Origin: Desulfobacterales bacterium | Lineage (GTDB): Bacteria; Desulfobacterota; Desulfobacteria; Desulfobacterales; Desulfosalsimonadaceae | Assembly (NCBI GenBank): GCA_034520365.1 | Contig: JAXHNP010000001.1 | Coordinates: 1-51,076, forward strand | DNA: 51,076 nucleotides | Reading direction: 5' to 3' | Shown: positions 1 through 51,076 of the stretch, piece by piece | Layout of the letters: each line of letters starts with the position of its first letter | Numbering within the stretch: position 1 is the stretch's first letter | Made by a program: the position numbers and the translations under genes | The notes under the pieces: model-generated | Database searches by the model: none | Seen by the model: only the letters and a program-made list of their open reading frames with translations | What the model was told of the DNA's origin: nothing

Positions 1-3000
1 CCCATGTGTACCACGACCTCGTATCGCCGCTTTTCATCCAAAAGGGGAATGTCTGTCCCGGCCAGGACTTCGCCTTCGAGCAGGATCTGTTCGATCCCGC
101 TGTTGACGCCTTTCGGGTTTCGGACCTGAATATGGTAAATTGATGCGCCGTGGCGGTAGGTTATGGCAAATCCGGGCCAGGCCCCGGGGATGCAGGGGGA
201 GATGCGAAGAACATTTCCCTGGCGGCGAAATCCCAGAATCGCCTCCAGGCCAAGTCGGTACATCCAGGACCCTGATCCGGTATACCAGGTCCACCCGCCC
301 TGTCCGGTATGCGGGGGCATACTGTAGACATCGGCCGCGATGACATAGGGCTCCACCCGGTACCGGGCCATCTTTTCCGGGGTATCCCCGTGGTATATGG
401 GGTTTAACATCCGGAAAAGCGCTTCGCTGCGGTCTCCCTGGCCCAACTCGGCAAAGGCCCATACGGCCCAGGTTGCTGCGTGGGTGTACTGTCCCCCGTT
501 TTCCCGGATGCCCGGGGGATATCCTTTGATGTATCCGGGATCGCGCGGGGAGGTATCAAAGGGCGGCGAAAAAAGCCGGATCAGTTGGTCCTCCGGTTTT
601 ACGAGGTGTTTTTGGACCGCTTCCATGGCGCGTTTGGCACGGGAGAAATCCGTCTCTCCGCCGGAAAGAAGGGCCCAGGACTGCGCAATAGAGTCGATCC
701 GGCACTCGTCGGATTTAGACGAGCCCAGCGGTACGCCGTCGTCGTAGAATCCCCGCAAATACCACTCCCCGTCCCATCCGGACGCTTCGATATCACGGTG
801 CAGTTCCCGGGACATGGTGATAAACGTATCCGCCTGCCCGCCCTGGTCCATCTGCCGGCATACATCGGCAAAATCAATGAGGGTGGCGCGCAGAAACCAG
901 CCCAGCCACACACTTTCCCCTTTTCCGCCGATGCCCACCCGGTTCATGCCGTCGTTCCAGTCGCCCGCACCGATCAGGGGCAGCCCGTGATTTCCCCGGG
1001 TGGCGGCTTTCCGGATGGCCCGCAGGCAATGCTCATAAAGGCTGAAACCTTCGGCAGTGTGTTCATAATGGCCGTATCGTTCCTCCTCTTCGGCTTCGAG
1101 CTCCTTTGCCTGCAGAAACGGAATTTGCTCGGCCAATACGGAACCGTCGCCGGTGACTTTCACGTAATGGGCGGTCACATAAGGCAGCCACAGCAGGTCG
1201 TCGGTGATGCGGGTGCGCACCCCGCGTCCGGACGGCGGGTGCCACCAGTGAAGGACATCGCCTTCTGCGAACTGGTGCCGGGCGGAAAGCAGGAGGTGCT
1301 CCCGGGCGATTTCCGGCCGGTGGTGCAAAATACCCATCATATCCTGGAGTTGATCCCGGAAACCGAATGCGCCGCTCGACTGGTAGAGCGCCGAGCGCCC
1401 CCAGATGCGGCAGGAAAGATTCTGGTAAACCAGCCATCGGTTGAGCATCAGGTCCATGCCCGCATCCGGGGTTTCAACCGTCACGGAGCCCAGAAGCGCT
1501 TCCCAGCATGCTGTTGTCTCCTGCCATGCCGAATCGATGCGCCCCGGCTCGCGGTATTTTGCCACAAGCTGCTGCGCATCTTCCCGGTTTTTGCCCTGTC
1601 CCAACAGAAAACAGACTTCCTGGACTTCTCCCGGGGCCAGATTGAGGTGGACCTGGACTGCGCCGCACGGATCAATCCCCGCCGTAATGTCATTGGCCAG
1701 ACCGATCCGTCCGAGAGCGGCCGGACGCCGGTAGTCTCCCATGCGACCCAGAAACTCGGAGCGGCTGGCGGTAAACCCGTGAAGCGGTTTGTCTGCCGAA
1801 AGAAAGGCCACCTGCCCGCCGAATTCGGTATTGTAGCTATTGTGCACAAACAGGGCATGATTTTCGTTGTCATACGACGTTACGATAAAGGGCTGCATGC
1901 CCTCCCGATCCGGGCCGAGCACCCAGTCCGCGTAATAGGTGGCTGTTATCCGGCGCATCCGTCCGCTCATGTTCTCCAGACGAAGGCAAATGAGCTTGAT
2001 TGGGTCGGCAACAGGCGTAAACAGGTGCATCTGCTGACAAATCCCATGGCTGCGGTGTTCAAAGACAGTGTAGCCGGCACCGTGCCGGATCAGGTGGGGC
2101 TGGCGTTCTCCGGCCGGCAGCGGTGTCGGCGACCATATCTGTGCTGTTTCTTCATCGCGCAGGTAAAGGGCTTCTGCCGGGGGATCGGAGACAGGGTCAT
2201 TGTGCCACGGGGTCAGCCGGTTTTCGCCGCTGTTAACCGCCCAGGTGTTGCCGGATCCGCTTTCCGAGATTGTAAAGCCGAATCCCGGATTGGCGATCAC
2301 GTTGATCCAGGGGGCGGGGGGCATCTGCCCCGGTGCCAGGTAAATGACGTACTCGCGCCCGTCCGGCGTGAATCCGCCCAGCCCGTTGTCGAACAAAAGA
2401 TCGTCCGGGCGGCGAAGCGGCGGTGTCTGCGCCGGCGTTTCAGCCGGGGCGGGTCCCGGGATGAAATCCGGAAGCGGCGGTGTCGGTGCGGTGTCAATGC
2501 CGGCCAGTTGGTCGGCCAGCGGGCCTTTATCCGCGTCGAGTATCCCCCTTGCGGCGGTGTCGAGCAAAACGCGGTCTGCTGGTTCCATCTGATCGGCATT
2601 TAACAGAAAAATGCCGCCGCGCCGGTTGACCCACGCATCGCTGTTGGTGCGCTGCAAAAGCCGATGAATCTGTCCCTGCAGTTCCTGGGCATATCCGCTT
2701 TCCTTCATGTTGACAATGACCAGATCGATTGTAAAACCGCGGTTGCGCCAGTAAGCATGCGCCCGAAGCAGCTCCTGGACAAGGGCCGTTTCCTCCTGGC
2801 TGGAGATGCGAACCAGGAGGATGGGATAATCTCCGGATATGGCATGGGGCCACAGCCCCGGCTGCCCCCTGGTATTGGCCGCCAGCGTTTGCGGATCGGC
2901 CCGCAGCACCGAATGGGGATAGAGCATCACGGAAAGAAGCTTTTCAATGGATGCCAGATCCGAACTCGAAAGCTCCAGCTGCCGGAGCTCCGATCGGGTA

Positions 3001-6000
3001 TTTGTTTCAGCCTTTGAAAACGCGCGATCCACGGCTGAAAGGTTCCGGAAGCGTTCGGCGGTTTCCATGGCCAGTTCCTCTGCATTTGCCGCCAGGGTAT
3101 ACCATGCGATCTGGATTTTCTGATTCGGTTCCAGTTCAATCTCCTGGCCCAGAGACATGATCGGATCAAGTGTGGCTTCGCTGCTTTTATCCGCATCGGT
3201 CTTGTTCTGCCCGGGCCAAAGGGGATCGCGGACCGTCCGCCCCCTTCCCAGAAACCGAAGCCGGTTGGTTTCATGGGCGCCTGTGGCGGCTGTGCCTTCC
3301 GGGAGGATCAGACCGTGGACCAAAAAAATCGGGGACTCATCCGCCGAGCGCGGGCGGCGCCGAAAGAAAAGCCCGTTTATTTCTTCTATGAACCGGCTTT
3401 CAATAAACAGTTTGTTAAAAGCCGGATGACGCCGGTCGACCTCCGGCGGGGCAAGGACGACCTCCCCGTAGCTGGCGGCAAATAAACGGCGGGTTTGATG
3501 GCCCTGGTTGGTGATGGTAAGCCGGCGGATTTCCATGGCATCCTCCGGCGGCACGGTGATTTCGGTGTGCAGCATTATGTCTTGAAATTCTGTTCGAAAG
3601 TCGGCTTTATGGGGGGAAAAATGGGCCTCGGCCTTGTTTGGCGCCTTTCCGACGGGCTGATAAGTGGCCGACCAGAGCGCACCGCTTTGCTGATCGCATA
3701 CATAGATCCAGCTCCCCTGGTTGTCGAGGGTGGTATCAGCGCGCCACCGGGTCAGAGCGGTTTTCTCCCAAAAGCTGCAACCGCCTCCGGCGCTGGTGAT
3801 AAAGAGTCCGTAATGGCCGTTGGAAAGCAGGTGGACATGCGGAAAAGGGGTATGGACCGGCACGGGCCACGAATTCATCCCGATTTCCGGCTTTTCCGTC
3901 ACCCGCCGGACGGCCGCCATTTCCGGAAGTGTTTCAAGCGGCGCCTGATTCGACGATTTCTCCTGCAGCAGGAGGTCTGCGCTTTGAATCCGGGGATCAC
4001 TGTGGAACCGGTTGATCATTTTCCCGTCAGTGAGATAATTGGCCAGAGACAGCATAATCATGCCCTGGTGATGGCTGTAAAACGAGCGGATCACGGCCTG
4101 CTTTTCTCCCATGGAAAGCCGGGACGGTGTGTAGTCTATCGCCTCGTAGAAGCCGTACGTACCGAGCGCATTTTGTTCGATGAGCGCGGCAATATTGTCC
4201 ACCACGGCCCGGGGCCGGATTGTCAGCGCCAGAAGGGATGCATAGGGGGCGATGACCAGATCTTCTTCCAGCCCCCGCTTGAACCCCAGATCCGGCACCC
4301 CGAAAGCGCGGTACTGGTAGTGCATATCCGCGTTGAACCGGTAATACGCGGACTCGGAAACCCCCCATGGTACTTTTTTCTGCTTTCCGAAAGCAATCTG
4401 GCGGGCCACTGCGGCCCGGGCGCTTTGCCCCAGAAGCGTGGATGCGTTTTCCCGCATCAGAAGGATCGGCATGAGGTATTCAAACATGCTTCCGCTCCAG
4501 GAAAGCAGATATCGTGTATGATCCACCCGCATCATCGGCCGGGACAGATGCAGCCAGTGGCTCTGGGGGATATCTCCCTTGGCGATGGCCACCAGGCTTG
4601 CAATGCGTGCCTCGGAGGCCATCAGATCATAGTGATTGGCGTCCAGGGCGTCTGCATCCACGTTGTAGCCGATCCGAAAAAGCTGGCGCTGCGGATTGAA
4701 CAGAAACGGGAAATCCATGGCCGCCACCATTGCTTCCGCCTGGCGACCGATTTCCATGAAATCCGACAGGATATAACGGGCGTTTTCCTGCGCCGAGAGC
4801 AAGCTCTCTTTGAGTTGCGCGCACCACGTCACGGCTTCATCGCGCTCCTGTGTGGCGGCCATGGCATTCAGTGCCTTCTGCAGCCGATCAAGGCGTTCCA
4901 GAGCTGCCCCGCAAATTTCTTCCACCTCATCGATAGTCGGCATAAGCGGCAGCGAGCCCTTTAGCCCATTCCATTCCTCGGCTGCCGGTGTGTTGGCGGA
5001 CTGCAACAGCGCCGGTACGTCATCGAGCATTGAAAGCCAGGGGGCGAGTTGCAAAATTTCCCGCCGCGCATTGCGCAACTGGTAATGAATTCGTTGTGTC
5101 CACAGGCGCAGGGTGTTTAAATCCGCTGCGTTCAAAAGATGTCCTTTGGCTTCCACCATGTCGGCCAGGCGCTGGTCCAGTTCCGGCAAAACCGCTTTTT
5201 CCATTTGATGCAAAAGGGGTATCCACTGCTTGGGTTCGTCCTGAACGGCCAGAATTTGATTCCGGATATGGTCCCACTGGGATTTCACCGGGCTGACCGC
5301 CTCGTATGCCTCCTTTTTTAAATTCGACACGATGTCGTCGAGCACATCAAGGGTATCGAGAAGGCCCTGGCATTGCTGCCAACATAATATCGGGGCATTC
5401 TGCAAACCGGCACATCCCTGGCGCAGCGTCAGGAGGCATGCAGCCAAATTCCCGCTGTCCACCGCGGACACATATCTGGGCTGAAGCGGCTGAAGGCTGC
5501 GGGTTTCATACCAATTGAGAAAATGACCCCGATGCCGCTCCAGTTTTTCCATTGCGTCAACGGTGTTGCGCAAACGGGCGGAGAGCAGCGGGAGGCCGAT
5601 ATATCCCAGGTCGTAAGCCGACAGGGTAGACAGCAGCAAAAGCCCGATATTGGTGGGCGATGTGCGGTGGGCCACAAGCCCCAGAGGCGATTCCTGAAAA
5701 TGATCCGGCGGGAGCCAGTAATCTTCGGGGCCCACAAACTGTTCGAAAAAAAACCAGGTACGCCGGGCCAGACGGCGAAGCTGGTAGCGCTGCCCGGTCT
5801 CCAGAATCTCCTGCGCTATCTCTGCGGGCCGGCTGATCCGGTAGGCGATGTATGGAGAGAGTGACCAGGCAATCAGCAGCGGGGCTGCGCTGAAAAGAGC
5901 CGTGGCATTAAAGGCGCTCAGCAGGAAAAAAACGCCTGCGGCAATCATCAAAGCGCCCCACATCCGCTGCCAGAACCAGCCTGATTTGGCTTTGTTCTCA

Positions 6001-8491
6001 AGCCCCCGGGCGGTGCTGGCCGATGTCGTCCATTCCAGCAGTCGCCTGTGGGAAACCCAAACCCGGTAGAGGGTCCTGAAAACGGCATCCATTGTAATCA
6101 GGGCTTCATAGGGCAGAAATGCCAGCATCAGCAGCCAGCGCAAACCCGACAGCCGAAAGCTGGCCGCGGTATCCCGCAGAGACGCCCGACCCCGCAATTG
6201 TGAGGGAAGTTGTGTGATTGCCTGAAGTGCCAAAGGAGCCGCCGACAACAGCAGGGCGAGCAGTGTCCACACAATGACCGGCCCGGGAAACAAAAGCCAT
6301 ACGGCGATGAGCAGAACCAGCATTGCCGGCTGAAACAGGCTTCGGATCAGGTTGTCGAGAATTTTCCAGCGGCCGATCAGCGAAATCCGGTAGGGACTGG
6401 AAATGGCTTCGGGATGGGGTTTGCGAAACAAAAGCCAGGGCAGAAGCTGCCAGTCCCCCCGAACCCATCGATGCAGCCGGCGCGCATACACCGGATAGCT
6501 GGGCGGGTATTCTTCGAGCAAAACAATATCGGTCACCAGGCCGACCCGGACATGAAGGCCTTCGAAGAGGTCATGGCTCAACAGTGCATTTTCCGGAACC
6601 CGCCGGAAAAGGATACATTCAAAGGCGGTAATATCATAGATGCCCTTGCCCGTGTAGATGCCTTCTCCGAACAGGTCCTGGTAGACGTCCGAGGCTGCGG
6701 TGGAATACAGATCCAATCCGCTGCTTCCGGAAAAAATTCCGGAAAAAGGGATCGGTTGGCACTGACCGGATGAATCTCCGTTCTCGGCTGAAGAACCGTA
6801 TATCCGGTGATGCCTTCGCCGGTTTGAGAATCGAATCGGACGCGGTTTAAGGGGTGAGCCAGGGTTCCGATCAGGCGATGGGCCGTTTCGCGCGGCAGCA
6901 GGGTATCGGCATCCAGGGTGATGACATAGCGGATATCCGACAGGGCGGCCATATCCCCGATCCGGACCACATAGGAAGTGTTTTCGTCTCCGCTGAGCAG
7001 GCGGTTGAATTCATCGAGCTTTCCTCTTTTGCGCTCCCATCCCATCCATATGTTTTCTTTGGGATTCCACATTCGTTCCCGATGGAAAAGAAAAAAGGGC
7101 GAATGCCCCGCCTCGTCTCCGGCAGATGCCCCGTAGCGCTGGTTGAGTCGTTCGGTGCCGGTGATGGCCCTTGCAATCAGCTCCCGGTCGTCGGGGCTCT
7201 CTTTTTCTTGCGCATCAGCCACGTCGGTCAGCAGCGCAAAAAAGAGGCGGGGATCGGGATTGCCCAGATAATGGCGTTCCACCTGGCGCAGCAGCGTGTC
7301 GATCTCATCGGTATCGCTCAACATGGCCGGGATCACCACGATAGTGCGGCAATCGGCAGCAATGCCATCTTTAAAGTCAAGTTTCGGAAGCACCCGGGGG
7401 GAGATGATGCGGGTAAGGCCCCAATTGGTCAGGGTGACAGCGGCGGTGATAACAGGGATCAGGGAAAAAACCGAAATCAGGCACAACTGGAAAGTCCCGG
7501 CGCCGGCGCTATACCCGTAACCCATGAGCAAAAGCAGAATCAACAGGGTCAAAATCCCGATTGTCCCCAAATAGACCAGGGTCGGACGATTCAGGAGCCA
7601 TCGCTTCAGACCGGCCCCTGCGGCGGGCTTAAATCCCATTTGGGCTTCGAGCCGGGCGCGCCCGGCGTCGATGAGATAATAACCGACATGGCTGTGGTGA
7701 TCTGCTCCGGATGGATTTTTTATGCCGCCTTGTTGCGCCAGCCGGACCACCTCCCGGGCCACTTCGGTTTCGCTGTAAGGCGTTTTTTCCGCAAGCGCTT
7801 CAACGGCTTTCCGGTACCTGTCCCGGGATTCAAAATCCATGAGACCATAGGCCGCTGACGGATCTTGCCTCAGGATCTGCTCCACAAGGGAAACCTGTTC
7901 AAAAAAATCTTTCCAGTCCTGGGTCTCCAGGCTGCGCAGGCTCTGAATCGACAGGGCGACCATGGACTCGTCGGAAACCGTTTCCAGAGCGGGCAGGGCC
8001 GCCGGGGCAAAGTCTTTTTCACTTTCCTGCGGTTCCAGAAGATTTCCCGCCGCCTGGGTGAGATAATCGAGAACACCCAGCCGCAGCATTACCGGAAGCG
8101 CCCAGAGTTCACCGATGTCTAAAATTTGGGATTGCTGATACGTCGAGATAAAGTCCTTTAACTCATCGGTTTTCAGGTCCGCCTGACATGCCTGGATGGC
8201 TTCCAGGGCGACCCCGTAGATGCGGGGTTTGCCCCGGAGCGCGGAGGTGTTTAGCTTGGGCAGTTGCCGGTAGAATTGTACCGGCATCGCCTCCTGAATA
8301 TTGCGCCAGGCCTCCTGGATGATGTGGAAGTTGTCCAGAAGCCATTCGGATGCGGGAGACCGGGTAAACTCCTTTTCGGCCTCCCGGACGAAATGCCGGT
8401 AGGCTTTCCAAAGCACTCTTTTTTGTGCATTTAAGCGATTGTTGAGCCAGGCGGGACTGCCTGTCAGGCCAATGACGGAGCGGGTCAGCAT
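1..8491 (-). CDS. Cyclic beta-glucan synthase-like protein (NdvB/ChvB family), frameshifted, 3' end outside window
   Basis: Giant membrane glycosyltransferase/phosphorylase of the cyclic beta-1,2-glucan synthase family, about 2830 residues visible, the usual size. The first frame (8491 to about 6735) has the N-terminal region, two hydrophobic segments near residues 290-345 and a GT84-like transferase with LDADTLLP near residue 540. The frame then changes, and one open frame runs to the left edge. That frame shows SDVYQDLFGEG, several membrane segments (about 6000-6350), a glucoamylase-like block with VPWGVSESAYYRFNAD (about 4250-4380) and a C-terminal GH94-type phosphorylase domain with GDWNDGMN (about 930-960). 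The visible end (RRYEVVVHMG) looks close to the true C-terminus. ATG at 8491 follows the stress-protein stop by one base and has an AAGGGG site. Family role: membrane synthesis of cyclic osmoregulated periplasmic glucan. The family is clear; the exact product is inferred. A sequencing error or a pseudogene are both possible. Confidence 0.85.
6726..6751 (-). other. Apparent frameshift site in the glucan synthase gene
   Basis: On the minus strand the sequence reads CCCTTTTTCCGGAATTTTTT. In the upstream frame, translation leaves the family pattern here and meets a stop at 6578. Adding one T to either T-run restores SLFSGIFSGSSGLDLYST followed by the conserved SDVYQDLFGEG, and the new frame stays open to position 1. 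This is one missing base in a homopolymer, so assembly error, a null mutation or slippage are all possible. Confidence 0.8.
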
Positions 8492-8492
8492 T

Positions 8493-9452
8493 CTAATGCC
8501 CCTTTTTTTCAGCAGCCGCTGCTTCCGCCGCGGTCGGCTCTATTTTGTCGCGGGGGAAGTCCTGCACGAGAAGCAGCGGTGTGGTGCCATAGGCGATAAA
8601 GGTATGCGCGATGCTGCCGAAGGTCCATCTCGATTTTCCGGAATAACCGTGGGCGCTCAGGACCACCAGGTCCGCATTTTGCTCGGTCACCAGTTCATGG
8701 AGCCGGGCGGCTGCATCGTCGGATGTTTCCACAAGGGTACGGGCTTCTACAGCCAAACGGGGCAAAACCGTCTCAAAATGTTTTCCCATTTCTTCACGGT
8801 TGCGCGCCACCAAACGGTTTACCAGTTTCTCATCTTCCTGCGTCAGTTGGGTCCATCGCGGCATTTCCGGCATGTTTACCACATGGGCCAGCATAAGTTC
8901 CGCATTGTGGGTCTGGGCCAGGGCGGTTGCCGGGGGCAGGGCAAATTCAGATCTTTTCGAACCATCGAGAGGAACCAGTATCCTGCTGAAGCGAAACGGG
9001 GCGGACGGATCTTTTTCATCCCAGTGGTATGCCCGGACGATCATGATGGAGATGCGCGCGCGGGCGATGATTTTATGGAACACGCTGCCGGCAGACCATC
9101 CGCTCAGGCCGCTTCTGCCGTGGCTGCTGAGCACCATCAAATCGATGCCCTTTTCCTGGATGGCTTCTATGATGCGCTGGGCCGGATGCCCCTCCTTTAG
9201 CAAAAAATCCGCGCTGATACCCTCTGCTTCAAACCGGGCCCCCAATTCAGCCAGGTAGGCGTTGGCCTCCCTTTTGTACATGCTCCATTCCAGCGGATCA
9301 ATGGGCTGCAAACACTCTGCGTTTTGCGCTTTTTCCAGAACCCGCAACAGCGTGACACGGGCGCCGAACGCCCGGGCAAACGCCACGGCGCAGGAAACAG
9401 AGCATTCGGCCAGACCGGAGCCGTCAAGCGGAATGAGGATGTGTCGAAACAT
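8493..9452 (-). CDS. Tandem-domain universal stress protein (UspA family)
   Basis: A 319-residue cytoplasmic protein of two UspA domains (about 1-150 and 160-305), each starting with a strand like HILIPLDGSG or RILVPLDGSK. Both domains keep an H-G-x9-G-S nucleotide-loop pattern (SSHGRSGLSGWSAGS and SAHGYSGKSRWTFGS), but the first glycine of the usual G-x2-G-x9-G(S/T) motif is serine in both. ATP binding is therefore likely but unproven. It is the first gene of a minus-strand pair: its stop lies one base before the glucan synthase start, so the two are probably co-transcribed, linking envelope glucan synthesis to stress. Start is ATG at 9452 with AGGAGA a few bases upstream. It is divergent from the wax ester synthase gene. 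Confidence 0.93.
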   Translation of the reverse strand: MFRHILIPLDGSGLAECSVSCAVAFARAFGARVTLLRVLEKAQNAECLQPIDPLEWSMYKREANAYLAELGARFEAEGISADFLLKEGHPAQRIIEAIQEKGIDLMVLSSHGRSGLSGWSAGSVFHKIIARARISIMIVRAYHWDEKDPSAPFRFSRILVPLDGSKRSEFALPPATALAQTHNAELMLAHVVNMPEMPRWTQLTQEDEKLVNRLVARNREEMGKHFETVLPRLAVEARTLVETSDDAAARLHELVTEQNADLVVLSAHGYSGKSRWTFGSIAHTFIAYGTTPLLLVQDFPRDKIEPTAAEAAAAEKKGH

Positions 9453-9821
9453 CGATCTTCTCCTTATTTGGTTGTTTCGTTATGCCTGATGTATCATTGC
9501 TTACGGTTTGATTTTGCGATCTGATTTGTTCACACTCAAAAGTATAACGACGCGTTGCAGCACTGTCGATAAGATTTTGCCACATGTACTGGCAACATAT
9601 GATCAGTGGTCATATATGATCAGTCCCGTTCACCCTCCTGCCCAAATCACCTCTGCCGGTTTAACCAAACATCCTCGTTAAACCAGTCAATTATCGCTAA
9701 CATCGCGAATACAAAAATTCTGGCACGGATTGTGTAAGACGATAAAGCATAAAGCAGAAGACGCTTCAACTGAGTCGACCCGGTCTTCTGATCAATAATC
9801 GCTTTTCAAAGGACGTGCATT
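9453..9821. promoter_or_regulatory. Divergent intergenic control region with inverted repeats and a weak sigma54-like site
   Basis: A 369-base gap between the divergent usp and wax ester synthase genes, with no plausible gene. It holds a perfect inverted repeat TTGCCA-N7-TGGCAA (9577-9595), immediately followed by a repeated TATGATCAGT motif (about 9598-9624), which looks like operator structure. On the plus strand, TGGCACG-N4-GTGTA at 9721-9736 has a good -24 half of a sigma54 promoter but GT instead of GC at -12. Transcription factor identity cannot be read from sequence alone. Confidence 0.45.
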
Positions 9822-11477
9822 ATGACTGAGACCATGACAAATGCGGATAATTTCTGGCTGCATATGGATCATCCCACAAATCTGATGATCATTACCGGCA
9901 TTATGGAATTTAAAGAAACACTGGATTATGACGAAGCCTGCGCAACCCTGGAAGACCGCTTGTGCGCGTTTAACCGGTTCAAACAACGCGTTGTCATGCC
10001 ATTATCGGGATACGGCATCGCCAGCTGGGAGTTTGACCCCTACTTTGATATCCGGTCTCATTTTCACCGGGTAGCCCTTCCGGGTGCGGGCGATAAGGCG
10101 GCGCTTCAACGAATGGTCAGTGATTTGATGACCATGCCGTTGGACAGGAACAAACCCCTGTGGTCATGCCATCTTATTGAAAATTATAAAAAAGGATGCG
10201 CGCTGTTCTTCAGGCTGCATCACTGTATTGCCGACGGCATTTCCCTGGTCCACGTTATCCTCTCCACCACTGACAAAGAACCCGGTATTCCCTTATTTGA
10301 AGCCAAACGCGCCAGACCGGAAAAGAAATGGACACCGCCTTCTTTCATGCCGCTCGGGCAATTGATCGCAAACGCGTCCGGAGTAATCAACAAGACACGA
10401 ATAATCGGCGGAAAGTTGAGTGCAGAGGGCTCAAAAGTGTTCTCCAGACCGTCATATCTGAAAACGCTCATCAAAAACACTTCCGGCGCGTCTGTTGACA
10501 CGGCAACAGTTTTGACCAGGCTCGCCATGATGCCGTTTGATCCCAAAACCTGTTTTAAAGGGCCGTTGGGCGTTCGAAAGCGGGTCGCCTGGTCGAATCG
10601 CATATCACTGGAAAACGTCAAAACCATCGGTAAAGCCCTTGGCGCCACGATCAACGACGTTCTCATCGCTTCGGTCGCCGGTGCGCTGCGACAGTATCTG
10701 ATAATGAGAGGTGACAGGGTTCGGGAAACGGAGCTGCGCGCTGCAATTCCTGTCAACATCCGTGAACCCGGGACCGCATTTGAACTGGGCAATAAATTCA
10801 GCCTGGTTTTTCTTGCCTTGCCGGTCCACATCGAAGACCCGATTTTTCGCTTAAGAGAAGTTAAAAGACGGATGGATCATCTTAAACAGTCGCCGGACGC
10901 CGCTGTCGCGTTTATGGTGTTAAGGGCGCTGGGGATATCCTCGGCGACCATCGCCAAAAAGGCCTCCAATTTCTTCGGCAATAAGGCGACGGCTGTTCTG
11001 ACCAATGTCCCCGGCCCGCCAAAGCCCCTCTATTTTTCGGGAAAGAAGGTCGAAAATTTTATCGGCTGGGTCCCCAGGGCCGGTCGGGTCGGCATGGGAA
11101 TCAGTATTTTCAGCTATGCCGGTAAAGTCGGAATCGGTTTGGTGACAGATGAGGGGCTGGTTCCTGACCCGGATACCATTTTGAAAAATTTTGAAGCCGA
11201 GCTCAATCTCCTCTTTAATATCGTTAAAACCGGGAAAATAGCGCCCGATTCGCTCGTTTATGACAGCAACGCCAGCGACCTGAAAGCATTTTTAAAAGCC
11301 GAAAAGGGGAAAACCGACTCCGAAAAAACAACAGTCAAAAAAAAGGAGAAAAAGCATCATGAACAAAACAATTTAGCGGGCGGTACCAGTAACAGCGAAT
11401 ACGCAAAAGAAGTGGAAGGCGTCAAGGACGTCAACAATGAGATGACCATCGAAAAAACCGTGCCCACGACCAACTAA
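9822..11477 (+). CDS. Wax ester synthase / diacylglycerol O-acyltransferase (WS/DGAT family)
   Basis: 551 residues with both halves of the bacterial WS/DGAT fold. The catalytic motif HHCIADG sits at residues 133-139, matching HHxxxDG, preceded by NKPLWSCHLIE (the conserved PLW region). The C-terminal DUF1298-type half carries NVPGPPKPLYFSG and the GMGISIFSY/GLVTDE region. These enzymes join acyl-CoA to a fatty alcohol or diacylglycerol to make storage neutral lipid at the membrane. The last ~55 residues are a Lys/Glu-rich, probably disordered tail (KKKEKKHHEQNN) outside the catalytic fold. Start ATG has AAAGGA upstream. The tail is odd, but no frameshift is visible. The acceptor (alcohol versus diacylglycerol) cannot be told from sequence. 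Confidence 0.92.
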   Translation: MTETMTNADNFWLHMDHPTNLMIITGIMEFKETLDYDEACATLEDRLCAFNRFKQRVVMPLSGYGIASWEFDPYFDIRSHFHRVALPGAGDKAALQRMVSDLMTMPLDRNKPLWSCHLIENYKKGCALFFRLHHCIADGISLVHVILSTTDKEPGIPLFEAKRARPEKKWTPPSFMPLGQLIANASGVINKTRIIGGKLSAEGSKVFSRPSYLKTLIKNTSGASVDTATVLTRLAMMPFDPKTCFKGPLGVRKRVAWSNRISLENVKTIGKALGATINDVLIASVAGALRQYLIMRGDRVRETELRAAIPVNIREPGTAFELGNKFSLVFLALPVHIEDPIFRLREVKRRMDHLKQSPDAAVAFMVLRALGISSATIAKKASNFFGNKATAVLTNVPGPPKPLYFSGKKVENFIGWVPRAGRVGMGISIFSYAGKVGIGLVTDEGLVPDPDTILKNFEAELNLLFNIVKTGKIAPDSLVYDSNASDLKAFLKAEKGKTDSEKTTVKKKEKKHHEQNNLAGGTSNSEYAKEVEGVKDVNNEMTIEKTVPTTN

Positions 11478-11532
11478 GACTTCCGTAGTTTAACAAAATG
11501 CACGAAAACCTAAATAAAAAGGAGTTTGAAAA

Positions 11533-12045
11533 ATGAAAAAACTGATATTTTTGCTGATCACAATATCCATGTTGTTTGTCGTACCCGCCGCCATGGCTTA
11601 CACGGAAGGGGATTTTGAATTGACGCTGGGTGGCAGCGGCTCCAGTGATGAAAGTCTGGATGGCACCGTGTTCAATATTGAAGCCGGACTGGGATATTTC
11701 ATGACGCAGAATTTTGAAGCGGTGTGGCGGCAAGGGGTTTCATATGCTGATATTCCCGGCGATGACAACTGGAATGCGTCCACCCGTTTAGCCTTTGATT
11801 ATAATTTCGATATGGGGAACTGGTTTCCCTACCTTGGCGCTAATATCGGCTATTTATATGGCGATACGGTCAAGGAACAATTTATCGCGGGGCCGGAAGG
11901 CGGCGTGAAATTTTTTGTCAATAACACAACGTTTATTACCGCCGGTATCGAATACCAGTTTCTCTTCGAAAACGCAAGCGACGCGGATGATAACTTCGAT
12001 GATGGACGGTTTGTCTATCTTTTGGGCATCGGCTTTAAGTTCTAA
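11533..12045 (+). CDS. Small outer-membrane beta-barrel protein
   Basis: 170 residues beginning with a clear Sec signal peptide (MKKLIFLLITISMLFVVPAAMA, likely cut after AMA near residue 22). The remainder alternates polar and aromatic residues in short strands (FNIEAGLGYFM, WFPYLGANIGYLYG, TFITAGIEYQFLF) and ends in phenylalanine (LLGIGFKF), the usual terminal signal for outer-membrane barrel insertion. It resembles OmpA-barrel/OmpW-like or porin-family proteins of about eight strands without a periplasmic domain. The start has a strong AAGGAG site. It lies 55 bases after the wax ester synthase gene and may share its transcript. A hairpin follows at once. The substrate, if any, is unknown. 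Confidence 0.8.
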   Translation: MKKLIFLLITISMLFVVPAAMAYTEGDFELTLGGSGSSDESLDGTVFNIEAGLGYFMTQNFEAVWRQGVSYADIPGDDNWNASTRLAFDYNFDMGNWFPYLGANIGYLYGDTVKEQFIAGPEGGVKFFVNNTTFITAGIEYQFLFENASDADDNFDDGRFVYLLGIGFKF

Positions 12046-12056
12046 TCGGCCATGAC

Positions 12057-12101
12057 CCTTGCTCCATCTGCCGGAAAAATATTTTTGGAGATGGAGCAAG
12101 G
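12057..12101 (+). terminator. Strong 13-bp stem-loop after the barrel gene
   Basis: A perfect 13-bp inverted repeat (CCTTGCTCCATCT at 12057-12069 with its complement at 12089-12101) begins 11 bases after the barrel stop codon. Only four T residues follow, a few bases away (AGATCCTTTT), so it is a weak intrinsic terminator or an mRNA-stabilising hairpin. Confidence 0.6.
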
Positions 12102-12108
12102 AGATCCT

Positions 12109-12264
12109 TTTAATTGCAAACTTTGTGGGGAGTGCGGCCTCATTCTTCCGATCGGCAAATGGGTGCTGGCCGATTCCTATAAAAACCAGTATGATGTGTC
12201 AATCCACCGACGAGGATGGAAATCTGGCATAATGATTGAGTCTATAGAAAGCAGGGATGGATGA
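12109..12264 (+). pseudogene. Relic of an EAL (cyclic-di-GMP phosphodiesterase) domain
   Basis: The frame between the hairpin and the CsbD gene encodes GECGLILPIGKWVLADSYKNQ. This closely matches the conserved AEE-GLI-PIG-WVL-EAC segment in the second half of EAL domains. Nothing before or after it matches the rest of the domain: the EAL, NEF and DDFG motifs are absent. No ribosome binding site suits an independent gene. It therefore looks like a decayed fragment of a cyclic-di-GMP phosphodiesterase gene, not a working protein. The match rests on about 20 residues recognised by eye. Confidence 0.5.
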
Positions 12265-12326
12265 ATCCCCCGGGAAAGAATCCTCGAAATAACAAAGAAT
12301 AACTGAAAACAAAAAGGACGAATACC

Positions 12327-12506
12327 ATGAAATCAAGCATCAAAGACAACGCAGAAGGCAAGATGCACCAGGTAAAAGGCAAAGTCAAACAGATCGCCGG
12401 CATCGTCGCCGAAAACAGCGATCTGGAAGCCGAAGGCAAAGAAGAACATCTGGAAGGAAAAATTCAGGAAAAGGTCGATCAGATCAAGAAAGTGATGGGC
12501 AAGTAG
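12327..12506 (+). CDS. CsbD-like stress-response protein
   Basis: A 59-residue, highly charged protein beginning MKSSIKDNAEGKMHQVKGKVKQ and ending KVDQIKKVMGK. It is a typical CsbD family member: the repeated E-G-K and K-x-K-G-K pattern, the absence of cysteine and the small size all fit. CsbD proteins are abundant under general stress in many bacteria, but their biochemical role is unknown. ATG at 12327 has AAGGA ten bases upstream. Two more small stress/envelope genes follow, suggesting a common stress regulon. Confidence 0.88.
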   Translation: MKSSIKDNAEGKMHQVKGKVKQIAGIVAENSDLEAEGKEEHLEGKIQEKVDQIKKVMGK

Positions 12507-12559
12507 AAGGATCTTTAAGTTCCACATGCTGATTTTTTCAGCATTCCTCCAGAAGAGAG

Positions 12560-12590
12560 CCGGCCGGGGCTTACAATACCGGCCATTCTT
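12560..12590 (+). terminator. GC-rich hairpin after csbD
   Basis: GGCCGG at 12562-12567 pairs perfectly with CCGGCC at 12579-12584, followed by ATTCTT. It lies 55 bases after the CsbD stop. A second small hairpin, ATGCTGA-N5-TCAGCAT (12526-12544), precedes it. Either could end the CsbD transcript; neither has a full T-tract. Confidence 0.4.
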
Positions 12591-12621
12591 AAAAATGAAT
12601 AAAGATAAAAGGAAAAATTAA

Positions 12622-12843
12622 ATGAGAACAACCATACTTTTGGCAATCATACTGATTGGTATTGGGATCGCAGCTTTCGGGTATCAGGGAATCAGCTACA
12701 CGACCAGAGAGAAGGTCGTTGATATCGGTCCGATTGAAATGACGGCGGACAAAACCCGAACGATCCCCTTGCCGCCGATCATCGGCGGAATCGCGCTGGC
12801 GGGCGGGATCGCTCTGCTGATCCGTGGAAAAAAAAGGGGATGA
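12622..12843 (+). CDS. DUF3185 family small membrane protein
   Basis: 73 residues with two hydrophobic segments (about 4-22, TILLAIILIGIGIAAFGYQGI, and about 50-68, PPIIGGIALAGGIALLI) and a short polar middle containing DIGPIEMTADKTRTIPLPP. This is the layout of DUF3185 proteins, found in stress and envelope neighbourhoods and of unknown function. The start ATG has AAAGGAAAAA upstream. It ends in a basic tail RGKKRG that faces the cytoplasm if both ends do. It sits between CsbD and a lipoprotein, all in the same orientation. Confidence 0.8.
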   Translation: MRTTILLAIILIGIGIAAFGYQGISYTTREKVVDIGPIEMTADKTRTIPLPPIIGGIALAGGIALLIRGKKRG

Positions 12844-12898
12844 AATCGAGACACTGAGGCCCAATATGCGAGATATCAACAATTCAAACAGAAAGATT

Positions 12899-13360
12899 AT
12901 GGAAATGAAACAAACCATCTTTGTCAAAAAATTACTCAGTATTTTTATTTTTATCGCATTGCTCACGCAAATATCGGCTTGCGGCTATCTTCTCCATCCC
13001 GATAGAAGGGGACAGACCGGCGGGCGCATTGACGTGGGGATCGTGGCCTTAGACGGAATCGGACTTCTGTTTTTCCTCGTTCCGGGCATTATCGCCTTTG
13101 CCGTGGATTTTTCCACCGGGTGTATTTACCTGCCGGGCGGCAGGTTTTCCGCCATTCCGGATAATGATGAAATCAGGGTAATTCAGGTCGATCCAGCCGA
13201 ACTCAATGAAGCAGCCATCAAAAAAATTATTATCAGGGAAACAGGCGTGTCCGCAGGGTTTGATCTGAACCGGGCGCAGGTTTACGCTTTAAATGGAAGC
13301 GGGGATGTCCCGGGCCGGTTTGCCGCGGTTAAAAAGCCCGGCTATCATCATATCCGATAG
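12899..13360 (+). CDS. Conserved lipoprotein (GYLL-P-RRGQ family)
   Basis: 153 residues from ATG at 12899 (a second ATG at 12905 is equally possible, and the frame is open back to a GTG at 12824). The N-terminus is a lipoprotein signal, KKLLSIFIFIALLTQISAC, with the lipobox ISAC. The mature protein starts CGYLLHPDRRGQTGGRIDVGIVALDGIGLLFFLVPGIIAFAVDF, a pattern I recognise from small proteobacterial lipoproteins, sometimes misnamed polyribonucleotide nucleotidyltransferase. It includes one membrane-spanning or membrane-seated segment, GIGLLFFLVPGIIAFAV. Function is unknown; the location is the cell envelope. It follows the DUF3185 gene closely and is probably co-transcribed with it. Confidence 0.75.
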   Translation: MEMKQTIFVKKLLSIFIFIALLTQISACGYLLHPDRRGQTGGRIDVGIVALDGIGLLFFLVPGIIAFAVDFSTGCIYLPGGRFSAIPDNDEIRVIQVDPAELNEAAIKKIIIRETGVSAGFDLNRAQVYALNGSGDVPGRFAAVKKPGYHHIR

Positions 13361-13372
13361 CGTCCGATAACA

Positions 13373-13739
13373 ATGAGGAACTACAAAGCTTCCTCCTTCT
13401 GCGATCTTGGCGACACCCCGGCGCCCGTATGGGGTCTGATAAAAATGAAACGATACGCGTCTATGAGTATTCAATTCTCACGGGGATGCCCGTTTAACTG
13501 CGAATTCTGCAATGTGACGGCGTTATTCGGTCACCGCCCGCGCATCAAAACGCCGCATCAGGTTATTGCGGAATTGGATCGTATTTATACTTCTGGATGG
13601 CGCGGCAGTATATTTCTTGTTGACGATAATTTTATCGGCAACAAGGGGCTATCTTAAAACCCATTTGCTGCCCGCCCTGGTCGAATGGCGCAAAAATAAA
13701 AAGGAATGTGTGTTCTTCACGGAAGCCTCTATCTATTAA
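13373..13739 (+). pseudogene. Broken B12-binding/radical SAM protein fragment
   Basis: The frame from 13373 encodes ASMSIQFSRGCPFNCEFCNV, with the radical SAM CxxxCxxC cluster, then DDNFIGNK. At the GGGG run near 13645-13648 the frame shifts by one: removing one G lets it continue as YLKTHLLPALVEWRKNKK and FFTEAS to a stop at 13739. The usual N-terminal cobalamin-binding domain and the C-terminal half of the family (several hundred residues) are missing. It is thus a short relic, frameshifted and truncated at both ends. The family match (B12-binding domain-containing radical SAM proteins) is strong because of the FSRGCPF-CEFC and VDDNFIGN motifs. Confidence 0.75.
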
Positions 13740-13817
13740 ACCTAAATTGTTGCCGTCTCGATGTTATGCTATTATATTGAATGTATTGGTTTTAATTGAT
13801 AAGCATGGAGCCGGCAA

Positions 13818-15299
13818 ATGCCAAAAAAATTTCTGGAAATTTTCAAAAGCATCCTGGGGTCGATCAGAGACCCCCTGGTGGTGCTTGATCCGGACCTGAA
13901 AGTGGTAACGGCCAATAACGCCTTTTACCACACCTTTGGTGCCAGCCCTGATGAAACAGAGGGCGTCCTGATATACGAACTGGGCAGCCGGCAATGGGAT
14001 ATTCCCAGGCTCAGGCAACTGCTTGAAGAGATTCTGCCCCAAAATACCAGTTTTCATGACTTTGAAGTCGAACATGACTTTGCGGCCATCGGCAGTAAAA
14101 TTATGCATCTCAATGCCAGGCGGATCCATGGCGAGGGCAACCAAACCCAAGTGATTCTGCTGGCAATCGAAGATGTGACCGAGCGTGAATATTACAAAAG
14201 GCACCTCGAAAAAATTGTTGAGCAAAGAACGGCCGACCTCAGCACGGCCACGCAGGCTGCGGAAAAAAACAGGCAGGCGGCCGAGGACGCGCTTTTTGAA
14301 GTCAGCAAGCTCAAAGACCAGCTCGAAGCCGAAAGAGCCTATCTCCAGGAAGAAATCAAGCTGGTATACAATCATGAAAACATCATCGGCAAAAGCGATG
14401 CCATCAATTATGTACTTTACAAAATTGAACAAATCGCCGGCACAGACACCAATGTCCTGATTCTCGGAGAAACCGGGACCGGCAAGGAACTGGCGGCCCG
14501 CGCGATTCACGGCATGAGCCTGCGCAAGGATCGGGCCCTGGTGAAAATGAACTGCGCCGCCCTCCCCACCAACCTGATTGAAAGTGAGCTCTTCGGCCAC
14601 GAAAAAGGCGCTTTCACCGGCGCGCATTCCAGCCGCCAGGGACGCTTTGAAGTCGCTGACGGCGCCACCCTGTTCCTGGATGAAATCGGCGAACTGCCGC
14701 TGGAATTGCAGCCCAAGCTGCTCCAGGTAATTGATAAAGGTGAGTTTGAACGCCTGGGCAGTTCAAAAACCAAAAAAGTCGATGTTCGCATCATTGCCGC
14801 CACCAATCGCAATCTGGAAGCGGAGGTCCAAAAAGGCGCGTTCCGTGAAGACCTCTGGTATCGGCTCAATATTTTCCCGATCACTATGCCGCCGCTGCGG
14901 GATCGCCTCGAAGACATCCCGCTGCTGACCGGTTTTTATGTTGAGCAGATCTCAAAAAGACTGGGCAAATCGATCAAGGTGATCCCGGCGGGTGTTATGG
15001 AGGCGCTTCAGCAATACCACTGGCCCGGCAATGTTCGCGAACTGGAAAATGTCCTTGAACGGGCGGTGATCAATTCCTCCGGTACCAAGCTGCGGCTGGT
15101 GGATGAATTGAAAAAGCCCTACAAAGATGCCGCAAAACCGGATCAAACCCTGGAAAATGTCGAGCGTGAATATATTAAACGGGTGCTGGAACAAGTCGGC
15201 TGGAAAGTGAGCGGCAAAAACAGTGCGGCTGAAATCCTGGGCCTGAATCGCAGCACCCTGCGCGCCCGAATGCGCAAATTCAATATCCGCAGACCCTGA
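13818..15299 (+). CDS. PAS-domain sigma54-dependent transcriptional activator
   Basis: 493 residues. An N-terminal PAS sensor domain (about 5-120, with [21 protein letters not shown]) leads through a coiled-coil (about 125-185, [15 protein letters not shown]) to a sigma54-interacting AAA+ domain. That domain has Walker A GETGTGKE (217-224), the sigma54 contact loop GAFTGA (264-269) and Walker B LFLDEI (285-290). A Fis-type helix-turn-helix closes the protein ([19 protein letters not shown]). It activates sigma54 promoters in response to a signal sensed by PAS, in the cytoplasm. There is no receiver domain and no neighbouring histidine kinase, so PAS probably senses a ligand directly. Targets are unknown; a weak sigma54-like site lies at 9721 before the wax ester synthase gene. 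Confidence 0.93.
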
Positions 15300-15432
15300 A
15301 ACTCTCATTTAAGATCCAACTCCGCTTTTCTTCCCCCTCGGCTCAAAAAAAAGCCGGCAAGGGGTCATAAAGGGATTGAATAGATGTGTTAAACCGGACG
15401 AATTATTTTTTCCGCACATTCAAAGAGTTACA

Positions 15433-15461
15433 TTGACAAATGGCTTTTTAGCCCCTATGAT
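15433..15461 (+). promoter_or_regulatory. Near-consensus sigma70 promoter
   Basis: TTGACA (15433-15438) and TATGAT (15456-15461) are separated by exactly 17 bases. This is a perfect -35 and a one-mismatch -10 at ideal spacing. Predicted start is about 15468. It lies in the gap between the sigma54 activator and the DEAD-box helicase, about 60 bases ahead of an intrinsic terminator. Confidence 0.7.
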
Positions 15462-15467
15462 TGTTTA

Positions 15468-15531
15468 TAACGTAACGTCCTGGACAATAAAAGAACACTT
15501 TAAGCTCCGGAACAATTCCGGGGCTTTTTTT
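15468..15531 (+). ncRNA. Candidate small RNA or attenuated leader upstream of the DEAD-box helicase
   Basis: Transcription from the promoter at 15433-15461 would meet a full intrinsic terminator at 15503-15531, giving an RNA of about 64 nt with no convincing reading frame. It is either a free small RNA or the attenuated leader of the helicase mRNA, whose start codon is about 80 bases further on. No known RNA family is recognised. Existence is inferred only from the promoter and terminator. Confidence 0.45.
15503..15531 (+). terminator. Intrinsic terminator
   Basis: AGCTCCGG (15503-15510), loop AACAATT, CCGGGGCT (15518-15525, one G-U pair), followed by a run of seven T. This is a textbook Rho-independent terminator on the plus strand. 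Confidence 0.8.
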
Positions 15532-15536
15532 ATGCC

Positions 15537-15585
15537 TAAATTGAGCGTTATAAATTTACATTAAAACTTTGTAACGCTCAATTTA
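15537..15585. repeat. 14-bp perfect inverted repeat containing the TAAATTGAGC motif
   Basis: TAAATTGAGCGTTA (15537-15550) is repeated in inverse orientation at 15572-15585 with a 21-base AT-rich loop, just before the helicase ribosome binding site. The core CCTAAATTGAG also appears singly at 29509, 40717 and, as CTTAAATTGAGC, at 49365. It could be an operator or a short dispersed repeat. Confidence 0.6.
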
Positions 15586-15612
15586 AGTTATACCATTTAA
15601 CAAAGAGGTTTT

Positions 15613-16851
15613 ATGAATTTTCAAACATTTAAGTTCCATCCTGCTGTCGCGGCGGGCGTAACCGCCGCCGGATTCACCGCGCCCACCCCCATCCAAAAAC
15701 AGGCAATGCCTCCGGTCATGGCCGGAAAAGACGTCATGGGCCTGGCCCAGACGGGTACCGGCAAAACCGCGGCTTTCGCGCTGCCGATTTTAAACCGCCT
15801 GATGGCGGGCAAACGCGGCACCACCCGGGCCCTGATCGTGGCGCCCACCCGGGAACTGGCCGAACAGATCCACGAAGCGATAACCCTGCTGGGACAAAAA
15901 ACCGGCCTGAAAAGCATCGCCATCTACGGGGGCGTGGCCATCGGCCCGCAGATCAAATCAGCCCGCCGGGCCGATATCATCGTGGCCTGTCCCGGCCGGC
16001 TGCTTGACCATATCGGCCGGAAAACGGTTGACCTTTCGGCCCTGGAAGTACTCGTCCTGGATGAGGCCGATCATATGTTCGACATGGGGTTTCTGCCCGA
16101 TATCCGCCGCATCCTGAAACAGATACCGGCAAAGCGTCAGACCCTTCTTTTTTCGGCCACCATGCCCGAAGAAATCCGGCACCTGGCAGGGGAGAGCCTG
16201 GTCGATCCGGTCACCGTAAAAGTCGGGATCACCGCCCCGGTCGAAACGGTTTCCCATGCGCTTTTTCCTGTAGCCCAGCACCAGAAGACGCCGCTTCTGC
16301 TTGAACTACTTCAGCAGACCCGGACCGATTCGGTCCTCGTCTTCACCCGTACCAAGCACCGGGCCAAGCGCCTCGGCGAGCAGCTCAGCCGGGCCGGCTA
16401 CCGGGCGGCATCGCTTCAGGGCAATCTTTCCCAGAACCGGCGGCAGGATGCCATTAACGGTTTCCGCGACGGGACCTACCAGATCATGGTGGCCACTGAC
16501 ATTGCCGCGCGGGGCATCGATATTGCCAACGTATCCCACGTGATCAATTACGACATCCCCAACACGGCGGATGCCTATATCCACCGAATCGGACGGACCG
16601 GCCGCGCTGCGCACACAGGCGAGGCCTACACCATGATCACCGATGAAGATACCCAGATGGTCCGGGCCATCGACCGGGTCATGGGCGCAAAGGTTGAACG
16701 CCAGACCCTGCCGGATTTCAATTACGAAGCCGCAGCCGCAAAAGCAAACCAGCCCCCGCGACCTGCCGGGCAGAAACCGTCAAACCGCCAACCTGCGGGC
16801 TCAAAACCGAAGCACAGCCGATCCGCGCCGGCGAAAAAACGCAGAGCTTAA
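15613..16851 (+). CDS. DEAD-box ATP-dependent RNA helicase (RhlE-like)
   Basis: 412 residues with the full DEAD-box motif series: Q motif GFTAPTPIQKQA (about 20-31), motif I AQTGTGKT (45-52), PTRELAEQ, DEAD at 150-153, SAT at 181-183, ARGIDI and HRIGRTGR in the second RecA lobe. The C-terminal ~45 residues are Pro/Lys/Arg-rich (RPAGQKPSNRQPAGSKPKHSRS), the disordered RNA-binding tail common in RhlE proteins. It unwinds structured RNA during ribosome assembly or mRNA decay, often induced by cold. GAGG precedes the ATG. The upstream leader, with its own promoter, terminator and inverted repeat, suggests regulated expression. Confidence 0.93.
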   Translation: MNFQTFKFHPAVAAGVTAAGFTAPTPIQKQAMPPVMAGKDVMGLAQTGTGKTAAFALPILNRLMAGKRGTTRALIVAPTRELAEQIHEAITLLGQKTGLKSIAIYGGVAIGPQIKSARRADIIVACPGRLLDHIGRKTVDLSALEVLVLDEADHMFDMGFLPDIRRILKQIPAKRQTLLFSATMPEEIRHLAGESLVDPVTVKVGITAPVETVSHALFPVAQHQKTPLLLELLQQTRTDSVLVFTRTKHRAKRLGEQLSRAGYRAASLQGNLSQNRRQDAINGFRDGTYQIMVATDIAARGIDIANVSHVINYDIPNTADAYIHRIGRTGRAAHTGEAYTMITDEDTQMVRAIDRVMGAKVERQTLPDFNYEAAAAKANQPPRPAGQKPSNRQPAGSKPKHSRSAPAKKRRA

Positions 16852-16985
16852 AGCAATGAAGGTCGGTTCTCAGGGAATTCAGGGAACAGGCCCTTCAAAT
16901 AGCCATTACTTGATGATTGACCTTTTCGATACCCTTGGCTAAAATCGGATAAACCCGGTTAACCCCACCAACCAACAGGAGGTCG

Positions 16986-19745
16986 ATGATGACAAATCCC
17001 TATGAAAACGGGAGTTCCGGCGGCGGCCCTACACAGCCGCCATTCCGTCTGGAAGACCTGGATTTTTTCCGGCTGACCCGGATGGTCAAATTCCTATGCC
17101 TGGGGTTGATTGTGCTGGCTGTCCTTGCGGGCTTAAACTGGGCCCGGGGGTTTTACACGGACTGGCTCTGGTTTTCCGGCCTGGGCCATGAGCAGGTGCT
17201 GTTTGTCCGCGTGACCACACAGATCTGGCTATACCTGCTCGGCCTCCTGGTGTTTGCTTGCCTGGTGGTGCCCAATTTTTATGCCGCCTGCCGGAACACG
17301 GCCCATTATCAATGGAAGCCGGGCAATGAGCTTTCCCAGGACAAATACGCGGCTGCCCGGCGCCTGATGGTATGGCTGGGAATTCTGGCCATCGTGATCC
17401 TGGCGATCTTTCTGGCGGGCTATCCGGCCGCCCGGTGGGAGTCATTTCTGCGCTTTTTCAACAGTGTCGCCTTTAATGAAATCGATCCGATTTTTAAAAG
17501 GGATCTGTCCTTCTATGTGTTCACCCTCCCGGTTTTAGGTTTCCTCAGAAACTGGCTTTTGGGCATGCTGGTGGTGGTTGTGCTGATTACCGGCGGGTTT
17601 TATTACCTCTCTGCCAGCCTGAAGGGGGAGCGCTTTTCCTTTGAAGGCCGGTTCAGAACACACATACTGATTCTGGGGGCCCTGTTCTTTGCTTTGATTG
17701 CTGCGGGGCACTGGCTCGGCCGTTATGATCTGCTTTTCTCAAAGACCGGCACGGTTTTCGGGGTAGGCTACACAGACCACAAAATTCTCCTGCCCGCCCT
17801 CACGGTGCTGACATTCGTCGCCCTGGCCACCGGGGCAATGCTCTTTCTGGCCGCCCTGCGCTCCGGGGGATACCGCTTAATCGCAATAGGTATCGGCATG
17901 TGGTTGATATTAAGCCTTCTGGGCACCACGGCGCTGCCCGGACTGGTCCAGCGCCTTCAGGTGGAACCCAGCGAACTGGCCAGGGAAAGGGAATATCTCG
18001 CCAAAAACATCGCCTATACCCGGAAGGCGTACGGGCTTGAGGACATGATTCGCAAAAACCATCCGGCGCGCGGTGAGGTCCGGGCGGAAACCATTGATGA
18101 AAATCAGGGCACCATCCAGAATCTCAGGTTCTGGGACGAAGGGCCGCTGCTTCAAAGCTATAATCAGATCCAGTTTTTCCGGCTGTATTACGATTTTTTA
18201 AGCGTTCAGACGGATCGCTATACAGTTGACGGCGATCTTCGCCAGGTCATGCTCTCAACCCGGGAACTCTCTTCAGAGAAGCTGCCGACAGAGGCCCAGC
18301 GCTGGGTCAACCGGCACCTTCAGTTCACCCACGGATACGGGGTGGCCATAAGCCCGGTGACCGAGGTGGCAGAAGGCGGACGCCCTGAATTTTTCCTCCG
18401 CGACCTGCCCCCCGCCGGCAAGATCGCGCTTGACCGGCCCGAAATTTACTACGGATTAAAAAGCCTGCCCTTTGCCATCGTCAACAGCGATATGAAGGAA
18501 TTTAACTACCCGGGTAAGGACGGACCGGTCTATACCCATTACAAGGGAAAAGGCGGGGTTGCGCTCAGCTCCTTTTTCAGGCGGCTGTTGTATGCCTGGC
18601 AGTTCAAGGATTTAAATATCCTGATTTCGGGTGAGATCCACGAGGACAGCCGCATCCAGTACCGGCGGACGGTGGCCGAGCGCTTCGCCGCGGTTTCCCC
18701 GTTTCTCGGGCGGGATGGCGAAGCCTATACCGTGGTGGCAGACGGCCGGCAGTTCTTTATCCAGGACGCCTACACCACATCCGCACGCTACCCCTATTCC
18801 ACGCCATGGCAGGAGCAATTCAACTACATCCGAAACAGCGTCAAGGCGGTTGTGGATATGTATAACGGCACCATGGACTACTACGTCTATGACGATTCAT
18901 GCCCCATTATCCGGACATACATGCAGATATTTCCGGATCTTTTCAAGCCGGCTGATGAAATGCCCGGATACCTCCGGGACCATGTCAGATACCCCATGGA
19001 CATGTTCAGCGTCCAGACCCGGATGCTTCTGCAGTACCACATGACCGACCCGGTGGTATTCTACAACAAGGAGGACCAGTGGTCCGTGCCCCAGCATGCG
19101 GCATCCGGAAGCACGGATACGCTTAGGCCCTATTACATCGTGGCCCGGCTTCCGGACGAGAAAAAAGAGGAGTTTCTCCTGATACAGCCCTTCACACCCG
19201 ACAAACGCCACAACCTGGTGGGGTGGATGGCTGCGAGAATGGACGGCGAGAACTACGGCGAAAAGATCCTGTACCGCTTTCCGTCCGGACGCCACGTGGA
19301 CGGACCGAGACAGGTCGAGGCCAGGATCGACAACGATGCCGTGATCTCCGAGCAGTTTACCCTCTGGGGCCAGGTGGGCTCAGAAGTCATGCGGGGGGAT
19401 ATTCTGGTGATACCGCTTGGCCAAAGCCTGCTGTATGCGGAACCCGTGTTTTTAAAGCCGGAAGCGCTCGAATTTCCGGAGCTGAGACGCATTATCCTCG
19501 CCGACAGCCGGCGCGTGGTGATGCACCCCATGCTGGAGGACTCGGTGGATGCGCTTGTCGGGAAAAAAGCCACGGTTGCCCTGGCGGTTGAAAGCGAGGC
19601 GGAACTCGCAGGAGATGAAACGGCGGCTGAACCGGCGGCGGAGACCGCCGTGCCTGAGGAGGGCCTGGAGGCTGTTCGCAAAGGACTGCAGGACGCCATT
19701 GACCAGTTGCAGGAAGTGGCGGACCAACTGCGTGATATGGAGTAG
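16986..19745 (+). CDS. UPF0182 family integral membrane protein
   Basis: 919 residues of the UPF0182 (COG1615) family. The N-terminal third has about seven membrane helices (first near 33-55, FLCLGLIVLAVLAGL), with the family signature TDWLWFSGLGHEQVLFVR. A large soluble region follows, including TRKAYGLEDM, RVFWDEGPLLQSYNQIQ-like text and YGLKSLPFAIVN. The tail is acidic (AELAGDETAAEPAAETAVPEE) and ends in a short amphipathic helix. Function is unknown. AGGAGG lies before two adjacent ATG codons (16986 and 16989), so the start is uncertain by one residue. It is followed by a repeat, not a gene. Confidence 0.93.
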   Translation: MMTNPYENGSSGGGPTQPPFRLEDLDFFRLTRMVKFLCLGLIVLAVLAGLNWARGFYTDWLWFSGLGHEQVLFVRVTTQIWLYLLGLLVFACLVVPNFYAACRNTAHYQWKPGNELSQDKYAAARRLMVWLGILAIVILAIFLAGYPAARWESFLRFFNSVAFNEIDPIFKRDLSFYVFTLPVLGFLRNWLLGMLVVVVLITGGFYYLSASLKGERFSFEGRFRTHILILGALFFALIAAGHWLGRYDLLFSKTGTVFGVGYTDHKILLPALTVLTFVALATGAMLFLAALRSGGYRLIAIGIGMWLILSLLGTTALPGLVQRLQVEPSELAREREYLAKNIAYTRKAYGLEDMIRKNHPARGEVRAETIDENQGTIQNLRFWDEGPLLQSYNQIQFFRLYYDFLSVQTDRYTVDGDLRQVMLSTRELSSEKLPTEAQRWVNRHLQFTHGYGVAISPVTEVAEGGRPEFFLRDLPPAGKIALDRPEIYYGLKSLPFAIVNSDMKEFNYPGKDGPVYTHYKGKGGVALSSFFRRLLYAWQFKDLNILISGEIHEDSRIQYRRTVAERFAAVSPFLGRDGEAYTVVADGRQFFIQDAYTTSARYPYSTPWQEQFNYIRNSVKAVVDMYNGTMDYYVYDDSCPIIRTYMQIFPDLFKPADEMPGYLRDHVRYPMDMFSVQTRMLLQYHMTDPVVFYNKEDQWSVPQHAASGSTDTLRPYYIVARLPDEKKEEFLLIQPFTPDKRHNLVGWMAARMDGENYGEKILYRFPSGRHVDGPRQVEARIDNDAVISEQFTLWGQVGSEVMRGDILVIPLGQSLLYAEPVFLKPEALEFPELRRIILADSRRVVMHPMLEDSVDALVGKKATVALAVESEAELAGDETAAEPAAETAVPEEGLEAVRKGLQDAIDQLQEVADQLRDME

Positions 19746-19758
19746 CATCGCCGGCGAC

Positions 19759-19818
19759 GGAAAAAGCTGCAAAGCGAAGCGGCGCTTCTGTTTCCCGGTC
19801 CGGGTTGATGCTGTGGTT
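19759..19818. repeat. 60-bp direct repeat, copy A
   Basis: Begins GGAAAAAGCTGCAAAGCGAA and ends TGCTGTGGTT. It matches copy B (21111-21170) at 54 of 60 positions in the same orientation without gaps. It lies just after the UPF0182 gene and marks the left edge of the HicAB/IVS-protein island. Confidence 0.85.
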
Positions 19819-19831
19819 GTGTGTGCTGCCA

Positions 19832-20161
19832 CTATTGGCTTAGCTTTGAGCTGGCAATACGGTTAAGACTGATACCGGCTTCGGCAGCCTGAATAGCTAA
19901 CTTTCGATGGACATGAGGCGGAATCCTAACCATAAACTTTCCACTATACCGCTTGCAGGCTATTGGTTCAGGAATTTTTTCGTTATTTCCCTCCATGTCA
20001 GATATAACTTCTGCCACAATCCTTCGTATACCCTTTAGGGCTTTTTCAGGCGTATCCGCCAACCAGCTCAAACTTGGAAATTCAGCGCATAAGCCAACAT
20101 ATTCATTATCCTCTTCAGACCATGTCACCCTGTATGTATATTTGTCATTTTTTTGTGCCAT
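19832..20161 (-). CDS. hicB: HicB-family antitoxin
   Basis: 109 residues from ATG at 20161, chosen because GGAGG stands eight bases before it (the frame is open seven codons further). The N-terminal HicB fold reads YRVTWSEEDNEYVGLCAEFPSLSWLADTPEKALKGI, and the C-terminal ribbon-helix-helix/HicB DNA-binding part reads KFMVRIPPHVHRKLAIQAAEAGISLNRIASSKL. In intact systems HicB neutralises the HicA mRNA interferase and represses the operon. Here the upstream hicA is disrupted (20145-20491), so this is an orphan antitoxin. The end of the hicA frame overlaps the hicB start by 17 bases, the usual operon arrangement. Confidence 0.85.
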   Translation of the reverse strand: MAQKNDKYTYRVTWSEEDNEYVGLCAEFPSLSWLADTPEKALKGIRRIVAEVISDMEGNNEKIPEPIACKRYSGKFMVRIPPHVHRKLAIQAAEAGISLNRIASSKLSQ

Positions 20162-20491
20162 GATTGACCTCCAGTTTTTCAATAGCCAAGAGAACCTGTT
20201 TAACCTGGTATATTTTGGCCTTTCCCTGAGCGTTTTGAATGTTTACTCGTGGATCACCTTCTAAGTAACTTCACGGTTTAAGGTATAGGGTGCAAGGTGT
20301 AAGGTCAATGAAATCAAAAATTTATGGTCGGCACGGTGGCCGACCCTACGATGAATCGGGTTTTTCCCCATTCGTAGGGCGGGCCACCGTGCCCGCCTGA
20401 AAAAATGATCACAGATCTTGCATAAGTCAGAATATCGAACATCCTTGGGATTCCGCCGTATCTTTTCAAGCAGGTCATCGATTTTTGTCAT
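20145..20491 (-). pseudogene. hicA: HicA-type toxin gene interrupted by a palindromic repeat
   Basis: The first part (20491 to about 20399) encodes MTKIDDLLEKIRRNPKDVRY, then SDLCKICDHFF, the N-terminus of a HicA-like family. After roughly 130 bases of repeat DNA, a second frame resumes as GDPRVNIQNAQGKAKIYQVKQ and VLLAIEKLEVNHGTKK with a stop at 20145-20147, the family's C-terminus. The segment between, which normally carries the GxSH-type catalytic histidine region, is missing. The insert contains the palindrome at 20327-20405 plus about 60 bases of AGGTGTAAGG-type DNA. The toxin is therefore dead. The family match is by recognition of both ends. Confidence 0.75.
20327..20405. repeat. Palindromic intergenic repeat, copy 1 (inside hicA)
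   Basis: Left arm GTCGGCACGGTGGCCGACCC, right arm GGGCCACCGTGCCCGCCTGA, joined by an AT-rich loop between CCTACGA and CGTAGGG. The arms pair as a long hairpin. Copy 2 at 38675-38741 has the same ends and a shorter loop. It is the kind of REP-like element moved by single-strand transposases, one relic of which lies at 25344. Confidence 0.8.
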
Positions 20492-20595
20492 ATTAATATA
20501 ATATCAATAATGATACCAGTGTCAATAGGTGGAAGTGTTTTTTTGACACAACGTGTACGTTCAGGCGCGCTGTCAAGCGTCGCCTGGAACGCTTG

Positions 20596-21092
20596 GTTGG
20601 GGCTAATTTCCTTCTCCGTCCAAATCGCTATCGCTATCGGGATCGAAATCGCCTGTAGCCTCCTGGCCATAGAATGTATGATCCTCCTGACCTAGTATCC
20701 TCTTCCCCCCAGACCACTGAGCATCGCCGCCATACGGTCGATCTCGTCTTTCCGGCTCCGACTCTCGGCCTTGTCAAGGGCCTTGCCGACAACCAAAACA
20801 TCCTGAATGGCGGCGCACTCCAGCGCCGAGCCACGTGCGATTTCAAAATAACGCCTTCGGTCGGCTGCTGCGGTCTTGCCATTACCTTCGGCGATATTCA
20901 GCGGTATCGACTGGCTGGCCCGAAGCCATTGGTCTCGTGCGGGGCGATGGACGCCGTTCAACCCCTTGGCCTTTTCGTATACCCAGGCCACGTAGCCGAT
21001 CGATAGAGGGTAAACGTCAAGTCTCTCGTGTCCTAGCGTCATGATGCGTCGATCCCGATAGCGATCCCGATTTCGATTTCGATGGCCCCAAC
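20596..21092. repeat. Inverted-repeat pair enclosing the four-helix-bundle gene
   Basis: GTTGGGGC (20596-20603) and GCCCCAAC (21085-21092) are inverted at the outside. Nested inside is an exact 16-bp inverted repeat, ATCGCTATCGGGATCG (20630-20645) against its complement (21050-21065), within longer ATCG-rich hexamer arrays (20624-20651 and 21050-21083). The gene at 20692-21042 is fully enclosed. The unit may move or fold as one piece. Confidence 0.6.
20692..21042 (-). CDS. Four-helix-bundle protein (23S rRNA intervening-sequence type)
   Basis: 116 residues matching the IVS-protein/four-helix-bundle family: HERLDVYPLSIGYVAWVYEKA, then RDQWLRASQSIPLNIAEGNGK and RRYFEIARGSALECAAIQDVL. The family takes its name from proteins encoded in insertions within 23S rRNA genes and also resembles the Avd accessory protein of diversity-generating retroelements. 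No rRNA or reverse transcriptase is visible here. Its biochemical role is unknown; nucleic acid binding is likely from its basic bundle. No good ribosome binding site precedes the ATG. It is enclosed by inverted repeats (20596-21092), a hint of mobility. Confidence 0.85.
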   Translation of the reverse strand: MTLGHERLDVYPLSIGYVAWVYEKAKGLNGVHRPARDQWLRASQSIPLNIAEGNGKTAAADRRRYFEIARGSALECAAIQDVLVVGKALDKAESRSRKDEIDRMAAMLSGLGGRGY

Positions 21093-21110
21093 GCCCAGCA
21101 TAACCGGCCG

Positions 21111-21170
21111 GGAAAAAGCTGCAAAGCGAAACGTTGCTGCTGTTTCCCGGTCCGTGTTGGTGCTGTGGTT
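21111..21170. repeat. 60-bp direct repeat, copy B
   Basis: Same orientation and length as copy A (19759-19818), with six mismatches. The ends CCGGGAAA and TTTCCCGG just inside and outside it are complementary, so each copy may also fold. It marks the right edge of the segment holding hicAB and the IVS-type gene. Confidence 0.85.
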
Positions 21171-21287
21171 AAAGAAAATGTGTCAATATAAAAATATGGT
21201 TTTTTATATGGCTTTTTTGATCCATAACAGGCTGCTCACCGGCTGGCGGTTGGGAGCACTGCCTTTGTTAAAACAAATTGCATTGGT

Positions 21288-21337
21288 GCTGCTCGGCTGG
21301 GCAAAGCCGCTCGCCCCAGCCAGTCCGGGGCAGCAGC
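21288..21337. repeat. GC-rich hairpin repeat
   Basis: GCTGCTCGGCTGGG (21288-21301) can pair with CCCCAGCC...GGGGCAGCAGC (21314-21337) with a bulge. It lies between the 60-bp repeat and the PIN-domain gene. The rest of the gap (21171-21362) shows no gene. Confidence 0.45.
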
Positions 21338-21362
21338 AAGGTTCTGCAAAGTCTATTCGAGT

Positions 21363-21761
21363 TTACCAAAGACTCTGAACATATTGATAATTTAAAATTC
21401 TTTTATCCTTTGTAAGAATCTTTGCTTTCTCTTCCCTCGCAGTGGCCACAATTATCTGATCTGCTGGATCGTCATGGAAAGGTTTTGGAAGTACTGTTGA
21501 GCGATAGGCTATCATGGGTGTAAGATGGACAAATCTGAGTTGTGGCATTTCCAATGCGGAACTAATCCATTCCTCAGGGTGGCAGGAAATACCAATCTTG
21601 CCTTTTTCCAGAAGCTTACTGAATTCCCAAGGTGAAATTGCAGATAAAAGAAGCTCATCATATCCTTCTTCATTTTCAATCAGTTTTGCGACTTTCCGCG
21701 ACAGATTTTGGGGGCGCATATTCCACCAAACCCAGGTATGCGTATCGAGCAGATATTTCAT
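21363..21761 (-). CDS. PIN-domain toxin (VapC-like)
   Basis: 132 residues from ATG at 21761, which overlaps the antitoxin stop as ATGA. It begins MKYLLDTHTWVWW, with the first PIN acidic residue in LLDTHTW. SAISPWEFSKLLEKGKI carries the central conserved E, and FHDDPADQIIVATAREEKAKILTKDKRI carries the D-P-A-D acidic cluster and the final aspartate. PIN toxins cut RNA (tRNA or rRNA) when free of antitoxin. All expected acidic residues are present, so it appears functional. It pairs with the Phd/YefM-type antitoxin just upstream. Confidence 0.9.
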   Translation of the reverse strand: MKYLLDTHTWVWWNMRPQNLSRKVAKLIENEEGYDELLLSAISPWEFSKLLEKGKIGISCHPEEWISSALEMPQLRFVHLTPMIAYRSTVLPKPFHDDPADQIIVATAREEKAKILTKDKRILNYQYVQSLW

Positions 21762-21991
21762 TGAGATGCTTCCCACAATCCTTCACCAAGCGGAGTGACT
21801 ATATCCTTTTCGAAAACAAAAGCATCCGCGAGTTTGCCTGGCATCGGCTTCTGTCCGGAGTTAAGATAAGGTACGACTTGAGCAAGTGGCTTGCCTCTTT
21901 TCGTTATGACGATGGTTTCCTGGGATTTTGCAACCTCGCTTAGCACCTTTAACGCATGTGTCTTAAATTCACTAATGGCCATTGTCTTCAT
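21758..21991 (-). CDS. Phd/YefM-family antitoxin
   Basis: 77 residues: MKTMAISEFKTHALKVLSEV is the Phd/YefM DNA-binding N-terminus, and QETIVITKRGKPLAQVVPYL is the conserved second strand-helix region. The C-terminal part (KLADAFVFEKDIVTPLGEGLWEAS) would wrap and inhibit the PIN toxin encoded next, with a 4-base ATGA overlap. A strong AGGAGG precedes the ATG. The pair is an intact type II toxin-antitoxin module, probably self-repressed through this protein. Confidence 0.9.
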   Translation of the reverse strand: MKTMAISEFKTHALKVLSEVAKSQETIVITKRGKPLAQVVPYLNSGQKPMPGKLADAFVFEKDIVTPLGEGLWEASQ

Positions 21992-22244
21992 GCGACCACC
22001 TCCTTTTTCATAAAATAGTCAAATAAAGTGGTCAGGTCAAGAAAAAGCCAAAGGCTGCATGGGGCAGAGCGCAAAGTTCAGCGGCACCGGGGGACCGAGC
22101 GAGCTTGCGAGCGGAAGCCCCCGCTTATGGAAACTATAAGATTTGCCGAAATACGTATGGTGTCCCCGCAATTATCCCCGCAATAAATAGGTTCTTGCAG
22201 CCTGCATCCGGCCTGAAGTGTTGTAATAAGTTTTCCTGTTCCGT

Positions 22245-23546
22245 TTAGATCAGATACTGACCAAAAAGGGCGGCAAGGCCAAGAAAACTTAAAAAACCCA
22301 CAATGTCGGTAATCGTTGTCAATAATATGGATGAACTTGTCGCTGGATCCTGCCCCATAGCAGTCAGAAGCATCGGAATGGCTGCACCGGACAGGCTTGC
22401 CGCCACCATGGCAAGGATCATGGCCGCTCCAATCACCAGTGCAAGCGGCAGGGATTGACTCCATATAAAAACGGCTATTGCGCACATAATACCAACTGAC
22501 AGACCGTTGATAAATCCGACCGATCCCTCTTTGGTTAAAACACGCCATTTATGACGCAAGCGGATTTCTCTGAGTGATAAACCGCGCATCGTCACAGCCA
22601 GGGCCTGCGCTCCGGTATTTCCGGACTGTCCGGCGACCACCGGCAGCAATATGGCAAGAGCCGTTACCTGCGCTATGACGTTTTCAAATATACCGACAAC
22701 CGCTGCGGCCGCAAAGGTGGTAAGCAGGTTTATGGACAGCCACGGCATTCGTTTTCGTACCGAGAACCAGGCCGTGGAAAGGGCCTTTTCTTCCTTGCTG
22801 ACCCCGACCATCGTTTGCATGTCTCCCAGCGCATCTTCGTGCACAATATCGAAGAGCTCATCGTGGCGAATTGTCCCAATCAGTATTCCGTCAGCATTGA
22901 CTACCGGGATTGATGACAGCTTGCTTGACTCGACAATTTCCACAACTTCATCGCGTGGTGCCATCTCATTTACACTCGGTGTCGGGCGGGACAGGGACTG
23001 CAGTGTTTCATGATCCTCGGCACCGATTATATCCTGAAGAGAGATTCGGCCCAGCAGCCTGCCGTCTATATCCACCAGGTAGATCAGCGTCAGATTTTTT
23101 GCCTTAAGGCGCCTGATTCTGCTGATAACCGTTTCAATCTTATCGTTGGGGTGGAAACTGACCACCCGGGTTGTCATAAGGCTGCCGGCCGTCCCTTCAG
23201 GATATTTCAAAACCGCTACAATCTCATTGCGCACAGGCTCCGGCAGCCGGCTAAGACAATGGGATCTGGTTTCACTGTCAAGCCTGGCAAAAATGCGGGC
23301 GAGGTAAGCCGGATCCGAAAGCTGGGAGATTTCAAAAAGATGGGAGACGTCTCTTACCAGTCTTGCGGCAAAAGCGGGATTGATCAAAGAAAGCAGCATC
23401 GCTGCATCTGCAGCTGACATTGCATTCAAGGTCTCGCTTGCATGCGCGTCGGGCAACTGCTCAAACTTTTCAGCCGCATCCAGCGGATATCTCTTAAAAA
23501 AATCTGCAGCCAGAGCGCTGGCCAGGGTCTGGGGCTCAGGATTCAT
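22245..23546 (-). CDS. mgtE: MgtE-type magnesium transporter
   Basis: 433 residues from ATG at 23546. This start is chosen because the upstream extension of the frame only shadows the previous gene, the two overlap by 11 bases, and GGAG precedes it. The N-domain (about 1-120, with LPEPVRNEIVAVLKYPEGTAGSLMT) is followed by two CBS domains (to about 250) and five membrane helices containing the family signature PVVAGQSGNTGAQALAVTMRG. MgtE is a Mg2+-gated channel in the inner membrane: CBS and N domains bind Mg2+ and close the pore. Last gene of an overlapping three-gene unit with a CBS protein and an MscS-like protein. Confidence 0.93.
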   Translation of the reverse strand: MNPEPQTLASALAADFFKRYPLDAAEKFEQLPDAHASETLNAMSAADAAMLLSLINPAFAARLVRDVSHLFEISQLSDPAYLARIFARLDSETRSHCLSRLPEPVRNEIVAVLKYPEGTAGSLMTTRVVSFHPNDKIETVISRIRRLKAKNLTLIYLVDIDGRLLGRISLQDIIGAEDHETLQSLSRPTPSVNEMAPRDEVVEIVESSKLSSIPVVNADGILIGTIRHDELFDIVHEDALGDMQTMVGVSKEEKALSTAWFSVRKRMPWLSINLLTTFAAAAVVGIFENVIAQVTALAILLPVVAGQSGNTGAQALAVTMRGLSLREIRLRHKWRVLTKEGSVGFINGLSVGIMCAIAVFIWSQSLPLALVIGAAMILAMVAASLSGAAIPMLLTAMGQDPATSSSILLTTITDIVGFLSFLGLAALFGQYLI

Positions 23547-24387
23547 CAGGCGACTCCGGTTGTTTTGTTGCCACAGAAGACGCAGCGCCCAGCAGTGCGA
23601 ACACGCCCAACGTATATAACTCTCCCAGGGCATTGCCGGTTTCCAACAGTTCAGAGCTGCGCCTCGCCCCGCGGTTTTCGAGTTCATAACGCTTAATGGT
23701 TTCGTATTGAATGACCCCCAGATAACGACCGCGACGATCGGTGACCGGCAGGGCATGGTAGCGAAACCAGGCGGGATGTTTTTGCAGATTTTCTATGGTC
23801 ATATCGGCAAACACGGCAGTTACTTCACGGCTCATATAGGCGGCAAGCGGGTCATGTATAAAGCCCGAGTTGTGTAACAGCTCTTTTAAATTCATTACCC
23901 CGCACAATTTATAATCCGGATCCACCAGGTAGAGGTAATAGATCGTCTTATGCTTTGCGCTTTTGAGCCGCTCGATACAACGGCCTACCGTTTCTGAGCT
24001 TAAAACCGACGGCACCGTACTATCCATAATCGAAGCCGCCGTCCCGCGGACAAAGCTGAGAAGCCGATTGATATGTTTCATGCGGACAGGGTCCATTTCA
24101 GCTACGAGCGCCAAACGTTTCTCCGGCAAAAGATGCTGCAATGCAAGTGCGCAGATGGAATCAGGCACATCCTGAAAAACCTCTGCTGCGCGTCCGGCAG
24201 GCAATTGCTCCAATACTAATGACAAGAGATGAGAAGACAGGTGGGGAATAAGGGCCGCAAGGTCAGGGGTTGACAATTCGATCAGATACGCCAGAGACGC
24301 CTCTCTGTTTTTGCTTTCAATTACATTGGCTGCGGCCTCGGGATGCAGTTGTATGTAGCTTTGAACGAATTGGCTAAGCCTTGTCAT
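23536..24387 (-). CDS. MgtE N-domain plus CBS-pair protein without a transporter domain
   Basis: 283 residues from ATG at 24387 (GAGG eight bases upstream; overlaps the previous gene by 14). Residues about 15-130 match the MgtE N-domain superhelix (SHLLSLVLEQLPAGRAAEVF, ALQHLLPEKRLALVAEMDPV). Two CBS domains follow (KTIYYLYLVDPDYKLCGVMNL and ALPVTDRRGRYLGVIQYE). It ends with a weakly hydrophobic segment (LGELYTLGVFALLGAASSVA) instead of the five transporter helices. It looks like a duplicated MgtE sensor half and may regulate the MgtE encoded next to it, or bind Mg2+ or nucleotides on its own. Its partner role is inferred from gene order only. Confidence 0.8.
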   Translation of the reverse strand: MTRLSQFVQSYIQLHPEAAANVIESKNREASLAYLIELSTPDLAALIPHLSSHLLSLVLEQLPAGRAAEVFQDVPDSICALALQHLLPEKRLALVAEMDPVRMKHINRLLSFVRGTAASIMDSTVPSVLSSETVGRCIERLKSAKHKTIYYLYLVDPDYKLCGVMNLKELLHNSGFIHDPLAAYMSREVTAVFADMTIENLQKHPAWFRYHALPVTDRRGRYLGVIQYETIKRYELENRGARRSSELLETGNALGELYTLGVFALLGAASSVATKQPESPDES

Positions 24388-25177
24388 GCAACACCTCGAC
24401 AACAGCTTCGTTAAACCGCCTGGCCGGAACAATGAAACGACCGGACTTGCACTCCAGGACAAACGAGGTCGTGGAAATATCAACCACCCTGCCCTCTATG
24501 CCGTCAATAATAATATGGGTGCCTGTCTTAATATTTTTCCTGGCATAAAAGGCGGCCAGGATATTGGTCACAACAGGTGCTGAACCAATCCCAAAAGAGA
24601 GTGCGCCTCCGGCCAGCAGGCAGGCAAGAATCACCAGTACACCGGTTGTGAGAAATTCAATTTCGATTCCGATCTGCTCAATGGAGACCAGGATGGTAAC
24701 GGTAACACCGGCGATATAGATAATGGAACCAAATCGCGAAGCCGCTTGTATCCCGGCTGTTTTACCGGAGCGGGAAATGAGGTCCCCGACAACCCGGGAG
24801 ACCAAAACACCTGCAATGAGTACGGCAAATGCGCCGATCAGCTTCGGTAAAAATGAAGAAGCCAGCACCACCCAGTGATCTATGACATTGAAGCCAAACA
24901 CCTGAGCGGAAAAAACAATAAAAATCAGGATCGTAATCCAAAAGACACCACGTGCCAATCCATGACCGAATTGCTGTAAGTGACGTAAGGGAAACCAACC
25001 CGGCAAAAACGAAGTTTTGGTGGATTTAAATCTTTCTATACAAAACCATGTGAGCCGCGCAAAAAAAAGGGCGATCAATACGCCGGCAATCAGAATCATT
25101 GCTGCGATCAACAGCTCCGGCAGTACCGCTGCGAATCGGTTAAAAAGCGAGTGTATCACTTGCTGCATCCTATCCAC
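24374..25177 (-). CDS. Mechanosensitive-channel-like membrane protein (MscS family)
   Basis: 267 residues. Four membrane segments are visible (about 17-40, 75-98, 107-128 and 147-200), ending in a glycine/alanine-rich pore-like stretch LLAGGALSFGIGSAPVVTNILAAFYA. A small MscS-type beta domain follows (HIIIDGIEGRVVDISTTSFVLECKSG, then GRFIVPARRFNEAVVEVL). GTG at 25177 is preferred to ATG at 25168 because GAGGAG stands ten bases before GTG. It is shorter than typical MscS and lacks most of the C-terminal cage. Likely an inner-membrane ion conductance, first gene of the MgtE unit, so a linked role in ion or Mg2+ homeostasis is plausible but inferred. Confidence 0.78.
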   Translation of the reverse strand: MDRMQQVIHSLFNRFAAVLPELLIAAMILIAGVLIALFFARLTWFCIERFKSTKTSFLPGWFPLRHLQQFGHGLARGVFWITILIFIVFSAQVFGFNVIDHWVVLASSFLPKLIGAFAVLIAGVLVSRVVGDLISRSGKTAGIQAASRFGSIIYIAGVTVTILVSIEQIGIEIEFLTTGVLVILACLLAGGALSFGIGSAPVVTNILAAFYARKNIKTGTHIIIDGIEGRVVDISTTSFVLECKSGRFIVPARRFNEAVVEVLHDKA

Positions 25178-25343
25178 GGGTCAATATCTCCTCTTTATTG
25201 TGCATTAAGCGATTGCTCGGTTTTCGGGTCGGGCCACGCTAACATACTGTATTTTAATATATTCAATGCCATGGAAAGACATTTTCAGGGCCTATTTTGC
25301 TTTTTTTACCCCCAAAATCATCAATATAGGGTTTCTGAATTGC

Positions 25344-25621
25344 TCACAGTTGATATGATTCTCCTGTTTCACGAGGCTTACCCCCCATTGCAGATGCCCC
25401 CATCGCCATCTGCACATTCTCAACAAAAACCTTGCTTCCCACAGCTAAATTCGCACTCCATTTGTCATCGCGGATATTGGCGCCGTTTTCCAGGCTCTTA
25501 TCAACCCATTTTTTATAAGCCGCCGGCAAGTTTTCGTAGTTGTCGAATCCCAGAAGCTCTTGAAGTCTTTTATAATTTATCAGAACGTTTTTTCTTTTCG
25601 GTGTCTGGTCATATTTAAAAG
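25344..25621 (-). pseudogene. C-terminal relic of a REP-associated tyrosine (Y1) transposase
   Basis: The open frame reads KRLQELLGFDNYENLPAAYKK, then WVDKSLENGANIRDDKWSAN, LAVGSKVFVENVQMAMG and RETGESYQL, then stop. This is the C-terminal region of REP-associated/IS200-like transposases, where W-x4-SIAVGS-x-FVE and a GESYEL-type ending are typical. The catalytic N-terminal part with HUH and tyrosine is absent: a stop lies just before residue 1 of the relic. It is a dead fragment of an element that could have mobilised palindromic repeats like those at 20327 and 38675. Confidence 0.7.
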
Positions 25622-25637
25622 ATTAACTGTGATAATT

Positions 25638-25764
25638 AGGGTGTCAAAAAATATCACTTGAACCTGTGGAGAATCAGAAGTAGAAAGTCCTTTTTCAACT
25701 GGCAATCATGGGGGGCAAGCCAAGGCGATGTGCCGGGCTTGAAGTGATCAGATGAAGACACCCT
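25638..25764. repeat. 127-bp element with inverted ends
   Basis: AGGGTGTC (25638-25645) and GACACCCT (25757-25764) are exact inverted ends. Just inside, ATCACTTGAACC and GGCTTGAAGTGAT are near-complementary. No reading frame of interest lies inside. It resembles a miniature inverted-repeat element between the transposase relic and the tRNA gene. Confidence 0.5.
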
Positions 25765-25776
25765 TTTTACCTGCCA

Positions 25777-25817
25777 ATAAAAAAAGGGCTTATGAGTGAC
25801 TACACCCATAAACCCTT
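25777..25817 (-). terminator. Intrinsic terminator of tRNA-Val
   Basis: On the minus strand, AAGGGTTTATG pairs with CATAAGCCCTT (one G-U) and is followed by seven T. It lies nine bases after the tRNA CCA end. A textbook Rho-independent terminator. Confidence 0.8.
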
Positions 25818-25825
25818 GATTTCTT

Positions 25826-25901
25826 TGGTAGGCGCGAGCAGACTTGAACTGCTGACTTCTACCGTGTCGGGGTAGCGCTCTACCACCTGAGCTACGCGCC
25901 T
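25826..25901 (-). tRNA. tRNA-Val (GAC)
   Basis: Minus-strand cloverleaf of 76 nt with an encoded CCA. Acceptor AGGCGCG pairs with CGCGCCT, discriminator A. The D arm has GCTCAGGTGGTAGAGC. The anticodon stem is CTACC/GGTAG with loop CCGACAC, so the anticodon is GAC (valine GUC/GUU). The T arm contains TTCAAGTC. All stems are intact. Confidence 0.95.
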
Positions 25902-25966
25902 GTGTGATTACCCCAATCAAATAATATTACAAAAATCAGTTGTCAAGCATAAAACAGACGCCTCTC

Positions 25967-27913
25967 ATGGCTAAAAAAAGCTATTTCATCATCGGGTTTT
26001 TTCTGGTTGCCGCGGTGGCCTGCGGGGCGGCCCTGGGCGGGGTGTTTGCCATGGTTCGGGACCTGCCCCAGATTCGCGCCCTGGAAGATTTCTCGCCCTC
26101 TGCGGTCACCCGGATTTACTCGGCGGACCAGGTCCTTCTGGCGGAACTTTACAAGAAGAAAAGGGACCCGGTGCCTTTATCCGAAATCCCGGAAGAACTC
26201 CAACAGGCGCTTATCGCCACAGAAGACCGGCAGTTCTACGAGCACAGCGGAGTGGACCTCAAGGGGATTCTCCGCGCCCTTGTCCGGGATATCATGGCCG
26301 GCGAGTTCGTGGAAGGGGCCAGCACGCTGACCCAGCAGCTGGCCAAGACCCTGTTTTTAACGCCGCAGAAAACCCTGGAGCGGAAACTGAAAGAAGCGTT
26401 TCTCTCTTTTCAGCTGGAACGCCGGTATACCAAGGACGAAATCCTTGAACTCTACTTAAACCAGGTATACTTCGGCTCAGGGGCCTATGGCGTGGAAGCC
26501 GCGGCCCGGAAATTTTTCGGAAAACCCGTCAGCCGTTTAAATATCTCCGAATGCGCCATGATCGCGGCCATGCCCAAAGCCCCGTCCGTTTACTCCCCAT
26601 TGGTCAACCCGGAGCTGGCCATCCAGCGAAGAAATATCGTGCTGCGCCAGATGCTGAATGTGGGGGATATCAGCCAGGCACAGTATGAAACCGCCGCAAA
26701 TCAACCGTTTGATCCGGTTCCGGTCCGCGAAAACCGCACCAAAGCCCCCTATTTTGTGGATTATGTCAAAAAGCGGCTGGAATCGGAAATCGGGGCGGCC
26801 CGGCTCTATACCGGCGGCCTTACAGTGAAAACCACACTTTCCTACCGCATGCAGCAGGCGGCCGAGCAGGCGGTTGAAAACGGACTTTCGGATTTGGGCC
26901 GGCGAATGGAAAATCTGCACCAGCTTGAAAATCCGGATCCCCAAGCCGCACTGGTCGCGGTTGATGTTTCAACCGGCGGCATTGTCGCCATGGTCGGCGG
27001 CAAAAACCATGATGAAAGCCCCTATAACCGGGCCACCATGGCCAAGCGGCAGCCGGGGTCCGCATTTAAACCGATTGTTTACGCCCGGGCCATTGAGCAG
27101 GGATTTTCTCAGAACATGCTGCTGCTGGATACCCCGGCGGCCTTTCAAGGGAAAAATCCGGAGACCCCATGGCGACCGGAGAACTTCTCCAATACCTATC
27201 AGGGGGAAATGACCCTTCGCAAGGCCCTCACCCATTCAAAAAACATCCCCGCGGTCCGTCTGATTGAAAAGCTGGGGACGGCCAGCGTGATCTCTTTTGC
27301 CCGGTCCCTGGGCATTGAATCGAAACTTTTGCCCAACCTGTCTCTGGCGTTGGGCACATCCGAGCTCACCCTCTTGGAATTGACCGCCGCCTATGCGGTA
27401 TTTCCCAACAGCGGCACCTGCATCCGGCCCGCCCCCGTCACCGAAATCCGGGATAAAAACCGGCGGCTGATCTGGCAGCCGGAGATCAAGCGGCGGGCGG
27501 TCATGTCAGATGCCGGGGCGGCCATTATGGTGGATATGCTGCAAGGCGTGATTGAGGCGGGTACGGGCAGAAAAGCACAAGGGATGGTACGACCGATCGG
27601 CGGGAAAACCGGCACCACGAACCAATACAAAGACGCCCTGTTCATTGGATTTTCCCCCGCCATTGCGGCCGGGGTCTGGGTGGGGCGTGATAATTACACC
27701 ACCCTGGGCCGGCATGAAACCGGCGCCCGGGCCGCGTTACCCATATGGCAGGCATTTATGCAAAATGCGCTAAAGAATGAACCCTATCGATATTTTGATA
27801 TCCCGGATACTGTTACAGCGCGCTGCATGCATCCGGATACCGGCAAATTGACGGCACCGGGGCCGCACTGTGTAAACACCTTGTTCCGCGAAGAAACGCT
27901 TCAGCCTGACTGA
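25967..27913 (+). CDS. Penicillin-binding protein 1A (bifunctional transglycosylase/transpeptidase)
   Basis: 648 residues from ATG at 25967 (the frame opens at a TTG 27 bases earlier). A single N-terminal membrane helix (about 6-28) is followed by a GT51 transglycosylase domain with ATEDRQFYEHSGVDLKGI, the catalytic glutamate motif, and GASTLTQQLAKTLFL. The transpeptidase domain has SxxK in QPGSAFKPIVYA, SKN in THSKNIPAVRL and KTG in GGKTGTTNQYKDA. It polymerises and crosslinks peptidoglycan in the periplasm. It is short for PBP1A and lacks a long inserted linker domain. No clear ribosome binding site is seen, so expression may be weak or the start may differ. Confidence 0.93.
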   Translation: MAKKSYFIIGFFLVAAVACGAALGGVFAMVRDLPQIRALEDFSPSAVTRIYSADQVLLAELYKKKRDPVPLSEIPEELQQALIATEDRQFYEHSGVDLKGILRALVRDIMAGEFVEGASTLTQQLAKTLFLTPQKTLERKLKEAFLSFQLERRYTKDEILELYLNQVYFGSGAYGVEAAARKFFGKPVSRLNISECAMIAAMPKAPSVYSPLVNPELAIQRRNIVLRQMLNVGDISQAQYETAANQPFDPVPVRENRTKAPYFVDYVKKRLESEIGAARLYTGGLTVKTTLSYRMQQAAEQAVENGLSDLGRRMENLHQLENPDPQAALVAVDVSTGGIVAMVGGKNHDESPYNRATMAKRQPGSAFKPIVYARAIEQGFSQNMLLLDTPAAFQGKNPETPWRPENFSNTYQGEMTLRKALTHSKNIPAVRLIEKLGTASVISFARSLGIESKLLPNLSLALGTSELTLLELTAAYAVFPNSGTCIRPAPVTEIRDKNRRLIWQPEIKRRAVMSDAGAAIMVDMLQGVIEAGTGRKAQGMVRPIGGKTGTTNQYKDALFIGFSPAIAAGVWVGRDNYTTLGRHETGARAALPIWQAFMQNALKNEPYRYFDIPDTVTARCMHPDTGKLTAPGPHCVNTLFREETLQPD

Positions 27914-27956
27914 TAAAAAACTTGATCCCGCGCCGGATAATCGATACAACGCGCGT

Positions 27957-28415
27957 ATGATCCGCAAGGCCAACATAGAGGATGTCAAGACCATTCATGC
28001 CATCCTCAAATATCGCGGCGAAAAGGGCGAGCTCCTCGCCCGGCCCCTGAGCCGCCTCTATGACCATGTGCGGGATTTCTGGGTCTATGTGGATGGGCAA
28101 ACCGATCGCATTGTCGGCTGTTGCGCCCTGCAGTTCTGCTGGGAGGATCTGGCGGAAATCCGCTCCCTGGCGGTGGATGACACGCGGCAAAACCAGGGCA
28201 TCGGCAATCAGCTCATAGAAACCGCCTTTGCCGAAGCCCGGCAGTTTAAAATCAAAAAGCTGTTTACCCTGACCTATAAGCCCGAATTTTTCAAAAAATT
28301 CGGGTTTGTGGTCATCGACCGCTCAGAGCTGCCCCTAAAAATCTGGGCGGACTGCATCCATTGCGTCAAATTTCCGGACTGTGATGAAATTGCGATGCTC
28401 AAAGAGCCGGTTTAA
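27957..28415 (+). CDS. GNAT N-acetyltransferase, short N-acetylglutamate synthase type
   Basis: 152 residues of a single GNAT domain. The acetyl-CoA loop is seen in IRSLAVDDTRQNQGIGNQLIE (Q/R-x-x-G-x-G type). The protein closely follows the short ArgA-like pattern known from Desulfobacterota: MIRKANIEDVKTIHAIL, FCWEDLAEIRSLAVD, KLFTLTYKPEFFKKFGF and the ending PLKIWADCIHCVKFPDCDE. Members of this group act as stand-alone N-acetylglutamate synthases starting arginine biosynthesis (glutamate plus acetyl-CoA), without the kinase-like domain. ATG at 27957 has no strong ribosome binding site and lies 43 bases after PBP1A. Its end overlaps the convergent gene by four bases. Confidence 0.8.
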   Translation: MIRKANIEDVKTIHAILKYRGEKGELLARPLSRLYDHVRDFWVYVDGQTDRIVGCCALQFCWEDLAEIRSLAVDDTRQNQGIGNQLIETAFAEARQFKIKKLFTLTYKPEFFKKFGFVVIDRSELPLKIWADCIHCVKFPDCDEIAMLKEPV

Positions 28416-29473
28416 GAATATATAAGGTTATAGTACAGCGGCGGATAAAACCAGTTATGGGGCCTGGGCAGAATCTGCTGGGAGCCCACGGTCAGCCAGT
28501 AGGACTCGAGCTTTATCTCCCGAAGCTTTCCGGTATCCGGCGGTATGGCATGGGAGGTATAGGAATAGGTCACCTGGAAAAGGAATACCCCGTTTTTGTC
28601 TTCGCTGGCGATCAAATAATTCTCTTTGAACTCCTTGATCGTCATTTGATTGGCCTCGGCTACCCGGCTCATCTCCTTCTGCGAAAGCTTGATCAGAACA
28701 ATTTTGGTGACCCCGCGGTCCGAATAGCGCAGCAGCGTCCGGGATTCGCTGCTTGAGACATAAACCGTGGAGATGCAGGGAATCCGCCGCAAAAATTGAG
28801 CGGCCACAATGGCGGCCGTACGCCGCCCCCCCACCATATCCGGCAGGCCGTAATATTCAAAAAACTTTTTCTGAATATCCTCGGCATGCTTCTCGCCCTT
28901 CTCATAGATATCCTTGGAAATATAGCGCAGGCGGCGGGCCATGTCTTCGGCCGCCTCGGTGATCGGCCAGTCGATGCGCACATGGAAATGCGAGAGCTGG
29001 TAGCGATGCTTTCCCCTGGGCTGGGCGGTATCCCGTTGAACAAGCAGCGCGTAATCCACGGGGAGCAGATCTTTTAAAAAATCAAAAAAATGAACGGATT
29101 CCAAAAACTTCTGGGTCCGGTCGAAATCATTTTTCAATGTCAGGGTCTTGGATCGGAGCAGGTTGGTTTTGGTCGTGCGGTTGGAATCAAAAAAACGGAT
29201 GTATTTTTTATGCTTGGCCGGAATGTGATCTTCAAGAAATATCAAAAGAAATGAATTCTGGCACTCATACTCGACCTTGGGAATCCGGGCCCGGGGTTTT
29301 AACTCTTTGCGCTCGACAAACGGATAATCCATTCCTTTGCGCTTGAAATTCTCATAGGATTCGGTCAGCGCATACTCTAATACAAATTGATCCAGTTCAT
29401 CGCGAAGCAGATTATAATAGGATCGCCGCAGGCGATCGGCTAAACTTAATTCCTCCCTGATACGCCAATGCAA
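28412..29473 (-). CDS. Uncharacterised 353-residue protein
   Basis: I do not recognise this family. The protein begins at TTG 29473 (GGGGG six bases upstream; no in-frame ATG nearby). It is basic and aromatic-rich, with no signal peptide or membrane helix. Recognisable patches include SFLLIFLEDHIPAKHKKYIRF, RYQLSHFHVRIDWPITEAAED, a helical stretch ARRLRYISKDIYEKGEKHAEDI and a glycine-rich turn LPDMVGGRRTAAIVAAQFLRR. The C-terminus is WFYPPLYYNLIYS. It stands alone on its strand, convergent with the acetyltransferase gene. Its codon use looks like that of its neighbours. A cytoplasmic nucleic-acid or protein-binding role is possible, but nothing proves it. Confidence 0.7.
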   Translation of the reverse strand: MHWRIREELSLADRLRRSYYNLLRDELDQFVLEYALTESYENFKRKGMDYPFVERKELKPRARIPKVEYECQNSFLLIFLEDHIPAKHKKYIRFFDSNRTTKTNLLRSKTLTLKNDFDRTQKFLESVHFFDFLKDLLPVDYALLVQRDTAQPRGKHRYQLSHFHVRIDWPITEAAEDMARRLRYISKDIYEKGEKHAEDIQKKFFEYYGLPDMVGGRRTAAIVAAQFLRRIPCISTVYVSSSESRTLLRYSDRGVTKIVLIKLSQKEMSRVAEANQMTIKEFKENYLIASEDKNGVFLFQVTYSYTSHAIPPDTGKLREIKLESYWLTVGSQQILPRPHNWFYPPLYYNLIYS

Positions 29474-29544
29474 TACATTCCCCCGTTACCGGTAGATAGT
29501 TATCAATACCTAAATTGAGATCCCAACCCAAAGCCTTCCGCCGC

Positions 29545-29628
29545 TGTCATTTCGAGGAACGAAAGTGACGAGAAATCTTAAAAAAAATCATGTGAATATA
29601 AGATTTCTCGCTGCCGCTCGAAATGACA
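29545..29628. repeat. 84-bp palindromic repeat (TGTCATTTCGAG family)
   Basis: TGTCATTTCGAG...CGAGAAATCTTA (29545-29580) pairs with TAAGATTTCTCG...CGAAATGACA (29599-29628). The TGTCATTTCGAG...GAGAAATCTT palindrome is a pattern seen in intergenic repeats of many bacterial genomes. No copy of it occurs elsewhere in this window. Confidence 0.75.
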
Positions 29629-29676
29629 ACCGAGCCAAATTAACATTCTGATTAAATCTATTGTAACATCGAATCA

Positions 29677-29706
29677 AAAAATAGTCAACTGAAATAATTG
29701 ACTATC
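29677..29706 (-). terminator. Intrinsic terminator overlapping the TVP38 stop codon
   Basis: On the minus strand, ATAGTCAA (29706-29699) pairs with TTGACTAT (29689-29682) around a 9-base loop, then six T follow. The TAG stop codon (29704-29702) lies in the stem. It should end the gyrA-to-TVP38 transcript. Confidence 0.8.
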
Positions 29707-30403
29707 TTTCACCAAATCGTTCCGCCCACCGGTATATTGCGGTTCGATAATAAATCGCCGCACCGACCATTACCAGACTTACCCCCAAAATAATTGCATA
29801 AAGGCCGTACATGCCGTGAGACAAAACGCCGCCATGCAGGCTAAGCATTAACGTGCCCGGCATCCGGCCCAGACCCGCCATGATGATAAACATTCTAAAG
29901 GGAACAGCCGTCCCGCCCAGAAAAAGACAAAAATAATCCTTGGGAAACCCCGGAAAAATGAAAAACGCCAGGATCATAATCAGGCCCTGACGGGTGAGAA
30001 ATACATCCATGCGCTCAAGCTGATCCCGGGGAATCAGCTTTCGGATAAACCGGTAGCCCAGAAATCGGCCGACCCCGAAATTGAGGGCCGAGCCGATGGT
30101 CAGGGCAATGGTGGAATAAACAAACCCGTAGCCCACACCGAAAAGATATCCGCCCACAAACCCGCTGAGCTCTCCCGGAATGGGGGCCAACAATACCTGA
30201 AGGATTTGAACCAGCATAAAAGCCAGAGGTGCGGCGGCCCCCCAGGCTTCAATGAATGATTTGACGGCTTCCCGGTCGGTAAGGATATCGTAGAGATCAA
30301 GCAGGTGATTGACAAAAATGCCGGCCAGCACTGCGGATACAATAACAAAGATCCCCAGCGCCAGCCCATACCGGCTAAACAGCCATGAGCGAATCGGCGG
30401 CAT
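29702..30403 (-). CDS. TVP38/TMEM64 (DedA-like, VTT domain) membrane protein
   Basis: 233 residues from ATG at 30403, ten bases after the pgk stop with AAAGGGCGG upstream. Six hydrophobic segments surround the VTT signature APIPGELSGFVGGYLFGVGYG, then GSALNFGVGRFLGYRFIRKL and FFIFPGFPKDYFCLFLG. This family is placed in lipid/undecaprenyl-carrier transport across the inner membrane, but the substrate of this copy is unknown. It is the last gene of the long minus-strand run and is followed by a terminator that includes its stop codon. Confidence 0.87.
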   Translation of the reverse strand: MPPIRSWLFSRYGLALGIFVIVSAVLAGIFVNHLLDLYDILTDREAVKSFIEAWGAAAPLAFMLVQILQVLLAPIPGELSGFVGGYLFGVGYGFVYSTIALTIGSALNFGVGRFLGYRFIRKLIPRDQLERMDVFLTRQGLIMILAFFIFPGFPKDYFCLFLGGTAVPFRMFIIMAGLGRMPGTLMLSLHGGVLSHGMYGLYAIILGVSLVMVGAAIYYRTAIYRWAERFGER

Positions 30404-30413
30404 GGACCGCCCT

Positions 30414-31604
30414 TTATCCGGACACCGGATTTTCCAGCGCCGCCACACCCGGCAGGGGTTTTCCTTCCATCAGCTGCAGGAAAGCCCCGCCGCCGGTGGA
30501 GATATAGGTAAACCGGTCGCTCTGGCCGGTGGAATGAATGGCCACATCCGTATCCCCGCCGCCCACAATGGTCAGCGCATAGGAATTTGCGACATGGTGC
30601 ACCATGGAAACGGTGCCGCGGCTGAATGCATCGATTTCAAATATCCCCATGGGCCCGTTCCAGATAACGGTGCGCGCGTCATAGAGGACCTCCTCGAACA
30701 GCCGGGAAGTGGCCGGACCGATATCCAAAGCCATCCAGTCATCCGGAATTTCCTGGATGGGCACGATTTTAAATTCCGCCCGCTCATCGATTTCCGGGGC
30801 GACCACTGCATCCACCGGCAGATAGAACTTAATGCCCTGCTCAATGGCGGTTCTCATGATCCGGCCGGACTCCTCCACCAGATCGTCCTCGACCCTGGAT
30901 TTGCCGACACTGTAGCCCTTGCTCTTTAGAAAGGTATTGGCCATGGCGCCGCCGATGATAAACTTGTTGACCCGGCCCAGCATGTTCTTCAGGGCCCGGA
31001 TCTTGCTTGATACCTTGGCGCCGCCGATGATGGCCACCAGGGGCCGGCGCGGATTCTCCATAGCCTCGCGGAAATATTTGAGCTCATTTAACAGGAGAAA
31101 GCCGGCCGCTTTTTCCTCTACATACCGGGTAATGGCCGATACCGAGGCATGCTCGCGATGGCAGACCGCAAAAGCGTCATTTACATAGACATCGCAAAGA
31201 GATGCGAGTTCCCTGGCGAACTCATCGTCATTATCCTGCTCGCCCTTATGAAACCGGAGGTTTTCAAGCAAAAGGACCTCCCCGGGCTTTAACTCATCAG
31301 CCATCTGCCGGACCTCCGACCCCACGCAGTCAGGAGCCAGCTTGACATCCAGTTTGAGATAGCGGCCCAGCCGCTTGGCCACGGGCGCCAGGCTGTATTT
31401 GGGGTCCACCTTGCCCTTGGGGCGGTCCATGTGGGCGCATATAATCAGAATGCCGTCATGGTCCAGCACATACCTTAAGGTTGGCAGCACTTCACGAATC
31501 CGGGTATCATCGGTGATGTTCTGAAAATCATCCATGGGGACATTCACATCCACCCGTACCAATACCTTCTTGCCTGAAACCTCAATGTCCTTTACGGAAC
31601 GCAT
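30414..31604 (-). CDS. pgk: Phosphoglycerate kinase
   Basis: 396 residues from ATG at 31604 (GGAGG seven bases upstream; the frame is open 23 codons further without support). The family signature [15 protein letters not shown] is at the start. The 3-phosphoglycerate-binding residues are in [20 protein letters not shown], and [13 protein letters not shown]. The ADP/ATP loop is in the C-lobe ([11 protein letters not shown] and GGGDTDVA). It catalyses 1,3-bisphosphoglycerate plus ADP to 3-phosphoglycerate plus ATP in glycolysis or gluconeogenesis, in the cytoplasm. All key residues are present. It lies between the small Cys-rich gene and TVP38; gapA and tpi are not adjacent here. Confidence 0.96.
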
Positions 31605-31618
31605 CCTACCCCCTCCCT

Positions 31619-31894
31619 TTACTTGCGTTTTTTCTGTTTGCTTTTCTGGTGCAGGGCTTTTCTTTTGGACCATCGTTCAAGAAAACCAATGGTTCGGGAC
31701 TCATAGGCCCGGTCCACCCTTTCCGATTCAACTGCCGCCCCGGCCGGTTTTTCCATGGCCGCCTGAAGGCATTCGGTTTTAAATACACAGGCCATGCATA
31801 GGCGCGGAGAGTGGCGCAAGCCGTCCGCGCCTTTTGGAAACACGTTCTCAAGGTTTCCAAAACAATCCGGCCGATTTTCTTCCCTGTTACTCAT
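31619..31894 (-). CDS. Small Cys-rich protein with WhiB-like [4Fe-4S] spacing
   Basis: 91 residues from ATG at 31894, overlapping the radC end by eight bases. Four cysteines, C11, C33, C36 and C42, follow C-x21-C-x2-C-x5-C, the spacing that ligates the [4Fe-4S] cluster in WhiB-like proteins (C-x14-22-C-x2-C-x5-C). The local text [14 protein letters not shown] then [15 protein letters not shown] also resembles the FFP and CxxCxxxxxCL-xAL parts of that family. The C-terminus is basic ([18 protein letters not shown]), suiting nucleic acid or protein binding. The cluster and any regulatory role are inferred. WhiB proteins are otherwise known mainly from actinobacteria and their phages, so a convergent small protein is also possible. 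Confidence 0.75.
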
Positions 31895-32618
31895 TAATGC
31901 CCGTCCATTTGGCATTCTCTTTTTGAAATTCCCGGCACATCTGCTGGATATGCCCGGTGTCCGCAAAACTGAAATACGTGTAATCGCCGATCACCAGATG
32001 CTCATGGACCGTAATCCCCATTGTCAGGCACGCAAAAATAAGCTGCCGGGTCACCGAAAAATCGGCCGGCGAGGGTTTCGGATCACCGGAAGGATGGTTA
32101 TGGGCAAATATTACGGCCGCCGCCTGATGCGCCAGCGCGCTTTTAACCACTTCGCGGGGATAAACCGAACTCGCCGTTAGTGTGCCCTCAAACAGCGCCT
32201 CAGAGCCCAGCACCCGGTTTTTGGCATCCAGGTACAGCACCCTGAAACATTCCCGGTCCTTTGCGCCCATGTTGTGGTATAAGTAATCAAAAAGCGCCTG
32301 GGAATTGGTCAGCGGATCCTCCCGGATCACCTTTTTTTCCAGATACCGATCCCATACCGCCTTGACCAGCTTGATACCGAAAGCATTTTTGGGGCCGATC
32401 CCCGGGACTTCACGCAGTTGTGCGTCACTGGCTTCAAAAACCCCCTGCAGGGTTTTAAACTTTTTAAGGGCGGCCTTGGCCATGTCCTTGCAGTCTTTCC
32501 GGGGTGTGCCAAGGGTCAGCAGGAGTTCAATCACTTCATAATCATGAAACCCGTCCAGTCCGGCGGTTAAGAACCGCTCCCGCAGCCGCTGTCGATGCCC
32601 CTCGCCTTTGTGTGCCAA
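31887..32618 (-). CDS. radC: RadC family JAMM-domain protein
   Basis: 243 residues. An N-terminal helix-hairpin-helix (REVPGIGPKNAFGIKLV, about 67-83) leads to a JAMM metalloprotease-like domain with HNHPSGDPKPSPADF, the zinc-binding H-x-H-x10-D set. A strong family match is also seen at GHRQRLRERFLTAGLDGFHDYEVIELLL. RadC was named for DNA repair, but its function remains unclear. Start is TTG at 32618; there is no ATG or GTG near the family start and no strong ribosome binding site. It lies after gpsA by 72 bases and overlaps the Cys-rich gene, so they are probably translated together. Confidence 0.93.
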   Translation of the reverse strand: MAHKGEGHRQRLRERFLTAGLDGFHDYEVIELLLTLGTPRKDCKDMAKAALKKFKTLQGVFEASDAQLREVPGIGPKNAFGIKLVKAVWDRYLEKKVIREDPLTNSQALFDYLYHNMGAKDRECFRVLYLDAKNRVLGSEALFEGTLTASSVYPREVVKSALAHQAAAVIFAHNHPSGDPKPSPADFSVTRQLIFACLTMGITVHEHLVIGDYTYFSFADTGHIQQMCREFQKENAKWTGINE

Positions 32619-32690
32619 AACCGCTATCTAAATTTAATTTAAACAGTCAAAAATCAGATGCCAGTCCAAATTCAAAGGAACTTCCGGTTC

Positions 32691-33716
32691 CTATCGGACA
32701 TCCAGCATTTCATCCTTCAAATCACGGGTCATTAACTGGTAGAGGCCGTCTGCAGGGGAGAGGTGCTCATACAGGACGGCGTAAACGGAATGGGAAATCG
32801 GCATATCCACCCCGAGCTTGCGGGACAGGTTATATACCGATTTGGAGGTTTTCACGCCTTCGGCCACCATATTCATTTCAGCCAGGATTTCATCCAGGGA
32901 TTTGCCCTCCCCGATTTTCTGCCCCACCGTGTGGTTGCGGCTCAGGCTGCCGGTGCAGGTGAGCAGAAGGTCCCCGATGCCGGCAAGCCCGGCAAATGTA
33001 TGGGGATTGGCGCCGAGCTTGATTCCCAGCCGCCGGATTTCGGCAAGCCCCCGGGTGATTAGGGCCGCGCGGGTATTCAGGCCAAGGCCCAGGCCGTCCA
33101 CAATTCCGGATGCAATGGCGATCACATTCTTCACCGCACCGCCTAACTCCACGCCGATCAGGTCATCATTGGTATAGACCCGGAAATACGGAGTGGAAAA
33201 AAGATTCTGAATATAGGCGGCAGCCGAGTGCTCCACTGAGGCCGCCGTCACCACTGTAGGCATTTTTTGGGCCACTTCGGCGGCAAAACTCGGCCCGGAA
33301 AGGACGGATATGCGGGGGGCCAATGCCTCAGGGAGGGTCTCTTTCAAGACCCCGCTCATGGTCAGATGCGTTTTGTTTTCGATGCCTTTGGAGGCGGTGA
33401 CGACATAGGCGGCCGGATCGATATGGGCGGCCGCCTGGCCTGAGACCTCGCGCATCAAATGGGAGGGCACCACAAATACAATGACTTGTTTGCCGGAAAC
33501 CACGGCCGCCAGATCATTTGACGGGGTAATGGCCTCAGGCAGCGAAATACCGGGCAAAAACATCTGATTTTCCCGGCTCTTTTCGATGCTTTGCTTAACC
33601 GCCGGCTCATAGGCCCACAAATTCACCGGATACCCTTTGCCCCCCAGCAGATGGGCAAGCGCGGTGCCCCAGCTGCCTGCCCCTACAACTCCGATTCGCG
33701 TGGTTTCCGCATCCAT
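32691..33716 (-). CDS. gpsA: Glycerol-3-phosphate dehydrogenase [NAD(P)+]
   Basis: 341 residues with the N-terminal dinucleotide loop GVVGAGSWGTALAHLL (about 9-24). The family segments VVTASKGIENKTHL, SVLSGPSFAAEVA, GVELGGAVKNVIAIASGI (catalytic lysine region), HTFAGLAGIGDLLLTCTGSLSRN and MVAEGVKTSKSVY are all present. It reduces dihydroxyacetone phosphate to sn-glycerol 3-phosphate for phospholipid synthesis, in the cytoplasm. The start lies three bases after the gyrA stop, so the two are translationally coupled. All expected residues are intact. Confidence 0.96.
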   Translation of the reverse strand: MDAETTRIGVVGAGSWGTALAHLLGGKGYPVNLWAYEPAVKQSIEKSRENQMFLPGISLPEAITPSNDLAAVVSGKQVIVFVVPSHLMREVSGQAAAHIDPAAYVVTASKGIENKTHLTMSGVLKETLPEALAPRISVLSGPSFAAEVAQKMPTVVTAASVEHSAAAYIQNLFSTPYFRVYTNDDLIGVELGGAVKNVIAIASGIVDGLGLGLNTRAALITRGLAEIRRLGIKLGANPHTFAGLAGIGDLLLTCTGSLSRNHTVGQKIGEGKSLDEILAEMNMVAEGVKTSKSVYNLSRKLGVDMPISHSVYAVLYEHLSPADGLYQLMTRDLKDEMLDVR

Positions 33717-33719
33717 TAT

Positions 33720-36152
33720 TTACTCTTCTTCGTCTTCGCTTTCAGCCAGCCGCGCCGCGCCGACCAGCCGCTCGTTGGGCTCCATGCCCATCAGTTTCAC
33801 GCCCTGAGTGTTCCGGCTGATCACGGATATCCCCTTGATCGGCATGCGGATGATCTTTCCGATATCGGTCATGAGCATCACCTCATCCTCATCACCTACC
33901 ACCAGGATGGTGACCACTTTGCCGTTACGCTCATTGGTCTTGATGGTGATCACCCCTTTACCGCCCCGGCGCTGGACCGGATATTCATCCAGCAGGGTAC
34001 GTTTGCCGTACCCGTTTTCTGTTGCTGTAAAAAGCGTCTGGCCATGGGTCAGCACCTCCATGCCGACCAATTGATCGCCTTCCACCAGGCTCATGCCCCT
34101 AACGCCCCGGGCTATCCGGCCCGTGGGCCGTACATCCGACTCATGGAAGCGAATGGACTTTCCGAAAAGCGAGCACAGAAAAACATTTCGGGTGCCGTCG
34201 GTCATGCGGATGGCGATCAGCTCATCGCCCGCTGCCAAATTGATGGCAAGTTTGCCGCCGGATCGCGGGCGGGAGAATTCCATGATATCGGTCTTTTTAA
34301 TCATGCCCTGCCGGGTGGCCATCATCACATGATAGCCGGGCTCATATTCGGGCACGGCCAGCACAGTGGTCAGTTTTTCGTCCGGCTTGAAGTTCAGGAG
34401 GTTGACCACCGCCTTGCCCCGGCTGGTGCGGCCGCTCTGAGGGATATCATAGACCTTGCACCAGTAGACCCGGCCCTGATTGGTGAAAAACATAAAAGTA
34501 TGGTGCGTGGAGGCCACGAACAGGTGGGCGACAAAATCCTCATCCTTTACCCCCATGCCGGTCTTGCCTTTTCCGCCTCTGCGCTGCTGGCGGTACAGGG
34601 TAATCGGATTTCGTTTGATGTAGCCGCTGTTGGTGATGGTGACCACCATGTCCTCTTCGGCGATCATGTCCTCAAGCGTAATCTCCCGGGTTTCGGAAAC
34701 GATTTTGGTGCGGCGCTCATCTCCGAAGGCATCCTGGATTTCGGTTAACTCATCTTTAATCAGGTTTAGGATAATGCGCTCACTGGAGAGGATTTCCTTG
34801 AAACGGGCGATGTCTTTTAATACATCCGCGTGCTCCTGCTTGATCTTGTCGCGCTCAAGGCCGGTCAGCCGCTGCAGGCGCATATCCAGTATGGCCTGGG
34901 CCTGGACATCGGTCAGTTCAAAGCGCGTCATCAACTGGGTTTTAGCTTCACCCGGCGAGGCCGACTTCCGGATCAGGGAGACCACCTCATCCAGGTTGTC
35001 AAGGGCGATGATCAGACCCTCCAGCACATGGGCCCGGGCCTCTGCCTTGGCCAGGTCATGGCGGGTGCGGCGGATTATGATTTCCTTTCGGTGCACAATG
35101 AAATACTCGAGGATCTCTTTCAGGTTGAGCATTTCCGGCCGCTTGTTCACCACCGCCAGCAGGATGATGCCGAAATTGCTCTCCAGCGGGGTATGCTTAT
35201 AGAGCTGGTTTAGCACCACTTCCGCGATCTGCTCGCGCTTTAGCCCCACCGCCACCCGGATGCCGTCCTTGTCGGATTCATCCCGGACGTATCGGATCCC
35301 TTCCAGGTGCTTGTTCTTGACCAGGTCGGCGATTTTTTCAATCAGACTGGCCTTGTTTACCTGATAGGGAATTTCCCGGATGACAAGGGTTTCGGCCTTG
35401 GTCTTTTTATCCGTTTCAATCTCGATGCGCCCGCGTATCCGTATTTTGCCCCGGCCCGTGGTATAGGCGTTATAAATCCCCTGCGTGCCGTAAATGATCC
35501 CGCCGGTGGGAAAATCCGGCCCGGGGAGATATTGGATCAGCTCCTCGCAGGTCAGCTCGGGCGAATCGATCAGGGCCTTGATGGCCTCGGAGAGCTCATT
35601 TAAGTTATGGGGCGGGATATTGGTAGCCATGCCCACCGCGATGCCCGAGGAGCCGTTTAAAAGGAGCGAGGGGATTTTTGCCGGCAGGACCTGGGGCTCT
35701 TCCAGGGTTTCATCGTAGTTTAACTGGTGATCGACCGTCTCCTTGTCAATATCCTCCAGCATCTGATGGGCCAGGCGCATCATCCGGACTTCGGTGTAGC
35801 GCATGGCCGCCGGGGGGTCGCCGTCAATCGAGCCGAAATTGCCCTGGCCGTCCACCATGGGGTAGCGCAGGGTGAAACTCTGCGCCATCCGGACCAGCGC
35901 ATCATAGACCGCGGAATCGCCGTGCGGATGATATTTACCGATGACATCACCGACGATACGCGCCGACTTTTTATAGGGCTTGTTCCAGTCGTTTTTCAAT
36001 TCGCGCATGGCGAACAGAATTCGCCGATGCACGGGTTTTAAACCGTCCCGTACGTCCGGAAGCGCTCGGCCGATGATGACACTCATGGCGTAGTCCAGAT
36101 AGGACTGCTTCATCTCCCGTTCGAGACTGATTTCGGGCAGGTTGGAATCCAT
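33720..36152 (-). CDS. gyrA: DNA gyrase subunit A
   Basis: 810 residues. The catalytic tyrosine is Y119 in [10 protein letters not shown]. The quinolone region reads [19 protein letters not shown] with S80 and D84, the susceptible type. The GyrA box QRRGGKG that marks gyrase instead of topoisomerase IV appears in the C-terminal domain ([16 protein letters not shown]), and a second, [11 protein letters not shown], follows later. Works with GyrB to add negative supercoils; gyrB is not in this window. It is the head of the gyrA-gpsA-radC-Cys-pgk-TVP38 run. The C-terminal tail is acidic (AESEDEEE). No unusual feature. Confidence 0.97.
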
Positions 36153-36194
36153 TGGGTATCCGTTCTCAGATGTTTAATTGCTTAAAAAATATAT

Positions 36195-36368
36195 TCAGCC
36201 GATCTTGACTCCGTCCCGGAAGGCGAATCCCAGGGCGGCAAACCCCAGGATGATTTCGAAGACGAACATGGCCGGAAAGCTCTCCCAAAGGGCATACACG
36301 ATGCCGCCGCCCACGATCGCGGGGATGCCGAACACAACGAGTGTGCCGAGTATTCTGCTGACTCTCAT
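36195..36368 (-). CDS. Small membrane protein (57 residues)
   Basis: An open frame between the thiolase and gyrA genes, with a strong AAGGAG eight bases before the ATG. Two hydrophobic stretches, about 6-26 (ILGTLVVFGIPAIVGGGIVYA) and about 33-51 (AMFVFEIILGFAALGFAF), are joined by LWESFP, and the end is RDGVKIG. Both ends probably face the cytoplasm. No family is recognised. The good start site and clean membrane pattern argue it is real despite its size. It lies in the same orientation as its neighbours and is probably co-transcribed with the thiolase upstream. Confidence 0.6.
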   Translation of the reverse strand: MRVSRILGTLVVFGIPAIVGGGIVYALWESFPAMFVFEIILGFAALGFAFRDGVKIG

Positions 36369-36394
36369 GGATTGGTCTCCTTATCGAAAAATGT

Positions 36395-37681
36395 TTAGGC
36401 CTCAACCATCATGGCCATGCCCATACCGCCGCCGATGCACATGGAGATCAGGCCGGAGGCCAGCTGGTTTCGCTTCATATGATACAGACAGGTCACGGTC
36501 TGCCGGGCGCCCGTGCAGCCGATGGGGTGTCCCAGGGAAATCCCGGAGCCCACCGGATTGGGCTGTTCATAGGGAAGCTCCAGCTCCCGCATGCAGGCGA
36601 TGGCCTGGGCGGCAAAGGCTTCATTTAGCTCGATGGCGCCGATATCTTTAAGATTTGCGCCGGTCTTCTTCAACACCTTGCGGATGGCCGGGATCGGCCC
36701 AAGCCCCATATATGCCGGATCCACGCCCCCGCCGGCAAATGCCCTGATTTTGGCCATGGGTGTCAACCCCAGCTCCTTGGCCTTCTCTGCGCTCATCAGC
36801 ACCACCGCGGCGCCTCCGTCATTGATGCCCGAGGCGTTTCCGGCCGTCACGCTGCCGTCTTTCTTGAAAACCGGTTTGAGATTTTCCATCTTTTCCATGT
36901 CGGTTTCCATGGGGCGCTCGTCCGTATCCACCACCACATCCCCTTTTCGGGTCTTAATGGTTACCGGCACGATCTCTTCATTAAAATGGCCCGACTGAAT
37001 GGCTTCCCGGGCCCGGTTGTGACTCAGCACGGATAGCTCATCCTGCTCTTTTCGGGGGATGCCGTATTTTTCAATAATATTCTCCGCGGTCAGGCCCATG
37101 TGATAGCCGTAAAAAATCTCATACAGACCGTCATAGACCATGAGGTCGGTGACCTCGCCCTTGCCGGTCACTTCCATGCGATGGCCCCAGCGGGCCTTGG
37201 GAAGCGCCATGGGCGCGGTGCTCATGCTTTCCTGGCCGCCGGCCACGATCACGTCGGCCTCGCCCAGCATGATGGACTGGGCGGCCAAAGTAATGGCTTT
37301 AAGCCCGGAGGAACAGACCTTGTTAATCGTAAAGCCCGGGGTCTCCTTGGGCATTCCCGCCCGGATCATGGCCTGCCGGCCCGGATTCTGGCCTTGGCCG
37401 CCAGTTAACACGTTGCCCATGATCACCTCATCCACCACCACCGGAGTGGCGCTGCTGTCCCACTGATCCGCCTGGGTTTCAAGCTCGATCGGCCCCTGAT
37501 CCTTTAGTTTATCCGGAGCGGCCGCTTTCATGGCATCGCTTACCACCGGACGGAGGCCCGCCCGCTTCACGGCTTCACGGATAACAAGGGAGCCTAACTC
37601 CACCGCGGTTATATCTTTTAATGAGCCCCCAAAAGCGCCGACCGGGGTTCTGGCACCGCTTACGATCACCACCTCTTGCAT
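36395..37681 (-). CDS. Acetyl-CoA C-acetyltransferase (thiolase) with an extra loop
   Basis: 428 residues, against about 393 for typical members. Nucleophile Cys123 is in KVCSSGLKA, and the second active-site parts are NEAFAAQA, GHPIGCTGAR and MCIGGGMG. The extra ~35 residues lie at about 46-81 (DAMKAAAPDKLKDQGPIELE) before DEVIMGNVLTGG. The enzyme condenses two acetyl-CoA or, in reverse, cleaves 3-ketoacyl-CoA; the same window holds an acyl-CoA ligase (39006). Start has AAGGAGGGAAT, a very strong site. The insert is in frame and hydrophilic, so it probably forms a surface loop instead of breaking the enzyme. It could alternatively be a longer-chain thiolase. Confidence 0.92.
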   Translation of the reverse strand: MQEVVIVSGARTPVGAFGGSLKDITAVELGSLVIREAVKRAGLRPVVSDAMKAAAPDKLKDQGPIELETQADQWDSSATPVVVDEVIMGNVLTGGQGQNPGRQAMIRAGMPKETPGFTINKVCSSGLKAITLAAQSIMLGEADVIVAGGQESMSTAPMALPKARWGHRMEVTGKGEVTDLMVYDGLYEIFYGYHMGLTAENIIEKYGIPRKEQDELSVLSHNRAREAIQSGHFNEEIVPVTIKTRKGDVVVDTDERPMETDMEKMENLKPVFKKDGSVTAGNASGINDGGAAVVLMSAEKAKELGLTPMAKIRAFAGGGVDPAYMGLGPIPAIRKVLKKTGANLKDIGAIELNEAFAAQAIACMRELELPYEQPNPVGSGISLGHPIGCTGARQTVTCLYHMKRNQLASGLISMCIGGGMGMAMMVEA

Positions 37682-37864
37682 ATCTATTCCCTCCTTGGTA
37701 TAAAAATTTCAATGGCTGTGCAAACAGCAGTTGCGCAACCAACCCGCTGTTTAGACAAAACCGCCTGAAAACATATTTTTCACCGATCCGGTAGACTGCT
37801 TCGCCCGGATCCCATAAAATTAATTTTTTTATCAAACCCGTTTTCAAAAGACAAGAATAAACCC

Positions 37865-38659
37865 ATGTGCCTGATTGCTATCGCCATTGCCCGCCATCCG
37901 GACTATCCGCTGATTATCGCCGCCAACCGGGACGAATTCTACAGCCGTCCCACCGCCCCCCTGGATTATTGGGAAGACAAGCCGCATATTCTGGCCGGCC
38001 GGGATCTACAAAGCCTGGGCACCTGGCTGGGCATCACCACATCCGGAAGGATCGGCGCCATCACCAACTACCGCCACCCGGATGCCCTGCACCGGAAAAG
38101 CAAGGGGCCTTCCCGGGGGGATTTGGTCCGGGAATATTTAGCGGGCTCAGATCCGCCGCAGAGCTATATTGAAGCCATCCGGCCGTCAAAAGACCAATAT
38201 AGCGGCTTTAACCTGATTGTGGGCGAGACGACCGATCTGTGGTGGTATTCCAATGTATCCGATGAGATCAGAAAATTAACGCCCGGCATTCACGGCATCA
38301 GCAACCACCTCTTAAACACCCCCTGGCCCAAGGTGGAAAAAATCAAATCCGCGCTGGCCGGTATCATCGCCGAAAACCGGCCCATAGACCCGGAGCGCCT
38401 TTTCAAATTGCTCTCTGATCAGGAACAGCCGCCGGACCGCGAGCTTCCGGATACCGGCATCGGCCTGGAATGGGAACGGATCCTCTCGCCTGTTTTCATT
38501 ACCAGCGAAATTTACGGCACCCGGTCCTCTTCGGTGATTTTTATTGACCGCTCCGGCCATGCCACTTTTTATGAAAGACGCTTTACCCCCCAAGGCGGCG
38601 CCATTGTGACCGAAGAAACCCGGCGGTTTGCATTTAATATCGAAAATCCGGAAAAATAA
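37865..38659 (+). CDS. NRDE family protein (TANGO2-like)
   Basis: 264 residues starting MCLIAIAIARHPDYPLIIAAN followed by RDEFYSRPTAPLDYWED, the signature NRDE motif. The cysteine at position 2 is the probable N-terminal nucleophile typical of Ntn-type folds, exposed after removal of Met. The family (TANGO2 in animals, NRDE in bacteria) has unclear biochemistry; a heme- or acyl-CoA-related role has been proposed for relatives. It stands divergent from the thiolase gene with a 183-base gap. No good ribosome binding site is visible. A repeat element follows its stop. Confidence 0.9.
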   Translation: MCLIAIAIARHPDYPLIIAANRDEFYSRPTAPLDYWEDKPHILAGRDLQSLGTWLGITTSGRIGAITNYRHPDALHRKSKGPSRGDLVREYLAGSDPPQSYIEAIRPSKDQYSGFNLIVGETTDLWWYSNVSDEIRKLTPGIHGISNHLLNTPWPKVEKIKSALAGIIAENRPIDPERLFKLLSDQEQPPDRELPDTGIGLEWERILSPVFITSEIYGTRSSSVIFIDRSGHATFYERRFTPQGGAIVTEETRRFAFNIENPEK

Positions 38660-39005
38660 GTTAACGGACAGACAGTCGGCACGGTGGCCGACTCTACGAC
38701 GCATGTCGCCGTAGGGCAGGTCACCGCGCCTGCCTGAAAAACGACAGAACAGATTTATCATATTTAGGCCTGAAAAACCCTTTGATTTTTTATCATTTTT
38801 CGATTATTTATATATTGAAAATTCGGTAATTTCATTCCTGTTTCTATAGCCCAACCCGCCTGCCGGATTTCATGCACGGATGCTTGAAATTGACACTGTA
38901 TACGCTGAAACGCCCTGGCTTTGCTTATTGTCCGTATAAAAAACTGCGGATTGATAAAATATACCTAATACCCAACACCTAACCCCAAATTAAAGGAGTC
39001 GTGCC
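38660..39005. other. Intergenic region, 346 bases, repeat-bearing
   Basis: Between the NRDE gene and the acyl-CoA ligase. It contains palindromic repeat copy 2 (38675-38741) and otherwise AT-rich DNA, with no credible gene. AAAGGAG near 38993 is the ligase ribosome binding site. Confidence 0.7.
38675..38741. repeat. Palindromic intergenic repeat, copy 2
   Basis: Starts GTCGGCACGGTGGCCGACTC and ends CACCGCGCCTGCCTGAAAAA. The two arms pair around CTACGACGCATGTCGCCGTAG. It shares both ends with copy 1 inside hicA (20327-20405). The differences are a shorter loop and a few arm substitutions. Confidence 0.8.
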
Positions 39006-40706
39006 ATGACAGAGCCTCAGTTTTGGAAAAAATCCTGGGACCCCGGCCTCAATGATCTGGATCATAGTTCCTGGGAAATTTCTTACGTGGATGCCATCCG
39101 CCCGACGCTTGAAAAATATGCGGATACACCCGCCATGAGCTTCATGGAAATTGAAATCTCTTTTCGGGATCTGGACCGCTACTCCAACCGCTTTGCCCAT
39201 ATGCTGATGGCAAACGGGCTGAAAAAAGGGGACGTGGTCGGCATCAACCTGCCCAACATTCCGGAGTACGTGATCGCCTGGCTTGGCACTTTAAAAGCCG
39301 GCTGTGCGGTCTCCGGGGTCTCTCCCCTGCTCTCGGCCGATGAACTCAAACACCAGCTCTCAGACGCCAAAGCCAAAGCCCTGGTGACCCTGGATGCCAT
39401 TTTCGCCGCCCGGGTAACGCAAGTCGCTTCGGACCTGCCATCGCTTCAGGTCATCGCTGTTACCAGCGTGGGCGGGTTTCTGCCCTTTTACAAGCGATTT
39501 CTGGGCCAGCTACTGGGGAAAATCCCCAAGGGGAAAATCTCGCCGATTGACACCAAAACCATCCTGCCTTTTAAATCGATTTTAACAAGCAGGGAATATT
39601 CGGAAAAAGACCCGAATGTCTCCGTCACCCCGAATGACATCGCCTACATCCAGTACACCGGCGGCACCACCGGCCCGCCCAAAGGGGCGATGCTAAGCCA
39701 TAGAAATGTGATGGCCGATGTGCTCATCATCCAGACCTGGCTGAAGTGGGAGGAGGGTCAGGGGCTTGCCCTGTCCGGCTTTCCGTTCTTTCATATCGCC
39801 GGCCTGTTTTTTAACATCAACTGCGTCTATCTGGGCTGGACCCAGGTGCTGATACCAGACCCGAGAAACACCGACCATATCTGCAAGCAGATTGAAAAAT
39901 ATCGGCCCACGGCCCTGGCCAACGTCCCATCGCTCTACTACCTGTTGATTCAAAACCCCAAATTCAAAGAGCTTGATCATTCAAATCTCGAGGCCGCTGT
40001 CTCAGCCGCCGCTCCGTTTCCCGAAGAATCCCAGCGGCAACTCGAAAAAATCATCGGCGAGGGAAAACTGGTTGAAGCTTATGGCATGACGGAAACCTCG
40101 CCGCTGTCTATCGTTAATCCCTACAAGGGCAAAAAAAAGCTCGGCCACATCGGACTGCCGCTTTTGAATACGGATGTCAAGCTCGTGGATCCGGCCAGCG
40201 GCGAGCCGATGGAAATCGGCCAGCCCGGGGAGATCTGCGTCAAAGGCCCGCAGGTGATGGTGGGCTACCTGAACAATCCGGAGGAGACCGAAAAGGCCAT
40301 TGATGCGGATGGCTACATGCACACCGGCGACGTGGGTATATTTGACGAAGAGGGGTATGTGCGCATTGTGGACCGGACCAAGGACATGATCAATGTCAGC
40401 GGGTTCAAGGTTTTCTCCAAAAAAGTGGAGGAAATCATGGCCGCCCATCCCGCCATTGACATGATCGCCACCATCGGGGTTCTCAATCCGGAAAACCCGG
40501 GCTCTGAGATCGTCAAGGCCTATGTGACGCTATCCCCGGATTATTCAGATGACGGCGACCCGGAAAAATTAAAAACCGATATCATCAATTTTGCCAAGGA
40601 GAAGCTGGCGCCATACGAGGTCCCGAAAACAATTGAAATCCGGGACGAACTGCCGCTGACCGCGGTGGGCAAAATCGACAAGAAAGAGCTTCGCAAAGAA
40701 AAATAG
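39006..40706 (+). CDS. Long-chain acyl-CoA ligase (AMP-binding family)
   Basis: 566 residues. The P-loop YTGGTTGPPKG at 217-227 is the phosphate-binding motif of AMP-forming ligases. Family segments also include EAYGMTETSP, GYMHTGDVGIFDEEGYVRIVDRTKDMI (A8 motif with the hinge residue) and the C-terminal catalytic lysine in TAVGKIDKKELR. It activates a fatty acid to acyl-CoA using ATP. Long-chain specificity is inferred from the overall FadD-like pattern; short-chain or aromatic acids are possible. Start ATG has AAAGGAG. It stands before signal peptidase I; the link is gene order only. Confidence 0.93.
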   Translation: MTEPQFWKKSWDPGLNDLDHSSWEISYVDAIRPTLEKYADTPAMSFMEIEISFRDLDRYSNRFAHMLMANGLKKGDVVGINLPNIPEYVIAWLGTLKAGCAVSGVSPLLSADELKHQLSDAKAKALVTLDAIFAARVTQVASDLPSLQVIAVTSVGGFLPFYKRFLGQLLGKIPKGKISPIDTKTILPFKSILTSREYSEKDPNVSVTPNDIAYIQYTGGTTGPPKGAMLSHRNVMADVLIIQTWLKWEEGQGLALSGFPFFHIAGLFFNINCVYLGWTQVLIPDPRNTDHICKQIEKYRPTALANVPSLYYLLIQNPKFKELDHSNLEAAVSAAAPFPEESQRQLEKIIGEGKLVEAYGMTETSPLSIVNPYKGKKKLGHIGLPLLNTDVKLVDPASGEPMEIGQPGEICVKGPQVMVGYLNNPEETEKAIDADGYMHTGDVGIFDEEGYVRIVDRTKDMINVSGFKVFSKKVEEIMAAHPAIDMIATIGVLNPENPGSEIVKAYVTLSPDYSDDGDPEKLKTDIINFAKEKLAPYEVPKTIEIRDELPLTAVGKIDKKELRKEK

Positions 40707-40716
40707 GTATCACTGA

Positions 40717-40728
40717 CCTAAATTGAGC
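40717..40728 (+). repeat. CCTAAATTGAGC motif
   Basis: A short sequence in the 35-base gap between the acyl-CoA ligase and lepB. The same core occurs at 15535, 29509 and 49365, always at or between gene ends. See the finding on this motif. Confidence 0.4.
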
Positions 40729-40741
40729 ATACTGACTGACC

Positions 40742-41239
40742 ATGTTGATTGATCAACTCCGCGCCTTTTTCCTGCCAAACTTTAACAAAAGATTTGTCAT
40801 TCGGGCGGCCCTGGTGGCCGCCCTCGCGTTTGTTGTGTTTCACTTTTTCCTGATCCCGTTCCGGATTCACGGCCACAGCATGGCGCCGACCTATTCCGAT
40901 GGCCGGATGAACTTCTGCAACACGCTCAGGTATGCCTTTTCATCCCCGGACCGATACGACATCGTGGCCGTCCGGATGGCCGGCCGATCCGTGATGCTGT
41001 TAAAACGGGTGGTTGCTGTTGCCGGCGAGACCGTAGCGTTTGAAAGCGGCGAACTGCATATTAATGGCCGCAAACTCGAGGAACCCTATATTAACTATAC
41101 TTATGACTGGACGCTTTCGCCGCGGCAGGTCAAGCCGGATCACCTCTATGTGGTCGGCGACAACCGGCGCGTGCCCATGGAACAGCACCATTTCGGCCAG
41201 ACCCCTAATAACCGTATCGTCGGAGCCCCCCTATGGTAA
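40742..41239 (+). CDS. lepB: Signal peptidase I
   Basis: 165 residues, the short form. One N-terminal membrane segment (about 18-40, FVIRAALVAALAFVVFHFFLI) is followed by the catalytic Ser46 in GHSMAPTY and Lys88 in LLKRVVAVAGE. The later boxes (VGDNRRVPMEQHHFG and NNRIVGAPLW) complete the family. It cleaves signal peptides of exported preproteins on the outer face of the inner membrane. The final GDN-S-DSR box reads GDNRRVPMEQHH, with R and M-E-Q in place of S and DSR, an unusual variation. No clear ribosome binding site precedes the ATG. The next gene overlaps its end by seven bases. Confidence 0.93.
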   Translation: MLIDQLRAFFLPNFNKRFVIRAALVAALAFVVFHFFLIPFRIHGHSMAPTYSDGRMNFCNTLRYAFSSPDRYDIVAVRMAGRSVMLLKRVVAVAGETVAFESGELHINGRKLEEPYINYTYDWTLSPRQVKPDHLYVVGDNRRVPMEQHHFGQTPNNRIVGAPLW

Positions 41240-41745
41240 GCCCCAGAACCTTGATCATTATCGCCGTCTGCCTGGCCGCAGGCCTGATGGGATTCTTCTT
41301 TTTTTATCAAACCGATGCGGAAAAAATCCGCAGCCGGCTGGATGAACTCGCGGAGCGGGTCTCAAAGGATGAATCGGAAAACAAGCTTATGGCGGCGGGC
41401 CATGCCAAAAACATTGCCGAGATTTTCACGGACCCGTGTGTGCTGGAAATTCCGCAGACGCCCTACAGAGACGTTTCCGGAGAGTTCTCCAGGCAGGATA
41501 TCCGGGCCTATGCCATGTCCGGCCGCGCCCGCTATGAGCGCATCAAGTTGGACATCTACGATATATCAATCGATTTTCCGGATGAAAACACCGCCAGCGT
41601 CCGCCTCACCGCCCGAATCAATGCCGGCGCACAAGACAGCAAGCGCCAGTTTGATGAATTCCATGAACTGGCGTGCAAATTTAAAAAAATCGAGGGCGAC
41701 TGGTTAATTAACCGGGTGGCAGCGGTGGAAGTGCTTGAAAGATAG
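41233..41745 (+). CDS. Membrane-anchored NTF2-like protein
   Basis: 170 residues. An N-terminal signal-anchor (RTLIIIAVCLAAGLMGFFFFY, about 5-25) is followed by a charged helix (DAEKIRSRLDELAERVSKDE), then strands typical of a NTF2/SnoaL-like cone fold: YERIKLDIYDISIDFPDENTA, SVRLTARINAG, EFHELACKFKKIEGDWLINRV. The protein probably lies outside the cytoplasmic membrane. Its ATG lies within the lepB end (seven-base overlap), so the two are translationally coupled. Function is unknown; the link with signal peptidase suggests an envelope role, but nothing shows it. Confidence 0.75.
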   Translation: MVSPRTLIIIAVCLAAGLMGFFFFYQTDAEKIRSRLDELAERVSKDESENKLMAAGHAKNIAEIFTDPCVLEIPQTPYRDVSGEFSRQDIRAYAMSGRARYERIKLDIYDISIDFPDENTASVRLTARINAGAQDSKRQFDEFHELACKFKKIEGDWLINRVAAVEVLER

Positions 41746-41782
41746 CCCTTTGCGCGCTCTGCGGCTTGGCGGGATAAAAATA

Positions 41783-42307
41783 TTAACCCTTTATCCTAAC
41801 CGGAATCCCGGCCACCATCCATATCACCTGATTTGCACATTCGGCCACGCGCTGGTTGGCAAAGCCGGTCAAATCCCGAAACCGTCTCGCCAGTTGATTT
41901 TCCGGCACAATGCCCCCGCCCACTTCATTGGAAACCACAAACACCGGGCACTGAACATTATCCAGGGCCCTCTTCAGGGTCTCAACTTTTTCAAACACCG
42001 CCTCATCTGACAAATCTTCCATTATCAAGTTGTTCATCCACAATGTCAGGCAGTCCACCACCATCACATCTGCTGTTCTGCCTTGTTTTTCAATGGTCTC
42101 CGGCAGCTCAAGCGGCGCATCCACCGTGCGCCAGTTTTCCCCGCGCTCCGCCTGATGCCGTCTGACCCGATCGTTCATCTCATCATCATAGGGCACACAG
42201 GTGGCAATAAAGCAGTTTTCCGCCCCGAGCCGCTTTTGCGCCAGGGTCAGGGCATGGCTGCTTTTCCCGCTCCGGCACCCGCCTAAAACAAATGTCACTT
42301 CCCGCAT
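41783..42307 (-). CDS. cobU: Adenosylcobinamide kinase / adenosylcobinamide-phosphate guanylyltransferase
   Basis: 174 residues from ATG at 42307; the frame is open upstream, but that extension reads through the palindromic element (42345-42488) and gives non-family residues. Recognised motifs: P-loop GGCRSGKSSHAL, RRHQAERGENWRTVDAPLEL, DCLTLWMNNLI and SNEVGGGIVPEN. It phosphorylates adenosylcobinamide and transfers GMP to it, the late step of corrinoid salvage and synthesis. It is next to cobO on the same strand, which fits corrinoid use. Cobalamin riboswitch sequence is not apparent. Confidence 0.93.
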   Translation of the reverse strand: MREVTFVLGGCRSGKSSHALTLAQKRLGAENCFIATCVPYDDEMNDRVRRHQAERGENWRTVDAPLELPETIEKQGRTADVMVVDCLTLWMNNLIMEDLSDEAVFEKVETLKRALDNVQCPVFVVSNEVGGGIVPENQLARRFRDLTGFANQRVAECANQVIWMVAGIPVRIKG

Positions 42308-42344
42308 TATTTTATTTCCATTCTCAACCATCTTAAAACTTAGT

Positions 42345-42488
42345 AAATCCGGTTTGAAAATATTCATTTTTGTTCAAGTTCAAGGAAGGCGAAAATTTTA
42401 ACCGGAGCAATACTTGAAGTATTGTGAGGATTAAAATTTGAGCCTGACGCAGAAATTGGACAAAAGGGGACGTTTTTAAACCGGATTT
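42345..42488. repeat. 144-bp nested palindromic element between cobU and cobO
   Basis: AAATCCGGTTT (42345-42355) is matched by AAACCGGATTT (42478-42488). Inside, AAATTTTAA/TTAAAATTT (42393-42401, 42431-42439) and a central CAATACTTGAAGTATTG (42408-42424) form nested perfect arms. The right end provides the cobO stop codon (42490-42488). It looks like a miniature inverted-repeat or REP-type element. Confidence 0.75.
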
Positions 42489-43006
42489 TAGCTTTCGATG
42501 CCGACCCGTGCCAACACCCCGTCCTCATAATAATGCTTGATGGGCCTCATCTCGGTAATCAGATCCGCCCGGGCCATGACCGCCTCTGACACGCCGCGGC
42601 CGGTGATCACCAGTTCCAGGGCTTCCGGTTTTATATCAATAATATCCAGCACATCCCGGGCCTCAATCAGCTTGAAATGCTCCGCCACCCCGGCTTCATC
42701 CATGATGACGATGTCATAATCGCCGGATTCCACGACCGCGCGGACGGCCGCCAAACAGCGCTCTGCCGCCTCGATATCCGCGGGCTCCGGATTTCCCCGG
42801 ATGTATCTGCCCGTACCGAACTGTTCAATGGTGATATAATCCGCATACCGCTTCAGCGAATCCAGTTCACTGTAGCAGCCCTGCTTGATAAACTGCGCGA
42901 TATAGACCTTTAAGCCGGCGCCCGCGGCCCGCAGCGCAAGCCCCAGCGCGGCCGTTGTCTTACCCTTGCCGTCTCCCGTGTATACCTGAATATAGCCTTT
43001 TTCCAT
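42488..43006 (-). CDS. cobO: Cob(I)yrinic acid a,c-diamide adenosyltransferase
   Basis: 172 residues from ATG at 43006, chosen because AAGGGGC lies seven bases upstream; a longer open frame exists. P-loop YTGDGKGKTTAALGLALRA (about 9-27), VYIAQFIKQGCYSELDSLKRY, YDIVIMDEAGVAEHFKLI and LELVITGRGVSEAVMARADLITEM follow the CobA/CobO type. It adds adenosyl to the corrinoid, using ATP. The C-terminus ends exactly at the palindromic element and is of normal length. It is divergent from the redox cluster that follows. Confidence 0.94.
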   Translation of the reverse strand: MEKGYIQVYTGDGKGKTTAALGLALRAAGAGLKVYIAQFIKQGCYSELDSLKRYADYITIEQFGTGRYIRGNPEPADIEAAERCLAAVRAVVESGDYDIVIMDEAGVAEHFKLIEARDVLDIIDIKPEALELVITGRGVSEAVMARADLITEMRPIKHYYEDGVLARVGIES

Positions 43007-43218
43007 GGTTTGCCCCTTTTCGGATATTTTTAAACCTGCTATCATTAATTAATATGATTCTGAAATTCATATTTGAAAAACCCCCAGGTTTTCAATAAAA
43101 AAACGGATGCGCAAGAGTGTTTCAGGCTGAAACAATTTTTCCATACTGCATACAAGCAGCCCAATAATGGCTGGCCTGCATGCCAAAAAACCCATTTCTG
43201 ACCCGAAAGGAACGGTTT

Positions 43219-44289
43219 ATGACAGAAAGTATTTATCAAGACCTCCAGCAGCGGCTGGACAAGTATTCACTGGGATTTCCGGCAACAAAATCCGGCGTGG
43301 AAATAAAAATCCTAAAGGAGCTCTTCTCAAAAGATGACGCGGAGATGTTTCTGGCGTTAAGCCCGATGCTTGAGCCGCCAGAATCCGTTGCCGAGCGGAT
43401 CGGCCAGCCGGTTGACACCGTGCGGGAAAAACTCGAAGACATGGCCCGGCGCAAGCTCCTGTTCCGCCTCCGGAAAGGGGATTCCGTCAAATACGGGGCT
43501 GTCCCGTTTGTCCACGGCCTGTTTGAATTTCATACCACGGATATGACAAAAACCCTGGCTGAATTAATGGAGCAATATTATCAGGAAGGATTCAAGCAAA
43601 CCATGGTTGAAAATGCCGAGAACTTTCTCCGCACCATCCCGATCCAGAAATCCATTGATGTGACTCAGCATGTGGCCGCCTATGACGATGCCTGCGAGAT
43701 ATTGAAAAACACCAGGAAAATCGTGGTCACCGAATGTACCTGCAGAAAACAGAAACAGCTGCTCGGTAAAGCCTGCGACAACCCCCTGGAGGTCTGCTTC
43801 ATGTTCGGCTCCATGGGCCAGTATTACATTGACAATCACATGGGCCGCGAAATCACGTCGGATGAGGCCATCGAAATCCTTAAAAAAGCCCACGAGGCAG
43901 GCCTGGTCACCCAGCCCGCCACCGCCCAGAACCCGGGCGGCATGTGCAACTGCTGCGGATGCTGCTGCGGGGTATTGGCCTCCTTGAATGAACACCCCCG
44001 GCCGGCGGAGATGGTGTTTTCAAACTACTTCGCCCAAGTGGATCAGGATGCCTGCACCGGGTGCGAGACCTGCTTGGACCGCTGCCAGATGGGGGCCATC
44101 ACCCTAACCGCCGATGAAGTGGCGGAAGTCAACCGGGACCGGTGCATCGGCTGCGGCCTGTGCGTGACCACCTGCCCCTCGGAGGCCATGCAGCTTGTGC
44201 CCAAGGAGACGGATAAGCAGCGCACCCCGCCCAAAACCGGCATGGATCAGATGATGACCATGGCCCAAAAACGGGGCATCCAGTTTTAA
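43219..44289 (+). CDS. 4Fe-4S ferredoxin-type protein with a Cys-rich central motif
   Basis: 356 residues from ATG at 43219 (AAAGGAAC upstream; a frame-compatible ATG at 43180 lacks one). The N-terminal half is helical with a winged-helix-like segment (PESVAERIGQPVDTVREKLE). A central cysteine patch includes VTECTCRKQKQLLGKACDNP and the MCNCCGCCCGVLAS stretch. Near the C-terminus are two classic 4Fe-4S motifs, CTGCETCLDRC and CIGCGLCVTTC. This is a family of cytoplasmic electron carriers seen in anaerobes, probably feeding the molybdopterin enzyme encoded 27 bases on. The Cys-rich centre may bind another cluster. Electron partner identities are inferred from gene order. Confidence 0.85.
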   Translation: MTESIYQDLQQRLDKYSLGFPATKSGVEIKILKELFSKDDAEMFLALSPMLEPPESVAERIGQPVDTVREKLEDMARRKLLFRLRKGDSVKYGAVPFVHGLFEFHTTDMTKTLAELMEQYYQEGFKQTMVENAENFLRTIPIQKSIDVTQHVAAYDDACEILKNTRKIVVTECTCRKQKQLLGKACDNPLEVCFMFGSMGQYYIDNHMGREITSDEAIEILKKAHEAGLVTQPATAQNPGGMCNCCGCCCGVLASLNEHPRPAEMVFSNYFAQVDQDACTGCETCLDRCQMGAITLTADEVAEVNRDRCIGCGLCVTTCPSEAMQLVPKETDKQRTPPKTGMDQMMTMAQKRGIQF

Positions 44290-44316
44290 GACCCAATTAA
44301 CCGAAAGTTTCATCCC

Positions 44317-46551
44317 ATGAGCAAATGGCATAAAACCGCATGCGTGCTGTGCGCCCAGAATTGCGGCCTGGAAGTTTTGGTGGAAGACGGCCGGTTGGTC
44401 AAGGTCCGGCCGGACAAGGCCAACCCGCGAAGCAAAGGCTATGTATGCAGAAAGGGGCTTAATGTCCTTTATCACCAGTACCCCGGGGATCGGCTGACCG
44501 AACCCTTAAAACGCGTGGGCGATCGGTTTGAGCCCGTCTCCTGGGACCAGGCCATTGATGAGATCGCCGGGAAAACGCAGGAAGTGGTCCAGCAATACGG
44601 CCCGCGCGCTCTGGCCTACATGGGTGCCAGCTCCCAGGGCGGGCATTTTGAGGGCGCATTCGGACTTTCCATTCTGCGCGCCATGGGCTCCCAGAATTTC
44701 TATTCCTCTGCCGGCCAGGAATTTTCCGGCTCGTGGTGGGTGTTCGGCCGGATGCTGGGCAAGCAGTATAATGTGGCCATTCCGGACGAACATCAGGCCG
44801 AGATGCTTGTGGGCTGGGGATGGAACGGCATGGAGAGCCACCAGATGCCGCGGGCGCCCAAGGTGCTGAAGGACTTTTCAAAGGACCCGGATCGGCTCCT
44901 GGTGGTCATTGATCCCAGAGAGAGCGAAACCGCAGCGGTCGCCAACATGCATCTGCCCATCCGGCCGGGAACGGATGCCCTTTTAATCAAGGCCATGATC
45001 GCCGTTATTCTTGAAAACGGCTGGGAATCGACGGATTACCTATCGCAGTTTGTTGAGGGATGGGAAAGTATCCGGCCCTGGTTTGAGAAGTTTGATGCAA
45101 AATCGGCCATCAGGGTCTGCGAACTCGACTACGATCAGGTTGTTGAGCTCTGCCGCCTGATGACCACCCGGCGCTGGTGCATGCATCCGGATTTAGGGAT
45201 CTACATGGGCCGGCACAGCACCTTAAACTCCTATCTGATGAACATTCTGGGCGTGGTGTGCGGTATTTTCGGGGTACGGGGCGGCAACATCATTCCGGGC
45301 ATGGTGGTGCCCATGGGGTTTCATGCGGATGAGCGCGATCCAAAAACCTGGCGGACGATTGCCACAAACGTCCCGCCAGTGGCGGGCGGGGCGTTTCCGC
45401 CCGCGGTGATGCCCGAGGAGATCATGGCCGGGCATCCGGAACGGCTGCGCGCGGTGTTTGTAAGCGCGTGCAACCCGCTCAGATCCTATCCGGACACATC
45501 AGCCTATGAAGAGGCCTTCGCAAAACTTGATCTTTTGGTGACAAATGAGCTCGTAATGAGCGAAACCGCCCGCTTTGCGCACTATGTGCTCCCCTGCCGA
45601 TCCTACTACGAATCCTGGGACGGCACCTTCTTTCCCTGGACTTACCCCGAGGTTTTCTTCCAGATGCGGCGGCCCGTTGTGGAACCGCCCGGTGACTGTC
45701 TGGAAGGAGCCCAGATTTTTACCCGCCTGGCAGACCGGCTGGGACTGATCCCTGAAATCCCCGAAAAACTCCATGAAGCGGCTGACGGCGACCGCCTGAC
45801 ATTCGGCGCCAAACTTATGGAATGGGCCCAAACCGAACCCCGGGCGCTTTCCGCCATGCCCTTTGTTTTGGCCCAAACCCTGGGCCGAAAATGGGACAGC
45901 GCCAACCTGGCGGCCCTATGGGGGATCCTCATGACCGCACCCAAATCATTTCGGAAAAACGCGGCGCGCGCCGGATTTGAAACCGGCATGGACCAGGGCG
46001 ACCGGATCTTTCAGGCCATCCTGGATACGCCCCAGGGCCTGTGGGTGGGCCAGGCGGATGAAGAAAACCCCATGGACGGCATCAAGACGCCTTCCGGCAA
46101 AATCGAAGTCCATATCCCGGAACTGGAAAACGAGGTCAAGGCCCTTAATGCGCAGACCGAAGCCGAAGACTTAAAGATGCCGGATGAATTCCCCCTGATC
46201 TTAAATGCCGGGCGGCACATGCGAACCAATGCCAACACCCTGATGCGGAACCCGGACTGGAACAAGGAAAGGCGGGCCGGCACCATTGCCATGAGTCCGG
46301 CGGATGCAGAGAAAATGGGATTTTCGGACGGCCAGAAAGTGCGTGTGACCACCCGGGCGGGCAGCGAGACCGGGGAACTGGAGGTCAGCCGCCGGGTGCG
46401 GCCGGGAACAGTTCTCATCCCGCACGGGTTCGGGTTGATCTACGAGGGCCAAACCCATGGCCTGAATGTCAATTACCTGACCCAAAACATCCACCGAGAC
46501 CCCATCGGCACGCCCATCCACCGGTTTGTGCCCTGCCGGGTGGAAGCATAA
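44317..46551 (+). CDS. Molybdopterin-dependent oxidoreductase (DMSO reductase family)
   Basis: 744 residues. The N-terminal [4Fe-4S] ligands are C9, C12, C16 and C44 (ACVLCAQNCGLEV and YVCRKGL). Molybdopterin-binding domains follow: LVVIDPRESETAAVANMHLPI, VFVSACNPLRSYPDT, and the C-terminal dinucleotide domain GRHMRTNANTLMRNPDWNKER. No Tat or Sec signal, so it is cytoplasmic. The usual Mo-ligand position lies in NFYSSAGQEFSGSWW, where I see serine, not a Cys/Sec, so the Mo ligand and substrate cannot be assigned. Formate dehydrogenase-like naming would be too specific. It follows a ferredoxin-type protein and precedes a flavin oxidoreductase. Confidence 0.85.
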   Translation: MSKWHKTACVLCAQNCGLEVLVEDGRLVKVRPDKANPRSKGYVCRKGLNVLYHQYPGDRLTEPLKRVGDRFEPVSWDQAIDEIAGKTQEVVQQYGPRALAYMGASSQGGHFEGAFGLSILRAMGSQNFYSSAGQEFSGSWWVFGRMLGKQYNVAIPDEHQAEMLVGWGWNGMESHQMPRAPKVLKDFSKDPDRLLVVIDPRESETAAVANMHLPIRPGTDALLIKAMIAVILENGWESTDYLSQFVEGWESIRPWFEKFDAKSAIRVCELDYDQVVELCRLMTTRRWCMHPDLGIYMGRHSTLNSYLMNILGVVCGIFGVRGGNIIPGMVVPMGFHADERDPKTWRTIATNVPPVAGGAFPPAVMPEEIMAGHPERLRAVFVSACNPLRSYPDTSAYEEAFAKLDLLVTNELVMSETARFAHYVLPCRSYYESWDGTFFPWTYPEVFFQMRRPVVEPPGDCLEGAQIFTRLADRLGLIPEIPEKLHEAADGDRLTFGAKLMEWAQTEPRALSAMPFVLAQTLGRKWDSANLAALWGILMTAPKSFRKNAARAGFETGMDQGDRIFQAILDTPQGLWVGQADEENPMDGIKTPSGKIEVHIPELENEVKALNAQTEAEDLKMPDEFPLILNAGRHMRTNANTLMRNPDWNKERRAGTIAMSPADAEKMGFSDGQKVRVTTRAGSETGELEVSRRVRPGTVLIPHGFGLIYEGQTHGLNVNYLTQNIHRDPIGTPIHRFVPCRVEA

Positions 46552-46640
46552 GAAGCCCATAAGAGTTTTTTCTTGACACTTGTTGCCCTATGGAGGATTT
46601 TTTCAAGTTTACAATCAATTCCAAATCAGAGGGGGATGCC

Positions 46641-48644
46641 ATGCAAGACCCATTGTTTCAGCCGATCACCATCAACCGGCTGGATGTAAAAAACCGGATT
46701 TATCTGCCAGCCATGCATTTGAACATGGCGGAAAACTTTGAAATCACCGACCAGCTCGTGGCCTTCTACGAGCGCCGCGCTCGGGGCGGGGCGGGCATGA
46801 TCACCGTGGGGTTCGCCACGGTGGATGAAATGTCGGGCAATTCGTTAAACATCGGGGCGCACAAGGACGACTTCATCCCCGGCTTAAAGCGCCTGGCCGC
46901 GGCCATCAATGATAACGGCGCCCGATCCTGCGTGCAGTTAAACCATTCGGGGCGCTACAATTTTTCCTTCTTTTTGGACGGCAAGCAGCCGGTGGCCCCC
47001 TCGCCCATTGCCTCGCGGCTGACCAAGGAGACCCCGCGCGAGCTCTCCATTGAGGAAATCAAAGGTATCATTGAAAGCTTTGCCCAGGCCGCCGGCCGGG
47101 TGAAGGCCGCGGGGTTTGACGCGGTGGAGGTCTTGAGCGGCACCGGATACCTGATCAGCGAATTTCTCTCGCCCCTGACCAACAAACGCGAGGATGAATA
47201 CGGCGGCTCATTTGAAAACCGCATCCGGTTCGGCATTGAAATCATGCAGGCCATCAAAAAAACGGTGGGCGAAGACTATCCCCTTATTGTCCGGATGAAC
47301 GGCAATGACTTTATGGCGGGCGGCCAGGGCCGCGACGAATTGCGGGAATATGCCAGGGCCCTGGTGTCAGAGGCCGGTGTTGACGCGCTCTGCATCAACG
47401 TGGGCTGGCATGAAGCCCGGGTGCCGCAGATTACAACATCCGTCCCCCGTGGGGCATTCGGCTATCTTTCGCGCGGCATCAAAGAGGTGGTGGATGTGCC
47501 GGTTATTGCCAGCCACCGGATCAACGACCCGGAGACCGCCCGGGAGATGATTGCGGACAGCATGTGTGACATGGTGGCCATGGGCAGAAGCCTGATCGCG
47601 GATCCGGATTTTCCGGAAAAATGCCGCACCGGCCGGGAAAAGGAAATCATCCACTGCGTGGCCTGCGCCCAGGGCTGTTTTGACAATCTGTTTAAATTAA
47701 AGCACGTGGAATGCCTCTGCAATCCGCTGGCGGGGCATGAGTGCGAGATCAGCTGTGAAACCGCCGAAAATCCCAAAAAAGTCATGGTCATCGGCGGCGG
47801 GGCGGCCGGCATGAATGCAGCCATTGCCGCATCCGACCGGGGCCATGACGTCAGCCTTTACGAGAAAGGCGATCACCTGGGCGGACAGCTCTATTTAGCG
47901 GCCGCGCCCCCGGGCCGCGAGGAGTTCGCCGAACTGGCCCGGGATCTGGAAAACCAGGTGGCCATCCGGAATATCCGGGTCTGCCTGAATACCGCCGTGG
48001 ATGAGGCTTTGATTGATAAGGAAAAACCGGATCACATCATCCTGGCCACCGGGGCTGTGCCCATGGCGCCGCCGATCCCCGGCATTGAACTGCCCCATGT
48101 GGTCCAATCCTGGGATGTGCTGTTTGGAAAAGCCTATACCGGCAGAAATGTGGTGGTGGTCGGCGGCGGGGCGGTCGGCGTGGAAACCGCCCTCTTTCTG
48201 GCGGAAAAAGGCACCTTGAGTGCTGAGACGCTTAAGTTTCTGTTTGTGAATCAGGCGGAGGACCCGGATGTGCTCTATGAAATGGCCACCAAAGGAACCA
48301 AGCAGGTCACGGTGCTTGAGATGATGGAGAAAATCGGCAAGGATTTCGGCAAAACCACGCGATGGGGGATGCTCCAGGATGTTTCCCGCTATGGGATCCA
48401 GAGCCGGGTGGCGGCCAAGGCCCTTGAAATCACGGAGAAGGGCATCAAGATCGAGGCGGAAAACGGGGCTGAAGAAATCCCCGCCGATACCGTGGTGCTA
48501 TCCGTGGGCGCGCGATCGGACAATGACCTTGAGCAGCTGATCGAATCCAGGGGCATTGCCTGCACCGTGGCCGGGGACGCCGGCAATGTGGGCATGGCCT
48601 TTGATGCGGTGCATCAGGGATTTCGGGCGGGAATAAACGTATAG
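46641..48644 (+). CDS. Old-yellow-enzyme/2,4-dienoyl-CoA reductase-type flavin-FeS oxidoreductase
   Basis: 667 residues from ATG at 46641 (AGAGGGGGATG upstream; an earlier in-frame ATG at 46590 lacks a site). The N-terminal TIM barrel of the OYE family (MQDPLFQPITINRLDVKNR, SGRYNFSFF) binds FMN. A 4Fe-4S cluster is built by CVACAQGCFDNLFKLKHVEC. Then FAD (VIGGGAAGMNAAIA) and NAD(P) (VVVGGGAVGVETA) domains follow. This layout matches FadH and trimethylamine dehydrogenase relatives, reducing an alpha,beta-unsaturated carbonyl or enoyl substrate. With the preceding 4Fe-4S and molybdopterin genes it forms a redox cluster, but its substrate is unknown. Confidence 0.88.
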   Translation: MQDPLFQPITINRLDVKNRIYLPAMHLNMAENFEITDQLVAFYERRARGGAGMITVGFATVDEMSGNSLNIGAHKDDFIPGLKRLAAAINDNGARSCVQLNHSGRYNFSFFLDGKQPVAPSPIASRLTKETPRELSIEEIKGIIESFAQAAGRVKAAGFDAVEVLSGTGYLISEFLSPLTNKREDEYGGSFENRIRFGIEIMQAIKKTVGEDYPLIVRMNGNDFMAGGQGRDELREYARALVSEAGVDALCINVGWHEARVPQITTSVPRGAFGYLSRGIKEVVDVPVIASHRINDPETAREMIADSMCDMVAMGRSLIADPDFPEKCRTGREKEIIHCVACAQGCFDNLFKLKHVECLCNPLAGHECEISCETAENPKKVMVIGGGAAGMNAAIAASDRGHDVSLYEKGDHLGGQLYLAAAPPGREEFAELARDLENQVAIRNIRVCLNTAVDEALIDKEKPDHIILATGAVPMAPPIPGIELPHVVQSWDVLFGKAYTGRNVVVVGGGAVGVETALFLAEKGTLSAETLKFLFVNQAEDPDVLYEMATKGTKQVTVLEMMEKIGKDFGKTTRWGMLQDVSRYGIQSRVAAKALEITEKGIKIEAENGAEEIPADTVVLSVGARSDNDLEQLIESRGIACTVAGDAGNVGMAFDAVHQGFRAGINV

Positions 48645-48675
48645 GAGAGTTCTGAAGAACTATCCGTCGTACTCA

Positions 48676-48741
48676 GTTCCGCGTAAGCGGAACGGTGCTC
48701 GTACTCGTACTCGAACTTAAATCGATTACGAGTACGAGCAC
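48676..48741. repeat. Paired hairpin sequences with GTACTC hexamers
   Basis: GTTCCGC-N4-GCGGAAC (48676-48693) is followed by GTGCTCGTACTCGT (48695-48708) and its exact 14-base complement at 48728-48741. The region between repeats GAGTAC/GTACTC. It lies between the flavin oxidoreductase and the next gene, and the hexamer style resembles the ATCG-rich arrays flanking the IVS-type gene. Confidence 0.6.
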
Positions 48742-48796
48742 GAGTACGAATACGAATAATAATTAAAAGAGAAGAACAGGCATTTAAAGAGAATCA

Positions 48797-49369
48797 ATGC
48801 TGGATGACTACCTGAAGCACAAGGCGGCGCGCGAATCGCTGGGCATACCGCCAAAGCCCTTAAATAAGGATCAGGTTGAAGCGCTGCCCGCCTCCGAATT
48901 CATACGGCAGACCCTGCCGCTTTTACTCAGCCGCTATACCATCAGCTTTCTGGCGGAAGGCGACTGCATTGCATATTTCCTGACCGACAACGCAACGGAT
49001 GATGAAGTTTCGCAAAACCTCACCATTTCCCTGAATCGCTTTGCCCGGCGGATTGAAATCATCCGCTTTTACCCGGAGCTGAACAAACAGCCGAATACCA
49101 AATATTTCTCAGCCGCCTGCTTTTACCTGCTCGTCCATCATTTTGCCCGGTATTTCGACCTTTCCTGTGATCATAAAATATTTGTGCGCACCCAGCCGGA
49201 GATCTATACCCGCTTCTATAAATCCCTGGCGGATTTCAATTTTTACCCGAAATCCCAAATCGCCAACACCATTGACCTGCTCTCCGACTACACCCGAACG
49301 GACGTGGATATCTCGATGATCTCGGAAAAGGCAGCGGATCCGGATGAACTGCTATTTATGATCGCTTAA
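48797..49369 (+). CDS. Uncharacterised 190-residue protein with an AcnB-like N-terminus
   Basis: 190 residues starting MLDDYLKHKAARESLGIPPK then PLNKDQVEAL. The N-terminus (YxKHxAxRxxLGIPPxPL) resembles the start of AcnB aconitase, but the rest is not aconitase; no cluster cysteines are seen. The centre (FLAEGDCIAYFLTDNATDDEV, FYPELNKQPNTKYFSAACFYLLVHH) and the C-terminus (SDYTRTDVDISMISEKAADPDELLFMIA) match no family I know. No signal peptide or membrane helix. The ATG has only a weak AAAGAG site. A motif CTTAAATTGAGC overlaps its stop codon. Probably a real, soluble protein of unknown function. Confidence 0.65.
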   Translation: MLDDYLKHKAARESLGIPPKPLNKDQVEALPASEFIRQTLPLLLSRYTISFLAEGDCIAYFLTDNATDDEVSQNLTISLNRFARRIEIIRFYPELNKQPNTKYFSAACFYLLVHHFARYFDLSCDHKIFVRTQPEIYTRFYKSLADFNFYPKSQIANTIDLLSDYTRTDVDISMISEKAADPDELLFMIA

Positions 49370-49376
49370 ATTGAGC
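49365..49376 (+). repeat. CTTAAATTGAGC motif
   Basis: Overlaps the stop of the 190-residue gene (TAA at 49367-49369). Same core as at 15535, 29509 and 40717. Confidence 0.4.
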
Positions 49377-49380
49377 GTCT

Positions 49381-50856
49381 CTACCAGTCATAAAGAATTT
49401 CCCAGTGATCATTAAATGACTGATCATTTTTGCTGTAGCGCAGGGTATAGGTTTTTCCCCGGCCGGGTTGTAAATCTCCGTCTTCTTTCCAGTAGCGAAT
49501 ATATACGGCCGGGATAAGTTGCCCGGCAGAATTATCTCCGACCGATTCCGGGATCCAGTCCTCTTTTTCTTCGATTACCTTCCATACTGTATCGGTATCC
49601 TTGTTTCTCACCCGTTCTCCCACCCGGGGCAGGCCGAACTGTTCCCGAAGCTCCCGGAATCGATAGGAGGCGGTTTCGCTATGATCCAGGATCCGTTCTC
49701 CCATGGTCATGATCCCGAAGGCACCGATGGGGGCGGTAACAAGGATGGATAACACCGCCACCGCCAGGATGAGCTCGCCAGAGGCAACCCCGGCGGCCAG
49801 AGGGACCGCGCCGATAGCGGCCTGCACCGTGGCCTTGGGCACGTAGGACACGATGCAGAACAGCTTTTCCCTGAAGTTGAGCGGGGTTCCGATCAGGGAG
49901 AGATAGGTCCCTAAGCTTCTGAAAACAAGTCCGATGGCAATCACCGCAATTCCGGCAAGTCCAGCCTTCCAGGCCACGTGGATGTTGACCTGGGCCCCCA
50001 CCAGCACAAACAGCAGAAGCTCGGCAAATACCCACAGTTTTTTTAATTTCTGGGAGATGAGATGCGCGATGGGTTCGGATTTTTCCAGGATGATAAAGCC
50101 GATGGCCATCACCCCCAGAAGGCTGGCTACCGGCACTATGCCTTCTGCGGCCGTTTCCAGCCAGGTAAGGAAAATAGCTACGCCCATGACCATCATAGTG
50201 CGCTTGGGCGGCCGCCAGTCGTATTTCTTAAATAACAGGTAAAGCAGGTAGCCCGGGATCATCCCCGCCAGTATGCCCAGGCTGATGGATATGGGAATTT
50301 CGGTGAGCTTCAGCCACAGATTGACCTCCTCGCCGCCGTGCATGCCCATCAGGATTGTAAAAATAACGATCACGAACACGTCGTCCACCGATGAGGCGCC
50401 TAAAATCAGGGTAGGGATGCCCTTTTTCGCTCCCCGGCCGCGGTCCATGAAATCGATCATCAACGGCACGACCACTGCCGGGGATACCGCAGCCAGGATG
50501 GCGCCCAGAAGGGCCGAATCCAGGAGGCTCATGTGTAAAAGCCGGGGAGCTGCCAGCATGATGCCGGCCATTTCAAATAAAGCCGGCACCGTGCTCATAA
50601 TCAATGCCGCCCGGCCCACGCGGTTTAGGGTGTCCCGGTGGAGTTCAAAGCCCGCGCGGAGGAGGATAACGATAAGCGCTATTTTCCTGAAATCCCCGGA
50701 TACGTCCATCATTTCAGGCCGCATCAGGCCCAGCACATAGGGGCCGGCAAGGATGCCTGCCAGAAGCATTCCGACCAGGCCGGGAACTTTGATTTTTCGG
50801 AACAGATAATCCGCCAACAGCCCCAGAATGATGATCACCGCAATGCTGAACGCCAT
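49381..50856 (-). CDS. Cation:proton antiporter (CPA family)
   Basis: 491 residues. About 11-12 membrane segments fill residues 1-385, with the sodium/proton antiporter patterns VPGLVGMLLAGILAGPYVLGL at the start, LGAILAAVSPAVVVPLMIDF, ILGASSVDDVFVIVIFTIL (with the charged pair in the membrane), and LLLFVLVGAQVN. A cytoplasmic tail (about 390-491, REQFGLPRVGERVRNKDTDT, DTVWKVIEEKEDW) has the look of a small regulatory domain not typical of the family. The start ATG has GGAGG. Exchanges Na+ or K+ for H+ across the inner membrane; the ion is not certain. Convergent with the 190-residue gene. Confidence 0.9.
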   Translation of the reverse strand: MAFSIAVIIILGLLADYLFRKIKVPGLVGMLLAGILAGPYVLGLMRPEMMDVSGDFRKIALIVILLRAGFELHRDTLNRVGRAALIMSTVPALFEMAGIMLAAPRLLHMSLLDSALLGAILAAVSPAVVVPLMIDFMDRGRGAKKGIPTLILGASSVDDVFVIVIFTILMGMHGGEEVNLWLKLTEIPISISLGILAGMIPGYLLYLLFKKYDWRPPKRTMMVMGVAIFLTWLETAAEGIVPVASLLGVMAIGFIILEKSEPIAHLISQKLKKLWVFAELLLFVLVGAQVNIHVAWKAGLAGIAVIAIGLVFRSLGTYLSLIGTPLNFREKLFCIVSYVPKATVQAAIGAVPLAAGVASGELILAVAVLSILVTAPIGAFGIMTMGERILDHSETASYRFRELREQFGLPRVGERVRNKDTDTVWKVIEEKEDWIPESVGDNSAGQLIPAVYIRYWKEDGDLQPGRGKTYTLRYSKNDQSFNDHWEILYDW

Positions 50857-50895
50857 GTTTGCCTCCTGTCTAAATATACCGCATTGCCCCGCCCG

Positions 50896-50930
50896 AAAAT
50901 AAAAACCCCCGCCGGATATCCGGGCGGGGG
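50896..50930 (-). terminator. Intrinsic terminator
   Basis: On the minus strand, CCCCCGCCCGG (50930-50920) pairs with CCGGCGGGGG (50915-50906) with one bulged base and a four-base ATAT loop, followed by TTTTTATTTT. It ends the gene at the window edge, whose stop is eight bases away. Confidence 0.8.
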
Positions 50931-50937
50931 CTGTTTA

Positions 50938-51076
50938 TTATTTTACCTTGATGAAGCCTACCCGCCAATAGGGGTAGAAGTCATCATCTCTTTTCGCAAT
51001 CAGCGGAAAAAGCGGTTCTGGCAGACTTCATTGCCGTGAAGATTGTTGTGTATGAAACGATCTCTTACCTTGAAGG
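50938..51076 (-). pseudogene. 3' end of an unrecognised gene, apparently frameshifted
   Basis: One minus-strand frame from the window edge reads FKVRDRFIHNNLHGNEVCQN then RFFR and stops at 51000. A second frame reads LIAKRDDDFYPYWRVGFIKVK and stops at 50938, right before a terminator. Adding one T to the T5 run in CGCTTTTTCCG joins them into one continuous text. Only about 46 residues are visible, no family is recognised, and the gene begins outside the window. It could also be an assembly error. Confidence 0.4.

Follow-up and report, generated by a model that had tools for sequence, protein, structure and literature searches.

A conserved family of small four-cysteine proteins with a WhiB-like core in Desulfobacterota

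The 91-aa product of a small gene located between radC and pgk in a Desulfobacterales genome belongs to a real and conserved family of four-cysteine proteins. Judging from the sequences, the family carries a Cys4 core of the WhiB type although it lies outside the Actinobacteria, and this core is very probably a remote homolog of that of WhiB. The gene (hereafter the wbl-like gene) lies in a contig stretch of 51,076 nucleotides, which is referred to as the window, and its product as the window protein. The best explanation, to which a probability of roughly 0.45 is given, is that the family is a diverged, non-actinobacterial sister of the Wbl domain, inherited within Desulfobacterota and serving RNA polymerase as a redox-responsive accessory. 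The literature confines the Wbl (WhiB-like) proteins, which are iron-sulfur gene regulators, to one group of bacteria: they are "exclusively found in Actinobacteria" according to PMC8612146 and "present only in the actinomycetes" according to PMC7363131. Among the matches listed from the open-licence literature, searched by title and abstract, there was no precedent for the four-cysteine family, and some of its members may already bear a Wbl-domain label in UniProt or InterPro.

The initial annotation of this locus had been drawn to a WhiB-like cysteine signature, and that observation holds. The spacing C11-x21-C33-x2-C36-x5-C42 is exact in the ORF, which is on the minus strand (a strand that the initial annotation did not give), the plus strand of 31619-31894 having a stop within the interval. 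The segments NVFPKG (residues 17-22), CMAC (33-36), and ECLQAAM (41-47) are all present. The neighboring genes named there, radC (PF04002, E 2e-43) and pgk (PF00162, E 2e-152), were confirmed with Pfam (table 1). The stop codon of radC at 31887-31889 produces the overlap with the wbl-like gene, and the start of pgk at 31604 is preceded by GGGAGGGGG. The longest ORF of pgk begins at an upstream in-frame ATG at 31673, inside the wbl-like gene, with 31604 as the likely true start.

Table 1. Features of the wbl-like gene and its neighborhood (positions of the window)
Feature	Position	Strand	Remarks
wbl-like gene, 91 aa	31619..31894	-	ATG at 31894, TAA at 31621..31619
Cys11 codon, first invariant Cys	31862..31864	-	78/78 in the 78-row alignment
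V18-F19-P20, opposite WhiB FFP	31835..31843	-	V 77/78, F 72/78, P 76/78
C33-x2-C36-x5-C42	31769..31798	-	Each Cys 78/78; aligned with WhiB Cys2-4
Gly52, opposite GG of WhiB G[I/V]WGG after a 6-residue gap	31739..31741	-	67/78; without Trp
R74-W75-x3-K79, family hallmark	31658..31675	-	78/78; within the last predicted helix
Basic C-terminal segment, residues 67-91	31622..31696	-	Net +10
radC	31887..32618	-	Upstream, same strand; 8-base overlap with the wbl-like gene
pgk	30414..31604	-	14 bases downstream; own Shine-Dalgarno-like sequence
gpsA	32691..33716	-	Upstream neighbor (Pfam)
gyrA	33720..36152	-	Upstream neighbor (Pfam)

A gene for a VTT-domain protein (Pfam) is also found downstream of the wbl-like gene. 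The genes gyrA, gpsA, radC, the wbl-like gene, pgk, and the VTT gene share one strand, which suggests that they form a single operon. The scans for promoters (5 found against a shuffled mean of 4.0) and terminators (8 against 6.0) showed nothing clearly beyond expectation. A 353-aa ORF near the operon (28412-29473, minus strand) had no Pfam match at E<=1e-5 and may not be a gene.

The wbl-like gene is near-universal and mostly single-copy among the relatives searched. With the window protein as query (E<=0.01), a match was present in 55 of 60 genomes, namely its own and 59 relatives; G023, G024, G027, G046, and G056 were without one, and four of these are <90% complete. Across 296 genomes drawn evenly from the phylum, 50 matched at the same threshold, four of these matches lying at E 0.001-0.01 and two of these four containing stops. 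The start codons of the homologs were picked by script. A profile of 30 rows, built from 30 of the loci, matched 83 of 394 genomes of the phylum at E<=0.001, including weak matches in G351, G180, and G074 (E 2e-5 to 7e-4). The weak match in G074 (L112) was judged spurious. Among the genomes listed in this search, all 24 of the same family and order were matched; this is less than a full count, as 291 unmatched genomes stand outside that list. When the genome contigs were scanned with short peptide patterns from the window protein, six in number and reaching close relatives only, three loci were located, all of Desulfobacterales. The protein of one of these loci (L031) is identical to that of a genome of the same genus (L002).

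In the alignment of 78 homologs, the residues C11, C33, C36, C42, R74, W75, and K79 are invariant. Besides the V18-F19-P20 stretch (table 1), the conserved positions other than cysteines include L43 (77/78) and A46 (76/78). The cysteine spacing 21/2/5 is kept in 75 of the 78 members, with 21/3/5 in two and 24/2/5 in one, and identity to the window protein falls as low as 26%; therefore, the pattern is beyond chance.

Three unusual proteins, encoded at L098, L110, and L111, are omitted from this alignment. The first of them (L113:1752-2189, equal to L098:1330-1767) carries two tandem Cys4 cores followed by a single R-W-x3-K tail, which suggests that the core is separable as a module. The other two (L110:1493-2167, minus strand, 225 aa; L111:1397-2119, minus strand, 241 aa) are long and weak members with a core-like Cys4 N terminus. 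Their C-terminal part had no confident Pfam match, and Whib was not matched either.

The relationship to WhiB was examined at the level of profiles, and here the Pfam check proposed in the initial annotation gave a divided answer. The window protein itself scored 16.6 bits (E 0.012) with Whib (PF02467), below the gathering cut-off of 23.6, and had no NCBIfam match. On the other hand, 34 of the 78 members matched Whib at E<=0.1, with a best E of 9e-6, and no other Pfam family was matched by more than four of 78; among the 30 members of the smaller set, 13 matched Whib at E<=10. All six PDB sequences found with the 78-row profile at E<=10 are WhiB, WhiB7, or WhiB1 (E 1.3e-5 to 0.42, four of them <0.001), and WhiBs were the top six of eight PDB hits of the 30-row profile.

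In the opposite direction, the Whib model matched in seven of the 296 genomes of the phylum at E<=0.01. Two of the seven places are members of the four-cysteine family (L062, equal to L047, and L063, equal to L059), and the other five showed no match to the window protein. A single genome of the 296 exceeded the Whib cut-off (26.2 bits), and this place is inside the family gene at L062. Within 14 control genomes, only Corynebacterium glutamicum matched the model.

Alignment of the family with 12 WhiBs, drawn from actinobacterial plasmids and phages, gave hhalign probabilities of 90.4 (30 rows), 91.1 (78 rows), and, with 61 rows, 84.3 untrimmed and 93.2 trimmed. The score was 36-40 over 36-43 columns, varying with rows and trimming, and Cx2Cx5CL was aligned. 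The aligned columns other than cysteines comprise FP, the L after Cys4, and the A four residues after Cys4, and the distance from the proline to Cys2 is 13 in the family, the same as in the WhiB row shown. For the shuffle controls, the trimmed 61-row alignment was used rather than the 78-row one, with a real score of 39.9. When the WhiB columns were shuffled with the cysteines fixed, none of 300 shuffles reached this score (maximum 31.9, one of them at probability 81), and the same was found for the core alone (0/300, maximum 32.4). The reversed WhiB scored 14.1 and 100 full shuffles 17.3 at most with the 61-row alignment. After masking of all cysteines, the score was 20.9 with a probability of 13, against 19.5 for the best of 300 shuffles. 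The similarity to WhiB outside the cysteines thus exists, as far as these alignments go, but is modest. The real score, which beats the Cys-fixed shuffles, and this modest similarity at the other positions are read here as remote homology of the core, which is held very probable.

The initial annotation had left two possibilities, a distant relative of WhiB or a convergent iron-sulfur protein. In the second case, a small Zn- or Fe-S-binding protein would have reached Cx21Cx2Cx5C independently of WhiB. The triad Cx2Cx5C occurs also in Cas4/AddB-type nucleases and in SPASM domains, that is, in unrelated Fe-S proteins. These have the spacing of three of the four cysteines in common with the family, whereas the family has no fusion to a nuclease or a radical-SAM enzyme, and Cas4 appeared among the library hits as one weak match (phrog_1990, E 0.055, 1/30 members). 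Convergence would also agree with the weak Cys-masked profile match, the Cys-fixed shuffle at probability 81, and the fold-search rows shown, in which no WhiB is named. On the contrary, Whib is the sole recurrent Pfam hit and WhiB the sole PDB hit of the 78-row profile, positions other than the cysteines align, and no Cys-fixed shuffle attains the real score. Convergence is considered improbable, and the sequence evidence favors the distant relative, since WhiBs are the only PDB hits, Whib is the only recurrent Pfam family, and the Cys-fixed shuffles are outscored.

The fold searches were less favorable. AlphaFold predicted helices only (15-18, 31-34, 39-48, 50-65, and 71-90) in two models built without cluster, with a mean pLDDT of 82 and 80, and in both of them the long helix 71-90 bears the invariant R74, W75, and K79. 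When the PDB was searched by Foldseek, the two models had 20 and 11 matches at E<=10; no WhiB was among them, and no match reached E<=0.001. The 20 entries listed from VIA-align on 38 Foldseek-chosen chains include no WhiB. Against viral models, there were 124 matches at E<=10 and none at E<=0.001; no WhiB is named in the best 50 of the 124, several of which are unnamed. A small protein makes a poor query when its cluster is left out of the model, and the searches had no WhiB model as a positive control, so that the lack of WhiB in the rows shown counts mildly against homology, as judged from the models. Of the two comparisons with WhiB proposed in the initial annotation, that of the profiles shows similarity, and that of the predicted structures lists no WhiB in the rows shown.

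A comparison with the published definition of the Wbl proteins shows both agreement and departure. According to the respective passages of the literature, these proteins have about 80-140 residues and four cysteines in the arrangement CxnCx2Cx5C (PMC7363131), a G[I/V]W[G/A]G turn (PMC10245118, PMC7363131), and a C-terminal block of basic residues (PMC3905903). The window protein has exactly this arrangement, and all 78 rows have the four cysteines, 75 of them with the spacing 21/2/5. The tail, which the initial annotation had rightly called basic, contains 11 K/R and one D/E in residues 67-91. The G[I/V]W[G/A]G turn is absent from the window protein, in which Gly52 alone stands opposite the GG (table 1). 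A tryptophan at position 69 is found in three of the 78 rows, within GVWDRL and without GG.

The family and the Wbl proteins (PF02467; WhiB, WhiB1, WhiB3/WhiD, and WhiB7/WblC) share the arrangement CxnCx2Cx5C, with an aromatic-Pro motif at a distance of 13 residues in front of Cys2 and with CL..A following Cys4, and they agree in their small size, helical model, and basic C terminus. In contrast to the Wbl proteins, the family has a Cys1-Cys2 distance one residue shorter than the consensus of the 12 WhiBs, lacks the G[I/V]WGG turn, and has an extra helix with the invariant R-W-x3-K; the window protein scores under the cut-off of Pfam, and its host is not an actinobacterium, with the gene placed in a chromosomal neighborhood of housekeeping genes. 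Because G[I/V]WGG is absent, the score is below the cut-off, and no WhiB is among the fold-search rows shown, the family is not, on this sequence comparison, a canonical Wbl protein by the published definition.

The core motif is also common to actinophage WhiBs: at E<=10, 11 of 30 members match phrog_14459, with a best E of 5e-5, and six of 30 match phrog_472, with a best E of 3.5e-4. In contrast to them, the family has no phage-borne copy in the phage records and viral contigs searched. An unannotated phage protein family, phrog_1333, was matched by five of the 30 members (best E 1e-4).

Since Wbl genes are present on actinobacterial plasmids and phages, the gene could have been gained recently by transfer from an actinobacterium or an actinophage. 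In one case reported in the literature, a viral whiB that is linked to an acidobacterial host groups with actinobacterial versions (PMC6172770). In the core-only tree (60 columns, 78 members, 12 WhiBs), the family and the WhiBs form the two sides of one branch with a support of 100/100 and a length of 4.5 changes per column, in a tree whose bootstrap is not settled and whose inner order is unreliable with 60 columns. The window protein had no match at E<=0.1 in 72,556 plasmid records or in 50,697 phage records. In viral contigs, 34 stretches fitted a pattern derived from a 7-row alignment and none was confirmed. The separation of the family in the core tree, the conserved synteny, and the lack of a plasmid, phage, or confirmed viral copy in these searches speak for a descent that is old and vertical and against a capture in recent times. 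Recent transfer from actinobacteria is thus highly improbable and was set aside on the core tree, within its 60 columns and 12 sampled WhiBs.

The genomic contexts of the family were compared in 81 distinct loci. The radC gene is found within 300 bases upstream in 44 of them and pgk within 210 bases downstream in 43, with both in 38 and either in 49. In 19 loci (L044, L047-L058, L060, L061, L100, L101, L104, and L121), a gene for a protein with a zinc ribbon and a Yip1 domain follows the wbl-like gene; 12 of these have a histidine phosphatase gene upstream on the opposite strand, and nine a UvrD-type helicase gene downstream. In six loci of a divergent subgroup (L114-L119), the wbl-like gene is placed directly after khpA, a gene for a KH-domain RNA-binding protein (PF13083, E 1e-23 in the one example checked), and these members have C, A, or M where the others mostly have the F of VFP. 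Seven loci show none of these contexts. The Yip1/zinc-ribbon, His_Phos_1, and KH_KhpA-B assignments were each checked with Pfam on one example, and UvrD was named by eye from the sequence. The neighbors radC, pgk, khpA, and the Yip1/zinc-ribbon gene do not suggest redox regulation, and this counts against the best explanation.

The contexts bear equally on the main rival of the redox-sensitive accessory of RNA polymerase, namely an RNA- or ribosome-associated Fe-S protein. Here a Wbl-derived Fe-S core would have been recruited to RNA or the ribosome as a housekeeping RNA-binding or translation factor, the R-W-x3-K helix binding RNA and the cluster having a structural or redox role. The position directly after khpA in six of the 81 loci is in line with it, as is the strongly basic tail, and a near-universal, mostly single-copy gene resembles a housekeeping factor more than a niche regulator. 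On the other hand, the contexts with radC or pgk (49/81) and with Yip1/zinc-ribbon (19/81) do not point to RNA, and the characterized relatives of the core are, as far as is known, transcription regulators. An RNA or ribosome role seems unlikely, and the accessory of RNA polymerase is the reading backed here.

According to this preferred reading, the gene product would be a sister of the Wbl cluster domain that has diverged deeply and has been passed down within Desulfobacterota. Its four cysteines would hold an O2/NO-labile [4Fe-4S] cluster, and the binding of such a cluster is held probable. The core would dock on its partner as WhiB does, most likely on region 4 of the primary sigma factor RpoD, and the basic C-terminal helix would contact nucleic acid near the promoter; in this way, the protein may be an accessory of RNA polymerase that responds to redox conditions. 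That the partner is RNA polymerase or a sigma factor is a tentative proposal from the sequences, somewhat short of even odds.

The RpoD of the genome (L123) has LRKLRHPTRS near its end, the R-H pair of which we take to be R515/H516 of SigA. RHP occurs in other primary sigma factors too and is not specific. In published accounts, SigA R515/H516 matter for Wbl binding (PMC3905903, PMC10245118). In one of them, the aromatic pair (FF) before the proline contacts sigma4, and WhiB3 no longer binds sigma in pull-downs after the substitution F31A, F32A, or W76A, at positions that correspond to F17, F18, and W60 in WhiB1 (PMC10245118). At the site of the FF, most members of the family have V-F (F in 72/78). 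Should sigma be the partner, the mode of docking would have to be other than that of WhiB, both because the tryptophan turn is missing and because the khpA-linked members have no F at the sigma-contact site of WhiB3. W75 or another surface would then have to substitute for the missing tryptophan turn.

A bolder version of the preferred reading, which we hold rather doubtful, is that of an ancient Wbl branch of Desulfobacterota which split before the actinobacterial diversification, in which the R-W-x3-K helix replaces G[I/V]WGG for docking and the protein switches the RpoD holoenzyme in strict anaerobes according to redox state or NO. If this were true, the control of a primary sigma factor by Wbl proteins would be older and wider than the Actinobacteria. 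The origin of the Wbl regulator class would shift with a family of this kind, which is conserved in one order of Desulfobacterota and in several of its other families. Comparing this family with the Wbl proteins would help to tell their cluster-binding parts from their sigma-docking parts, and it offers a small, mostly single-copy, and testable target in anaerobic bacteria.
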